A stretch of DNA of 64,000 nt from Saprospiraceae bacterium (GTDB lineage Bacteria > Bacteroidota > Bacteroidia > Chitinophagales > Saprospiraceae), in NCBI GenBank assembly GCA_020848995.1, contig JADLHA010000019.1, positions 1 through 64,000 on the forward strand, given 5' to 3'. The translations under genes were made by a program, and so were the position numbers. The notes under the pieces are model-generated. The model saw nothing but the letters and a program-made list of their open reading frames with translations. It did no database searches and had not been told where the DNA came from. The stretch's first letter is position 1. Each line of letters begins with the position of its first letter. Below, piece after piece: positions 1 through 64,000 of this stretch.

Positions 1-230
1 AAAAGGTGGCAGTTTGAGCCTGCCACTCTTCCCATCGGTATAAAGATCACCGTCGGTCGTTTCCTGGAAGTGCAAAAATATTTTGATGTTTTGATCTATT
101 TATTAACTTTGTAACGAAAGTCTGATTAATAGGGGGTCAAACCAAAACTTCCTTTTAATAAGCTTATGCATTTTCTAGCCTTTGCAAATTCTCTTGTTTG
201 GAGTACATTTGGTTATTCAATCAACCCTTT

Positions 231-1301
231 ATGAATACTTGTAAAAAATATGCCCTGGGCGGACTTTGCCTTTTTATGCTGCAGTGCAGCGATGACGGCA
301 GCGACGCTCCCGCGATTGCCCATCTTCCCCATGCCGTCTACGTAGCCGACGAACACGGCCAGACCATTACGGTGATCGATGCTGCTACAGACAGCGTTGC
401 CGGAAAAATTGCCATTGGCGTTCCCGGAGGACACCACGGCCAGGGTCTGATCCCACACAATGTCCAGGTTGCTCCCAACGGAAAAACGGTATGGCTCACC
501 GCGTCAACCCACGACCACGGCGTAGCCGAACAGGTCATGGTAATCGATCCGCATTCCGGACACCGCATCATTGCCAAAATCACCCTCGGCACCGATCAGC
601 ACCTGGCGCACGTCGTACTCGACAGCGCCTCGCACTTTGCCTATGTTGCCGCCAACCAGCCCGGCGAAGTGGTCGAAATAGACGCCGCCACTTTCAAAAT
701 TACCCGCAGGATCCCGCTGGGCAATGACCGGGGCCCTCATGGCCTGCGCTACCACAATGGCACCCTTTACGTCGCCAACCTCGCAGGTAAAAGCCTCGGC
801 ATCGTTGACCTCGCAACGGGTTCTGTTGAAGAACTGGCTCTGGGTGGAGCGGCGGTGCAAACCGCGGTAGTGCCCGGTGGGCAATACATCTTTGTCTCTC
901 TCTATGACACCAAGGAGGTGGTGCGATACGAACCCTCTACGCGCAAACTCGATCGCCTGGCCCTGCCGCCGGGTGCCCAAGGACCTATACAACTCTATCC
1001 CACGCCCGACGGCAAATGGATTTACGTCTGCGACCAGGGCGGACTCGATGGTGACCCGGTGTCCGATAAAGTTTACGCCATCGATGTGCAGTCCTTTTCC
1101 GTTTCTCACGAGATCACCTGCGGAACTGCCGCCCACGGAGTCGTGGTGAGCCAGGACGGCAAACGCGCTTACGTGACCAACAGCGGAGAAAATACCCTGA
1201 CCATAGTGGACGTGGCGACGCAAAAACCTGTTAAAACGCTCCCGGTCGGAGAATCTCCCAACGGCGTGAGCTTTATGTTCCCCGGAGGCGGCATGCCCTG
1301 A
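231..1301 (+). CDS. YncE/YVTN-type beta-propeller lipoprotein
   Basis: Repeated AYVAN/YVTNSGENTLTIVD blades; lipobox-like LFMLQC; TAACTTTG promoter-like motif upstream near 105-112. Confidence 0.85.
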   Translation: MNTCKKYALGGLCLFMLQCSDDGSDAPAIAHLPHAVYVADEHGQTITVIDAATDSVAGKIAIGVPGGHHGQGLIPHNVQVAPNGKTVWLTASTHDHGVAEQVMVIDPHSGHRIIAKITLGTDQHLAHVVLDSASHFAYVAANQPGEVVEIDAATFKITRRIPLGNDRGPHGLRYHNGTLYVANLAGKSLGIVDLATGSVEELALGGAAVQTAVVPGGQYIFVSLYDTKEVVRYEPSTRKLDRLALPPGAQGPIQLYPTPDGKWIYVCDQGGLDGDPVSDKVYAIDVQSFSVSHEITCGTAAHGVVVSQDGKRAYVTNSGENTLTIVDVATQKPVKTLPVGESPNGVSFMFPGGGMP

Positions 1302-1338
1302 TGCTGGACTGTAACCGCCCTTGATTTTTGAGCGTACC

Positions 1339-2526
1339 ATGATGCCCCTGACCAGTGGAGAAGCATTAGCTCGACATGCCAAATGTATTTGCCTTGGGTT
1401 GATGTTCGTGTTATACTCCCCGGAACACGTCGCACAAACCCTTCGCTGGGAACCCCTTTGTAAACTTCCCGCTACGCTCCGGGGAAGCTCAGGCCTTGTC
1501 AGCACCAACGGAGGCTCGACGATTTGGTCTCTTGCCGACAACAACAGTCCGGTAGAACTCTACGAACTCGATACCCTGTGCAACACCTTGCGCACCCTTC
1601 GCGTTGCAGGAATCGACAAAACAGACTGGGAAGACCTGACTGCCGATGACTCGGGCAATTTGTACATTGGCGATTTTGGCAACAACTCCAACGATCGCAA
1701 AGATCTCCGCATCCTCATCCTGCAACAACCTGAAAGCGCTTCCGGTGACAGCATCCTTCCGGAGATCATCCGCTTCCGCTACGCAAACCAAAGCGAATAC
1801 CCGCCATCTCCGGCCAACCGCAATTTCGATATGGAAGCCATGGTGTGGTTTGACGACAGCCTGCACCTGTTTTCAAAAAACCGCACGGAACCCTTCACTG
1901 GATTTTGCTACCACCATGTGATGCCTGCTCATGCCGGCGAATACGATGTTTTACCTGTCGATTCGTTTCGCACCGGTCCGGGCCCTATGCTCTTTTATTG
2001 GATCACCGGAGCGGGGCTGGATCGCTCAACGGGAACCCTCGCACTTTTGTCTCACGACCGGCTGTGGCTGTTTGACGACTATCCCGGAAACCGCTTTTTC
2101 CAGGGCAGGGTGCGGGAAATTCGCCTTCCGGTGTACACTCAGAAAGAAGCCATCTGCGCAACCAGTGTTAAAGAATGGTACTTAACCGACGAATACAACG
2201 ATGCGTTGCGATCAGGGGGACAGCTTTACCGGATGCGTTTTGCCGACGCAACGGGGGTAGCGGAGAGTCCCGATGGCGATGGCTGGACCATCAGCACAGA
2301 TCCGATCAACCGGAGCCTGGCCCTCGCATTTTCGCGCTTCGACGATCCATGCCGCGGAACCTGGGCAATCGAAGACCTCAACGGGCGCTGCCTGCTGGAA
2401 TTTGCCGTGGAACAGGCGACAACCCGAATTCCTGCTGAAGCCCTTCCCCGTGGCCTCCTTCTCGTGCGCAAACGCTCGCACCCCAGGGGTGCGACAGCCA
2501 AAAGATTTTTCTGGTTTTCCAATTGA
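1339..2526 (+). CDS. Secreted hypothetical protein, possible beta-propeller
   Basis: Long ORF with good coding character; N-terminal hydrophobic segment; start ATG chosen over upstream TTG. Confidence 0.6.
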   Translation: MMPLTSGEALARHAKCICLGLMFVLYSPEHVAQTLRWEPLCKLPATLRGSSGLVSTNGGSTIWSLADNNSPVELYELDTLCNTLRTLRVAGIDKTDWEDLTADDSGNLYIGDFGNNSNDRKDLRILILQQPESASGDSILPEIIRFRYANQSEYPPSPANRNFDMEAMVWFDDSLHLFSKNRTEPFTGFCYHHVMPAHAGEYDVLPVDSFRTGPGPMLFYWITGAGLDRSTGTLALLSHDRLWLFDDYPGNRFFQGRVREIRLPVYTQKEAICATSVKEWYLTDEYNDALRSGGQLYRMRFADATGVAESPDGDGWTISTDPINRSLALAFSRFDDPCRGTWAIEDLNGRCLLEFAVEQATTRIPAEALPRGLLLVRKRSHPRGATAKRFFWFSN

Positions 2527-2728
2527 ACAAAGGCGTGTTGCATTAAAACTAACGAACGTTTGTTCATATCTATTTTCCGGCGCCTGTTTTGGCTGTCTTA
2601 GGGATCCCTTTGCAGATCTGACCTGCCGGAGTGCGTACAATCAGGTAAGCCGCCACAGACTGCTGGCCGACAACGTCCTCCTGCGTTCACTGCCGGAAAT
2701 CGCGGAGCGACCCCAATTGGGTGCCACT

Positions 2729-3730
2729 TCAGTCCAGTGCAATGGCTTCAATGATTTTCATAGGCGATTTCGTTGGCAGGATGCCGACGAGACGAAGGCC
2801 CGAGGCATATAAAATGCACCGATATTCCGCTTCGGTTCTCTCTGCCCCGCCCAGCATTACCTGCATGTGCAGGTCGTAAAACAGCGCCATCATGGAGTGG
2901 GGTTCTTCAACGACCTGCTCGACCAGGATGACCCTGCCGTCCTTCTTCAGCGCCTTGCTGCAATTGCTCAGGATGCGAATGCTGTTTTCATCGTTCCAGT
3001 CGTGAACTACGGTTTTCAAAACCATGCAGTCTGCTGCGGGAACACTTTCAAAAAAATTGCCCGTGGTGAACGTGACCCGGTCGGTCATATCATTCAGTAC
3101 GTGGTTAGCCATTGCGCTTTCGGCATCGTACAGGATTCCGCGGCAACCGGGGTACCGCTCGAGAATGGCTTTTAACAAGATCCCCTGCCCGCCACCGACA
3201 TCGCATATGGTTTCGAATGCGCCAAAATCGTAGGCAGCCGCGATCTCCGGCGCCACACGCGAGGTCATCTGGGTCATGTATCCGTGAAAGGGATTTCCGT
3301 ATTCCGGATGGGCATCCAGGTAGTCGAAAAATGCCTGCCCATGCACAAAGTCAAATGCCGGTTCACCCGTTTTCAGACAATGCCAGAAGTTGGACCAACT
3401 GTCTCGCCAGGGTGGAGCATAAATAAAATTGAGGGATCCCGTCAGATTCCCCGGGGTCGCACTTAGAAAATACCGTCCCACCTCGGTCAGCGAATACTTT
3501 TCGTCTGAACTGCTGACGATCCCGGCAAATTCTGCATACCGCAGCGCGCGGGCCAGCACGTTTTCATTGACCCCGCAGTCCGCAGCCAGCGATTCCAGCG
3601 CCTTTTGCCCACCACCCATGGCTTCAAAAATGCCATATTTCGCCAAAGCGGATATCACCTGCGTAGTAAAAATGCCTCCTAAGAGTTCAAATGCTCTGAC
3701 GTGGGGTGGGGTAATGCCTGTACTGCTCAT
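2729..3730 (-). CDS. SAM-dependent O-methyltransferase (acetylserotonin-type fold)
   Basis: DVGGGQGILLKAIL SAM motif, HDWNDENSIRIL and GRVILVEQVV motifs. Confidence 0.88.
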   Translation of the reverse strand: MSSTGITPPHVRAFELLGGIFTTQVISALAKYGIFEAMGGGQKALESLAADCGVNENVLARALRYAEFAGIVSSSDEKYSLTEVGRYFLSATPGNLTGSLNFIYAPPWRDSWSNFWHCLKTGEPAFDFVHGQAFFDYLDAHPEYGNPFHGYMTQMTSRVAPEIAAAYDFGAFETICDVGGGQGILLKAILERYPGCRGILYDAESAMANHVLNDMTDRVTFTTGNFFESVPAADCMVLKTVVHDWNDENSIRILSNCSKALKKDGRVILVEQVVEEPHSMMALFYDLHMQVMLGGAERTEAEYRCILYASGLRLVGILPTKSPMKIIEAIALD

Positions 3731-3774
3731 CGCTGTTGTGTTTTTCGTTGTGGTCCGACAAATTTAATGATTCC

Positions 3775-3961
3775 AGGGTACTTCTGAAAACTCCCTTTTG
3801 ATGACAGAATGAATTTAGAGGAACAAGGCAGGACACAGCGAAATTAGCTCTGTGGAACGATAAACGACAGAGCTGCAACGAAGGATTGTGAAGCTAATTT
3901 CATTCAGCGTATGAGCCTATGCAGGCAGACTGGCGCAATAGGGAGGGGGTAGAAGTGCCCT
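3775..3961 (+). repeat. MITE-like element copy 1 (187 bp)
   Basis: Terminal inverted repeats AGGGTACTTCT.../...AGAAGTGCCCT; near-identical reverse-complement copy at 35367-35553 with the same length. Confidence 0.85.
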
Positions 3962-4158
3962 TTAACCAATCCCATTCCAATCCCTTCAATGTCGCAATGT
4001 TGAAAGCCTGCACCTGGAAGGCCTCTACGGTGTCGCGCCCATCCAAGTGTTGTTTCCATTCTGGATGCACTGTTTGCGAAAATAGGTTTGCACTTTGGCG
4101 TCATTGCGCTGAGCATGCTGACGTCAAGCGGCAGCAGTCTTCAACGGTTCTCTCCCGG

Positions 4159-4653
4159 TCATTGAATCCGGTCAAGTTCCACATTGGGTGGCAGCCCCTG
4201 TGGATACCTGGCAAACATGCTCAGTTGATCCCACCTGATATCCCCTTCGTTGTAGGTAAACGCCTTTTCACTGCCCATGGCCACAGATAATGCTCCGACA
4301 AGGTGGATCGGCCCGGTAAAAAGAAAGAGAACACCATTGATAGCCGGCAGTACCAAAACAAGGGCCGTTGCCCAATGGTAATTCCTGGACTTTGCATAGC
4401 GCAGCGTAAAACTTTTAATGTCCCGGTTGGGAATTTTGATACATCTGTGCTCCTGGTGAGTCAGTACAATGAGCATGGCGGTATCGGCATGGATCAATTC
4501 TCCGCTCACGGACTTTTTGTCAATTCTCACCACCCGGATTGCCGCTCCGTATTCGTTGACATCGATGTTCTCCGATGTTGGCAGGTAATGAGGATAACTG
4601 CACGCATGCAAACAGAAGATGATGATCGCAGGATAAAGAAATCTAATTTTCAT
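4159..4653 (-). CDS. Hypothetical lipoprotein
   Basis: N-terminal MKIRFLYPAIIIFCLHAC lipobox. Confidence 0.6.
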   Translation of the reverse strand: MKIRFLYPAIIIFCLHACSYPHYLPTSENIDVNEYGAAIRVVRIDKKSVSGELIHADTAMLIVLTHQEHRCIKIPNRDIKSFTLRYAKSRNYHWATALVLVLPAINGVLFLFTGPIHLVGALSVAMGSEKAFTYNEGDIRWDQLSMFARYPQGLPPNVELDRIQ

Positions 4654-6253
4654 CGTAAGATAAAGATTTCGCAGCAATTTTTGAATTCCAGAAGATTTCC
4701 TCCATTTGCCTCTCGTACCTTTTGTACTCCGGAGTTTGCCCGATGAGGTAGCTCTCCGGGTCGTCGATCAACTGTCTTAGTTTCACAAGGTCCTTCTCTT
4801 TGATCCACCCTGCCCGCATCCATTCCAGGTAATACCCCTTTGAATAGAGAATCAGCTCGTACCGGTTATTTTTCTGTGGCAGCCGGAAACGAATTTCATA
4901 AGCATTCCCAGGCAACGTGATCATGTGCTTTCCATCAACCGTCATCTTTGACAAGGCCTGCAATTCGCGTTGTCCCTCGCAAAGGATGTCGCAAGGAGCA
5001 ATTTCCATCGGTTGCACCTCGCGCTGAATGGCCACCAGGGCTGCGTGATCCAGGCGCCACAGCCCCTTGTTGAGAACGAGTTTCACGGAAAGCGTTCCCC
5101 TTTCAAGATCCGCTTTCAGCGGGAGCATTTGCCGGTTGATGGCGATGGGGCCGGTTTCATCGAAGGCAGATTGCAGCTCCCAGGTTTGGCTTTCCGCTTC
5201 GAGTGTGTAAACATCAATGCCTCCCAACAGTTTCGCGGTAGTGTCAAAACGCTGCCGGAGGTCTGCATCCCGCTCAAGGGCAGCAAAAACATCGCTTGCT
5301 GCATCCCCCATGTATGCCAAAGCTTTGTAAAAAAGGTAGGTCGACATCAGGGACTGTCTGAAATGCAACAGGAGTCCGTACTCCTCATCGGTGCAGAGTC
5401 CTTTAAACTGTAAAATGATCTCCTCTTTGCTGTTGAGTTGAACGGGATCTGCCATTGAAAACCGCTCACAGCGATCGGGGCTGGCGAGCTGCCTGGCAAC
5501 ATTGCCTTCCTGCGCCTGTGCTAAAAAAGCAGAATGATTTTCACTACAGAGGTAAAATCGATCATCCGGAGATTGATAAACTCTTTCTCCCGGGCCGGTC
5601 GGATAGACCAGCAGCCTGAGCGCATCAATACAATGCGTTTCCAGCGCCTCGTTCTTCATCACCAGTGAGATGCTGTCGCTTTGCACGTGCTTGTTGCACA
5701 GCGCATCGATATCGGCATATTCCATGGAGGGAGATATCGCGCTGGAAAACCCTTCTGCATCGGCATAATGAAAATGGTCTTCCGGGTTGAGGTAAAAAGT
5801 TGGGCATGATCCAAAACACGCTTTGGGGTTGACCAGGCATACCAGTCCAACGAGGAGGTCAAGCCCGAAAATGATCCCCAGTGCGGTCAGCCGGTTGCTT
5901 TCCGGTTTTCTGAATTTGACGTTGGTCTCGTAAATAGATATGCTGTCGAAAGGCAGCGCCAACGTTCCCGCGTAGGTCATTTCGCGATTGAAATTGAACC
6001 GCTTCCCCGTCCCCTTCACTTCCTCGCGAAGTGAGTCAATCTGCCAACTGTCGCGCAAAATGCAAACGTCGCCGTTGCGCATGTGGGCTTTTAAAAAAAC
6101 TCTGCTTTTGCCCTTCTCGGACAGATGAAGCAAGGCATTTGCATCGCGGTAGTTCTCGCGAAAGTAGTAGTGCCTGGCACAGGATACCATGAACGCAATG
6201 GCCGCCACCATTCCCAGAATGAGGCAAAGACTTTTTGATCTGGTGATTTTCAT
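4643..6253 (-). CDS. Hypothetical lipoprotein
   Basis: Long ORF, signal peptide with MVSC lipobox, overlaps the downstream lipoprotein ORF. Confidence 0.65.
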   Translation of the reverse strand: MKITRSKSLCLILGMVAAIAFMVSCARHYYFRENYRDANALLHLSEKGKSRVFLKAHMRNGDVCILRDSWQIDSLREEVKGTGKRFNFNREMTYAGTLALPFDSISIYETNVKFRKPESNRLTALGIIFGLDLLVGLVCLVNPKACFGSCPTFYLNPEDHFHYADAEGFSSAISPSMEYADIDALCNKHVQSDSISLVMKNEALETHCIDALRLLVYPTGPGERVYQSPDDRFYLCSENHSAFLAQAQEGNVARQLASPDRCERFSMADPVQLNSKEEIILQFKGLCTDEEYGLLLHFRQSLMSTYLFYKALAYMGDAASDVFAALERDADLRQRFDTTAKLLGGIDVYTLEAESQTWELQSAFDETGPIAINRQMLPLKADLERGTLSVKLVLNKGLWRLDHAALVAIQREVQPMEIAPCDILCEGQRELQALSKMTVDGKHMITLPGNAYEIRFRLPQKNNRYELILYSKGYYLEWMRAGWIKEKDLVKLRQLIDDPESYLIGQTPEYKRYERQMEEIFWNSKIAAKSLSYDEN

Positions 6254-6744
6254 GTAATGAACTATTTTGCCCATGCCACTATGTTTGTCGCGATTGATCC
6301 TTGGATGTAGCGGCTGCTTCAGGCCCCTGTCATAGCTAAATGAATGTGCTTTCCATCCTTCCTCCGCTTTTCCCCCGTAGCAAGAGGCGGCAACAATGCC
6401 CCGATTCGCAATCCCGCTGTGGCTTTCCCTTTCAAAATTAGGGAAAAACGTTCATCCCGCAGCAAAACTGCCTTATCAACCTGTTTGGGAAGGGCCAGCC
6501 CGGAAAGCTCCCTCTTGCAAGAGTCTGCCCGCACGTTGGCGAGAACATTTTCCTCTGGTTAACACCCTAAGGTGGATCCGCGTAGCGGCAGTCCGCATCC
6601 ATGCAGCGGGTCTACAAGGCCTGCCTTCCTCGCCCGCGCCACCTTAGGACGACTCCTGTTGCCTGGAAATATCCTATTTTTGGTTTAAACGCCAGCGCCT
6701 TGAACCCATGTGCACCCCTGCAGCCCACCCGGTCAGCCTGGTGG

Positions 6745-7878
6745 ATGACTCAGCTCCGGGATTTGCGCCAGCAATTGCCTTTACTCAGCGTGGCGCCATG
6801 CGTTCTGCTGCTATTGCTTTTCTCATCCACTGTCAGGACCCAGTCCCCGCCCATTTACTCCATCGGCGCTCACGGTGGGTTCATCATCGCTCACAGCCCG
6901 GAAGTGCAAAACACCCGCGGGGCGCGCCCCACCGGCGTGGAAGCCGGCCTGGGCTTTGCCGACCGCTCCGAACAGACGTATGCGATTTGCCGCTGCAGCA
7001 CTGAAAGCGGCGTAAACGCCCAATACATCGACTTCGACAACAGCATCCTCGGAAAAGCAGCCGCGCTTAGCTACTATTTCGAACCGCAATTTGCGCTCTC
7101 CCCCTCCTGCCAACTCGGGGTGAGGGCCCTTTGCGGTGGCATCTACCTGAGCAATCCCTTCCACCCGCAGCACAACCCGGCCAACCAGTCGTACAGCACG
7201 CACCTGAGCTTCTTCCTCGGCCTGGGCGCGGGGTTCCGCTACCGGATCTCCCCAAAACTCCACACCGGACTGGCTGTTCTGTTCCTGCACACCAGCAACG
7301 GCGGACTCAAAGAACCCAACAAGGGAGTCAACTGGCCCGTGTTGCAGCTCCAACTGCAGTACGTCCCCTCCGGTGCTGAGCCCCCGCGCGGTAACGCTGG
7401 CGAAATGCAGCAAACGAGGTCAACGGGCGTTTCCGCCTGTGCATTTTACAGCAACAAGCTGGTGGCCCACGGCGACAAGCGGCGCTACTCCGTGTACGGC
7501 GTCGCCGCCGAAGCGTTTACCCAGCTTTCCTCGGTCAGCGGCCTGCTGGCGGGGATGGAACTCTACATGGACCTGTCGGTGAAAGAGAAACTGGCGCGGC
7601 AGGGGCAATCCATCGACCACCAACCGGGCGTGGGCATCGCCGCCGGGCACGTGTTTTTTCTGGGGCGCATGCAGTTTTCCCAACAGCTCGGCGTGTACGT
7701 CCTCAAGGCCAACCCCTCCTTCGACCGGATCTACCACCGCTGGACGCTGACCTACCGCCATCGCCACCACTGGCTGGTCGGGTTTTCCCTCAAAGCGCAC
7801 CGCCACGTAGCCGACTTTGCCGACCTGCGGCTGGGCTACCGGTGGCAACGGGTGAAAGACCGCAAGGAAAATCCATAA
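6745..7878 (+). CDS. Acyloxyacyl hydrolase / PagL-like lipid A deacylase family outer-membrane protein
   Basis: Beta-barrel-like protein with HTSNGGLKEPNKGVNW motif typical of the family; start uncertain. Confidence 0.75.
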   Translation: MTQLRDLRQQLPLLSVAPCVLLLLLFSSTVRTQSPPIYSIGAHGGFIIAHSPEVQNTRGARPTGVEAGLGFADRSEQTYAICRCSTESGVNAQYIDFDNSILGKAAALSYYFEPQFALSPSCQLGVRALCGGIYLSNPFHPQHNPANQSYSTHLSFFLGLGAGFRYRISPKLHTGLAVLFLHTSNGGLKEPNKGVNWPVLQLQLQYVPSGAEPPRGNAGEMQQTRSTGVSACAFYSNKLVAHGDKRRYSVYGVAAEAFTQLSSVSGLLAGMELYMDLSVKEKLARQGQSIDHQPGVGIAAGHVFFLGRMQFSQQLGVYVLKANPSFDRIYHRWTLTYRHRHHWLVGFSLKAHRHVADFADLRLGYRWQRVKDRKENP

Positions 7879-8080
7879 GGCCGCTTCTCCGGATCCTGAA
7901 TCACCATACTAACGAACGTTTGTTCATGTCGCTAAACCTTTGCCGGAGGCACTTCGTTGACCTGCTTCCGGCTTCCCGCTCAGGATCATGGCCGCACCAA
8001 AGCGAATCCCGCAGCCTCTGGGAGAGATACAACTCAACTTCGCGCCGGACTCCTGCCATCCTCCCGCCATGCTCTTCCCC

Positions 8081-10087
8081 TTAAAAATGCATGCGCTGCG
8101 GTTCACGCGGCCGGACGACGGGCGGTTGGGGATAAAACGAGATGTCGATCGTGCGGATCTCCCCCGCAGGACTGATCTCCAGCAATGCGGACTGGTACGG
8201 ATCGAAGCGAACGAACGTTTGTTTGCTTTTGCCGTTGACGTGAAGGACAAACTCCATGGTCTTGCTTTCTGTTGCAAAAGACTGCCCCGAATATACCGGA
8301 TACTGCAAATGACGCGAGGGCCATTGCGCCAAAAACAGGTATTTCGTTCCGTCTTCCGCGGTGCGGCACCAGTATTCCGGCAAACGGTCTCCGCGGATCA
8401 GCGCAGGGTGGCCGATGAGTTTTGCAAAATCGGAAGACACGTTGTCCAGCGCAATCAATTTGCCGAGCATCGCTTCGTAGGTTTCCGATTTGTTCTTGCC
8501 GGGTTGCGCGGGATTGCGTTTGAGGCATACCCGGAGGCCCTTCTTTGCAAGCTGCAGCACGCGCTTCAACGCGCGGGCGTCCATGTATTCCACGTCGACA
8601 TACAACAGCGAGAACGAGGCATCTCCAACGACCAGCTTTCCATCGATCAGCTTCGCCCTTTCGAGAAAATGGCGGTTGATCCATAGGGGGTGATAACCCT
8701 CCACTTCTGCGGGTGTGTAGATGTAGCGCATTTCGTATTCCCCCCAAACCCACACGCGCTGACGCTCCGGCGGATACGGGCCCTTCATCACTGCGTCTTC
8801 GTAGGGAATGTAAACGGCGACGTCGGTATAGGTCTTTCCCTTTTGCAGGTAAAAGGAAACCTTCTCCACGTAGGCGTTGAGTTTCGGCAGTTCTTCCGTC
8901 AGGCTCCCTCCCGGTCCGATGTAGCAGGTGGCAAAAAAATCGATGGTATCTGATCCCTTGGGATTGAACGGCATGCCGATGTAAACGTGGTGATTGACCC
9001 CGTTGGCAAACAGGGCATCGGCCACCATTTTCAGGTCGGCCGTCTGCTCCTGACGCAGGTAGGTATTCGGAAATCCGTACATGCAGGTAAAGGATTCGCT
9101 GGACGTGAGCGGTTTGGAAGCAAGGCATGCCGCCGAACTGACAATCCGGGCGTAATTCGGGTTGTTGAGCATGGCCTCGGTTTCGGGAATATCCGGAAGC
9201 GCGTACGTCGTCATGATGTCGGCGGGCGCTCCCAAACATTGAACCCTTGACCAGGCGCCCATTTTTTTGCACTTTTCTACATAGGGTTTGTAAAATCCTT
9301 TGGTGACATAATCGTCCAGGTGCAGCATGTAATCGTAGCGCACGTCGGGAAAAGAATCGAGCCCCCTATCCATATAGGGAATGATGTCGTAGTCAAATTT
9401 CCTTTTGAAGGTTTTATCAAATCCGGGTGTCCACAATTTGTTCGTTTGGTTGAGTTTTATTTCCCACGAATCGGTAAACAACACCGTTTTAGGACCTTTG
9501 AGGACGTTCTTCATGGCTGCTTCGTAGGGTTTTGCAAACAGGGCAAACGCCTTTGCGTCCATGTGGTTGATGACGCGCATGTTTTCGGGCCAGGCCCAGG
9601 AGAAGGTGAGCAGTTGGCTAAACGAAGTGTCCCCGTAGATCTGGGTGCCATAGGATTTGGGGATGTTGAGTTCCGCAACCGGCCAGGCGCTGCCAAAGGT
9701 GAAGTCGCATGCCAGGCCAATGGAATCCGCATAGCGCTTGGTGTGCGCTACGATGCCGGTCCACTCGCTGCTGAGCCATTTTTGCGCGCTGGTATCCACC
9801 GGATAATGGCGATTGAAGTCTCTGGCATACCAGAATTGGTAACGGTAGAGCGGGTAGAGCCATGCGATCTCCACCCCTCCAAAATGATTGGCCTTCAGCC
9901 AGTCGAGTTGATGGGCGACATCCGCTTCGCGGATCTGCGTGGCAAACCAGAACCATCGCACCATCGGCTTCGCCGACCGGTAAAAGGGATTGGGTGCAAC
10001 ATCCCGGTGCATCGCGGGTTCCAGCGGCTGCGCCGACAGGCCCTGCCATAAAAAAATGCAACAAATAAAGCCCTGAAGGATCCTCAT
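8081..10087 (-). CDS. Glycosyl hydrolase, GH106/alpha-L-rhamnosidase-like
   Basis: Secreted; MVRWFWFATQI...HFGGVEIAWLYP...DFTFGSAWPVAELN pattern of this hydrolase family. Confidence 0.7.
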   Translation of the reverse strand: MRILQGFICCIFLWQGLSAQPLEPAMHRDVAPNPFYRSAKPMVRWFWFATQIREADVAHQLDWLKANHFGGVEIAWLYPLYRYQFWYARDFNRHYPVDTSAQKWLSSEWTGIVAHTKRYADSIGLACDFTFGSAWPVAELNIPKSYGTQIYGDTSFSQLLTFSWAWPENMRVINHMDAKAFALFAKPYEAAMKNVLKGPKTVLFTDSWEIKLNQTNKLWTPGFDKTFKRKFDYDIIPYMDRGLDSFPDVRYDYMLHLDDYVTKGFYKPYVEKCKKMGAWSRVQCLGAPADIMTTYALPDIPETEAMLNNPNYARIVSSAACLASKPLTSSESFTCMYGFPNTYLRQEQTADLKMVADALFANGVNHHVYIGMPFNPKGSDTIDFFATCYIGPGGSLTEELPKLNAYVEKVSFYLQKGKTYTDVAVYIPYEDAVMKGPYPPERQRVWVWGEYEMRYIYTPAEVEGYHPLWINRHFLERAKLIDGKLVVGDASFSLLYVDVEYMDARALKRVLQLAKKGLRVCLKRNPAQPGKNKSETYEAMLGKLIALDNVSSDFAKLIGHPALIRGDRLPEYWCRTAEDGTKYLFLAQWPSRHLQYPVYSGQSFATESKTMEFVLHVNGKSKQTFVRFDPYQSALLEISPAGEIRTIDISFYPQPPVVRPREPQRMHF

Positions 10088-10229
10088 CCTGCAAGTATAG
10101 TGGATTGCCAGTGGCCTGGCAATACGCGCATTTGAATTTTCAATGGGCAATGATTTGCCTTTTTCATTTTCCATGTACTTTTGCTAAAACCGCACCGTCT
10201 TTCAATCAATCCATTCCGGCCAGTCCCTT

Positions 10230-11483
10230 TTGTTTTCAATGAAGCATCGGTCCCTTCTCCTTCTGCTCGTTTTCCTGAGCGCCCTAGCCGGGTGGTTTAT
10301 GGGCTACGTCAAACTGCCGTATATCGATACGAGCAAAGACTTTCTGCTCGGTTTCGTTGCCTGCATGTCGGCATTTTGCTGGTTCCAATTCCTGCGCTGG
10401 CTGTGGAACAAGCGGTCTGCTACTGTGAACTCCCCGTCGGTTGGTCCGGCAGCGCATCCCTTTGGAGCGAAGGGACTGCGTCTGTTTTTCATTTTGTCCT
10501 TTGTCCTGCTGGCCATGGCTGCTGCGGGATTGTATATCGGTCGCACGCTGCAAGCGGAGTTGAAGGCGGCGAGGGGGGAGCTTGCATCATTAAAACAGAG
10601 CGCCAGCGTCGACGAGCAAAAAAACAAATTGGGCGTGTTGGTGGAGCTGATCCGCGCACTGGATGCTGCAACCGCGCTGCAGGCTGGAAGCACCGGAGCT
10701 ACAGATTTGGAAAACCGCATCGTCGAAATGGGTGCATCCCTTTCTGTTCAGCGCGAATGGGATCCGGAAAGCAGGTCTTACCAGGAGCTCAGTGCAACCA
10801 GAGGCATGTTGCTGCTCGCACTGGTCAACACGGCGATGGATTCCAATTCTCTGAGCAAGATCCTCCGGCGCGTAAGCTTTTCCAGTGCTGATTTGCGCAA
10901 CGCGGACCTGCGCGGAAAGGATCTGCGCGGGATCGACCTGAGTTATGCCAATCTGAAAAACGCCCAACTGGAGGGCCTACGCCTCGACCATGCGGGATTG
11001 CGCGGCGCCAGTCTGGAGGGGGCCAATTTAGAGCGCGCATCGTTGGTCGGGACCAATCTGATCTCGGCGACGCTGAGCTGGGCGAAGATCAGCGGGGCCA
11101 ATCTGCATTCGGCCAGACTCGACAGCGCCGACCTGTCAAATGCCATTCTGGATAAAGCATCGCTCAATTATGCAACCCTCATTCAAACGACCCTGCACAA
11201 TGCCCTCCTGGCAGGTGCCGACCTGAGCAACTGTTTTCTGTGGGGAACGCAATTCTCAAATGTCAACTTATCCGGAGCCAAGCTAACGGGCGTTACCATT
11301 AGCGGAGCGCAGCTGGCAGATGCGAACATGCAGGATGCCATCGTCCCGGAAAACTGGGCAGATCTGCTGCGCGAAGAAGCCAATTTCGGGCTTGACGAAC
11401 ATTTTAAAAAATACCGCGTCGTACCGGACAGCCTGAGCATCCGGGATTCCCTGATTTTCAGGCTTGCTCCGGAATTTAGATGA
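10230..11483 (+). CDS. Membrane-anchored pentapeptide-repeat protein
   Basis: Two N-terminal hydrophobic segments, then A(D/N)LxxA repeats (ADLRNADLRGKDLRGIDLSYANL...). Confidence 0.9.
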   Translation: MFSMKHRSLLLLLVFLSALAGWFMGYVKLPYIDTSKDFLLGFVACMSAFCWFQFLRWLWNKRSATVNSPSVGPAAHPFGAKGLRLFFILSFVLLAMAAAGLYIGRTLQAELKAARGELASLKQSASVDEQKNKLGVLVELIRALDAATALQAGSTGATDLENRIVEMGASLSVQREWDPESRSYQELSATRGMLLLALVNTAMDSNSLSKILRRVSFSSADLRNADLRGKDLRGIDLSYANLKNAQLEGLRLDHAGLRGASLEGANLERASLVGTNLISATLSWAKISGANLHSARLDSADLSNAILDKASLNYATLIQTTLHNALLAGADLSNCFLWGTQFSNVNLSGAKLTGVTISGAQLADANMQDAIVPENWADLLREEANFGLDEHFKKYRVVPDSLSIRDSLIFRLAPEFR

Positions 11484-11537
11484 GCAAGCGCCGGGGTTGC
11501 TTTCGAGGAATTCCTTCGTTTTGTTTTTCCAAAAAGT

Positions 11538-12518
11538 TCACAGACTGGCCAATAGTGCGTTGAGTTTCTTCGAAAATTTCACCACCACTTCGTCGCTTGG
11601 GCGGTAGGGATCCAGACCGATTTGCAGGGTTTCCATGTAATAGCTCTGCAGGTCGTTGAGGTAAGCTGTGAGCAGGGCAGGAGTGCACATGGGACTATTT
11701 TTCAGACGGTACCTTTTCTTCAGGTCCAGGCCCAGCATTTGTCCGATTTCGTTGTTGATGATGTCCACGTAATTGTCCAGAGGGTTATTAATCGTATCCG
11801 CAAGTTGGCGTCCGGTAAACCGCCCGGTGGTGAGTTCCGGCATGTAGAGCCGCTCGTGCAGATCTCCAACCAGGTCTGCGAGGTCTTCTGAAAAAAACGA
11901 AGTGATGATCGCCTGGGCCGTTACGTGGTTGAAGGTATTGATAAAGCCTTTTTCCGAGCTGTCGCGCACCGTGAAGAAGGCCAGCGTGGGCGTATTGATG
12001 TTGCGGAAAGAAGATTCTGCCAGGTCGTAAAACGCCACGTCTTTTGAGCCGAAGATATCGGCCCGTCTGCGACTCAGCAACGATACGACCTCGAGTTCCT
12101 TTCGCTTGCGCACGGCGTAAGGATTGTTGAAGACAAACAAGGCTTTCGAAATCCAATCCGTATCCTGCACCCTGGTCAGGTCGCCCTGGTTGGTGCCCGA
12201 TGCCAGCCGGCGGACGATGGGAATACCCCGGTCTTCGTAGCGCAGGGTAACGGCGGAAGGTCCTTGAAAACGACGGTCCTGCAATGTCGGGTCGGCTTCG
12301 TAGTGCAGCGACACCCTTTCTTTGAAGTGGTCGAGATCCCGGAAACGCGTTGTGATCAGGGGCCTCACCCGGACGCCACCCCGGAAACCCTCCTGTGCAG
12401 CATGGTGCGGCGGCGATAGATGTTCCGTGACACCGGAAGGTGTACACGCGGCGATGGCGATTAAGACCACTGCTCGCTTTAACGCGTTTTCTAAACGGGA
12501 ATACCTCTTATCGCTCAT
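11538..12518 (-). CDS. Hypothetical lipoprotein
   Basis: ORF with LIAIAAC lipobox after MSDKRYSR start. Confidence 0.6.
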   Translation of the reverse strand: MSDKRYSRLENALKRAVVLIAIAACTPSGVTEHLSPPHHAAQEGFRGGVRVRPLITTRFRDLDHFKERVSLHYEADPTLQDRRFQGPSAVTLRYEDRGIPIVRRLASGTNQGDLTRVQDTDWISKALFVFNNPYAVRKRKELEVVSLLSRRRADIFGSKDVAFYDLAESSFRNINTPTLAFFTVRDSSEKGFINTFNHVTAQAIITSFFSEDLADLVGDLHERLYMPELTTGRFTGRQLADTINNPLDNYVDIINNEIGQMLGLDLKKRYRLKNSPMCTPALLTAYLNDLQSYYMETLQIGLDPYRPSDEVVVKFSKKLNALLASL

Positions 12519-13327
12519 GCAGGAAGGGGCTGTTGCAAATATATTCAAATTGCCCCTGGAGGATCGAATCGGCAAGGCCGTGACCCTGTCTGCAGGGCTG
12601 CACTTCATCCGCTCCACAGGAAGGCGAACCCATGTAGCGAAATTCCAGCATTGGCGATTGGACAGGAGGAGTCCCTCTATTGTTCCATGGTGTTAGTGCC
12701 TCTCACGACCCTGAAGGGGTCAACCCTTTGTTGATTGTGGTTCTGGTTGGTGCCGAACTCCCTGACCTCGCCGCGCAGGATCGTTACCAGCGGCTGCGTG
12801 GCAATACATACAGTACGCCTCCCAAATTTTTCTTCCGCCAAATAGCCGTTGGTTTTTGCAATCAACCTGCCGTCCGGGGGAACTCCTTCGTCTGGTTTTA
12901 GCGTTATACTGATTCCCCTTTTGTTCCCCGGCACCCGTAAATCTTCCCCGCTTCCGGAACGCCTGTTCCTCAGAAACTTTTGCACTTCTCACCGGCCGAA
13001 ACCGGACGATTTCAGCTAATTTTACCTGATAATCCAGCCGTGTATGTCCTATTACGCAGACCTGATCCAATTGGATTTTAACAATGCCCTTATGAAAACC
13101 AGCATTCTATTGCAGGTAAGTTCCTCTGGGTTAAAATTCAACTTCGCACCGAATGTGCTCCAGGCTTTAAAAATTTGCCCTGCACCCAGAGCTTGCCCTC
13201 CCATTCTAAATCCGCAAAAAACCTAAACCCTCTCCTATGTCAACACACCCCAAACAAGACCATCTCCCCCGATCAACGGTCCCCACAGGCTCTCTTGAGC
13301 ATAACGCCAGCAAGATCAATAATGGCT

Positions 13328-13402
13328 ACTCAGTAGCGCCTATCACCCCCAGACCGGATGCAATACCCGCTTTGGGATGGCGGGAATAGGTAGGTTAAAC
13401 AC
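13328..13402 (+). repeat. Structured attC-like element A at left edge of island 1
   Basis: ACTCAGTAGCGCCTATCACCC...CCCGCTTTGGGATGGCGGGAATAGGTAGGTTAAACAC; same layout as element at 24019-24092. Confidence 0.6.
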
Positions 13403-13417
13403 GACAACAAAACATAA

Positions 13418-14299
13418 ATGGAAATACCAAAATTTGACGAAACCTTTATTCCTATTCTGGAAGTTCTTTAAGACGGTCGAGTGTTTAAGCCAAGAGAACT
13501 TATAGAAGAAATAAAGACACGATTCTATTCCGGCTTGACCGAGGAACAACTTAAACAAGAAACCAAGTCGGGTGATCTGCTTATAGACAATAGAATTGCT
13601 TGGGGCAAATCATATTTAAAAAAAGGTGGCTATATCGCTTTTCCTCAGCGTGGACTTGTTCAAATTAAAGACAAAGGAAAAAATCACACAGCGACTCTTA
13701 CTGTACGCGATTTAGAAAATGAAAGCTCACTTTTTGACTTTTACAAGCAAGAGAAAAACTCCGTCAACGTTGAAAATAATTATTTACCTCAGATTTCATC
13801 GCCCCTAGACCTTATAGATCAAGGATTTAATAGAATTGAACGCCTGATTAAAAATGAACTTCTACAAAAGCTAAAAAACGTAGATCCATATTTTTTTGAA
13901 AAAGTTGTTCTTAGACTATTAAAGAAAATGGGATATAGAGAGTTCATAAAAACCTCTAAATCAAATGACGGAGAAATTGACGGAATAATTAATGAAGATA
14001 AACTCGGTCTTGACAAAATTTACATACAGGCGAAACGGTTTAATGAAGGAAAAGTTAGAGAAAAAGACATTTGGAATTTCATTGGCGCAATGAGTGGTGA
14101 TACAAATAAAGGTGTATTTGTAACTACATCAGAATTTGATGAAAAAGCACTCGAAAAGACACGATCAGCACATCATAAAATCATCTGTATCGACGGACAA
14201 AAACTTGTAACCCTGATGCATGAATGTAATGTCGGAGTTCAAATGAAGACACCTTACGAAATCAAACAAATAGATGAAGACTTTTTTGATGAACAATAA
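13418..14299 (+). pseudogene. mrr: Mrr-family restriction endonuclease interrupted by in-frame TAA
   Basis: MEIPKFDETFIPILEVL*DGRVFKPRELIEEIKTRF then Mrr catalytic region EIDGIINEDKLGLDKIYIQAKRF; TAA at 13469-13471. Confidence 0.75.
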
Positions 14300-14592
14300 T
14301 GAAAAACGAATTGCCAATATGGCTTTTGCCTCATGCGGGATGCCCCTTCGCAAGTTCAGGGCAACTCATGCAAACTTGGAACTTTTTGTCCCTCCTTTCG
14401 GGATGCGGCGCAGGGTCAAAGTTTCCCCGCCTTAGCGGGACAGGCTATGCAAAATTATAACTTAGTGATCCTATCAAACTCAGAGCAGGTTGGCCGTTTT
14501 GCCCCACGGCAAGCTCAGGGCATGCGATAAGCCTGAAAAGAAAGGGAAATTGAAAACCCCAAAGTTTCGGGAAACTTAAATAATATGTCCGT

Positions 14593-14622
14593 TATTTAAC
14601 TTTTATGACCATAAGGTTAAAT
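14593..14622. promoter_or_regulatory. Dyad operator candidate upstream of fic 1
   Basis: TATTTAAC-TT-TTATG-AC-CATAA-GTTAAATA nested inverted repeats; TAACTTTG at 14636-14643; start at 14651. Confidence 0.5.
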
Positions 14623-14650
14623 AGAGGGATTTATAATTAACTTTGCTCCT

Positions 14651-15790
14651 GTGCTTAAAATTCATGATTTCAATGCCGGTTCATTTATAAAACAGCTTGA
14701 TTACAAGGTGTTTATGCCTAAAATGATCAACGGCACTTGGTCATGGCACGACCGCGAGCTTACCCGTTTGGTTGAAAAGTCGGCCATTGCCATAGGTCAG
14801 TTGGATGCCTACTCCCTCCAAATACCCAACGTCGACCACTTCATACGCATGTATGTTGTCAAAGAAGCTACCGTTTCCAGTCGCATCGAGGGTACGCAAA
14901 CCAATATGGAGGAAGCCCTGCTAAAGGAAACCGATATACAACCGGAGCGGAGAAACGATTGGGTGGAGGTGAACAATTATATGCAGTCCCTAAATGAGTC
15001 AATTGGGTGCCTCGGAAAGTTGCCTCTGAGTTCTCGCATGTTAAAAGAAGCCCACAAAACCCTGCTTCAGGGTGTAAGGGGCGAACACAAATTGCCGGGC
15101 GAGTTTCGCAGAAGCCAAAATTGGATAGGTGGCTCATCTTTGCTAAGTGCAGTTTTTATTCCACCGTTATGGGAAGATTTGAATACCCTGATGGGCGACC
15201 TGGAAAACTTTCTTCACAACGAGGACACAGGACTTACGAATCTGTTAAAAATTGCCATTGCCCACTATCAGTTCGAAACCATCCACCCTTTCCTTGATGG
15301 GAATGGGCGTATTGGCAGGCTTATGATCACGCTCTATCTGGTAGAAAAAGGCATCATTCAAAAACCTGTTCTTTACCTTTCTGATTTCTTTGAAAAAAAC
15401 AAATTAACTTATTACGATAACCTTAGCCGCGTGAGAACAAAACACGATTTGCTGAACTGGGTAAATTTTTTTCTGATCGGAATTATTGAAACCTGCGAAA
15501 GCTCCAGCCAAACTTTGAAAGACATTATAGAACTTCTAAATGACTGCGAGGTAAAACGCATTTATACTCTGGGTAAAAAACTTAAAACTGCAAAAATCTT
15601 GTTAGACTATTTGTTTCGGCAGCCGGTTGTAGATGCGGAAATGGTTTCCACCCAAACGAAAATCTCCTTGGTTTCTACTTACAAATTGATAAATGACTTT
15701 ATAAGACTGAACATTCTAAAAGAAATTACCGGTGCAAAACGCAACAGACTTTTTATATTCGATGAATATTTTTCACTTTTCAAAAGATAA
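14651..15790 (+). CDS. Fic family protein (class II, N-terminal inhibitory motif, C-terminal wHTH-like)
   Basis: HPFLDGNGRIGR Fic motif; SSRIEG inhibitory motif; GTG start. Confidence 0.9.
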   Translation: MLKIHDFNAGSFIKQLDYKVFMPKMINGTWSWHDRELTRLVEKSAIAIGQLDAYSLQIPNVDHFIRMYVVKEATVSSRIEGTQTNMEEALLKETDIQPERRNDWVEVNNYMQSLNESIGCLGKLPLSSRMLKEAHKTLLQGVRGEHKLPGEFRRSQNWIGGSSLLSAVFIPPLWEDLNTLMGDLENFLHNEDTGLTNLLKIAIAHYQFETIHPFLDGNGRIGRLMITLYLVEKGIIQKPVLYLSDFFEKNKLTYYDNLSRVRTKHDLLNWVNFFLIGIIETCESSSQTLKDIIELLNDCEVKRIYTLGKKLKTAKILLDYLFRQPVVDAEMVSTQTKISLVSTYKLINDFIRLNILKEITGAKRNRLFIFDEYFSLFKR

Positions 15791-15793
15791 AAC

Positions 15794-16293
15794 ATGGACC
15801 ACGAAAATACTTCGGCACAAGTAAGTAAAGCTTGGGCTTCCTGTAATCAGCTAAGAGATATTGGCGTTGGTTAAGCAGACTGTTTGTAGCAACTCATCTA
15901 TTTGCTGTTTTTTAAAATAGCTGCTGAATTCAACATCCTCCCCTACAACAGAAAACTACCATTTCCAACAGAACACAATTGATTAAGTTTGACTTTAAAA
16001 CGCATCGATGAACAGCAACAACATTATTCCAAACAGCTGACTGTGTGTTCAAGACAAATAGTCGTTTTGGGTCAAATCCTTGTTCAAAGTCAGAACAAGC
16101 TTAAAAGCCGGACATACTTCTCAAAACCAATGACATGATTGCTAAAGAGCTAAGGGCAACTCTTGGAGCAGATATCAAAGGAATTCTTTACGAAAGACTT
16201 TTGGAGAAAAACGCAGAAGACACCAAAAGCGGAGCAGGTCAATACTTCACACCAAGAGCCTTGATTCGTGCTATGGTCGAGTGTGAGCCTTAA
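15794..16293 (+). pseudogene. hsdM: Decayed type I R-M methyltransferase subunit (N-terminal part)
   Basis: Frame 1: MDHENTSAQVSKAWASCNQLRDIGVG*ADCL*QLIYLLFFKIAAEF..PYNRKLPFP...LGQILVQSQNKLK; other frame: KPDILLKTNDMIAKELRATLGADIKGILYERLLEKNAEDTKSGAGQYFTPRALIRAMVE; stops plus frameshift. Confidence 0.85.
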
Positions 16294-16313
16294 ACGTTAG
16301 CAGCAAATGGGTA

Positions 16314-17078
16314 ATGACAGAACACTACGACATAAAATGGCTGACCGACCAGGTTGAACGTGGCGCCTCTTTGAAGTTTCTTTACTTTTGGGGACACATG
16401 AACAAACATAAACAGGAGATAGGCAATTTTTGCCTAAGCCAATGGTTCGAAAGCCCATTTACGGTTGACTGTGTAACCTACAAGACCGCAGAACATTGGA
16501 TGATGGCCCAAAAAGCCCTTTTGTTCAATGACATATCTACTTATGTAAAAATCATCGCAGCTGACAGGCCCGGAGAAGTAAAAGAACTCGGCAGACAGGT
16601 AATCGGCTTTGACGATCAGACCTGGAACAGCAAACGTTGTGAAATCGTAAAAACCGGTAACACTCACAAGTTCAACCAACATGCCAAACTCGCCGACTAT
16701 CTATTAAAAACCGGTGACAGAATTTTAGTTGAAGCCAGCCCGGTAGACATAACCTGGGAAATCGGGCTCCTTCAGGATAGCAAAGACATTGACAATATTT
16801 ATGCATGGCGAGGACTTAATTTGCTCGGTTTTATTTTAATGGAGGTTCGAGATTTTTTAAAACAATTCAGACATTTCAAACCACTTGACCATTCCGTCCA
16901 GGCACCCTGGAAAAAATTTCCAAACCTAGCTAAAGAAGACCTGTTCTGGAAAATGGGGCAAGGCGAAGATTACTTAAGGCAATTCGATAACTACTACAAC
17001 GCGTTGACCAACCGAGATAAGACAATTTTCCATTTGACAAATCCTGCTCCTTGCGACTGGTCGGACACCAACACTTGA
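16314..17078 (+). CDS. NADAR family protein
   Basis: LSQWFESPFTVDCVTYKTAEHWMMAQKALLF and NTHKFNQHAKLADYLLKTGDRILVEASPVDITWEIGL. Confidence 0.9.
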   Translation: MTEHYDIKWLTDQVERGASLKFLYFWGHMNKHKQEIGNFCLSQWFESPFTVDCVTYKTAEHWMMAQKALLFNDISTYVKIIAADRPGEVKELGRQVIGFDDQTWNSKRCEIVKTGNTHKFNQHAKLADYLLKTGDRILVEASPVDITWEIGLLQDSKDIDNIYAWRGLNLLGFILMEVRDFLKQFRHFKPLDHSVQAPWKKFPNLAKEDLFWKMGQGEDYLRQFDNYYNALTNRDKTIFHLTNPAPCDWSDTNT

Positions 17079-17113
17079 ACCAACAGATGTCAACAGTACC
17101 TTAAATAGCGAAC

Positions 17114-17683
17114 ATGAAAAATTTAATAAGCCAAAATCTCAACGGAAAGAAAATCCTGTTTCTGTTTATACTTACAAATATGGTTTATGCCATTATGCTC
17201 ACCACAACGATCCCGAAAGTCATGAATTATGCTGATGGAATGAAGTTGCTGGATATGTTGCCGGCAGGGTACAGCCCAGACTACGTAAATTCGCTTTTGG
17301 CCGCTTTGGGTCCGGAAGGCAGGAACGCCTATTTACTTCAACAACTTCCTTTAGACTTCATTTACCCCGCCTTATTCGGAATCACCTATTGTTTACTTTT
17401 TGCCTATGTATTCAATAAATTTAACACACCACCTGGTATGTTATTTTATGTCTGTATCGTTCCGTTATTCACAGGTTTGTTTGACTACCTGGAAAATATC
17501 GGAATCATCACCATCCTCATAAGTTACCCCAACAACTCAAACACCTTTTCACAATTGACCGGGGTGTTCTCAATTCTAAAAAGCTCATTGACAACCATTT
17601 ATTTTATCATTTTCCTCATCACTTTATTGACCCTTTTGACAAAATATATATCAGCCAAAATCAAGAAGACAACGAACAGTTAA
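17114..17683 (+). CDS. Hypothetical membrane protein (4 TM-like)
   Basis: Several hydrophobic segments; AT-rich like neighbouring genes. Confidence 0.65.
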   Translation: MKNLISQNLNGKKILFLFILTNMVYAIMLTTTIPKVMNYADGMKLLDMLPAGYSPDYVNSLLAALGPEGRNAYLLQQLPLDFIYPALFGITYCLLFAYVFNKFNTPPGMLFYVCIVPLFTGLFDYLENIGIITILISYPNNSNTFSQLTGVFSILKSSLTTIYFIIFLITLLTLLTKYISAKIKKTTNS

Positions 17684-18148
17684 CGCGTTTATTGCTACAG
17701 GTGTAGCGATGGCGCCGCAACAGCACCGGTGGGGCAAACTTGGAGCCTTGTATCCTACCTAACGGGATACCCTGCATTTGAGCGCTTTGCCCCGGGCATG
17801 GTCCGCTAACGCTCAACACAAGCGCACGGCAAAGAAGCTTTCCGGAGATCGCGGGGGGCTTTTACAGCACTTCTGACCCGGCCACCGGGTTTCCGGGAAC
17901 AAAGGAAATATGGTCAACAAAATTCGCTTAGATTGCGCCGTCCCGTAGAACCTGCTTACCCTTATTCACCCTTACCGGTTCATACCCTTTTTAAAACCCA
18001 CACAGCATATCATCCGTTACGCCATACGCACGTCCCCTTTGCCCTTTGTAAAAACCATTGTGGCCTTCCCATCACAATAACCCCTTACTTTTTTGAATGT
18101 AAACTCCCTCAACATTCAATATCTTTACACACAATGCGCTGACTTACC

Positions 18149-18526
18149 ATGAAAATATCAAAATTCCTTTTGGGTCCTGAACTTTGCTGGTTAGTTTTGT
18201 ATCTATCCGCGATCGCAGTTGCGAAGTCCAACGTCAAACCCAACTACTCCTTCGACAAAGTCATTGAAAACTCCTGGCTCTACCTTCCGGTCATTGGCCT
18301 GCTGTTCTTTGCCTTATACTGGATTCCCGGCGTAGAAAAAAAATGGTTTCTGATCAGGATTTGGCTCTCAGGCCTCATCCTGGGTCATCTGGTTTTGGAA
18401 AAACTGGCCTCTGCTTATAGCGAACAGGGTCCCGGCATTGGGACGGCCTACCTCCTCGGTATTGGAATGCAGGTGCTTGCCCTCATAGTTGGCAGCATCG
18501 CCGTTGCGCTGTTTGGTCACAGTTAA
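18149..18526 (+). CDS. Small hypothetical membrane protein
   Basis: ORF with four hydrophobic segments. Confidence 0.6.
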   Translation: MKISKFLLGPELCWLVLYLSAIAVAKSNVKPNYSFDKVIENSWLYLPVIGLLFFALYWIPGVEKKWFLIRIWLSGLILGHLVLEKLASAYSEQGPGIGTAYLLGIGMQVLALIVGSIAVALFGHS

Positions 18527-18786
18527 GGACACTTCGATGATCGCGTTATGGTGTTGATTCCAGCCCTTATAGACTTCATGAAAACTTTGTCAGGCGGTCT
18601 CTGGAATGTCATTCGGCCGTGCAACCGCGTTTTCCAGATTCTCCAGTATGCTTTATTGGGATTATCCCACTTTAACCCGACCAGCCTTTACGCCGTTTTG
18701 CACCAAACATTTACCCGCACGCTTCATAGGAGCGTTCCGCCTCCTCTCCGCAAACTTTCGACTCCTTCAATTACAAGCCAAGTCGC

Positions 18787-20313
18787 ATGAACCCAAACGC
18801 TCGCAGGCCAGCTTTTTTCCAGAATGCATACAACGGCTTCCGGCCCCTCGTCCGCCAATATCTTTCCCTCCCGTCCGCGCTGAACCATTTCCAGTACTTC
18901 ATCCTCACCTCCATGCTCAATTTTCCCTTCTTTTCCTGCAACTCGCAAAAATTTCACATAGAACCCCGGTTTGATTCCGCAATGCCCTTCAAAAAGGGTA
19001 TTGCCGCCGTAAAACAAGATCCGCTCTGGGGATTTATCGATACCGCCGGCAATTGGGTTTTTACGCCAAAATTTAAAAACGTTCAACTCAGCCCCAATGA
19101 CCAATATCTCGTTTCAGAAGCTGGCGATGAAAGCCTTCAACTCATAACCCGCGATGCCAGTCAAAACTGGATACTGACTCCCTACGCACCTGAACAACCG
19201 GAATATCTTACTTCCAAGGGAACCCGGCTGATTGCCAAAATCCATAACCAGTATGCCCTGACCGATGACCACAACAAACCGCTGACGGAAGCTCTTTACG
19301 ACACCATAACTTACCTTGGAAAGGACCTTTTCATTGGCAACAGGAACTACAAATCGGAATTACTCAACTCCAATGGCAAAATCATTTCCGCCGCGTATAC
19401 AGAGATCCTTCCAACCATACTCTTTGATCGCATTCCCTGCATAGAAGATCACCAATTCGGCCTCCTGTCCGTTGACGGTAGCGAAATCATCAAACCTTGC
19501 ATGACCCAGCTCGAAATAGCGGGACATTGCGTCGCCTGCTCAAAAGGAGGCAAAATGAAATTGCATACTGACCGATTGGAACTGCTGTCCGATTTTGAAT
19601 TTGACCGGGTCACGCACTTCGAAAATGGCAACTGGATTGCAAGAAATAGCGGTACTGGCGAATCCAAACTGTTCTCCCCCTCCGGTAAAGTACTCTCAGA
19701 CCAGCTTTCCTTTGGCTATGGCGACATCTTGTTTGGCATGATAGCCGCCGGCAACCAAAATGGCCTTTGGGGCTACGTCAACGGCGATGGGAAAGAAGTG
19801 ATCCCCTTTCAATTCAAATACGCTGAAAGCTTTATGCCCAATGGAAAAGCCGTAATCTGGAAAGAAGGGCAGGGAAGAACGGATTATTTTTTGATCGATA
19901 CCTCCGGAAAAGAAATTTCGTCTCCCCCGTTTGATAAAATTGAATGGCATCCCGATGGCGTGTACACCCTGGAGTACAACAATCAAAATCAGTTGCTGGA
20001 TGAAAATTTCAGCATCGTCACGAAGCTATCCAAGGATCCGGTAGAGTACCTTGGCGATGGCGTGTACATCAAATACAAAGCCAGCCGCTCAACCAAGGTG
20101 CAGACGCCCAATTTCTACACCGGGGCTAAGTTCAAAATTTACCGGTCATGGGATGTTGAACCCGTATCCTTTCATACTCTGGATGGACAATTGCTGTTAA
20201 ACGCCGGAGACGTTGATGAATCTGAGCCAATGCCATCCGTAAGTGAAGGCTTTGTCATGGCCAAAAAAGCAAAAAAATGGGGCTTCATTAAAACGGGCCG
20301 GAAAATGGACTAA
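18787..20313 (+). CDS. WG-repeat-containing protein
   Basis: Repeats such as LWGFIDTAGNWVFTPKF, LWGYVNGDGKEVIPFQF; start uncertain. Confidence 0.85.
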   Translation: MNPNARRPAFFQNAYNGFRPLVRQYLSLPSALNHFQYFILTSMLNFPFFSCNSQKFHIEPRFDSAMPFKKGIAAVKQDPLWGFIDTAGNWVFTPKFKNVQLSPNDQYLVSEAGDESLQLITRDASQNWILTPYAPEQPEYLTSKGTRLIAKIHNQYALTDDHNKPLTEALYDTITYLGKDLFIGNRNYKSELLNSNGKIISAAYTEILPTILFDRIPCIEDHQFGLLSVDGSEIIKPCMTQLEIAGHCVACSKGGKMKLHTDRLELLSDFEFDRVTHFENGNWIARNSGTGESKLFSPSGKVLSDQLSFGYGDILFGMIAAGNQNGLWGYVNGDGKEVIPFQFKYAESFMPNGKAVIWKEGQGRTDYFLIDTSGKEISSPPFDKIEWHPDGVYTLEYNNQNQLLDENFSIVTKLSKDPVEYLGDGVYIKYKASRSTKVQTPNFYTGAKFKIYRSWDVEPVSFHTLDGQLLLNAGDVDESEPMPSVSEGFVMAKKAKKWGFIKTGRKMD

Positions 20314-20323
20314 TTTAGCACCG

Positions 20324-21379
20324 ATGAAACAAAAACCTATGGTTTCAATCATACTCCTCCTGTCGCTTGCGGCGCTGATTTATTTCCTCTCCTGCAAAAG
20401 CCGGGAAGAGAATGGCGCTCCAGGGAAACTGAAATACGGGTTCAGCAAAATCTCAGATAAGATCTGGTATTACGATTTGTTCATTGACAGTCTCGATGCC
20501 GGCAGCTTTGAAATTCTGGATGAACATTATTGCAAGGACAAAAACCTGGTGTTCTATCACCGCTCTTATCGCGAAAGCAGCGACTACTTCCTTTCGAAAA
20601 AACACAGCATCGCCAATCTTTCCGGGGCCGATGCTTCCTCCTTTGTCAGTCTGGGACATGGATACGCAAAAGATCGTATGGGCGCCTGGCTCAAAGGGGA
20701 GTCCTTTGAAGTGAGCGATGTCCAAAGCCTGGAAGCGATTGACACGTGGTTTGCCAAAGACAAAGATCATGTTTACCTGCAAAGGAAAATTGTTCCCAAC
20801 GTTCATGGTAATTCCTTTGAACGGATCAATTCCTTTTATGCAAAAGATGACCGGAATTATTACTACATCTCACAAGATCCCTCTGAATTCGCAATCGAAC
20901 GCATTGGCTGTGATTACAGCTCCTGTGAAATCCTCGACAACTCCTACTGCAAAGACGACAGGAATGTCTTTTACCGTGGCAAAGCCATAAAAGGTGTCGA
21001 TCCGGGAACTTTTCAAATGATCCATGGGCCTTATTCCAAAGATCATCAGCAGGTCTTTTACGGACATAATGCCATAGCCAACGCAGATCCACTGACGTTT
21101 GAACCCTTTCCCGAAAACGAAACGTCATCGGGAGATACGCATTATGCAAAAGATAAAGACCACATTTTTGTAAACGATGTCATTTTCTCAGGAGCCGATG
21201 CATCAAGTTTCAAAATACTGGACGAAAAATATTGTCTGGATAAGAACGGGGTTTACTTCAAAATGAAAAAATTAAAAGGCGCCGATCCGTCTTCGTTTAA
21301 AGTGTACCCGCACTACATTGGCGATGCTGACGCCGAAGATAATAAACACAAGTATGGAGACGGGAAAGTGGTAGAATGA
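20324..21379 (+). CDS. DKNYY-domain lipoprotein
   Basis: Repeated YxKDxxxVFYxxxxIxGxDxxSF units; signal peptide with LSC. Confidence 0.85.
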   Translation: MKQKPMVSIILLLSLAALIYFLSCKSREENGAPGKLKYGFSKISDKIWYYDLFIDSLDAGSFEILDEHYCKDKNLVFYHRSYRESSDYFLSKKHSIANLSGADASSFVSLGHGYAKDRMGAWLKGESFEVSDVQSLEAIDTWFAKDKDHVYLQRKIVPNVHGNSFERINSFYAKDDRNYYYISQDPSEFAIERIGCDYSSCEILDNSYCKDDRNVFYRGKAIKGVDPGTFQMIHGPYSKDHQQVFYGHNAIANADPLTFEPFPENETSSGDTHYAKDKDHIFVNDVIFSGADASSFKILDEKYCLDKNGVYFKMKKLKGADPSSFKVYPHYIGDADAEDNKHKYGDGKVVE

Positions 21380-21407
21380 AGTGTATATAATTTTATTAAG
21401 AGCTTTT

Positions 21408-23138
21408 ATGAATGCGCAAGAGCCAATCCTGAAATGTCCGCATAGGATATTCCTTTATAAATTCCTTTTTGTTGCAGGTCTTTTTGTACTGTCCTTTTCA
21501 ACAGGGCTTCCTGCGCAAACTTATAGTCAGCGAGGCATGGTGGTTTCGTCATCAAAACCTGCATCGGAAGTGGGTGTAGAAATTCTTCGCAAGGGTGGCA
21601 ACGCAATAGATGCCAGCATAGCTACGGCTTTTGCACTGGCTGTAACCCTACCCTCTGCCGGAAACATAGGTGGGGGTGGCTTTATGGTGCATTGCAACCA
21701 TAAAGGGGAAGCCACTTCCTTTGATTTTCGCGAAAAGGCCCCAATGCGCTCTAATGCCAGGATGTATTTGAACGAGGAAGGGTTGTTGCTTGAGGGGAGC
21801 AACCACCGCGGTTTACTTTCTATTGGCGTACCGGGCACGGTTGCCGGATTGTACCTCGCACATCAAAAACTCGGTAAGTTGCCGTGGCCAGCCTTGGTGC
21901 AACCGGCCATTGACCTGGCCGATAAGGGTTTCCCGATGAGCTGGACCTTGTATATGGAAGCCAGACATTTGAGAAGTGAATCCGGTCCGGGAGATTTCAT
22001 ACATCATTTTTTTGAAGACAGTTCCGGCCGGCTTACCCAACCGGGGCAGCTTTGGAAACAGCCGGCCCTTGCAAATACCCTGACCATGATCCGTGACCAG
22101 GGCCCCGATGGCTTCTACAAGGGCGTCGTCGCCAAAAAGATTGCCTCCTTCATGGCCGATCATGGCGGACTCATTTCTTTGGAAGACCTCGGGCACTATA
22201 CCGCCGTAGAGCGGACACCTGTGCACGGAACCTTTCGGGATTTCCACATCCACTCCATGGGACCTCCGAGCTCCGGTGGGGTTGCGCTGATTCAAATGCT
22301 CAACATGCTGGAATCCGTCGTTCCTGACTCCATTCCGTTCAATTCTGCGAACTACGTCCATTTCATGGCGGAAATGATGAGAAGGGCCTTTGCAGACCGG
22401 GCAAAATTTATGGGAGATCCCGATTTCGCTGAAGGCATCCCCATCGAACGCCTCACTTCAAAAAGCTATGCCAGACAAAGCCTGGGGAGCTTCCGTTGGG
22501 ATAAGGCTTCTCTAAGTGATTCTGCAGACTACATCCATCAGCCCATTGAAGGCGATCATACCACCCACCTATCGGTTGTGGATGTCAGCGGAAACGCCGT
22601 TTCACTGACCTACACCCTGGAGGATTGGTATGGCTCCAAAATTGGCATAGAGGATCTGGGATTTATTTTCAACAACGAAATGGGAGATTTCAATCCAGTG
22701 CCCGGCGTTACCCGCCGGAACGGACAAATCGGAACCGACCCCAACCTCATTGCTCCCGGAAAGAGAATGCTGTCGAGCATGACGCCGACGATCGTCGTGA
22801 AAAATGATCACCCCTATTTAGTCATTGGATCTCCCGGAGGCCGAACCATCATCAACACCGTTTTCCAAGCCATTGTGAGCGCATTGTTTTTCAACATCCC
22901 CTTGCCCCAGGCCATTGGCGCAATGAAAATTCACCATCAGTGGCTCCCGGATGAAATTGTTTTCGAACAGCACCTGATGTCCCCCGATACACAGAAGGCT
23001 CTTGAGCAAAAAGGCCACCGGTTGCGGCCGGTTCCCAACCTCGGATCCCTTATGGGAATAGTAGTAGATCGCCAAAATCAGGTTCTCATTGGTTCTGCTG
23101 ATGCATCCGCCGTCGATGGGGCGGCTGTGGGATACTGA
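21408..23138 (+). CDS. ggt: Gamma-glutamyltransferase
   Basis: GGNAIDASIATAFALAVTLPSAGNIGGGGFM; GDHTTHLSVVDVSGNAVSLTYTL; SSMTPTIV. Confidence 0.95.
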   Translation: MNAQEPILKCPHRIFLYKFLFVAGLFVLSFSTGLPAQTYSQRGMVVSSSKPASEVGVEILRKGGNAIDASIATAFALAVTLPSAGNIGGGGFMVHCNHKGEATSFDFREKAPMRSNARMYLNEEGLLLEGSNHRGLLSIGVPGTVAGLYLAHQKLGKLPWPALVQPAIDLADKGFPMSWTLYMEARHLRSESGPGDFIHHFFEDSSGRLTQPGQLWKQPALANTLTMIRDQGPDGFYKGVVAKKIASFMADHGGLISLEDLGHYTAVERTPVHGTFRDFHIHSMGPPSSGGVALIQMLNMLESVVPDSIPFNSANYVHFMAEMMRRAFADRAKFMGDPDFAEGIPIERLTSKSYARQSLGSFRWDKASLSDSADYIHQPIEGDHTTHLSVVDVSGNAVSLTYTLEDWYGSKIGIEDLGFIFNNEMGDFNPVPGVTRRNGQIGTDPNLIAPGKRMLSSMTPTIVVKNDHPYLVIGSPGGRTIINTVFQAIVSALFFNIPLPQAIGAMKIHHQWLPDEIVFEQHLMSPDTQKALEQKGHRLRPVPNLGSLMGIVVDRQNQVLIGSADASAVDGAAVGY

Positions 23139-24018
23139 TCCGATGAACTTAGGTTTTTTTTGAGCGCCCTTGACTGAAGCTGATGGGAATCCGCATCACA
23201 AGTTGGATGTGCACGAAGCGCCAAAGCCAGCAATAACTGTATACGGGAATTTGTCGATCGGGTGGACATCCGGAACGAAGATCCCGCGCGGAATGCCTGT
23301 TCTGGCAAAGCATATGAAAATAGCGTTATCCCACAGTGCACGACCCCTGGATTCCGAAGGATGCGCAAGTGTTGAGCAGGGAAGGCTTGATAAGAAGCGC
23401 TGTCATCCTCTGAGGAAGAAGGATCCGCAAGCCTTTTTTTTTGCGAAGCCCGGGGAATCCATTGCGCCGGGAAGACAAGACACAACATGTTGTTTTTCTG
23501 ACATCCGCAAATTTTTATGCGACCGGGTGCGGCATAGCATATGGAAGAGGTTAAGGCTTATAGTATGAATCAGCTTTGCAAAAGCGTTGGACACCATCGG
23601 CCTCTATCGCTACCTGTTGCCGAAAGAATGCATTGCTCCGGACTAGGCGCGGTGAAAAAAGCCAGGTGGAACCATACACGACTAATTTACATTCAACTCG
23701 TATCAGACAACTTATGAGGAACAAGCCCAAGCTGACTGACTTGCCCAGCCTGCTGGTGATGCAAGTGCCCTTAACCAAGCTTAGCCTAAATCCCGAAGGT
23801 GGAAGCAGTCAAGCCCTCACCGGCTCTGGAACAGCCCATTCACGTATCCTCTCCAAGCAGTTCCCGGTTTGGCACCTTCCGGGAACTCCTGCCCCATAAA
23901 AGCAGAAAAATCAATGATTCCGTACCCCTGTCAGCATCTACCAGACAAGACCAATTTCCTCTGCACACAACCCTCCCTGCGTATATATAGTCTCCCGACA
24001 AGTACCTAATTTAACGTC

Positions 24019-24092
24019 ACTCTGTAGCGCATATTACCCTAACTTTGGGTGCATAGCCGCTATGGGGTAGCGGGTATATGCAAGTTATAGGC
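24019..24092 (+). repeat. Structured attC-like element B at left edge of island 2
   Basis: ACTCTGTAGCGCATATTACCC...CCGCTATGGGGTAGCGGGTATATGCAAGTTATAGGC; homologous layout to 13328-13402. Confidence 0.65.
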
Positions 24093-24118
24093 TATGTTAA
24101 AAGACAGACTACCAGCAT

Positions 24119-24886
24119 ATGGAAACAATTAAGATAGACAGTTTAGAAAAGTTAATAGAGTTGGTGACAACTGGTGACTTTGGCTGCGGACACGTTGTTT
24201 TTCGTGGCGTGACAGACACTAAAAACCATAAACTAATTCCTTCGGTCGGACGAATAGACCAATCAATTTTATGCGGACTTTCAATTGGCGCCTATGAAAG
24301 AGAAACTTTGAATAGATTTAAGCTGAGAGCAAACTCGGAAATTACACCACAACCAAAAGACGACTGGGAATGGCTTGCTTTAGCACAACACCACGGCTTA
24401 CCGACAAGACTTCTTGACTGGACTTCAAGCCCTTTAATTGCGTTATATTTTGCCACTAAACCTGAAATTCAAGATGACGGTAATTTAAAAAAGTGTAATG
24501 AAAATGGCGGAGCAATTTTTGCCTTTCATACTTGCAGTTATTTAGATACAAGTTGTTTAGGTCCACCAACGGACTTCACAGAGTTCGGACTTTTTTATCC
24601 ACCGCATATTACAAGACGTATAACCGGACAGTTTGGACTTTTTTCTATACAGGCTGACCCGACAAAAGAATTGAACGAAGAAATAGACGAGAATGAAGGA
24701 AATTGGATAAAGAAAATTGAATTCGACTGCGAAACGGCACAACAAATTCAAAGACAATTATACTTACTTGGTATTAGACACGAAACCGTTTTTCCAGACC
24801 TTGACGGTTTCACATTTGACTTGAAAGTAAAATTCAACGTGACAAGTTGCCACACAGTAAAGAACTTATGTTGGGAGAGAAAATAA
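24119..24886 (+). CDS. FRG domain-containing protein
   Basis: VFRGVTDTKNHKLIPSVGR...WEWLALAQHHGLPTRLLDWTSSPLIALYFA. Confidence 0.92.
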   Translation: METIKIDSLEKLIELVTTGDFGCGHVVFRGVTDTKNHKLIPSVGRIDQSILCGLSIGAYERETLNRFKLRANSEITPQPKDDWEWLALAQHHGLPTRLLDWTSSPLIALYFATKPEIQDDGNLKKCNENGGAIFAFHTCSYLDTSCLGPPTDFTEFGLFYPPHITRRITGQFGLFSIQADPTKELNEEIDENEGNWIKKIEFDCETAQQIQRQLYLLGIRHETVFPDLDGFTFDLKVKFNVTSCHTVKNLCWERK

Positions 24887-24891
24887 ACACA

Positions 24892-25025
24892 GCCTATAAC
24901 AGCACCTACCCAAAAGTGGCGGTTCAGTGGTTAAATCAAGCTTTGTGCTTCTATCAAGGTTAGCGCTTGACGGACAGTGAATCTCTTCGAAATCGCCACC
25001 TTCGGGTAGCTGCAAAACGTTGGCG
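24892..25025. repeat. attC-like imperfect palindrome 1
   Basis: GCCTATAACA GCACCTACCCAAAAGTGGCG ... CGCCACCTTCGGGTAGCTGC AAAACGTTGGCG. Confidence 0.65.
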
Positions 25026-25088
25026 AAAATGCCTTCGGCACGCAGAATCGTCCGCTTTGCGGACTTTACGTCTGCTATTTTCGCCAAC
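25019..25088. repeat. ORF-less hairpin segment (mini-cassette-like)
   Basis: Perfect 12-bp inverted repeat GTTGGCGAAAAT / ATTTTCGCCAAC with nested GCAGA/TCTGC and GTCCGC/GCGGAC. Confidence 0.65.
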
Positions 25089-25230
25089 GGCCTGGCAGTA
25101 CGCCTAATTCGTTTTTCGTGCCTTCGGCACTATCCGCCAACAGGCGGATAAAACGATTTGTGGCTAAAGGCTCCCGTTGCAAGGATGCAAGCATCTTGCA
25201 ACTCGCCTTATCCGCCAGGCCGTTGTAAGC
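25082..25230. repeat. attC-like imperfect palindrome 2
   Basis: CGCCAACGGCCTGGC ... GCCAGGCCGTTGTAAGC; perfect 11-bp arms AACGGCCTGGC/GCCAGGCCGTT. Confidence 0.65.
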
Positions 25231-25602
25231 AAGCCTATTAGACGACACTGCAACCATAAACTTGACAAACAAATAATCGACCTTTGACATCCTGACAAGA
25301 CTTTTCTGATGAACTTAACTCGTAGACAATTTCGCTGTAACTCGACACTGACCAGCAGACCTACTTGGCGAAACACGAGTTGACCCAAGAAAAAATAAAA
25401 CACCCCACCGCACAAAAAAGTGAATTTCTGCCACCGCACAAATGGCACATTTGGCTTTGCTCTGCCCACAAGCCGACCCTTCTGCAAAGCCAAAAGAGCC
25501 ACTTATTCCCTACGCACCAAAGACAGTACAGATAACTTAAATTTGTAGAAACCCTACTTAATATTATTTTCATATAAAGTTTGGTAATTAAAAAACTTTA
25601 CC

Positions 25603-25610
25603 TACTTTTG
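25603..25610 (+). promoter_or_regulatory. Bacteroidota -7 promoter element upstream of R-M operon
   Basis: TACTTTTG (TAnnTTTG) 25 bp upstream of the first ORF. Confidence 0.5.
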
Positions 25611-25634
25611 TAGCGTCATTACAAAGGAATAAAT

Positions 25635-26192
25635 TTGAAAACGCTAATAAAAAATATTACAAACATCCAAACTGGACTCTTCGCTAAGCCTGCTGGCATT
25701 GGCGAATTGGTGTATCTACAGTCCAAGCATTTTGACGAATTCGGACAGTTGCATTCGGCTCTCCACCTTGACTTGCCGGCTGAAGGGATTTCTGAAAAGC
25801 ATCTCTTAAAAGACGGTGATGTGCTTTTTGCCGCTAAAGGAACCAAAAACTTTGCAGCCGTTTTTGAAAACCACAACGAACCATCTGTGGCTTCCACCTC
25901 CTTTTTTGTTATCAGACCAACAGACAACAAAGTGTTGCCTCAGTTTTTGGCTTGGTTTCTTAATAACCATACCACCCAAACACTTTTAAAAGGTCAGGCC
26001 ATTGGTACTTCTATTCCTTCTATCTCAAAACAGGTTTTAGAGAATTTGGAAATACCAGTTCCGGAAATTAAAACGCAAAGGGCAATCGTAGAAATTTCAA
26101 AACTCCGCAACAAGGAAAAATCCTTAAAGCAGAAAATTGAAGCACTAAGAGAAAAACAAATTCAACAACAAATAATCAACTCAATAAAATAA
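25635..26192 (+). CDS. Half-size type I restriction specificity (S-like) subunit
   Basis: Single TRD plus coiled coil: LENLEIPVPEIKTQRAIVEISKLRNKEKSLKQKIEALREKQ; TTG start as given. Confidence 0.8.
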   Translation: MKTLIKNITNIQTGLFAKPAGIGELVYLQSKHFDEFGQLHSALHLDLPAEGISEKHLLKDGDVLFAAKGTKNFAAVFENHNEPSVASTSFFVIRPTDNKVLPQFLAWFLNNHTTQTLLKGQAIGTSIPSISKQVLENLEIPVPEIKTQRAIVEISKLRNKEKSLKQKIEALREKQIQQQIINSIK

Positions 26193-26197
26193 ATATC

Positions 26198-27774
26198 ATG
26201 GCTAAAATAACTCAGAAAGACATTAACGATGCAGTTTGGAAAGCTTGCGACACCTTTAGAGGTAGCATTGACCCAAGCGTTTACAAAGACTATGTGCTTA
26301 CTATGCTGTTCCTTAAATATCTCAGCGATGTGCATGACGATAAAATGGAAGGCTACTTAGCCAAATACAATGGTGATGTGGAACGTGCCAAACGTGCCAT
26401 GCAACACGAACGTTTTATTGTGCCGGAGCATAGCCATTTTAAGTTTTTGTACGATTCTCGTAATGAAGCCAACATTGGTGAACTCATCAATATTGCCTTG
26501 ACTGATTTGGAAGAAGCCAACCGTGAAAAACTATACAGCGAAGACGGTGCAGGGATATTCCAAAACATTGACTTTAACAACAGCAAATTGGGTGAGCCTA
26601 AGGACAAAAACACCCGACTTAAAAACCTGTTGCTCGACTTCAACAAAGAAGCATTGAACCTTCGCCCTTCGCATTTGGATGGCAACGACATTATTGGCGG
26701 TGCTTATATGTTTCTGATTGAAAACTTTGCCAGCGATGCCGGAAAAAAAGCGGGTGAATTTTTTACACCAAAAGAAGTTTCTACACTTATTGCCAAACTT
26801 ACCAAATCAAAACCCGGTTCACGCATTAGTGATCCAACCTGCGGTTCGGCTTCTCTCTTAATTAAAGCTGGTGAAGAAGTGGGTTCCGATAATTTCTCCC
26901 TCTACGGACAAGAAGCAAACGGCAGCACCTGGGCTTTGGCGGTAATGAATATGTTTTTGCATGGTTTCGACAATGCTACTATTCGCTGGGGCGATACGAT
27001 ACGCAACCCGAAACTGAAAGAAGGCGATGCACTCATGAAGTTTGACACTGTGGTTGCCAATCCGCCTTTTTCTTTAGATAAATGGGGAAAAGTTGAAGAC
27101 AAGGATGGCGAAAAAACTACTATAAGTTACGACCCTGAAAGCGATAAATACAACCGTTTTTGGAGAGGCGTACCACCCAAAAGCAAAGGCGACTGGGCAT
27201 TTATCAGCCACATGATAGAAACGCTGAACGAACACGGAAAAGCAGGTGTGGTCGTACCGCATGGCGTATTGTTCCGTGGCAGCAGCGAAGGAAAAATCAG
27301 GCAAAAAACCATTGAAGAAAATTTGTTGGAAGCGGTGATTGGTTTACCTGCCAACCTATTTTTTGGCACAGGCATACCTGCTGCCATCTTGGTGTTTAAT
27401 AAGCAAAAAGCTGTCAGTTCGAGCGGAGTCGAGAACAGCAACGTCCTTTTTATTGATGCCAGCAAACACTACGAAAGTGCCAAAAACCAAAACAAGCTGC
27501 GTGAAAGCGATATTGAACACATTGTAACTACTTACCGTGATTTTGCTGCCGGCAAACTACAGCCTGGGGTAGTGGAAGATAAATTCAGTTATGTAGCCAC
27601 TCCCACAGAAATACAGGAAAACGACTACAACCTGAACATACCCCGCTATGTGGACACTTTTGAAGAAGAAGCCGAAGTGGACATTGCTGCGGTGCAGAAG
27701 GAAATTGAGCAACTGGAAGGCGAGTTGGTAAAAGTGCAGACGGAGATTGACCAATACTTAACCCAATTGGTGAA

Positions 27775-27778
<4 letters not shown>
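26198..27778 (+). CDS. hsdM: Type I R-M DNA methyltransferase subunit M
   Basis: GEFFTPKEVSTLIAKL, DPTCGSASLLIKAGEE, NPPF motif. Confidence 0.97.
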
Positions 27779-29133
<1,355 letters not shown>

Positions 29134-29151
<18 letters not shown>

Positions 29152-29178
29152 AATCAGGCAAATCATGATTCAGACAAT
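29134..29178 (+). repeat. 45-bp direct repeat, left of GxxExxY gene
   Basis: AAATCAAGTAAATCTTAAAATCAGGCAAATCATGATTCAGACAAT. Confidence 0.75.
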
Positions 29179-29596
29179 AGATGAACTGACATACAAAATA
29201 AACGGCTGTGCTATGAAGGTGCATAATACATTGGGAAATGGATTCCAGGAGGTCATTTATCAGCGATGTTTGGCTATTGAATTGGAACGAGCAGGAATTT
29301 CATTTGTAAGAGAGCAGGAACACACCATTTATTACGAAGGCATTCATGTGGGCACTAGGAGAGCCGATTTTGTAGTGGAAGGAAAAGTAATAGTTGAATT
29401 GAAAGCACTGATAAACCTTGAGGATGTGCATTTGGCTCAGGCAAAAAATTATGTTGTGGCTTATGATTTTTCGATTGGCTTACTCATCAATTTTGGTGCA
29501 ACCAGTTTGCAATTCAAAAAAATCTTCAACCCAAAGTACAACTCCAAATCAAGCAAATCCATTAATCCTGTAAATCCTGATACAGACAATGTATAA
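29165..29596 (+). CDS. GxxExxY protein
   Basis: LGNGFQEVIYQRCLAIELERAGISF; VGTRRADFVVEGKVIVELKA. Confidence 0.93.
   Translation: MIQTIDELTYKINGCAMKVHNTLGNGFQEVIYQRCLAIELERAGISFVREQEHTIYYEGIHVGTRRADFVVEGKVIVELKALINLEDVHLAQAKNYVVAYDFSIGLLINFGATSLQFKKIFNPKYNSKSSKSINPVNPDTDNV
29546..29590 (+). repeat. 45-bp direct repeat, right of GxxExxY gene
   Basis: AAATCAAGCAAATCCATTAATCCTGTAAATCCTGATACAGACAAT. Confidence 0.75.
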
Positions 29597-30671
29597 AATA
29601 CCACACCTCCCTTTGGATTTCGATTTAGAAACCAAAGCCGTTCTAAAAAAAACGGCATCTGCCCGCAGTGCATTGGCAGAGATGAAAGGGGCTGCCCTGA
29701 GCATTCCTAATGAAAGTATTTTAATCAGTACGCTTTCCTTACAGGAAGCCAAAGACAGTTCAGCCATTGAGAACATCATCACTACGCACGATGAATTGTA
29801 CCAGGGAGATTATCTGAAAAAAGAATTCAAATCCATTGCATCAAAAGAAGTGCACAACTATGCCGAAGCATTGCGTTGGGGCTTTGAAACTGTGAGACAA
29901 AAGGGATTTCTGACAAACAACCACATCATCCAAATGCAGGCAACATTGGAAGAAAATGATGCCGGTTTTAGAAAAGTACCCGGCACAGAATTGAAGAATG
30001 AGCAAACAGGTGAAATCGTATATACTCCTCCGCAAACCCATGATGAAGTGGTAGCCTTCATGAACAATCTGGAACAGTTTATTAATGATAATGAACTCAG
30101 CGATTGGGATCCGCTGGTGAAAATGGCCATTATTCACCATCAGTTTGAAAGCATCCACCCTTTTTATGACGGAAACGGAAGAACAGGCAGGATTATCAAT
30201 ATTCTGTATCTGGTAAAAGAAGGGTTGTTGAATTTACCTCTCCTGTATTTAAGCCGCTACATCAACCAAAACAAAGGTGACTATTACCGCCTGCTGCAAA
30301 AAGTGAGAACTGAAAATGCCTGGGAAGAATGGGTGCTGTATATATTGGATGGTGTTGAACAGACTTCTTTGCAAACCATTAAAATCATTGAAGGGATAAA
30401 AAATCTGATGCTAAAGCACAAGAAGAAGATCAGAGAGAACACCAAGTTCTACAGTCAGGATTTAATCAACAACTTATTCAAGCACCCTTACACCAAAATT
30501 GATTTCATCATGACCGATTTGGACGTAAGCCGTCTGACTGCCACCAAGTATTTAGACGAACTCGACCAGATTGGCATCTTGCAAAAGGTGAAGTTGGGCA
30601 GGGATAATTATTACATCAACACTGACTTGTATTATCTATTGTCGAACGTGAATCAAATAAAACATGTATAG
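29589..30671 (+). CDS. Fic family protein (class II)
   Basis: HPFYDGNGRTGR Fic motif; SSAIEN inhibitory motif; C-terminal wHTH-like. Confidence 0.92.
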   Translation: MYKIPHLPLDFDLETKAVLKKTASARSALAEMKGAALSIPNESILISTLSLQEAKDSSAIENIITTHDELYQGDYLKKEFKSIASKEVHNYAEALRWGFETVRQKGFLTNNHIIQMQATLEENDAGFRKVPGTELKNEQTGEIVYTPPQTHDEVVAFMNNLEQFINDNELSDWDPLVKMAIIHHQFESIHPFYDGNGRTGRIINILYLVKEGLLNLPLLYLSRYINQNKGDYYRLLQKVRTENAWEEWVLYILDGVEQTSLQTIKIIEGIKNLMLKHKKKIRENTKFYSQDLINNLFKHPYTKIDFIMTDLDVSRLTATKYLDELDQIGILQKVKLGRDNYYINTDLYYLLSNVNQIKHV

Positions 30672-30694
30672 AAAAACGGCTTTATCTATACATG
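30663..30694. promoter_or_regulatory. 32-bp palindromic element, copy 1
   Basis: CATGTATAGAAAAACGGCTTTATCTATACATG; extra half-site ACATGTATAG at 30703-30712. Confidence 0.6.
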
Positions 30695-30821
30695 TTCCGA
30701 AAACATGTATAGGGTAAATTATTTGAGTAGAGAAGCTACAAAATCAAAAGAAGGCAAAATATCAGCGAAAAAACAGGTTCATGTAAAGAAAACAGGCAAA
30801 AACTACACATGAGCAAGGCAA

Positions 30822-30853
30822 CGTGTATAGAAAACCGCACTTTTCTATACATG
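30822..30853. promoter_or_regulatory. 32-bp palindromic element, copy 2, upstream of hsdR
   Basis: CGTGTATAGAAAACCGCACTTTTCTATACATG, 23 bp before hsdR ATG. Confidence 0.6.
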
Positions 30854-30876
30854 ACACAAAAGAAATTTGAAAAGTA

Positions 30877-33800
30877 ATGGAAACACCAAGTTTTAAAGAA
30901 GACCATATCAGCCAGATTCCGGCATTGCAGATGCTGGTGAATTTGGGTTATACCTATTTGAGTCCGGCTGAAGCAGACAGGCAAAGAGGTGGCAAAACCA
31001 CCAATGTACTGCTGGAAGATGTATTGCGGACACAACTGAAGGAAATCAACAGCATACGAGTAAGTGCTACTAAAACCAGCATTTTCACAGACGAGAATAT
31101 TGAACGGGGCATCTTGGCATTGAAAAACCTGCCCATGAACGAAGGCTATATTGCAGCCAGTGAAAGAGCTTACAACCTACTTACCTTAGGACAGGCATTG
31201 GAGCAAAGTGTAGATGGCGACAAAAAGAGTTTTACACTGCAATACATTGATTGGAAAAACATCAGCAACAATGTATTTCATGTAACAGAAGAATACAGCG
31301 TAATGCGAAGCACCAGCAAAGAGCATTACCGCCCAGATTTGGTCTTGTTTGTAAATGGTATTCCGCTTTGCATCATCGAGTGCAAACGTCCTGATATGAA
31401 AGAGCCATTGAAACAGGCTATCAGTCAGCATTTGCGTAATCAACAAGAAGATGGAATCCGCAGTTTGTATGTGTATTCGCAACTCACGTTGAGCATTGCC
31501 ACACAAGAAGCTGCTTATGCAACCAATGCCACACCGGAAAAGTTTTGGGCAAAGTGGCAGGAAAAATTCAGCAACGATGAAGAAGAACGCAAATTCAAAA
31601 TCAAACTACAAGAACTCAAAAACAAACCTCTGCCAGTTTCAATAAAAGAACAATTGTTTTCTGACCGTTTCAAATACGTTCGCCAATACTTTGATGCACT
31701 GGAACAAGAAGAAATTCTGTCAACCGAGCAAGACAATTATTTATTCGGCTTGTGTCGCCCGGAACGGTTAATGGATATTATTTTCAATTATGTCTTGTTT
31801 GACAATGGAGAAAAGAAGGTAGCCCGTTATCAGCAGTTTTTCGCCATCAAAAAATCCATGCAACGCATCAGAAATGTGGAGAACGGAAAACGAAAAGGAG
31901 GCGTAATCTGGCATACACAAGGTAGCGGAAAATCTTTGACGATGGTAATGTTGGCACAAGCCATTGCCATGGAACCAAGTATTCGCAATCCCAAAATTGT
32001 GTTGGTAACGGACAGAACCGATTTGGATAATCAAATTACGAGCACGTTCAGGAAGTGTGGCAAGTTTGTAGAAAACGCCACCACCGGACAACGATTGGTG
32101 GAATTACTGGAAATCAAAAGCGATGCAGTAGTTACCACAATCATCAACAAATTTGTGGCTGCCGTAAAGAAAATCAATAAGCCATTACAAAGCCACGACA
32201 TCTTTGTTCTGGTAGATGAAGGACACCGAACACAGCACGGAACTTTCAATGTGGACATGCAGAAAACATTACCGAATGCATGTTTCATTGCGATGACCGG
32301 AACACCACTTTTCAAGAAAGACAAAAGCACCGCAGCAAAATTTGGTGGTGTAATTGATGCTTACACTGTTGACCAAGCAGTGAAAGAAAAAGCAGTTGTT
32401 CCGTTGCTTTATGAAGGTCGTTTGGCTTTACAGGATGTAAATGCTAGTCCAATTGATACTTTTTTCGGAATGGTTTCAGAACCATTAACCGAATACCAAA
32501 AAGCAGACATCAAAAAGAAGTTTGCCCGTTACGACCATTTGAACTCAGCCGAGCAAAAAATGAGAATGATTGCTTGGGACATCAGCTATCATTTTCGTGA
32601 CAATTGGCAAGGTAAAACACCATTTAAAGGTCAGTTGGTTTGCGATAAAAAGGTGAATGCGATTAAATACAAAGAGTATTTGGATGAAATTGGCATTGTA
32701 AGCAGCGAAGTGTTGATTTCATCTATTGACGAACGAGAAGGTGAAGAAAGTGCTTATGAGAAGTCAACCGAAAAGGAAAATCAGTTTTGGAAAAAAATGA
32801 TGGACGAACATGGCAACTCAAAAAGCTATGAAAAGAACATCATCAGCCGGTTTAAAAATCAGAAAGACCCCGAAATCATCCTTGTAGTTGACAAATTGCT
32901 AACAGGCTTTGATGAACCCAAAAATACGGTTCTATACCTCACAAGGAATTTGCAAGGTCATAAACTCCTACAAGCCATAGCAAGGGTAAACCGCATTTAT
33001 CATGATAAGGAATTTGGCTATATTATTGACTACTATGGTGTGATTGAAAATTTGGATGATGCTTTGCAGATGTACTCTTCGTTTGAAGATTTTGATGAAG
33101 AAGATTTAGCAGGAACACTCACCAATATTTCGGAGGAGATTAAAAAGCTACCGCAAAAGCATTCAGAACTTTGGGATATTTTTAAAACGATAGCCAACAA
33201 GCGTGATGCAGAAGCCTATCAGCAATTATTGAAAGATGAAGCAATAAGAGTTTTGTTTTACGATAAACTGGCAGCATTTGCCAAGGGGTTGAAACTTGCG
33301 TTATCATCTATTCAATTTCATAAAGAAGTAGAAGAAAAGGTAATCAATCGTTACAAAGAAGATTTGACCATGTTCCTGAAACTGCGTTTAGCAGTAGTGG
33401 AAAGATATAGCGATGAAATTGACTACAAACAATACGAAGGACAAATTCAAAAACTGATTGACACACACATCACCACTGAGAAAATTGAAACCATTATAGA
33501 ATTGGTAAACATATTCGATAAGGACAAATTTCAGCAGGAAGTAGAAAATACCACAGGAAAAGCGGCTAAGGCAGACAAGATTGCTAGCAGAACAGCGAAG
33601 CACATCACGGAGAAAATGGATGAAGACCCTGCTTTTTACAAGAAGTTTTCGCAAATGCTGAAAGAAACGATTGCCGACTATGAAGCCAAAAGAATCAGTG
33701 AAGCACAATACTTGAGCAGAGTTCAAGAAATCATGAACAATGTTTTAGCCCATACCGACAACGATATTCCAGAGCAATTGAAAGAAAGAGATGTTGCCAA

Positions 33801-34104
33801 AGCATTTTATGGTTTGACAGTGGAGGCCTTATCTGAAAAAATTCAAGACAATATAGTTCGCAAAGAAGTCGCAACACAATCGGCTTTACAAATTGACGAC
33901 CTAATTCAAAATTCCGTTTTAGACAACGGAAAACCGATTATTGACTGGCAATACAAAACAAACATCACCGGAAAGTTACTGATTGAAATTGGCGACTATC
34001 TGATTGATGAAGTACGTGACAAATACAATGTGGACTTGGCATTTAAAGACATGGACAAGATTGCCGAAGATTGTATTGAAGTAGCTAAAATCCGTTACAA
34101 GTGA
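30877..34104 (+). CDS. hsdR: Type I R-M restriction subunit R
   Basis: GVIWHTQGSGKSLTMVMLA Walker A, VDEGHRTQHG DEAD-like box, LLTGFDEP, IIDYYG. Confidence 0.97.
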   Translation: METPSFKEDHISQIPALQMLVNLGYTYLSPAEADRQRGGKTTNVLLEDVLRTQLKEINSIRVSATKTSIFTDENIERGILALKNLPMNEGYIAASERAYNLLTLGQALEQSVDGDKKSFTLQYIDWKNISNNVFHVTEEYSVMRSTSKEHYRPDLVLFVNGIPLCIIECKRPDMKEPLKQAISQHLRNQQEDGIRSLYVYSQLTLSIATQEAAYATNATPEKFWAKWQEKFSNDEEERKFKIKLQELKNKPLPVSIKEQLFSDRFKYVRQYFDALEQEEILSTEQDNYLFGLCRPERLMDIIFNYVLFDNGEKKVARYQQFFAIKKSMQRIRNVENGKRKGGVIWHTQGSGKSLTMVMLAQAIAMEPSIRNPKIVLVTDRTDLDNQITSTFRKCGKFVENATTGQRLVELLEIKSDAVVTTIINKFVAAVKKINKPLQSHDIFVLVDEGHRTQHGTFNVDMQKTLPNACFIAMTGTPLFKKDKSTAAKFGGVIDAYTVDQAVKEKAVVPLLYEGRLALQDVNASPIDTFFGMVSEPLTEYQKADIKKKFARYDHLNSAEQKMRMIAWDISYHFRDNWQGKTPFKGQLVCDKKVNAIKYKEYLDEIGIVSSEVLISSIDEREGEESAYEKSTEKENQFWKKMMDEHGNSKSYEKNIISRFKNQKDPEIILVVDKLLTGFDEPKNTVLYLTRNLQGHKLLQAIARVNRIYHDKEFGYIIDYYGVIENLDDALQMYSSFEDFDEEDLAGTLTNISEEIKKLPQKHSELWDIFKTIANKRDAEAYQQLLKDEAIRVLFYDKLAAFAKGLKLALSSIQFHKEVEEKVINRYKEDLTMFLKLRLAVVERYSDEIDYKQYEGQIQKLIDTHITTEKIETIIELVNIFDKDKFQQEVENTTGKAAKADKIASRTAKHITEKMDEDPAFYKKFSQMLKETIADYEAKRISEAQYLSRVQEIMNNVLAHTDNDIPEQLKERDVAKAFYGLTVEALSEKIQDNIVRKEVATQSALQIDDLIQNSVLDNGKPIIDWQYKTNITGKLLIEIGDYLIDEVRDKYNVDLAFKDMDKIAEDCIEVAKIRYK

Positions 34105-34799
34105 TGACAGCAGCTATACAATTTGGAAGCAAAACAATAGATTTTCGTTTGGAGTATTCAGACAGAAAATCGCTTGGCATTACAGTAACACCCGAAATGG
34201 AAGTGTTGGTGAAAGCACCGACAGACACGACCATGGAAAAAGTGAAACAGAAAATAAGAAAAAAAGCACCTTGGATAATTAAACAACAAAGCTTCTTTCT
34301 TTCCTTTCAACCAAAGACACCAAAACGAAAATACATAAGCGGTGAAACACATTTGTATTTTGGCAGACAGTACCGTTTACAAATAGAAATTGGTAAAGAA
34401 GAATCCGTAAAATTAAAAGGCAAATTCATTGAAGTAACAACTCATGATAAATCAAGAGTAAAGAACTTATTAGATAATTGGTATTTACAACATGCACGGA
34501 CAAAGTTTCATGCAATTGCAGCACCCCTAATTGACAAATTCAAAAAACATAAAGTTGAACCAAGTTCTATTGTGTTGCGCGACATGCCGACACGTTGGGG
34601 AAGTTGCACACCAAAAGGAAAAATCATTTTAAATCCTGAATTAATAAAAGCACCTAAAGGCTGCATTGAATACGTTATCATACACGAACTTTGCCATTTA
34701 ATACATCACGACCATACACAGAAATTTATAGATTTACAGACCAAGGAAATGAAAGACTGGGAAAAGTGGAAAATGAAATTAGAGAAATTATTAGCATGA
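34101..34799 (+). CDS. YgjP/WLM-type M48-like metallopeptidase
   Basis: TRWGSCTPKGKIILNPELIKAPKGCIEYVIIHELCHLIHHDH; overlaps hsdR stop. Confidence 0.93.
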   Translation: MMTAAIQFGSKTIDFRLEYSDRKSLGITVTPEMEVLVKAPTDTTMEKVKQKIRKKAPWIIKQQSFFLSFQPKTPKRKYISGETHLYFGRQYRLQIEIGKEESVKLKGKFIEVTTHDKSRVKNLLDNWYLQHARTKFHAIAAPLIDKFKKHKVEPSSIVLRDMPTRWGSCTPKGKIILNPELIKAPKGCIEYVIIHELCHLIHHDHTQKFIDLQTKEMKDWEKWKMKLEKLLA

Positions 34800-35028
34800 G
34801 AAGCCTACACACAAAAGCACACACATTTGCAAGCCGCACAAGCCTAAGCACAAACCAAAGCTTGGCAAAGAGTGTGCTTTTCGCCAGCCTAAAAAGAAAT
34901 TCATTATTTTCTTCCCTCCCTTCGGTGTTTTATTTTTTCGCAACCCACAACCGACACAAAAACAGTTGGACAGAAACAGCGAAAACCCAAGCTGGACAGG
35001 CTTGACAATGACGGAGGACAGAAGGCCA

Positions 35029-35167
35029 GCTTACAACAGCGGTTTTGCGTCATGCGGGGTGACGGTGGTAAATTCAAGTGCAGTTTTTCAATTTAACTTT
35101 AGTGCTGGGTTGACAGTTTTGTGCCCTGAAATCCCGCACGAACGCAAAGCGCAGAACCGTTATGTGA
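35029..35167. repeat. attC-like imperfect palindrome 3
   Basis: GCTTACAACAGCGGTTTTGCGTCATGCGGGG ... CCCGCACGAACGCAAAGCGCAGAACCGTTATGTG. Confidence 0.65.
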
Positions 35168-35242
35168 AATTTAATAAAACCACCTTAGCAGATATTCAAT
35201 ACCCAACTAAATCCAATGATTCTACGTGGACTTATACACAAA

Positions 35243-35368
35243 GGAGGAGATCTAAACTGTTTAGGGAACAAAGCATTAATCGAAAATAGCTTTCCTGATT
35301 TAGAATTTGTTGGAGGAGACCTAATTTTATCAGGTGCAAATTTCAAAACATTACCGCCTAAGCTTTAG
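35243..35368 (+). pseudogene. Leucine-rich/GGDL-repeat protein remnant
   Basis: GGDLNCLGNKALIENSFPDLEFVGGDLILSGANFKTLPPKL*; TAG formed at MITE junction. Confidence 0.5.
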
Positions 35369-35553
35369 GGCACTTCTAAAAACCCCCTATTGCGCCAGCC
35401 TACCCGCACAAGCTCCCGCACTCAATGAATTTAGCTTCACAATCCTTCGTTGCAGCTCAGTCTTTTATCGTTCCACAGAGCTACCTTCGCTGTGTCCTGC
35501 CTTGTTCCCCTAAATTCATTCTGGCATGAACAGGAAGTTTTTAGAAGTACCCT
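35367..35553 (-). repeat. MITE-like element copy 2 (187 bp)
   Basis: Reverse complement of 3775-3961, roughly 85-90% identical by eye. Confidence 0.85.
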
Positions 35554-35731
35554 AAGGGGAATTATATGAACGCCATGATCATTAGTCCGGTTGACGGCAG
35601 CGTTTTGAAACAACACATTCAAACCGCTCTAACCACTAAAATTAATGACAGAGAACTGTTTATGAAAGGCATTGACCATTCCTACTGCCAGGAAGAATGA
35701 TAAAATCTTGAAAAAATTAAGGTGCTGGCAC

Positions 35732-36568
35732 TTACAGCAGTGATCCCGCGGTGTGCAGCAACTCATTTATGCGCAGCATGACTTCTGTGCGCAACGCGCT
35801 GTTGACCTGGCGCGTTCCCCGGAGGCTATACCAATAGCTTACGCGCAAGTGAACGCGATCGCCTTCAAACCGGTCGATCTCCACGGAAGGGGGTGGGGAT
35901 TTCAGCACCTCCTTGTTTTCGGCGATGGCTTGCGCGATGTCGCGGATCAGGACGCGCAGGTCCCCACGGCGTTTCAGGTCAAGGGTGAACGTCCCAACGA
36001 GGACGTCGTCGATCGTATAGTTGTATAGTGGCGTTTTGAGGATGTTCGCATTGGGAATGTAAAGATCCTTTCCGTCGAACGTTTTCAGCACCGTTTCGCG
36101 AAGCGACATGTGCACGACGCGGCCCACCATGCCCCCGATCTCGATGACGTCGTTGGTGCGGAAAGGCCGGCTGAAAACCATTACGATGCCGGATAAAAAA
36201 TTCTCTCCGATGTCTTTCAGCGCAAAACCGATGATGAACGTCGTCAGTCCTGCTCCAGCCAGGATCTTGCTCGTCAGCGAATCAAAACCCAGGATGCTGA
36301 GACAAAAAACGACCAGCAACAGATAGAGTCCCGCTCCGGCCAGGTCAGCAATGAACTCTGCGGTGAGGCCCTCCCCGGAGCGTTCCAGGACCCTGGCCTT
36401 TACGCGGCGCCGGATGCTGCGTATGATCCATCCACCGGCCAAAAATGCCACCCCCGCAGCCAGCAGCAGCGGTGAAAACTCTACGATCCCCCTGAATGCA
36501 TTCCGGAACGGTTCGGCAATTTCCATCCTTGGCAAATATATCCCTGCGCGTTTTGCCCGCAGCCCCAA
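35732..36568 (-). CDS. MscS family mechanosensitive ion channel
   Basis: AGLTTFIIGFALKDIGENFLSGIVMVFSRPFRTNDVIEIGGMVGRVVHMSLRETVLKTFDG. Confidence 0.93.
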   Translation of the reverse strand: MGLRAKRAGIYLPRMEIAEPFRNAFRGIVEFSPLLLAAGVAFLAGGWIIRSIRRRVKARVLERSGEGLTAEFIADLAGAGLYLLLVVFCLSILGFDSLTSKILAGAGLTTFIIGFALKDIGENFLSGIVMVFSRPFRTNDVIEIGGMVGRVVHMSLRETVLKTFDGKDLYIPNANILKTPLYNYTIDDVLVGTFTLDLKRRGDLRVLIRDIAQAIAENKEVLKSPPPSVEIDRFEGDRVHLRVSYWYSLRGTRQVNSALRTEVMLRINELLHTAGSLL

Positions 36569-36603
36569 GATAGAACTTCTGTGGCATTTTCGCTATGGGG
36601 TCC

Positions 36604-37752
36604 TCATTTCAACACCGCGGCCCGCACCACGGCGCCCGCACCCCAGCGTCGCCGGATGTGGTCGAGCTGTTGCATGAGCGCAACCTGCTCCTGCGTATCT
36701 TCGAAAAGGCTGAGCTGGCAGTGGCCATGCACCAGGCCGCTGAACTTGACCCCGATCAGCCGGATGAGCTGTCGCTTTTCGTACAGCTTTTCAAACAACT
36801 CAAAGCATACCCTTCGCAAGGTGTCGTCGTGCGCCGTATGCGCAATCCGCCGCTGCCGCGAATAGGTGTTGAAATCCGCATAGCGGATCTTCACCGTCAC
36901 GCAGTTGCAGACGCGGCCACCCTGGCGCAACTCAAAGGCCAGTTTCTCGCACATGTCCAGCATCAGCACGCGTATGCGCTGCAGGTCGAGGGTGTCCTGC
37001 TCAAAAGTGCACTCTTTGGAAATGGACTTCTGCTCTCTGTACGGGACCACCGGGGAGACGTCGATGGCGTTGGACCGCTCCCACAGGCTCCTGCCCGACT
37101 CGCGGCCAAACTCCCGCTGCAACAGCTTCACCGGGATCTCGCGCAGCGTGGCGATCTTGCTCACCCCCATGAATCGCAAGCGCCTGTGCGTCTGCTGTCC
37201 GATGCCCGGTATGCGCTCCGTGCCCAGCGGCGATAAAAATTCGCGCTCCGTGCCCGTGGCAATCTCCAGCACGCCGTTGGGCTTGGCCTCATCCGTGGCG
37301 ATCTTGCTCACCAGCTTGTTGACCGACAAACCAAACGACATGGGCAAGCCACTCTCCTTCACCAGCCGCTGCCGCAGCTCCTTCGCCCAGCGCATACACC
37401 CGAAATAGCGGTCCATGCCCGTGAGGTCCAGGTAAAACTCGTCGATGGACGCCTTCTCAAACAAGGGCGCCTGGTCCGCAATGATCTCCGTCACCAGGGC
37501 CGAGTGCCTCGCATAAACATCCATGTCGCCCCGAACGACGACGGCCTGCGGACACAGCCGCAAGGCCATCTTCATCGGCATCGCCGAATGCACCCCAAAA
37601 GCCCGCGCCTCGTAGCTACACGCCGCCACGACACCGCGACTCCCGTGACCACCCACAATCAGAGGCTTGCCCCTCAACTGACTGTTGTGCAGACGCTCGA
37701 CCGAAACAAAAAAGGCATCCAGATCCAGATGCAATATGGCTCGCTGATACAT
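36604..37752 (-). CDS. dinB: DNA polymerase IV (Y-family)
   Basis: ILHLDLDAFFVSVERL, YEARAFGVHSAMPM, SIDEFYLDLTGMD, GIGQQTHRRL. Confidence 0.95.
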   Translation of the reverse strand: MYQRAILHLDLDAFFVSVERLHNSQLRGKPLIVGGHGSRGVVAACSYEARAFGVHSAMPMKMALRLCPQAVVVRGDMDVYARHSALVTEIIADQAPLFEKASIDEFYLDLTGMDRYFGCMRWAKELRQRLVKESGLPMSFGLSVNKLVSKIATDEAKPNGVLEIATGTEREFLSPLGTERIPGIGQQTHRRLRFMGVSKIATLREIPVKLLQREFGRESGRSLWERSNAIDVSPVVPYREQKSISKECTFEQDTLDLQRIRVLMLDMCEKLAFELRQGGRVCNCVTVKIRYADFNTYSRQRRIAHTAHDDTLRRVCFELFEKLYEKRQLIRLIGVKFSGLVHGHCQLSLFEDTQEQVALMQQLDHIRRRWGAGAVVRAAVLK

Positions 37753-37762
37753 CGCGACTGTG

Positions 37763-37783
37763 TTTGTCGGTTTTATCGACAAA
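37763..37783. promoter_or_regulatory. Dyad operator candidate between dinB and S24 regulator
   Basis: TTTGTCG-N7-CGACAAA immediately upstream of dinB ATG; TACCTTTG at 37832-37839 for the divergent gene. Confidence 0.55.
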
Positions 37784-37872
37784 TATAGGACGGATTTTCC
37801 ATCGCGTTCAAATCATGACGAAAAAATCAGCTACCTTTGTGATCATCTAAGCGAACCTATTGCCTAACCAAT

Positions 37873-38643
37873 ATGTACTTTGCTGAAAATCTTAAATTTA
37901 TACGTGAAAAATGCGGCTGGTCGCAGGCGGAAGCCGCCGGAAAGCTCGGCATACCGCGCACGACGCTCGGCGATTACGAGCGCGGACATACGGAACCGAG
38001 TTTAGAAGCCCTGGTCACCATGGCCCGAACGTATGGAGTCTCTGTTGAGTCGCTGCTCTGCCGGAGGCTGCGCACCATTGCCTGGGAAGAGGAACGCGAG
38101 GGAATGCCACGCGTGGTGGCCGTCACCGTAGACCCTCAAAACCGCCCCAACATCGAACTGGTGCGCACCCGCGCTGCCGCAGGCTACATCGACAGCTTCG
38201 CAGATCCGGAATTCATCAGCGAGCTTCCCCATTTTCAGTTGCCGGCCCTCCATGGACGCCTGCGCGCCTTCGAGATCGAAGGGGACTCCATGCTCCCTCT
38301 TGAAGCGGGAAGCATCGTCGTCTGCAAATATGTTGAAACAATCACCGGCGTAAAAGACGGCCACTGCTACGTGGTGGTCTCCATTCGCGACGGCGTCGTG
38401 TACAAACGGCTGCAGCAGGATGCCAAACGCGAATGCTTCATCTGCCGCTCCGATAACACCCGTTACCCCGCTTTCGCACTACCCTGGAACGAAGTGCGCG
38501 AACTCTGGGAATACCAGGCACACATCGCCTTTCGCGATCCTTCAACCGTCCACCAAAGCCTGCTGGAAGAAAAAATCGAGGAAATCCGCAAAAACGTTGC
38601 CGACCTTCACCGCAGCAACAAGCCCGCCGACCACTCCCGCTAA
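37873..38643 (+). CDS. XRE-family HTH / S24 peptidase-like (LexA/CI-type) regulator
   Basis: N-terminal HTH GWSQAEAAGKLGIPRTTLGDYERGHTEPS; C-terminal FEIEGDSMLPL...VVVSIRDGVVYKRL. Confidence 0.92.
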   Translation: MYFAENLKFIREKCGWSQAEAAGKLGIPRTTLGDYERGHTEPSLEALVTMARTYGVSVESLLCRRLRTIAWEEEREGMPRVVAVTVDPQNRPNIELVRTRAAAGYIDSFADPEFISELPHFQLPALHGRLRAFEIEGDSMLPLEAGSIVVCKYVETITGVKDGHCYVVVSIRDGVVYKRLQQDAKRECFICRSDNTRYPAFALPWNEVRELWEYQAHIAFRDPSTVHQSLLEEKIEEIRKNVADLHRSNKPADHSR

Positions 38644-38750
38644 GCTCCCGGCCTTCCTTCCGGACAAAAAAAATCCGGGACTTTTGGCCCCGGATCGTGC
38701 GAAATTTTGGTTATTAAACTATGCTTGGCACAAAGGTAACCGGGTGCGCG

Positions 38751-39644
38751 TCATTTCACAATAATTTTTTGGGTAAGCACCTTTTCCCCCTGGGTCACCT
38801 TTAAAATTAAGGTTCCCTGGGCGTTCAACAGCTTCACTTCGCGCTCGTAACGGCCATCAAAATCATCGACCCGCTCGCGGTAATGCTCCTTTCCGTTGAG
38901 GTCCACGACTTCTATCACCATGGGTTCCGGAGGGCCGCTGAAAGCGATTTTCAACTGCCCCTCGCTCGGGTTGGGGCTACCGCTGAGGTACTCAACGCTC
39001 AGGCTCTTCTCCCGAACGCGTTCCTCTCCTTGTTCGATCTCGATTTCTTCAACGCGCTCCTCAGTTCCCTCGGGGCCTTCTTTTCGGATCACGATTCGCC
39101 GGCGACCCTCCTCTTCCTCGATCTTCACACGCTTCTCCCCGTTCTCCTTTCTGCAGATGGAGACCTCTTTGCAATGCTTTCGCTCGCCGGGCTTACAGCA
39201 ACGCGGCTTCTCCGGCATCGAAACGGTTTCCTCTTTGCGCTCCTGCAACTGAACCGTCATCGCGCCCTCCCTGGCATTGCGCAGGTATCGAACGCGAACC
39301 TTGTCTCCAGGCTTTTTCACGGAAAGGGCCTCAATGACCGCCTCCACTGTGGGTGTTTCCCGTCCGGCTACGTTCAGCAGGATATCGCCTTCGCGAAGCC
39401 CCGCCTTTTCGGCAGCCGATCCCGAAAAGCATTCGATGACCTGTGCGCCATTGTTTCCATCGACGTTTTCGAGCATTACGCCCAATACGGCCTTATTGGG
39501 TGAAGATGTGCTGACCCCGGGCCCTTCCGGTTTCGCAATCCCCTCCCGGGACGTCCCCTTACCGTTCTTTTCTCCTGTCTCCTGGGCGGTGAGCAGGGTG
39601 CTGGTCATGGCCAGCAGGCTAAGACAAAAAAGGATGTTTTTCAT
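38751..39644 (-). CDS. Secreted PDZ-domain protein with T9SS-type C-terminal region
   Basis: VLGVMLENVDGNNGAQVIECFSGSAAEKAGLREGDILLNVAGRE; C-terminal SPNPSEGQLKIAFSG... Confidence 0.85.
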   Translation of the reverse strand: MKNILFCLSLLAMTSTLLTAQETGEKNGKGTSREGIAKPEGPGVSTSSPNKAVLGVMLENVDGNNGAQVIECFSGSAAEKAGLREGDILLNVAGRETPTVEAVIEALSVKKPGDKVRVRYLRNAREGAMTVQLQERKEETVSMPEKPRCCKPGERKHCKEVSICRKENGEKRVKIEEEEGRRRIVIRKEGPEGTEERVEEIEIEQGEERVREKSLSVEYLSGSPNPSEGQLKIAFSGPPEPMVIEVVDLNGKEHYRERVDDFDGRYEREVKLLNAQGTLILKVTQGEKVLTQKIIVK

Positions 39645-41086
39645 TGTTCAGACATTTTTAAAATTTCCAAAATAGCTGTAGAGGTCTTCTTCTTAGGTGC
39701 GCTCACCTCCGGCTTCCTGGCATTTCCCCGCAAGCCGTTTCGATCGCCTCGGATCGTTATGCCCTCCGCCGAACGAACGATTTCCACGTGAAAACTTTTT
39801 CCCTGTGTAGAAATGATCCAGGCTCCGTCGCCGTCTGCTCCACCCAGCGTGTCGTTATGCAGCGTAAAAACCCGGGGCCGCACGGTTGTTTCTCTTTTCA
39901 CCGGACTTTCCTCCACGGCAACCATTTCTTCTCGCCTTTCCGGCAATTCAGGGACAGCGGTTTTTTGCTGCACCGTTCCCGGCTTTGCTGCGTGTTGTCT
40001 GCCCGGCTGGGGCGTCCTGCGATGAGGTCTTACGGGTTGCCTGCCCTGTTTCGACAAAACCGGTAAGCAAACCATCTCCTCTCCTTTCTCCCCGCCGTCA
40101 ACCACCACCTGCCTCGTTTCCTCAAGGGGTCTTTCCCCCCTGCCAACCATAAGCATACAAACGCTCGTTAGTATTACTATGAGTTGAATTGCTCCGAAAC
40201 GAGGATGTGCTTTTACCTCCGGATAGAGGATGTTTTCAATGCGCCGCCGCAACTGGTTCTTGGGCCTGAAGAAAGGGATCGACCCCAAGGGGACAAAACC
40301 GCGTTGCTCCTCGACTTTCAGGATCAGTTTTGCATACACCAACGGTGCTGCGGTGTGCTTGCCCGCCAAAGTGTCGGCACTGAGTTCCCGGTCGAGACGG
40401 ATTTGCCCTAGCAGGATGTGCACCGCAGGATTGAAAAAATAAACCACCTCGGCAAACTGCACAAGGAGGTTAGTCCACTGATCTCCAACCGTAAGGTGGG
40501 CGAGCTCGTGCGCCAAAATGCACTCCACCTCCTTTGGACTGAGCGAATTGACCCAGGCTGCCGGCACCACGATGAGCGGTTTAAAAACACCTGTCAGTAT
40601 GGCGGTGCCCAACCGGTCACTTTGCATCAACGAGTGTTTCCAGGACAGGCCCAACCGTTGTTCGAGCTTGCGGAGAGGCTTCTCCCAAGATGGATGGGCG
40701 AGCGGGACCGCCTGGCGGACGAACTTGCTCAGGTACACGTGGCTGAACGCCAGTCGAATGAAAAAGATCAGGGAGCCAACGAACCATATGAGGTTGATCC
40801 ACGGCATGGCTTCATCAGAAAGGGCCCACGGCGAAATCCCTGCAAACGGCGATGTAAGGTGCCCGGATCCGGTAAGCGCCATGGCAAAGCCAGCCACATT
40901 CCAGAGCATAAATAAACTCAGGCCTGCAAGTGAAAGCAATACCGTTGCCCGATGGGGCATTTTGAGCACGTGTCTGAGTCCCCATAACAGGGCTGTGATC
41001 GCTGCAGCCTGCCACAGGGAGTCGACCAGTGCATGGGCCAGGGCATGCTGCAACGATTCGGGAATCAGCACGGTGAAATTGTTCAT
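39641..41086 (-). CDS. M56/BlaR1-like membrane metallopeptidase
   Basis: ECILAHELAHLTVGDQWTNLL, RELSADTLAG; several TM segments. Confidence 0.92.
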   Translation of the reverse strand: MNNFTVLIPESLQHALAHALVDSLWQAAAITALLWGLRHVLKMPHRATVLLSLAGLSLFMLWNVAGFAMALTGSGHLTSPFAGISPWALSDEAMPWINLIWFVGSLIFFIRLAFSHVYLSKFVRQAVPLAHPSWEKPLRKLEQRLGLSWKHSLMQSDRLGTAILTGVFKPLIVVPAAWVNSLSPKEVECILAHELAHLTVGDQWTNLLVQFAEVVYFFNPAVHILLGQIRLDRELSADTLAGKHTAAPLVYAKLILKVEEQRGFVPLGSIPFFRPKNQLRRRIENILYPEVKAHPRFGAIQLIVILTSVCMLMVGRGERPLEETRQVVVDGGEKGEEMVCLPVLSKQGRQPVRPHRRTPQPGRQHAAKPGTVQQKTAVPELPERREEMVAVEESPVKRETTVRPRVFTLHNDTLGGADGDGAWIISTQGKSFHVEIVRSAEGITIRGDRNGLRGNARKPEVSAPKKKTSTAILEILKMSEQ

Positions 41087-41472
41087 TTTTTAGCCTGCCT
41101 TTCCATGTCCCGGATCAACTGCTTCAGATCGCGCAGCTCTTCGGGACTTGCCTTGTAATTGCCCAATGCCTGTAAGACCATTTGCATAGGGGATCCTTCA
41201 AACACGAGGTCTATCATCCCCCGCAACAGATTTTTCTTTACCTGCCGCTCCTTGAGGATTGCACTATACCGGTGGCCCTTTCCGACCGGCTGGCGGTCCA
41301 CAAGGCCCTTCTCGTACATGATCTGCAGCATTTTCAGGCTCGTAGTATACCCCACGTCCTTCTTTTCGTTCATCAGGAAATTGACCTCCTTCACCGTGCA
41401 GGGACCGTACTTCCAAAGGATTTGCAGGATCTCCATTTCCCCATCCGTGGGCATTACTGGTTGCGTTTTCAT
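41083..41472 (-). CDS. BlaI/MecI/CopY family repressor
   Basis: PTDGEMEILQILWKYGPCTVKEVNFLM..VGYTTSLKMLQIMYEKGLVDR. Confidence 0.92.
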   Translation of the reverse strand: MKTQPVMPTDGEMEILQILWKYGPCTVKEVNFLMNEKKDVGYTTSLKMLQIMYEKGLVDRQPVGKGHRYSAILKERQVKKNLLRGMIDLVFEGSPMQMVLQALGNYKASPEELRDLKQLIRDMERQAKK

Positions 41473-41488
41473 ATGGCAGCGTTGACAA

Positions 41489-41509
41489 ATTTGACTGGTT
41501 GCGTCAAAT
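41489..41509. promoter_or_regulatory. Candidate BlaI operator
   Basis: ATTTGAC-N7-GTCAAAT 17 bp upstream of the blaI-like ATG. Confidence 0.5.
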
Positions 41510-41614
41510 CTACGAAACAATTCGTATTATTTAAACAAATTTTAACGCACATGCGGTCATTCCTTCCCTGAACAGGTCATGGAAAATGGATAGAGCCTGA
41601 TGAAAAATGGAGTC

Positions 41615-44233
41615 CTACCGGATTCCTGCCTTCTCAAACCACAGCATGCGCGTCGCACCCGAATGCGTGCGCAACAACAGCCCGTATTGCCCACCAGGCA
41701 ATCCATCGAGGGATAAGTGTTCTACAGGCTCCATCCTTTTCAGCAGGCGACCGGAACCGTCGATCAGTTGCATCTCCGCCAGCGCACCCCAACGCGTAGC
41801 GCGCAGCGTGATCCATTGGTCCGCAGGACTCGGGTACAGGTAGTAGTGAATGCCTTCGAGCCATTCCTCGGTTGCAGTATTGACCTCCACCCGGAATGGG
41901 AAATCCGCTATGCACCCGTTTGCATCTACTACCCTCAAGGTGTAATCTCCGGCAACCAGCGAGTCCCTCTGTTGCCCACTTACGGTCGCCGTATAGGGCG
42001 GTACGCCCCCGGTAATGACCAGGTTTTCAAGTCCCCCGTTATTCTTTCCCGGAGAAGCGGGGCGCACGCTGAAATTTGCCTTCAGCGCTTCAGGTTCAGA
42101 GAGCACAAAGGTAAACTCGGATTCCGTCTGCCTCGACGAGGTGATGGTCAGTTTATAGGTACCTGAACTAACGTTTGTTAGTGCTGGAGTTGTATCTCCC
42201 GTATTCCACCGAAAGCGAAAGGGGTCGGCCCCGAGGAGGTCTTCGACGGAGATGGATCCCTTTCCTCCGTTACAGGGTATGCTGTCAAAACGAACTTTGG
42301 TGATCTCCGGAACCGAACAGTCGTAAGGTATGTCTTTGCAGAGCACATCCGAGTCGCATTCTCCGATAGCGATCATGCAAATTCGCACCGTAGGGGCACT
42401 GCAATCGAGTACGTAGTTCACTTCGTTGCCAGACAGGGTGTCCTTACCGATGATCCACAGTGCATCGCCTGCATTTTTCGACTCGGAGCGGAGCATGATG
42501 AATTCGTAATCTTTGCTGACGCTGAAGTCTGCACTTGGGGCAAGGCTGAGTTGTTTGGTGAGGGTGTCGCGGATTCCCGCAGACAGGTTGTCGTAACGTC
42601 CGCTGGCGCTGACTTCCTGCCGGACTGCGCGCACCAGGTATTCATACCGGAAACCAGCCTGCAGGCAGGAGTCGGTATACGTGGTGTCGGTTAACCCACT
42701 GGCGATCACGTCAAACTGGGTGTTGCCCTCGATCTTGCGGCTGATCGTGTACCCGCCGGTGGCACCGGTTACTTTTCTCCACAGCAGTCGGATGGAATTG
42801 CCGGTTTCCGATAGACGAAGCTGTGATGGCCCCGCCCAGGGATGCAGCCGCAGGCTGGGGTCACCCATGAGGGCGATGTGGATTTGGCGCGCAAAGTTTC
42901 CTGCAACATAAGTCGATTGGTTGTTCATGCTGGTTCGCGCAGCGTACCCGATGGTCTCCCCAAGCCCCATATGGTGCAATACCCAAAGCGGTCTTCCCGA
43001 CCAGCCGTTTGACAATACCGTCCCGCTGGCCAGGGCGGCCCGGAGAAAATTGTTCGGACTATCCCAGTCGCCGAAGTAACTTCCAAACAAAAAGGTAAAT
43101 ACCGTCTGAAGGCTGTCGGTAGCCATGTTGGCCGTATTGGAAATTCCGTTGGCACTTGTATAACTGCCACTCCCCGCACCGAAGGAACAGAGGTAGGATT
43201 TTTTGAGCAGGCTGTCGCGGTAGCTTCCGTACACCACATTCTGGGGTCCAAAGAAACTCGAAAAATTTTTCATCCCGCTTTGGCCGAAGGCCTCCGCCTG
43301 GAAGTTAAAGTTGTCCTGCACGATCCCGCTTCGCTGGGCAGGGATCTGCCCGGTGCGCCACCTGTGGTTTTTATTGAGGTAGTTTCTCAGCAACTCGATT
43401 TCCGGTTTATTCAGTGCGGTCATGTTGAAAAAATCGACCCTTCCCACTTCGAGGTCTGCATCTGAAGGCAGGTTGGTCTGGTCAAATTTTCCATCTCCCG
43501 GGACATTCCGGTTGGCTTCCCGGCTGGCCGCCGCGTTGTCGACCATTAAATCCGTCCAGATGCCATCGAGATCGGCATAGTAAACGTCGGCCGGCCAGGC
43601 CCCTATGTGGTCGGGATGCGCATCCGGAGCCAGGTTTCCCGAATAGGGAACTTTGACATGCCCCAAAATGAAAACCGCGCGCAGATCCGGATGGATGAGT
43701 TTGAGGTCGCCGATGCGCTTGCGGATGTCGACGACCGACTGGCGCGAATCGGGGACAAAATTCAATACGTTCCACCCTTCGTTGGCCAGGTCGCTCTTCC
43801 AGGTAGCGATTTCCGCAACGAGCTGGGCGTTGACTGCGCTATCGACGAGCAGCAAAATGCTCCCGTTCCAATTCTGCGCGGGAAGGCCGGTGGAGGCATA
43901 CACGTAGCCCGATCCCGTTACCGAGGTGCTGCTGCGGACCACCCGGTATTCGTAAGCTTTCCCCTTTTCCACGGTCTTGTCGACATATAAGGTAGAGTCT
44001 GCAGGCAAGGTCGCCCGTACGGTTCCCCAGGAAGAGCTTCCTTTGTTCTTGCGGAATACGGTGTACCCGGTGGCATTCGCATCGTTGACCCATTGAAGGG
44101 TGATCTCGGGAGGATTTTCCGAAGTTTCCACCCAGATCTGAACGGAGGCTTTGATGCTGTAGTTCTGGGCCTGAATGCATGGGGCAAAGGCAATGAGTGC
44201 GGCAATGGCTAACCAGGAATACGGGCGGTGCAT
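41615..44233 (-). CDS. Large secreted protein with C25-like region, fibronectin III-like modules and T9SS C-terminus
   Basis: Signal peptide; ADVYYADLDGIW..; Fn3-like ATGYTVFRKN; C-terminal LYPSPADQWITLRA.. Confidence 0.75.
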   Translation of the reverse strand: MHRPYSWLAIAALIAFAPCIQAQNYSIKASVQIWVETSENPPEITLQWVNDANATGYTVFRKNKGSSSWGTVRATLPADSTLYVDKTVEKGKAYEYRVVRSSTSVTGSGYVYASTGLPAQNWNGSILLLVDSAVNAQLVAEIATWKSDLANEGWNVLNFVPDSRQSVVDIRKRIGDLKLIHPDLRAVFILGHVKVPYSGNLAPDAHPDHIGAWPADVYYADLDGIWTDLMVDNAAASREANRNVPGDGKFDQTNLPSDADLEVGRVDFFNMTALNKPEIELLRNYLNKNHRWRTGQIPAQRSGIVQDNFNFQAEAFGQSGMKNFSSFFGPQNVVYGSYRDSLLKKSYLCSFGAGSGSYTSANGISNTANMATDSLQTVFTFLFGSYFGDWDSPNNFLRAALASGTVLSNGWSGRPLWVLHHMGLGETIGYAARTSMNNQSTYVAGNFARQIHIALMGDPSLRLHPWAGPSQLRLSETGNSIRLLWRKVTGATGGYTISRKIEGNTQFDVIASGLTDTTYTDSCLQAGFRYEYLVRAVRQEVSASGRYDNLSAGIRDTLTKQLSLAPSADFSVSKDYEFIMLRSESKNAGDALWIIGKDTLSGNEVNYVLDCSAPTVRICMIAIGECDSDVLCKDIPYDCSVPEITKVRFDSIPCNGGKGSISVEDLLGADPFRFRWNTGDTTPALTNVSSGTYKLTITSSRQTESEFTFVLSEPEALKANFSVRPASPGKNNGGLENLVITGGVPPYTATVSGQQRDSLVAGDYTLRVVDANGCIADFPFRVEVNTATEEWLEGIHYYLYPSPADQWITLRATRWGALAEMQLIDGSGRLLKRMEPVEHLSLDGLPGGQYGLLLRTHSGATRMLWFEKAGIR

Positions 44234-44386
44234 AGGCGACTTTTGAATCGTGAAAATAATGGAATTCTTCTGATCGGGTCGCGATATTTCAACTCCTAAA
44301 TGCTCAATTTGAGGCTGGTTTTGAACCAAATTGATCAAAACGGAGTTTTTCGAGGTGCCCATTATCTTTGCACCCATTTATTCTAT

Positions 44387-45430
44387 ATGCACCAGGCTTC
44401 CGACACCGATTTTCTGGAAAAAGTCAAAATGGCCCTCCAAACCATCAAACCCTGGCAAAAGACCGATGGCAAAAAGGCCGGTTCCCAATTATTGACTTCC
44501 TTCGGCCCCTTTTTACTGCTCTGGGTTGTGATTTACCTGGTTTGGGACCTCAATGCCTGGGCAGCCATTGGTCTGAGTTTGGTCAACGCCCTGTTTTTGG
44601 TGCGCATATTCATCATCCAGCACGACTGCGGACACCAAAGTTTTGTTTCCAACGGCGGCCTGAGAAAGCTGATCGGTCATGCCTGCAGCCTGATGAGTTC
44701 CATCCCCTACACCTACTGGGCGGGATCACACCAGTTTCACCACGCCAACAACGGTCGCCTCGAAGTAAGAGATATTGGCGACATCGACACCCTTACGGTG
44801 CGCGAATACGCGGCCCTCAGCCGCTGGGGCCGGTTTCGCTACCGCCTGTACCGGTCTCCGCTGGTGATGTTCTTCCTGGGGCCCATTTACTACGTCTTCA
44901 TTCACAACCGCCTGCCTCTCATCCACCTGCCTGAATTCCGCAAATTCCGGCCTGGCCTCCTGCTGAGCAATGTGACTTACCTGACGGTATTGATCTCCCT
45001 GTGCTTTTTGCTCGACTGGCAGAAATTTCTTGCCATACACGCCATCATCCTGTGTGCTTTTGCCGTAGTGGCCATCTGGTTTTTCTACGTACAGCACCAG
45101 CACGAACACGGATATAAGCATTGGCGCGACAAATGGGAATTTGCACACGCCGCCGTGCAGGGAAGCAGCTTTTACAGGCTTCCACGATGGCTGAACTGGT
45201 TTACGGGCAACATCGCCTACCACCACATCCACCACCTCAACCCGGCGATTCCGAACTACCACCTACGCCAATGCATGGAGGCCATTCCCTGGTTTAGCCG
45301 GTACACCACAGAAATCCGCTTTTTTGAGAGCCTGCGGCTCGCAGGCCACAAGCTCTGGGACGAACAGAGCGAGCGCATGATCGGATTCAGGGAATATGCT
45401 CGGATGCAACGCATGGGAGCGGTGCTGTAG
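44387..45430 (+). CDS. Fatty acid desaturase
   Basis: HDCGHQS, HQFHH, HIHHLNP histidine boxes; TATCTTTG promoter at 44363-44370. Confidence 0.95.
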   Translation: MHQASDTDFLEKVKMALQTIKPWQKTDGKKAGSQLLTSFGPFLLLWVVIYLVWDLNAWAAIGLSLVNALFLVRIFIIQHDCGHQSFVSNGGLRKLIGHACSLMSSIPYTYWAGSHQFHHANNGRLEVRDIGDIDTLTVREYAALSRWGRFRYRLYRSPLVMFFLGPIYYVFIHNRLPLIHLPEFRKFRPGLLLSNVTYLTVLISLCFLLDWQKFLAIHAIILCAFAVVAIWFFYVQHQHEHGYKHWRDKWEFAHAAVQGSSFYRLPRWLNWFTGNIAYHHIHHLNPAIPNYHLRQCMEAIPWFSRYTTEIRFFESLRLAGHKLWDEQSERMIGFREYARMQRMGAVL

Positions 45431-45668
45431 TCCCCCCACTGTGTGAGTCGTATTGCCCCGGAAAGTTTCTGCCCATAGCAAATTTCCTCCCCGACCGGCT
45501 AAAGGCCTTGTCCTGAAAAAGGAATTAGCCTTGAAATTTCCGCCCTCCTGAAAATTTTTTAAAAATTTCTCTTCCCGGATGAACGCAATTTAAAAAAAGC
45601 GGGTTATATGGATTCAGCCAACCCTCCGAGACCAGCTTGTCTTAAATCACCTACTAAATACGTTCACC

Positions 45669-46304
45669 ATGGAAAAAAGACATCAGGTTCACAACTTAAT
45701 TGTTTTAGATGAAAGCGGCTCGATGGCATCCATCAAGGCGTCCATCATCCGGGGATTCAACGAAGTGGTTCAAAACATTCAGGGGATGGAAGTTCAATTT
45801 CCCGAACAGGAACACTTCATTTCATTTTACTCTTTTAACGGATTGGCGCTGAAAGAACATTTTTTCAACTATGCCGCAAAGTCCCTCACTCAAATCGACG
45901 AGAAAACCTACAATCCTTCAAACAGTACACCCCTGTTTGATGCCCTGGGCGCCAGCATCAACAAGTTGAAAAAATTACTGGCCGACCAGACGGATTACAA
46001 TGTGCTGGTAACCATTCTTACGGATGGAGAAGAAAATGCTTCGGAGGAGTATTCCGGCAATGATGTAAAGGCCCTCATTGAAGAATTAAAACCCAACGGA
46101 TGGATATTTACATACATCGGCACTGACCACGATGTTGAAAAAATGGCAGATTCCCTTTCCATCAACCAGTCCATGGTTTGGGACAAAAGCGAAGCCGGAA
46201 TGGCATCCATGTTTGCTCAAGACCGCCATTTCAGAATGGCCGTCTACTCGAAAATCAGCGTCGAGCTGTTTAAAGATGCTAAAAAAGATAAATCTGAAGT
46301 TTAG
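45669..46304 (+). CDS. vWA domain-containing protein
   Basis: LDESGSMASIK MIDAS motif; ILTDGEEN. Confidence 0.92.
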   Translation: MEKRHQVHNLIVLDESGSMASIKASIIRGFNEVVQNIQGMEVQFPEQEHFISFYSFNGLALKEHFFNYAAKSLTQIDEKTYNPSNSTPLFDALGASINKLKKLLADQTDYNVLVTILTDGEENASEEYSGNDVKALIEELKPNGWIFTYIGTDHDVEKMADSLSINQSMVWDKSEAGMASMFAQDRHFRMAVYSKISVELFKDAKKDKSEV

Positions 46305-46460
46305 CAACTTTTGTTTTCTATGCTTCTTCCGGATGCTGCTTTGACAAAGCTGCTCAGGTGAATCGAAAAGGGATGGAGCCCATGCTTAGCCGGCATGGGC
46401 CTTCCCAAACCTGCTTGCGGACAGAATTGTTCCGTCCCGGTCTCAACGGTTATTTAACAG

Positions 46461-46958
46461 ATGAAAAATAAAAAGAACATTAAACTTCCTTTGACCCCTG
46501 CAGAAAAAGCAAATTTGAGAAAGAACAACATCAAACTTGCTGATGTGCACACGTTCACTGCGGACGAACTGGAAGTTTTGCTCAAAGCAACACCCCGTAG
46601 GGCAAGGGAGATCCGTGCCCTGGCTGAATTTCAAACGGTTCCTTCTATCGGGATCCGGTTTGCGGAAGACCTGGTGTTTATGGGTTACTATGCGCTCAAA
46701 GAGCTTAAAAATAAAGACGGTGCCAGGCTTACTGAGGAATACGAACGCAAAAAAGCCTATTGGATTGACCCCTGCGTCGAAGACCAGTTCAGACTCGTCG
46801 TCTACTTTGCCAATACCTGCGACGCGTCCAAATCCTGGTGGGACTTTGCTCCAGAACGCAAAAAATACCGTTCGGAAAACGGGTATCCCGCAGACCGCCC
46901 TCAAAAAGCGTGGTATGAAACGCTTGGAACTGGACGCAAAGCACCTGACACCTGCTGA
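46461..46958 (+). CDS. Helix-hairpin-helix Cdd1-family protein
   Basis: FQTVPSIGIRFAEDLVFMGYYALKELKNKDGARLTEEYE; DPCVEDQFRLVVYFA. Confidence 0.8.
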   Translation: MKNKKNIKLPLTPAEKANLRKNNIKLADVHTFTADELEVLLKATPRRAREIRALAEFQTVPSIGIRFAEDLVFMGYYALKELKNKDGARLTEEYERKKAYWIDPCVEDQFRLVVYFANTCDASKSWWDFAPERKKYRSENGYPADRPQKAWYETLGTGRKAPDTC

Positions 46959-47131
46959 CTTTACAGGACGAGCGCTCCCAATGTCGCATCTATGCAAAAC
47001 TTTGGACGGCCCCCTTCAGTCAGTATTCCTTAGCTTTTTCTAACAGGCTCATTGCTTTCTGCATTTGAACGCACGCTGCAGTCCCTAACGGATCATTTAC
47101 TAACGTATGTTAGTTTGTCAACGGGAAATCC

Positions 47132-47611
47132 TCACCGTTTGAGCGGAGTGCCGTCTTCCGGCAGCACGTGTACCGGAAAGTTGACTGATTTGGCAATGAA
47201 GCACATGGCATGTGCCTGAGCATGGAGCCCGGTCAGACGGTCCTTTGCATCCTGGCAGGCCAGACGGACGGAAGGTCTCAGCACGACTCCGGTAAAACGT
47301 CCACTGCCATCGCTTTCTTCCTGCATCCATCCTTCCGGCTGGTCTGTATAGTCCGTTACGACAACGCCCGCTTCTGAGCACAGGTGAAGGAACCAAAGCA
47401 TGTGGCAGGCTGACAGCGCTGCAACCAGCAGCTCCTCGGGATTGTAGGCTGACGGGTCGCCCCTGAATACCGGATCAGAAGATCCTTCAATTTCCGGTTT
47501 CCCGCGTGCGGAGATCCGGTGGCATCTTCCATAATCTTCATATCCACTGGTGCCGGTACCCAGGTTGCCGGTCCAAACAACAGTTAGCTGGTAGCGGTGA
47601 GTCAGGTCCAT
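47132..47611 (-). CDS. OsmC family protein
   Basis: PEELLVAALSACHMLWFLHLCSEAGVVVTDYTD. Confidence 0.92.
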   Translation of the reverse strand: MDLTHRYQLTVVWTGNLGTGTSGYEDYGRCHRISARGKPEIEGSSDPVFRGDPSAYNPEELLVAALSACHMLWFLHLCSEAGVVVTDYTDQPEGWMQEESDGSGRFTGVVLRPSVRLACQDAKDRLTGLHAQAHAMCFIAKSVNFPVHVLPEDGTPLKR

Positions 47612-48303
47612 GGGTTCTCCCTTTTGTCCGCATCACGGCCTTCAGGCCTGACTGCGCGGATGACTACAAAGCCTCCTCTGTCGTGGCCGGGAGACGGCGC
47701 TTCAAAATTATCCGGATCGGCAGTAGATAGGGTCTGCCAGCTACCGGTACTTTCAAAACCGCTCTTTGCGAGCAGTGCAAAAATCTCTTCGGGCGTGTAA
47801 AGGCGGGCATGGCGAAAGTAGGCATTTTCGGCGGCGTGGCTTGCGTAGCGCTGACCCAGAGCACTTAGGGCCGAAAGGATGCCGAGTACGAACACACCAC
47901 CCGGACGCAGGATGCGGTGTACTTCTGCAAAAGCACGAGTGGGATTTTCCAAAAAACATACGGTCGTTATCATGGCCGCATAGTCAAAACGCGCGTCCTC
48001 AAACGGGAGCGTTTCCGCCACGGCCCTCACCACGCGTAATCCGCGGGCTTCGGCAATGCGGGCCATCCCTTCTGCGGGCTCTACCCCTGTACCCATCCCC
48101 AAGGCCAGGGAAAAACGGCCCGTGCCCGCTCCAATTTCCACGCCATCGCCTTGCTGTGGCATGGCAGCTTTCAACGCGGAAAGTTCAGAGGCGAAGGCCT
48201 CCGGATGGCGGTCATACCAGGCATCGTAGTCCTCTGCCCCCTCGTCGAAAACGCGAATGGCCTCCCGCATGGGTTCGGATTCTTCGTGATTGATGACCGT
48301 CAT
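47602..48303 (-). CDS. Class I SAM-dependent methyltransferase
   Basis: GVEIGAGTGRFSLALGMGTGVEPAEGMARIA; ILRPGGVFVLGIL. Confidence 0.93.
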   Translation of the reverse strand: MTVINHEESEPMREAIRVFDEGAEDYDAWYDRHPEAFASELSALKAAMPQQGDGVEIGAGTGRFSLALGMGTGVEPAEGMARIAEARGLRVVRAVAETLPFEDARFDYAAMITTVCFLENPTRAFAEVHRILRPGGVFVLGILSALSALGQRYASHAAENAYFRHARLYTPEEIFALLAKSGFESTGSWQTLSTADPDNFEAPSPGHDRGGFVVIRAVRPEGRDADKRENPWT

Positions 48304-48535
48304 TTCTTCAAAACTAGCCTTCCGCCAAGTTAGCCAATTGTTGGCGATGTCTGAAAAGATTTCTCCGGGATGTCTCCCCACGCACACTGCGCACCGGATT
48401 TTTACAATGCGCGAGTGTCCGCGTTTTCCCCCCAAGGATCGCAGATTTTGTCCTTAACTACCTTGCGTCAAACGGATTCCTGTCCGCCCGGAACAGGCTA
48501 GTCCCCTCTCCAACGGTCCAAACTCCACCTCCTAG

Positions 48536-48583
48536 ATATAACTCAAGTTATATTGCACATCCCTGCTGCTTGCATCAATTTTG
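48536..48583 (+). promoter_or_regulatory. Dyad/promoter site A of putative LuxR-RR regulon
   Basis: ATATAACT-CA-AGTTATAT, then TATATT + 25 nt + TTTGCAT. Confidence 0.6.
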
Positions 48584-49039
48584 CATTCGCTCAACCTTAC
48601 TACACGATGATATCCTCCCTTTGTCTGCTCCACAACCCCATCAAACTTACGGGTGTTAGCGCTGGGATTCCGCAAAAAGGGGAAAAACACCCCGGGAAAA
48701 GGGGGAAAGCGCCGGTGGTGCTTGTTTACTTTTTCTCTATTTTTGTTCGTCTGCCGGTGCTCTGGGAAAGCTCCTTCCCAACCCTGTCCTGACCCCCGAT
48801 TGAATCATGACTGAAAAAACCATTGATCCCTGCAGTTCGACGATCCCGTGTGTGGTTCATTTGAATCCATTCATTTTATTTTCCACCGGCTTCCACCGCT
48901 TTGCTACACAAGCCCACGAAGCTCCATGTCTGGGCTTTGCACCTTGCAAGACTCCTTCAGTTCGGATCATTCCTTTTGGACCGTGCAAGCCATTCTTCCT
49001 GCCAACGCGAATTCTTTCACTTATTCATACCCCATCATC

Positions 49040-49600
49040 ATGAAAACTTTTTTTGCTTTCCGAACTTTTTCGCTTACTACCCTTTGCGGCATCCTGTTAA
49101 CCTCCACCGCCTTCCTGTTCTTTTCACAATGCAAACAGGCGCAGGAAAAGGAAATGGCCGCTCCGGCCGGGTCATCGGGTTCTGTCGCTGCCGATGCGCC
49201 AAAGGGTATTTTCCTGGCTGAGATGCCTGCCGTCGATACCTCGGTTGCAAAACTGATGATCGAACAATGGGTTCAGATCGTCGGCGGTCTGAGAAATGTA
49301 CAAAGTGACAGCGTTGAGCATGCAGTCATTTTTCCGAGAACCTCCATTAGCAATTTGCTCCAGTCGATTCCCAATCAGGGTGCTCTGGTACTCCATTTTG
49401 GAAACTACGCAGACACTCCCGCTGTCAGGAGCTATCTGCAGGCAAATGGCAAAATGGAATACCTCAATAAATTTTCCGTCATCATGGCCGTTCTCGATTC
49501 AGCGGGCAATTACGTTGATCAGCCCCTGGTTAACCTGGGGGGGCTCTGTCCGCCTGATTGTCCCAAAGGCAGTGTGCGCTTGCGGCAATTTGGTTATTGA
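49040..49600 (+). CDS. Hypothetical lipoprotein upstream of two-component system
   Basis: Signal peptide with FFSQC lipobox. Confidence 0.65.
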   Translation: MKTFFAFRTFSLTTLCGILLTSTAFLFFSQCKQAQEKEMAAPAGSSGSVAADAPKGIFLAEMPAVDTSVAKLMIEQWVQIVGGLRNVQSDSVEHAVIFPRTSISNLLQSIPNQGALVLHFGNYADTPAVRSYLQANGKMEYLNKFSVIMAVLDSAGNYVDQPLVNLGGLCPPDCPKGSVRLRQFGY

Positions 49601-49626
49601 TCTTGCAGGAGCCACTGGTAAGACAG

Positions 49627-50274
49627 ATGGACCTCTATAGGGACCTGATCCTGGTCGCTTGTGTCCTGGAAGGCATTGTTAGGCTTCAGGGAAAGAGAAG
49701 CCTTACCTGCTTTTTTCCCTATATTTTCCTGATTGCCCTAGCTGAAAAAGTGCTGCGGCTCATGGTGCCGATGGAACACGGAACCAACTACTGGTTTTAT
49801 AACCTGCTCATCATCGTGCAGATCCAGTTTTTTGCTGCGTTCTATGCCACTGCCCCCACCTTGAGCAAGCAATCGCACAAGATCTGGATATTTTCCCTTT
49901 TGGTTTCGGCGATTTCCGCAGTCAATTTCCTTTGGGGTCAGGGCATGCACACGGTCAACAACATCAGTTACCTGTTGGGGTTGAGTTTTATTCTTTTACT
50001 GGTTGCCATGTATTTCAGAAATCTAATCTCGCAGGAACTTCCGGTCAATCTGCGCTCGGAGCCGCTGTTCTGGCTTTCAATAGGTATCCTGTTTTTTTAT
50101 GCTTCCTGTTTTCCCTACCTGGTCTTTGTCAACGCCATTGTCAGCAGCTCAGTTCCTGCATTCAAATCGCTTTACACCCTGGTTCAAATTGGAAATATTT
50201 TCCTAAGTTTGGCCTACATTATGGTTCCGCTATGTACGTTGACGACCAGGCGCTCCTGCAAAAAATCATATTGA
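49627..50274 (+). CDS. Hypothetical multi-TM membrane protein
   Basis: About six hydrophobic segments; 3' end overlaps histidine kinase ORF. Confidence 0.7.
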   Translation: MDLYRDLILVACVLEGIVRLQGKRSLTCFFPYIFLIALAEKVLRLMVPMEHGTNYWFYNLLIIVQIQFFAAFYATAPTLSKQSHKIWIFSLLVSAISAVNFLWGQGMHTVNNISYLLGLSFILLLVAMYFRNLISQELPVNLRSEPLFWLSIGILFFYASCFPYLVFVNAIVSSSVPAFKSLYTLVQIGNIFLSLAYIMVPLCTLTTRRSCKKSY

Positions 50275-51032
50275 CCGCATTCATCGTGCCGGTGGTCCTT
50301 GCAGGATTGCTGGTGGGCTTTCTGGTTTACTACCAGAAAAAGAAATATCAGCACAAGCTGGAGACGATGGCCCTTCAATTGCGCGAGCAACAGCTCCTGC
50401 TCGAAAAGCAGCAGGCGGTTGAACGGGAGCGCGACCGCATCGCAGGAGAGATGCACGATGACCTTGGCTCAGGACTTACCACCATACGTTATCTCAGTGA
50501 CCGGGCGTTTCACAAGGCGTCAGGAGAAAACGAAAAAGTGCAAATGCTCAAAATTGCTGAGTACAGCAGCCGATTGTTGAAAAACACGTCGGAGATCATC
50601 TGGGCGCTGAACCTGCGCTACGATACCCTTGGGAACCTGATCGCTTACCTGCGGCATTATGCTCATGAATACCTTGAGGAAAACCAAATTCCCTTGAGAT
50701 GGTCCCAGGATGGGCTCCCCGAGGAAAGCAAGATGAGTGGTGAGCGGAGAAGAAACATACACTTGTGCGTTAAAGAAGCCCTCCACAATTTGGTAAAACA
50801 CGCAAAGGCCAATAAAGTGGAAATCTCCTGCATGTTGGAAAACAACCAGGTATGCATGCGCATCGCCGACAACGGATGCGGTTTTGACCCGGAGCTCAAC
50901 GGCAACCTCGGCAACGGTTTGTACAATCTCCATCGGCGCATGGCGGTCGCCGGCGGCTCTGCATCCATAGAATCGGGTGACACAGGTTCCGTAGTCGTTT
51001 TGTCGTTTCCCGTCGCAGACGTTTCCATTTAA
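50232..51032 (+). CDS. Sensor histidine kinase (HisKA_3/NarX-LiaS type)
   Basis: ERERDRIAGEMHDDLGSGLTTIRYLSD H-box; NLVKHAKANKVEI N-box; DNGCGFDPELNGNLGNGLYNLHRR. Confidence 0.92.
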   Translation: MYVDDQALLQKIILTAFIVPVVLAGLLVGFLVYYQKKKYQHKLETMALQLREQQLLLEKQQAVERERDRIAGEMHDDLGSGLTTIRYLSDRAFHKASGENEKVQMLKIAEYSSRLLKNTSEIIWALNLRYDTLGNLIAYLRHYAHEYLEENQIPLRWSQDGLPEESKMSGERRRNIHLCVKEALHNLVKHAKANKVEISCMLENNQVCMRIADNGCGFDPELNGNLGNGLYNLHRRMAVAGGSASIESGDTGSVVVLSFPVADVSI

Positions 51033-51440
51033 CCACGGTTATATGTCCTTCCCCTCGGGAATTTCGAACTTTGCCTTCGCAGATGTAGCTTTTCAACCCG
51101 TGCTTCGGCAGCTACCGGATCGAATACCGCAAGGCGCGATTGATTTCAGAAACTGCCTACAGCAACAGGGCACAAGGATGTGGGGCTTATCAGCACGTGT
51201 CCGGCAAAAACGGCTCGCTTACAATTACCGCCTATGTTCCCCTTCTTCTGGCACCCATTGGGGTCAATGGGCATTCAGTGCGTTGCCAACAAACGGGACT
51301 CGTCCAGTAGGCGAGCATCATGAATTGTCCGATTTACTGAACCGCAACGTATTTATGCTTTCATTTCAGTACTTTTACCTGAATCCCATGACCCCGGCTA
51401 AAACCCCTTCCAGCTCCATTATGCTTCATCCGCTCCTGCC

Positions 51441-52064
51441 ATGATGACCATCGCCATCCTCGAAGACCTCAGGGATCTTGCCTCCATGATCCAGGAAATT
51501 GTCGAAGCCGAACCGGACATGTCTTGCAAGCAGGTGTATCACACCGCCGAAGATGCCATCCGCTTTTTGCCGCAAAATCCAACCGACCTTCTGGTTGTGG
51601 ACATTGGTCTCCCAAGAGCCAGCGGCATCGAAGCTATGCAAACCCTGGGTCTGCTCTGTCCGTCCATGCTGTTTTGCATGTTTACGGTTTACGAAGACGA
51701 CGAAAAGATCTTCAGGTCCCTGCAGGCCGGCGCCCGAGGCTACATCCTCAAAGGTTCCACCCCTGCACACATCGTTTCAGCCCTTAGAGAACTCTACCAT
51801 GGCGGCTCTCCCATGTCGGCGAGCATTGCCCGCCGCTTGCTGGAGCTGATCCGCAGGTTGCCCCCCATCCAAACCGCTGCAGCGCTCCCCATCACCCCTC
51901 GCGAGCGAGAATTGCTGGAATGGCTCTCCCAGGGCCTGCTGTACAAGGAAATATCGGATAAAATGGGCATCACCACCGGAACGGTCAAACAACACATCCA
52001 TAAAATCTATCAAAAACTGCACGTGACCAACCGGACGGAAGCAACGAATCGACTCAAGGGGTGA
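51441..52064 (+). CDS. LuxR/NarL-family response regulator
   Basis: REC domain with VVDIGLPRASG; LTPREREL-like ITPRERELLEWLSQGLLYKEISDKMGITTGTVKQHIHKIYQKLHV. Confidence 0.95.
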   Translation: MMTIAILEDLRDLASMIQEIVEAEPDMSCKQVYHTAEDAIRFLPQNPTDLLVVDIGLPRASGIEAMQTLGLLCPSMLFCMFTVYEDDEKIFRSLQAGARGYILKGSTPAHIVSALRELYHGGSPMSASIARRLLELIRRLPPIQTAAALPITPRERELLEWLSQGLLYKEISDKMGITTGTVKQHIHKIYQKLHVTNRTEATNRLKG

Positions 52065-52184
52065 ATTTTCCTTATTGCTAACGCTTGTTGTCCTCTCTAT
52101 CTCCTACGCTCCCCTTTGATCTTCTCTGAGCTCTGCTGCAAAGCACGATCCCGTTTTTGGGCGATTTAAGTCCATTGCTCCCCG

Positions 52185-52231
52185 TATAACCTAGGTTATA
52201 TTCCCCAACATGCATAGCGCTGTCACCTTTG
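52185..52231 (+). promoter_or_regulatory. Dyad/promoter site B
   Basis: Perfect palindrome TATAACCTAGGTTATA, then TATATT + 25 nt + TTTGCAT, 12 nt before ATG at 52243. Confidence 0.65.
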
Positions 52232-52242
52232 CATAAACTTCA

Positions 52243-53676
52243 ATGATGAAATACCTATACATCCTCCTTTTCACTTTAGTCGCAAGTGCCACCTTTGGAC
52301 AGTCTTTGCTACAACTCCTTCAAAAGAAGCAGCGCCCCGCTTATGCTCCTTCAGATCTCAGCCTATTAGACCTTACTCCTATCCCTCCAGTTGTAAATCT
52401 TTCAGAGATCTCACATGATTCTTCAATTGCTGATTCCAATCAACATAGCTCCACTATTCGAACTCAATATGACAGTTTGAACCGATTTTTACCGACTGAA
52501 AACGACAGCATTAACATTATTATAAGCAAATATAGAGATGTGGATTCAACCATGCAGTCATTTCGTCAAAAATACTTTCAAAATCTTCAATTAAACTATC
52601 AAACGCGGCTTATTGATCTGGAAACATTTCTAAGCATAAATAAAACAAAGACCCGTGAAAGTGAAATTAACTACTATCTCCTTGAAGAGAAGGTTAAAGA
52701 TATAAAACTCTCCCAATCCGCCAACATCATGAGTAATCAGGTGTTTCGCGACAGCTTGGAAAATATTCTTCGGGATTTATATATGACCTGGTTTGACATC
52801 GAGCTCATTAAAAGCACCTATTCAAAACTGGAGGAAGAAAAACAGAATGTCAGCAATAAGAATTTATCAACCTTACATCCTGATTCGGCTGATATAACAT
52901 ATATTTTTCGTAACGCAGATTTTCTTAGAAATAGATTAGACACCGGTCTAAAACAAATGAATGAAACCTTCCGCGCATTAAAAGACCGCATTACAAAAAC
53001 CAACCTCGGGCTCCCCAAATCTTCCAATGCAATATCCACTTCCCCAGCCTTAAACAACTTTGCGAATAAATTTAGTCCCTCCCTTACTTTATTAGGCTCG
53101 GCAAAATTTGGCAAGAATTACAACGAACTTGGCCTCTTCACAGGGGGGCTGTTTAATGGAGGGAATCCGTCCAAGGAAGCCATCTTCTTTCATGATTTGT
53201 CGGACTTCTCAATCTACTACAAGGGTGCAAGTTCCGCCATAGCCCTCGTAGATACCAATCAAAAAACTGGACTCAATTACGAGATTTACTTTATGAGTAA
53301 ACAATTGGGCGCTGATTCGGCGTTAGGAATTTCAGCAATTAGCTACCATTCCATTCAGTTAAAAGCCGGATTCGAATATGTCGTATATAAAAATATTGCC
53401 AGCATATATTCAAACATCAATTATCATTTGCCCTTATCGCAGAGGTCTGTCCTTGAAAAGGTTTACGGTTCCAATCGTCTTGATCAGATCAATTTTGATG
53501 TTGGGGTGAAAATGTTACTGAACCCATCGCAAACAGGCAATGGCGGAACCAACTTATTTGTTGATGTCAACCTGATGTTTCTGACAAATTCAATGAAAAC
53601 GGCTTTAAAATCAAAAGACAGCTTGCTTCCGGGTCTAAGAATAGGTGTGCAACAAAGGCTTACGAAGTTTGAATGA
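52243..53676 (+). CDS. Hypothetical secreted/outer-membrane-associated protein
   Basis: Long ORF with signal peptide (FTLVASATFGQS). Confidence 0.75.
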   Translation: MMKYLYILLFTLVASATFGQSLLQLLQKKQRPAYAPSDLSLLDLTPIPPVVNLSEISHDSSIADSNQHSSTIRTQYDSLNRFLPTENDSINIIISKYRDVDSTMQSFRQKYFQNLQLNYQTRLIDLETFLSINKTKTRESEINYYLLEEKVKDIKLSQSANIMSNQVFRDSLENILRDLYMTWFDIELIKSTYSKLEEEKQNVSNKNLSTLHPDSADITYIFRNADFLRNRLDTGLKQMNETFRALKDRITKTNLGLPKSSNAISTSPALNNFANKFSPSLTLLGSAKFGKNYNELGLFTGGLFNGGNPSKEAIFFHDLSDFSIYYKGASSAIALVDTNQKTGLNYEIYFMSKQLGADSALGISAISYHSIQLKAGFEYVVYKNIASIYSNINYHLPLSQRSVLEKVYGSNRLDQINFDVGVKMLLNPSQTGNGGTNLFVDVNLMFLTNSMKTALKSKDSLLPGLRIGVQQRLTKFE

Positions 53677-53814
53677 TACCCCTTCTAATTTGAAAAACCT
53701 TTATCCTGATTCAAGTAATTGGATACAGATCACTTCTATTTGGACTTGACGGCCTTTATGCCATATCCACCACCCACTAACTGATGAATTTTCCTTCATC
53801 TATAATTTTTATTC

Positions 53815-56800
53815 ATGCAAAAATCTTTACATTTTACTATTTTAGTCTTCCTCTGCACTGTTGCGGGGATTTCTCAGAACGGTCCAGCCGAGCTTTGGCG
53901 TTATTCAACTGGCGGTTCGCGAAGTGAACAAGGTGTTTCCGTACTGGAATGCACCGATGGCGGATCTTTGCTCATCGGAAGTACCGATTCTAAAGATGGT
54001 AAGGTCACCGGGCAACATGGCCTTACTGATGCATGGATTGTCAAAAGAAAACCAAACGGTACAGAAGACTGGCAGCAATGCATTGGAACCGGTGAAACAG
54101 AGTACGCACACCAAGCCGTTGAAGTGGCCGATGGCTACGTGGTGGTCGGACAAAAGAATTACCATGCCTGGATTTTTAAAATCAATAAATACGGAGTATT
54201 CATCTGGGAAAATACTTTTCCAACAAGTGCACGTTCTGCATTGTTAGCGATTCGAATAAAGCCTGATGGAACGTTTATGGTTGGTGGATATAAAAATGGG
54301 TACTACGGAGATGCCATGTTGTGGAATTTAAGCAGTGAGGGAAGCCTCATAAATGGTGTTTCCTTTAATAACGGAAGCGCAATCCATCAAATCAGGTTTA
54401 CCACAGATGGCAATATGCTGATCATGGGTGATTATAGAAACAATGAAGAAGGCTGTTTTACCAATAGCGAAGTTCCAGCTTTCGGTGACTTGTGGCTAGC
54501 TAAAGTTTCCAATAGTTTTCAAGTCATTTGGAGTAAATATTATGGAGGCACAACTTACGATGACTTCGTCGACGGAGAAATTACCAGTGGCAATGAAGTC
54601 TACTTATTAGGTAGAACATACTGCAAAGGGCAAATTACCGGGCCAAACAATATTGGTCGAAACTGGCGTGGATTTGGCACGGAAATATTTACCTGGTTGG
54701 CCAAGGTCAATGCTTCGGGGAATCTTGGTCCTGCGATCATTGTCAGTGTAGCTTATCCGGATTATACAGCAGATTATCACTGTGTTACGGTGGACTGCAG
54801 AGATCAACCAGTGATTGGTGGCGGTCAGGGCAGCCTATCGGGCAGTTCTCCGGCCATGGTAAAATATTCCAGCGACTTGACAGGGGGAATCTGGTCAGCA
54901 GAATTGACAGGCGATCCTTCGTTTACATATGATTTATTCGATATCCACTTCCCCTCTGATGCTGCCTATCTTGCTTGTGGTTCTCAAGATGATCAAGATG
55001 GAAATTATGATCCGGATTACCTCGTTTTAAAGACAACAAAAGATCCTGTTTGCGCAGGTTCTGCAAATAAATGCCAAAACATTACGCCTATATCCTGCGG
55101 ACAGACTTACAACGGAAATACTGCGGGAAGAGCCAATGCTTTTAACATTTCAGATCTCAGTTCATGTCACAATTCATCCAATAATTTTTCAGCACCAGAC
55201 CAATTGTTTGAAGTATACAAACCCAATTCGTCTGGCGACCTTGTCATCACTTTGTTCAGCAATGACATCGATCACGATATTTTTCTATTGTCAAGCTGCA
55301 ATCCAGTCCAGTGTCTTTATAAAAGTTCAAACCCAGTGGGATCCAATGGAAACAACATCGAAATCATACGCGTAAACAATGCACCTGCAGGTTATTATTA
55401 CATTTTGGTAGATGGATCTCAGGGCTGGCATGCCGGACCTTTTTCACTGACGGTCAACTGCGGATTGCTGGACTGCGGCAATGCCAAACCTATCGAATGC
55501 AAACAAATCTTGGTCAATGAGACCAATCAAAATGGTTTTAATAATGTGAGTTTGTATTGCAACCCTTCAAGTATTTCTGATCCTGGAACCGGTTGTACGG
55601 CGAAAGAAAAAGTGTACAGCTTTCAAATTAATAGCACCCAAAATGTCACCATTAGTCTAAGCAACATCAGAGACCCTAATGACGATTTTGAAATGTTTCT
55701 ATTTAAAGACTGTAATGAGGATGTATGTCTGGATTATAGTGTCAATCCAAAAGGTCAAAATGAAACCATTACCAGACAACTTTCAGCAGGAAGATATTAT
55801 ATCGTTGTCGATGGCTGGAAAAACAGTGAAGGGAATTATGACCTTACGGTTGACTGGAATTGCTGCAGCAATCCTGTTGAGATATATAATTGTGGCTACA
55901 TAACTTACAAATATGCAGGCAGCGGTAATGACCTTAAATTTACTTTTACCAGCAGCAAAGCCATTGCAACCGGAAAAAAATGGAAAGTAGGGAATACGGA
56001 AATATCAACAGCGACAGGCCCCAGTTTCACCTATACTTTTCCTAATGTCGGTGAATACATCATTTGCTTTCCTTATCTGAATGCCAACAACTGTTTGGAA
56101 TATTGCTGTTATCGGGTCTGGATATCCAATCCGTTCGATTGCTTCTTGTTTGATTATAAATTTAATCCCTCAAATAATAATTATACGTTTTCCTTAGACC
56201 TTGCCGGTGCCTCCAACATCGTATGGAAAGATGATACCGGAGGCGGCACCATTGGAGGAGGGCCCATCTCAAACCCCATTCCGGCTCCACCCGGAAGTGG
56301 TTGTGTTGAAAAAACCATAACGGTAACCTACTATCTCAATGGGAGATGGTACATCTGTTGCAGAAAAATATGGATCTGCAATCCTTTCGACTGCCTGGAA
56401 TTTGACTATCGCTTTGACTTGAATGCCAACGGAATGGTCTTCCAACTTAACAATGCCGGAGCATCTTACATCACCTGGAAAGATGATACCGGAGGTGGTG
56501 ACATCGGTGGTGGCCCCATTTCGAACCCTTTGCCTGTACCACCTAATCCCGGCGATTGCATTGAGCGAATCATCTCCGTCAAATATTTTGCAAACGGTCG
56601 CTGGTATTTGTGTTGCCGGCGAGTATGGATTTGCAATCCTTTCGAATGCCTGGAATTTGACTATCGCTTTGACTTGAATGCCAACGGAATGGTCTTCCAA
56701 CTTAACAGTGCCGGAGCATCTTACATCACCTGGAAAGATGATACCGGGGGTGGTGACATCGGTGGTGGTCCTATTTCTAATCCATTGCCCGTACCTCCTA

Positions 56801-57651
56801 ATCCAGGAGATTGCATTGAGCGTATCATTTCCGTCAGATATTTTGCAAACGGTCGCTGGTATTTGTGTTGCCGGCGAGTATGGATTTGCAATCCTTTCGA
56901 CTGTGGAAATATAATTTTCCGTTATGATCTAAACGCCAGGGCTTATCAATTTGAATTAACCCAGAGCGGTGCATCTCTAGTGACCTGGAAGGACGATACA
57001 GGTGGAGGCAGCATCGGAGGGGGGCCTATTTCAAATCCTGTACCTCCGCCAACTTCTGGTCCTTGTGAAGAACGAATCATAACAGCCCGCTATTTTTACA
57101 ATGGTCGTTGGTACATCTGTTGTAAGCGGTTTTGGCTGTGCGATCCGAAAATTTGCTCAGGGATCATTCAGTCCAATGTGCTTCCTAGCGGACAGGTTAA
57201 CTTGAATGTATCTTCAAGCTATACGGATGTCTTTTGGTATAACCAACTAACCGGTACCTTGCTGGGGACGGGAACTTCCCTTCAAGTCAATTTTCCCTAC
57301 GGCAGCAGCCAGGAAATATGTGTGCAATACATCGATAATGGCAGAACCTACATGTGCTGTAAAAATATTACCGCTGTTGACGTACAAGATCCGGCGATCA
57401 AGAAAGCTTCAATACATATTCATCCGAATCCCAATTCTGGACATTTCATGGTATCCCTTCAACATTTAGACCCTAATACCATGGTACTAAACGTCTTTAA
57501 TTTACAAGGTGTTATACAAACAGACGTTCGTTATTTCAATGTCTATTCACAAAAGCTTACTATCGATGCGAGCCTATTATCTCCAGGCTGGTACTGCTTG
57601 CAAATCCTCTCAGAGGGCATGGTATTGTATAAACAATTTGAGATATTGTAG
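53815..57651 (+). CDS. Large secreted T9SS cargo with repeated Cys-containing modules
   Basis: Signal peptide; propeller-like N-terminus; four ~85-aa repeats; C-terminal IHIHPNPNSGHFMVSL...GWYCLQILSEG. Confidence 0.9.
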   Translation: MQKSLHFTILVFLCTVAGISQNGPAELWRYSTGGSRSEQGVSVLECTDGGSLLIGSTDSKDGKVTGQHGLTDAWIVKRKPNGTEDWQQCIGTGETEYAHQAVEVADGYVVVGQKNYHAWIFKINKYGVFIWENTFPTSARSALLAIRIKPDGTFMVGGYKNGYYGDAMLWNLSSEGSLINGVSFNNGSAIHQIRFTTDGNMLIMGDYRNNEEGCFTNSEVPAFGDLWLAKVSNSFQVIWSKYYGGTTYDDFVDGEITSGNEVYLLGRTYCKGQITGPNNIGRNWRGFGTEIFTWLAKVNASGNLGPAIIVSVAYPDYTADYHCVTVDCRDQPVIGGGQGSLSGSSPAMVKYSSDLTGGIWSAELTGDPSFTYDLFDIHFPSDAAYLACGSQDDQDGNYDPDYLVLKTTKDPVCAGSANKCQNITPISCGQTYNGNTAGRANAFNISDLSSCHNSSNNFSAPDQLFEVYKPNSSGDLVITLFSNDIDHDIFLLSSCNPVQCLYKSSNPVGSNGNNIEIIRVNNAPAGYYYILVDGSQGWHAGPFSLTVNCGLLDCGNAKPIECKQILVNETNQNGFNNVSLYCNPSSISDPGTGCTAKEKVYSFQINSTQNVTISLSNIRDPNDDFEMFLFKDCNEDVCLDYSVNPKGQNETITRQLSAGRYYIVVDGWKNSEGNYDLTVDWNCCSNPVEIYNCGYITYKYAGSGNDLKFTFTSSKAIATGKKWKVGNTEISTATGPSFTYTFPNVGEYIICFPYLNANNCLEYCCYRVWISNPFDCFLFDYKFNPSNNNYTFSLDLAGASNIVWKDDTGGGTIGGGPISNPIPAPPGSGCVEKTITVTYYLNGRWYICCRKIWICNPFDCLEFDYRFDLNANGMVFQLNNAGASYITWKDDTGGGDIGGGPISNPLPVPPNPGDCIERIISVKYFANGRWYLCCRRVWICNPFECLEFDYRFDLNANGMVFQLNSAGASYITWKDDTGGGDIGGGPISNPLPVPPNPGDCIERIISVRYFANGRWYLCCRRVWICNPFDCGNIIFRYDLNARAYQFELTQSGASLVTWKDDTGGGSIGGGPISNPVPPPTSGPCEERIITARYFYNGRWYICCKRFWLCDPKICSGIIQSNVLPSGQVNLNVSSSYTDVFWYNQLTGTLLGTGTSLQVNFPYGSSQEICVQYIDNGRTYMCCKNITAVDVQDPAIKKASIHIHPNPNSGHFMVSLQHLDPNTMVLNVFNLQGVIQTDVRYFNVYSQKLTIDASLLSPGWYCLQILSEGMVLYKQFEIL
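56123..57150 (+). repeat. Tandem ~255-bp (85 aa) coding repeats
   Basis: NPFDCLEFDYRFDLNANGMVFQLNNAGASYITWKDDTGGGDIGGGPISNPLP.. repeated; two central copies nearly identical in DNA (period 255 bp). Confidence 0.9.
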
Positions 57652-57917
57652 TCGTACAAAGTAATTTAAACTTTTGCCGGGGATTTTCAAAATAGAAATT
57701 CCCCGGCATACTCTCTAACTTTTTTGGCTGGTAGTCCAACAAATCAGTCGAAAATGGACCATGCAAATGAAAGATTGGGGCTTGATAATAAATCAGCTAA
57801 CCATCTTATTCCCAGAAAGGGTGTAACAAATCCAATTTATTAACTTACTTCGATTCGAAACAGGTCCGATCACTTACACAAAATTCTTTACAAGCTCTCT
57901 CGGAATCATTTTTTTTG

Positions 57918-57943
57918 AATTTTGCGATTATAATCGCAAAATT
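57918..57943. promoter_or_regulatory. Perfect 26-bp palindrome
   Basis: AATTTTGCGATTA|TAATCGCAAAATT. Confidence 0.7.
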
Positions 57944-58131
57944 AATATAAAAATAGCGATTGAAATCTTGAAAATGATAAATTGTTTACGCTTTTACATT
58001 GAAACAGAGAACTGTATTTAATCGTGGTCCGCAGATAGAGACCCTGCTCCTAATTTATAAAGCCCGAAGGGCACTTCATTTTTTCTTGCTTTGCTTGGTA
58101 TTTATACCTCTATTCATTTAAATGCAAGTTT

Positions 58132-59334
58132 TCAACTGTTTTTACTTGCACCGCTAAAAATACGGCCATCCTCAAAAGTAATTTGACTACAAAATATTCT
58201 CCATGGATACACGCTTAACCCGTTTGTTCTTTTTTGGATGGAATCTCCACCGTATAAAACAATGCCCTCCCGGCAGGCACTTATTTTTTTATAGAAATTT
58301 AAGTTTTTAAAGTATTCTGCCCCAATCGTTTTTCCCGATTTAATTTCAATGGGGAGAATGTTGTTGTTTTGTTCAATGATGATATCTATTTCGTGGCCCG
58401 ATTTGTCTCTCCAAAAATATAAGTCAACTGGAAGACCTGCATTGGCAAAGTTTTTAACCAATTCAGTAACTACCATATTCTCAAATATAGCACCTCTTGC
58501 AGCATGAATATTCAAGTATGCTGCATCCTGAATTCGCAACAAATAACAAACTATGGCCGTATCGTAAAAATATATCTTGGCCCTTTTTACAATGGTTTTT
58601 CTGAAGTTTTTATAATGAGGTTTCAATAAATAAATAATAAAACTGCTTTCCAGAATGCCAATCCACGATTGTACCGTTTTAACATCTACACCGGCTTCAA
58701 GCGCCAATGCACTGAAGTTGAGTTCTTGGCCTACCCGCCCTGCAAGCAATTTTACAAATCGTTCAAAAACCAATAGATCGTTGATGTTTTTAATCAAACG
58801 CACATCCCTTTCAATATAGGTTTTTATGTAATTAGGGCACCAATCCGCAGCAGGAATATGCTGGTCATAAATTGGGGGGTAAAAACCCTGAAGCATCAAT
58901 TCATCATCAGTTTGGGGCAACAACGCTTTACTGTCCAATTCATTCAACGAAAATGGTAACAAATTCAAATAAGCTATACGTCCAGCCAGCGATTGTGAAA
59001 TGGACTGTTGCATCAAAAAATTGTTGGATCCCGATAAAATAAAAAGTCCCCTTTCCTGGCTTTTGTCCAATATTTCCTGCAAGTAAGAGAATAACTCGGG
59101 AGTGCGCTGAACTTCATCTAAAACTGCTCCTTTGTGGTACAAACCTAAGAATGCCCTGGGATCCTTTAAGGCGAACTCACGATCATCAGGATTCTCAAGT
59201 GACACATAAGGCTTCTCTTTAAATAAACGTTGAATAAGTGTAGTTTTTCCCGTTTGACGAGCTCCGGTTACGGCGACTGCCTTGAACTTAGAGGCCAAAT
59301 CCAGTAGCTTTTGCCCTGCAATTCTCGTAATCAT
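58132..59334 (-). CDS. AAA ATP-binding protein with DUF4143-type C-terminus
   Basis: AVTGARQTGKTTLIQRLF Walker A; GAVLDEVQRTPELFSYLQ; SGSNNFLM; FWRDKSGHEIDIIIE. Confidence 0.95.
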   Translation of the reverse strand: MITRIAGQKLLDLASKFKAVAVTGARQTGKTTLIQRLFKEKPYVSLENPDDREFALKDPRAFLGLYHKGAVLDEVQRTPELFSYLQEILDKSQERGLFILSGSNNFLMQQSISQSLAGRIAYLNLLPFSLNELDSKALLPQTDDELMLQGFYPPIYDQHIPAADWCPNYIKTYIERDVRLIKNINDLLVFERFVKLLAGRVGQELNFSALALEAGVDVKTVQSWIGILESSFIIYLLKPHYKNFRKTIVKRAKIYFYDTAIVCYLLRIQDAAYLNIHAARGAIFENMVVTELVKNFANAGLPVDLYFWRDKSGHEIDIIIEQNNNILPIEIKSGKTIGAEYFKNLNFYKKISACREGIVLYGGDSIQKRTNGLSVYPWRIFCSQITFEDGRIFSGASKNS

Positions 59335-59356
59335 TGGACAAATTTATAGAATTTTT

Positions 59357-59371
59357 TGGAATCTGATTCCA
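59357..59371. promoter_or_regulatory. Palindrome upstream of the AAA ATPase
   Basis: TGGAATC-T-GATTCCA, 23 bp upstream of the start codon. Confidence 0.45.
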
Positions 59372-59480
59372 TAAAAAGACAGTTTCAATGCATTTTGACG
59401 ACCCGAAACATAATGGGATATTCTCAAATGCACCGAATAATGCAATTTCCGTATCCGGACCTTACGCTTAGTTTTCTGCG

Positions 59481-59645
59481 CCTAACACAGGTTATATTTC
59501 CCATCGTGCTAACAAATCGGAACTTTGCGTAATGCTTCGTTGAAACTAAGTTAAGCTTTGTAACCGATTTAAGAATTCAGGGATATGGACAGCCTGCTTC
59601 CCGGTCTAAAAATGGGAGTGTAACAAAGGCTTACTGATATTGAAT
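59481..59645 (+). pseudogene. Internally deleted paralogue of the 52243 locus (promoter site C plus 3' end)
   Basis: CAGGTTATATT + 25 nt + TTTGCGTAA; GGACAGCCTGCTTCCCGGTCTAAAAATGGGAGTGTAACAAAGGCTTAC matches 53616-53670. Confidence 0.7.
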
Positions 59646-60779
59646 GATGTTTCCCCGTCCCACCAGCCCCTCATACACGCCGAGGGTTTCCTTAGCTGAA
59701 AGACTGCCAACGGCATTTGCGTGCACGGAATGCCAGGCATTTTGTTGAAAACCCGCGTGCTGATTTGGCGAGCAGTGAAGCAGGAAATCGTACTGTGCCG
59801 AAAGTGCCTCCACGTCCCCTTCCGCAGCCAGCAGACCGTTGTATCTGTGCACGAGCAGGTCGGGAATGTCGCAATGGGGGGATGCCAGTGCCGGACGACC
59901 CAGTGCCAGGCTGTCCTTCAAAAAAACCGGACAACCCCCTTCCGTGTCGCCCTTTTCCGTCCTGCGGCTCCACTGAACGCTCCAGTCGGCACGTCGGATG
60001 GCCTGCAGATAGCGCCCTTCGTCCAGCGGACCGCACAGCGCAACGGAATGCTCCGGATGACGCCGGGCCCAGCCCGCGATCTCGCGGTAATACGAACGAT
60101 CGTTAGGTTCTCCGTAAAAAGTAAATGCAATCTTCCCGGCATGGCGCGACTTTAGAGCTTCCAGCACCCCAAGCTGATTTTTCTTCTCCGTAAAGGTTGC
60201 CAGCTGTACCAGGTTCAGCGGGCCTCCTGCAGGAATCCTCTGCACCATTGGGCCCCGGTCAAAAAGCATGTGCACGATGTGAATGGACTCCGCCGGAACC
60301 CCGTAGCGGATCAACAGGCTCCGCGAATAATTTCCCTCCACGATAAACACCCCTCCTCCCTCCGCCAGCCTCCGGTAACCCTCCAGCGCCTTCGGGTTTC
60401 TCTGCACGAGGTACTCATAGTCGAAACCATACAGCGACACGCAAAAGGGTCTGCCACTGCTCAATAAAAATTTCGCATGTCGAAGCGCCATGTGTCCGAA
60501 ATGCACGTGCATCAATGCGACCCCTTTCAATGCGCCTTCGTCCAGCTCCGGCCGCTGCAGCCATCGCTGTAAGCGCACGCTCCATGACAAAGGATAGGTA
60601 TTGACACGGGAAAAATTGACCGGGCGTCGCCCCTGCGGTGGTTCGCAAATGTAATGGTCGGCATAAATCGCGTGCGAGCACCGCCCTTCTGTCAACGCCA
60701 TCATCTGCTCAAGCCAGCGCATCGTCAGCGGCAAATAGCTGTCGACGAGATGCAGCACTTCAATCTTCGACATCCGCAC
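59631..60779 (-). CDS. Glycosyltransferase (GT4-like)
   Basis: HVHFGHMALRHAKFLL, FTEKKNQLGVLEAL, CPVFLKDSLALGRPALASPHCDIPDLLVHRYNGLL. Confidence 0.85.
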   Translation of the reverse strand: MRMSKIEVLHLVDSYLPLTMRWLEQMMALTEGRCSHAIYADHYICEPPQGRRPVNFSRVNTYPLSWSVRLQRWLQRPELDEGALKGVALMHVHFGHMALRHAKFLLSSGRPFCVSLYGFDYEYLVQRNPKALEGYRRLAEGGGVFIVEGNYSRSLLIRYGVPAESIHIVHMLFDRGPMVQRIPAGGPLNLVQLATFTEKKNQLGVLEALKSRHAGKIAFTFYGEPNDRSYYREIAGWARRHPEHSVALCGPLDEGRYLQAIRRADWSVQWSRRTEKGDTEGGCPVFLKDSLALGRPALASPHCDIPDLLVHRYNGLLAAEGDVEALSAQYDFLLHCSPNQHAGFQQNAWHSVHANAVGSLSAKETLGVYEGLVGRGNIIQYQ

Positions 60780-62394
60780 GGTTTTTCTCCAGCATGCGCA
60801 TCCAAACCAACAAGCTCAGCGCACGCATGCGAAATTCCCTGGAACGCAGGGAATCGATTCGCAAAAATTCTGGGGCATCTTCTCTCCACTTCATCAGCCA
60901 GTGTTCCAGCTGGGCCTCCACCGGCCCGTAAGATACGAAATGGCGGCTCCTGCCCACCAGACCCAGGACCCGCTCCATGCATTGCGGAAGGCGCAGGCGC
61001 TGAGCGATGATGTTGGCCCCCACCCATGCAGGTGGCAATCCCGTTCGCTGCCAGGGTATGCGCATCAACTCCGGCGGTACGGAAGCCCGTAGCACCCGGA
61101 GGTAAAATTTGCCGTCCCGCTGGTCGCGGTCATCTACCGCATACGTACTGGCCAGCCATCCCGGATCGGCAAAGGGAATGGCCACCGGCGCGCAGGCCGA
61201 AAGACCATACACGCTGTAAGCCGCCTGATTGCGCATTCGGTGCATGACGATAGCGGGATCTATGCAAGGAAAATCGAGGTAGTCCAGGTCAAATCCGTCG
61301 TACTCGCCGAACAGGTGGAAATACCGCTTGCCTTTTGCTCCATCAAGGCGCTGGTTCAGTCCACGACATCCGGCATAAATCCCACCACCATAAAAACCGT
61401 GGAAATAGGCTGAAATTCCGCTGAGTAGAGCCTCGCGCTGGTTTCCTTCGTGTAAGTGTCCGAGATGCAACATGCCTTCGGCATCCCAAAAGAGTTGCAA
61501 CCGGCGTTCAAGCCACCGCTCCTCATCGATTGGAAAATGCCGGTGGGGAATGCCGATGTTCCTGGCCACGCGCTTCGACAAGCTCAATTCCCATGCATCC
61601 CGCTGAGCAAAACACCGCGCTTCAACCTTATGCCGGCGCGATAGCAAATATGCAATCCAACGGCTGTCGAGCCCTCCGCTCAGCCCTACGGCCACTAATC
61701 CGTCTTCAGGGATCTGCAGGTCGTCCACACTGTGCTCCATGGCCTCAACACAGGCCTGCACTTCCTTCTTTCCCGCCCGCCGCCTTTGCGGAATCATCGA
61801 CCAGCTCCAATACGGCCCTCCCGCAGTCTCTTCACCCGTTTGTCGCCACGACAAAATCTGCGCAGGCCGTACACGCACCATTCCCTCAAACCAACTCTGA
61901 CCTGATAGCAGGTGCCCGTTATACCAATAAGTTTTCGCGGCGTTCTCGCTGATGCGCAATGGCAGTCCCGCAATCTGAGCCAAAGGGAGCTGGCGCGACG
62001 AAAAACAGATGCAGCCTTCTACCCGATAGCGGTAAATCGGGTACAGACCCAACGGATCGTTCACCAGTTGCACCGTCCCCGATTCCACATCAAAATAGAT
62101 CAGGGCATACATGCCATGGAAGACCTGCGCAAGTTGCAATGCATGGCTTTCGCCGATTCCGCGCTCCGTTACCTGTGCCAACACGGCATTTACTGCTCTC
62201 TTGGTTGCATGGCGCAACAGAACATTGCCACAGGCGAACAGGATTTTTGACCCCGCTGTAACTTTGATTAATCTCGATGCGTCACCGAAACCATACAAAC
62301 GAACGTTTGTTTGCATGTGCAGCTGCCGGTAGCCCAATGGAGATGGATCTTCGAATAGGGCGCCGTTTCCAATCATCAACAGACAGTCGCGCAT
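60760..62394 (-). CDS. Asparagine synthase-related protein
   Basis: GLVAVGLSGGLDSRWIAYLL PP-loop; N-terminal Ntn-like region LYPIYRYRVEGCICFSSRQL. Confidence 0.9.
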   Translation of the reverse strand: MRDCLLMIGNGALFEDPSPLGYRQLHMQTNVRLYGFGDASRLIKVTAGSKILFACGNVLLRHATKRAVNAVLAQVTERGIGESHALQLAQVFHGMYALIYFDVESGTVQLVNDPLGLYPIYRYRVEGCICFSSRQLPLAQIAGLPLRISENAAKTYWYNGHLLSGQSWFEGMVRVRPAQILSWRQTGEETAGGPYWSWSMIPQRRRAGKKEVQACVEAMEHSVDDLQIPEDGLVAVGLSGGLDSRWIAYLLSRRHKVEARCFAQRDAWELSLSKRVARNIGIPHRHFPIDEERWLERRLQLFWDAEGMLHLGHLHEGNQREALLSGISAYFHGFYGGGIYAGCRGLNQRLDGAKGKRYFHLFGEYDGFDLDYLDFPCIDPAIVMHRMRNQAAYSVYGLSACAPVAIPFADPGWLASTYAVDDRDQRDGKFYLRVLRASVPPELMRIPWQRTGLPPAWVGANIIAQRLRLPQCMERVLGLVGRSRHFVSYGPVEAQLEHWLMKWREDAPEFLRIDSLRSREFRMRALSLLVWMRMLEKNRADVED

Positions 62395-62395
62395 G

Positions 62396-63826
62396 TCACA
62401 CGATTTGCATGCGAATCAATCGCATCATCTTGCTGCGGAAAAACAGGGTATATAGACCGAGCAACACCAAGCCTCCGAGTATAAGGGTAACAACCGCAGG
62501 CATGGCAACGCAATTCAGTCCCCATAGAGCGGCACCTCCGGCGCAGCTCACCGCCAAAAACCGCAAAAGCGGCTTCCATACCGCGGCTGCATGGTCGAGG
62601 TGGGCCGACAATTTATACGCTGTATAGAGCAATACCACCAGACTCACCCAGCAGTTCAGCCACAGAAACGTGGTCATCGGCGATCCCGTAAAATAGATTA
62701 CCGCAATGAATGCATAGTTGAAAATCAAAACGGCGATGTTCCACTGCAACAGTTTTCTCGATTCGCCCAGAGCCAGTAACTTGCTGAACAACAGGTTGTT
62801 TACAGAGCGGATCATGGCCATGATGCAGATGTACCGCGAGAACTCCAGGATGTAGCCACCGGGGTCGCGAAAGATCATCGCAACCACGAAATCCAGGTTT
62901 GCATAAAGCAGGGCATATAAACCAAGACACACAATGGCATGGCTCAGCAGGGCCTCCCCGACTATATGGCTTCGGGCGGCGCCATCGTACCGGTAGCGCG
63001 ACAACACCGGAAAAACGGCTTTGTTGAATATGGGATTGATCTTTGAAAAGAGCAGGTAGCTGAGCTCTGAAGCATAATTGTACGGCCCGAGTGCAGCCAG
63101 TCCGAACACAGAAGCAACGAGGACGGTATCGAAATTGCCCTGTACGAAACTAATGCCCTGGTTACTCACCTGGTAACGTGCAAATGAAAGATGCTCTTCA
63201 AGGGGTTCTCCCGGTGAATCCTGCACTCCCTGCTTTCGAACGAAGTATGCGCACAAGAAATAGAAAACGGCGAAACGCACTAAAAAAGCAGCAGGAAAGA
63301 CAAGCAAAGGATCGAAATGCCAGATCAGCGAAACGAGCAATGCAAATTCAAAGCTGGCTCCGGTCATCTGGGCAATGCCCAGCTCGCGTTGCCGCAACGC
63401 TCTGGTAAGCAATGCGGCATCTCTCGATCCACGGGCAATGAGCAGTAGCAAAACCATGCTCATGGCGACAACCGGAAAATGAGCAGTGAGGTACTCTCTT
63501 TCCACTGCAAAGAATGCCATCCACCCGGCTGCCACTCCGAGTGCCAGCAGGGTCTGCCTTCTTTGCAATTGCCTCATCAGCGCCTCCGAGTAAGAATGCT
63601 TCTGTATGAGTGAAACGAACATGCCCGGTTCAAACAGTGAAACGGCCATGCGAAAGACGACCTGAAAGATGGCGTATACCCCCATCTCCTTATAACCCAA
63701 AAACCTTCCGATCAGGAAGTAGCCAGCTAATTGCAACGCCGTTAGGTAAGCGGACGAGAGGAGTTGCCACCTGAACACCCTGTTGAGCGCAAAGGTGCTG
63801 GCTTCGATGTGTTCAGCGTACGTCAA
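62396..63826 (-). CDS. Oligosaccharide/polysaccharide flippase (MATE/Wzx-like)
   Basis: About 12 hydrophobic segments; GYFLIGRFLGYKEMGVYAIFQ. Confidence 0.85.
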   Translation of the reverse strand: MTYAEHIEASTFALNRVFRWQLLSSAYLTALQLAGYFLIGRFLGYKEMGVYAIFQVVFRMAVSLFEPGMFVSLIQKHSYSEALMRQLQRRQTLLALGVAAGWMAFFAVEREYLTAHFPVVAMSMVLLLLIARGSRDAALLTRALRQRELGIAQMTGASFEFALLVSLIWHFDPLLVFPAAFLVRFAVFYFLCAYFVRKQGVQDSPGEPLEEHLSFARYQVSNQGISFVQGNFDTVLVASVFGLAALGPYNYASELSYLLFSKINPIFNKAVFPVLSRYRYDGAARSHIVGEALLSHAIVCLGLYALLYANLDFVVAMIFRDPGGYILEFSRYICIMAMIRSVNNLLFSKLLALGESRKLLQWNIAVLIFNYAFIAVIYFTGSPMTTFLWLNCWVSLVVLLYTAYKLSAHLDHAAAVWKPLLRFLAVSCAGGAALWGLNCVAMPAVVTLILGGLVLLGLYTLFFRSKMMRLIRMQIV

Positions 63827-63998
63827 AGATTTTCTTTAAAGGCCAAAAATAGAGGATGGCGGGCAGGTAATTTACTCGTTCAATTTCAACGCTGCCGTCC
63901 GCACATCGCAACAGCAGCTTCCCTCTGCTGCAACGCAGGCCTTCGGATCCAGAGGAGGAGGCACATTTTCCAAGATGAATGACGTAGCGATCATTCAA
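63813..63998 (-). CDS. Partial ORF entering from beyond the right edge
   Basis: Open to window end; overlaps flippase start as in an operon; no family recognised. Confidence 0.35.
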   Translation of the reverse strand: MNDRYVIHLGKCASSSGSEGLRCSRGKLLLRCADGSVEIERVNYLPAILYFWPLKKIFDVR

Positions 63999-64000
63999 CA

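Follow-up and report, generated by a model that had tools for sequence, protein, structure and literature searches.

Short inverted repeats placed at a constant distance from a promoter-like word raise the question of which protein reads them and with what effect on transcription. In the window, the whole 64,000-nucleotide stretch of Saprospiraceae DNA analysed here, such dyads are found around genes for a sensor kinase and a response regulator, and the initial annotation had proposed this regulator as their ligand and direct activation as the outcome. It is highly likely, as judged from sequence, that the regulator encoded at 51441 binds the dyad beside a -33/-7 promoter, thereby switching on both its own operon and a neighbouring secreted-protein operon.

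Dyad sites and genes of the locus

The features considered are the following.

48536..48584, + strand: site A, dyad TATAAC-TCAA-GTTATA followed by TT, N25 and TTTGC; predicted promoter of the lipoprotein-TM-HK operon
49040..49600, + strand: membrane-anchored protein or lipoprotein of 186 aa with a conserved C-terminal NxGxLCPxxCP
49627..50274, + strand: multi-spanning membrane protein (TM) of 215 aa, a conserved kinase partner with 24-49% identity in relatives' cassettes
50232..51032, + strand: HisKA_3/HATPase_c sensor kinase (HK), NarX/UhpB/LiaS-like, with a PF07730 match
51028..51074, + strand: site D, TAACCACGGTTATATG-N24-TTTGC in the HK-RR gap; predicted operator-promoter of the RR gene
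51441..52064, + strand: NarL/LuxR-family response regulator (RR) of 207 aa, recognition helix TGTVKQHIHKIYQKL
52185..52232, + strand: site B, perfect dyad TATAACCTAGGTTATA followed by TT, N25 and TTTGC; predicted promoter of gene 52243
52243..53676, + strand: 477-aa protein whose N-terminus resembles a signal sequence; first predicted target gene of site B
53815..57651, + strand: 1278-aa type IX-secreted protein with PPC domains and Por_Secre_tail
59481..59528, + strand: site C, partial dyad TAACACAGGTTATATT-N25-TTTGC; putative relic promoter, decayed in the sister genome
59588..59648, + strand: pseudogene tail, second copy of 52243-53676, 84% over 61 bp, with an in-frame stop

The lipoprotein at 49040 matched neither Pfam nor NCBIfam, and in the motif of its own family the N, the G and both C are invariant. 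The HisKA_3 kinase adjoins the regulator gene here, and an adjacent HK is also present in most relatives. In the regulator, a Pfam Response_reg domain with E8, D9, D54, T82 and K104 invariant across 24 relatives is joined to a C-terminal GerE/LuxR helix-turn-helix (PF00196, E=1.7e-16). Against the NCBIfam equivalogs (NarL, UhpA, MctR and others) its best score was 97 bits, below the cutoff of 250. The same receiver and GerE/LuxR helix-turn-helix, with full-length similarity, are found in DesR, NarL, VraR and DevR/DosR, for which structures are solved; the 51441 system differs from these in its half-site and its Bacteroidota promoter context, and no characterised response regulator close to it in sequence was found. 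Regulators of the NarL/LuxR family read dyad operators through a dimer of the C-terminal domain. Among the predicted targets, the 52243 protein had no family match, and a homolog (25% identity) follows the regulator in a related locus (L165) that also carries a weak site. Gene 53815 is probably the second gene of the site B unit, and a type IX sorting domain was found in 6/44 genes sampled near sites in this genome and its relatives.

Within the whole 3.14-Mb genome (52 contigs), TAAC-N4-GTTATATT-N25-TTTG has exactly three matches, all of them at A, B and C. At each of these, TAACNNNNGTTATATT (starting at 48539, 52187 and 59483, respectively) is followed after exactly 25 nt by TTTGC, in agreement with the positions and distance first reported. 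The same three sites alone are recovered genome-wide by TAACNNNNGTTATATT-N25-TTTG with at most one mismatch, and the reversed-pattern control gave 0 matches in the 3.14 Mb. Motif copies scattered through the genome without promoter spacing, named in advance as a finding that would speak against the proposal, were not seen. The count of three copies holds for this joint pattern, but a fourth site, D, had escaped notice: copies of TAACNNNNGTTATAT with 0 mismatches are present at A, B, C and D and nowhere else in the genome. Site D starts at 51030, overlaps the HK stop codon and is slightly decayed, its arm ending in TATATG and its distance to TTTGC being 24 nt. All three exact sites, or four with D, lie within 11 kb around the 51441 regulator. 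The initial annotation had further treated TATATT as an element apart from the dyad; it is in fact included in the dyad's right arm (AATATAAC/GTTATATT). Its remark that the leading T of TAnnTTTG is not conserved was accurate, since C, C and G occupy that position at the three original sites and the following A is present in 3/3; with D included, the first T is absent at all four sites in the window, and A and TTTG are retained.

Chance similarity of AT-rich intergenic sequences could be entertained for the -7 word alone (TANNTTTGC), whose frequency in the window does not exceed that in shuffles, only the combination being enriched. For the joint dyad-N25-TTTG pattern, however, composition predicts about 0.002 occurrences per genome against the 3 observed, and this count, together with the sharp cross-genome spacing peak described below, refutes chance, whose probability is negligible. 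The window's remaining TAACNNNNGTTA palindromes, at 11284, 38454, 42169 and 47101, were set aside, being without outer arms and without promoter spacing.

Site C is most simply regarded as the remains of a duplicated 52243 unit rather than a third working target, because the 61 bp on its 3' side match the 3' end of gene 52243 (84%, E 1e-14) and contain a stop, the promoter regions of B and C can be aligned along 50 bp (34/50), and in the sister genome the site C dyad has decayed to TGAC...GTTTTATT. The proposal of working targets around the locus is accordingly retained for A and B and dropped for C, which has a partial dyad and no intact gene downstream. A role of site C as an sRNA promoter was also discarded, as 48000-60000 contains no Rfam match and the 52243 pseudogene tail explains the site.

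That site C and its flank duplicate part of the B unit, and that the region alternates between patches of 97-100% and 70-90% identity to the sister genome, which suggests recombination, might instead identify the sites as a dispersed repeat or a recombination or inversion site rather than regulatory DNA. This is very improbable and was rejected because A, B and D have spacers that do not resemble one another in sequence and because orientation follows the genes: most sites in relatives point at a gene, at a median distance of 57 nt. The -7 box, moreover, is kept at a fixed distance across many genomes. Given this patchwork, the close match of A and B with the sister genome does not count as independent evidence of constraint.

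Spacing and promoter geometry across the family

The spacing was examined by searching 395 Saprospiraceae genomes for TATAACNNNNGTTATA followed by TTTG at 12 to 42 nt. Among the matches listed, the distance from the dyad (TATAAC-N4-GTTATA) to TTTG was 27 nt in 43 and 26 nt in 15, with about 3 at every other spacing (Poisson P ~1e-33); 27 nt after GTTATA equals 25 nt after TATATT. Peak matches also carried the T (32/43) and the A (38/43) of TAnnTTTG, neither base being part of the query, and their dyad centre was mostly AAAA in a fixed orientation. In many sites TTG directly follows the dyad. In the 395 family genomes no distance other than 26-27 nt stands out, and there is no second maximum one helical turn away; a similar search of 396 genomes drawn from the phylum gave no spacing peak.

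The Bacteroidota sigma-A core promoter is TAnnTTTG (PMC9723704, PMC7366714), located at -12 to -5 in Flavobacterium psychrophilum (PMC9723704). With TAnnTTTG so placed, the dyad extends from about -51 to -36 with its centre at about -43.5, and -33 is taken by the bases that follow the dyad, TT and often a G; transcription would start at ~48588 (A), ~51078 (D) and ~52236 (B), leaving leaders of about 450 nt between site A and its first gene, which speaks against the proposed role, and about 7 nt between site B and 52243. This arrangement resembles class II promoters, such as those of CRP class II and of LuxR with its lux box (operator centre near -42 or -41.5), in that the downstream arm abuts the -33/-35 region and the spacing to the core promoter is rigid. 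Unlike those with an E. coli -35/-10 core, the core here is the Bacteroidota sigma-A TAnnTTTG, and contact with RNA polymerase is a proposal. As in promoters of Bacteroidota sigma-A (sigma-ABfr; -7 TAnnTTTG / -33 TTTG), the -7 element is held at a fixed distance in relatives; in contrast to ordinary sigma-ABfr promoters, the -33 position is fused to the putative activator dyad.

In the proposed mechanism, a phosphorylated dimer of the 51441 regulator would bind TATAAC-N4-GTTATA, with the downstream arm running into the -33 of a sigma-A promoter; in this genome the -7 box TAnnTTTG of that promoter is degenerate. Placed in this class-II-like manner, the dimer may contact RNA polymerase and switch on the sensing cassette (site A for lipoprotein-TM-HK, site D for the regulator) and the adjacent secreted-protein unit (site B for 52243 and 53815), site C being the probable leftover promoter of a deleted 52243 duplicate. 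The sites, their rigid spacing, their recurrence across the family beside this group of regulators and the pairing of helix with dyad are visible in the sequences, and dependence of binding on phosphorylation, like a signal to which the cassette would respond, is presumed. Activation rather than repression is what we infer from the class-II-like position, the rigid spacing, the lack of a second maximum at one helical turn and the imperfect -7 boxes of the window.

Response regulators of the NarL/LuxR family can either activate or repress, and the same protein might bind these sites as a repressor exerting negative autoregulation by blocking the -33 region. The right arm does overlap that region, and a repressor placed over -33 would look position-fixed too. 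Repression, however, needs no single rigid spacing, as is seen in a peak restricted to 26-27 nt, and the window's -7 boxes without a leading T are those expected of activator-dependent promoters, so that repression is considered unlikely and activation is preferred.

Co-occurrence of the sites with the regulator

Related cassettes carry the site at up to three recurring positions, namely ahead of the lipoprotein/TM/HK genes, between HK and RR (equivalent to D) and just after the regulator (equivalent to B). One genome (G004) has sites at all three positions and another (G003) in the HK-RR gap and after the regulator, both having an equivalent of B. Equivalents of A lie 5' of the lipoprotein/TM/HK genes in G004, G010, G320, G351 and G215, and the D position is occupied in G004, G003, G073, G310 and G355 as well as in a paralog locus of the genome itself.

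Presence of the regulator and presence of the sites also agree. Within the genus (9 genomes), sites at spacing 27 with 0 mismatches are present in all 5 that have a regulator ortholog (at least 64% identity) and in none of the 4 that lack one (Fisher P 0.008). One match in G006, on C60, looks like chance. Across the family, relatives of the regulator (E<1e-45) were found in 17/27 motif-positive vs 3/28 motif-negative genomes (P 7e-5). For full-length relatives with 49% identity or more, the counts were 13 motif-positive vs 0 motif-negative genomes. Searching with the helix-turn-helix only adds cases, including G242 and G327, in which it is encoded on the same contig as the site.

The dyad could nevertheless be read by a different transcription factor common to the family, in which case the regulator gene would simply often lie beside it or be one of the targets. 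Some sites lie at a distance from any such regulator, and four genomes (G212, 99% complete with four sites, and G389, G289 and G315) have strong, high-scoring sites and no close relative of it; in these, another regulator may share the motif or the regulator gene may fall in an assembly gap. Against a different factor stand the genus-level agreement, the repeated placement in the HK-RR gap and beside the regulator, and the change of the dyad with the recognition helix, which together make it a slightly weaker candidate even than repression. The dyad is thus very probably the 51441 regulator's own binding site, and the proposal of a fixed-distance dyad-promoter with this NarL/LuxR-type ligand is borne out by the spacing peak, the orthologous HK-RR cassettes, the genus agreement and the matching of dyads to helices.

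Recognition helices and dyad variants

To our knowledge, Bacteroidota other than Bacteroides have yielded few known transcription-factor operators. In the literature searched, neither an operator of a NarL-type regulator nor autoregulation was found for Bacteroidetes/Bacteroidota. At this locus the DNA alone reveals a regulator, its putative operators and the geometry of the promoter, together with a small set of predicted targets, i.e., its own cassette and the type IX-secreted protein unit. A NarL-type regulator with a class-II-like operator would be of a known kind; the diverged operator series across Bacteroidota is what appears of interest.

On balance, the somewhat more likely reading is a Bacteroidota-wide NarL-type subfamily with one autoregulatory operator-promoter in the HK-RR gap, in which the dyad is fused to -33 at a near-fixed distance from -7 and the half-sites diversify with the helix: GTTATA for KQHI, GTTCTATTG for RQHI, GTGGTATTG for RKHVY and GTGTAA for KKHVG. 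If so, the helix/dyad set would form a natural series for reading the DNA-recognition code of a family. Paralogs and homologs with other helices and dyads provide a ready test set for such a code and for the action of activators at the unusual promoter of Bacteroidota.

Outside the family, an AAC-type dyad precedes the regulator gene by 49-68 bp in 12/15 cases with [KR]QHI vs 2/60 in other classes, regulators with RKHVY have a TACC..GGTA dyad in 10/17 vs 0/58, and those with KKHVG (Chryseobacterium) have TTACAC-N4-GTGTAA in 9/14 vs 1/61, with exactly 27 nt to TTTG. The P values of these associations (1e-7 to 1e-9) are descriptive and overstate independence, because each helix class is a clade and the patterns had been drawn from the very data in which they were counted.

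Within the family, the common helix of motif-linked regulators is TVKQHIHKIY. G001 speaks against the pairing: it encodes a regulator with the same helix and has the motif elsewhere in its genome, and the 15-kb contig of the regulator contains no scoring site. In G313, the regulator has the helix KVQIRTIY and the dyad is TATTACTAAAGTAATA at spacing 27. Furthermore, a regulator paralog in the genome studied here (65% identity) has the helix KQSIHRIY, and its HK-RR gap carries CACTAACCAAGGTTACGC, a variant shared with the paralog of the sister genome, in which TTTG follows GTTA after 28 nt instead of 29.

HK-RR gaps and the paralogous locus

A paralogous histidine kinase-response regulator (HK-RR) pair is located elsewhere in the same genome (G000:C21:6144-10284; locus L076), its RR being 65% identical to that of the window. 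The HK-RR gap of this pair carries a variant dyad, which has been retained by the sister genome. In the relative G004 and at both paralog loci, the D-type site and the RR are separated by the gene for a small protein, about 105 aa long, whose C-terminal part includes a TM-like segment:

L080:8265-8582, the small protein of the HK-RR gap; also present in the L076 and L079 HK-RR gaps

Between site D and the RR of the window, only about 370 nt are left, with no recognisable copy of this protein.

The upstream lipoprotein family

Located 5' of the TM-HK-RR genes, window 49040-49600 encodes a member of a lipoprotein/membrane-anchored family, with zero matches in Pfam and NCBIfam. An NxGxLCPxxCP tail is conserved at the C-terminal end of the family (alignment A2), which is possibly the sensor of the system.

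Patchwork identity and dispersed sites

Compared with the sister genome G006, window 47880-53600 is a patchwork, in which blocks of 97–100% identity (about 48480-49830 and 52700-53600) alternate with stretches of 70–90%; this alternation suggests recombination or gene conversion. The 450-nt leader 3' of site A is near-invariant between the two genomes. Near site C, gene 52243 is present a second time as a pseudogene, of which window 59588-59648 is the tail; it contains an in-frame stop.

A separate palindrome, TAACNNNNGTTAG(AT), occurs at window 42169 and 47101 and on contigs C11, C16, C20, C26 and C31 of the same genome; all these copies lack the promoter spacing. In the 99%-complete genome of the relative G212, four high-scoring sites were detected, on contigs C12, C50, C64 and C94, and no close RR relative.
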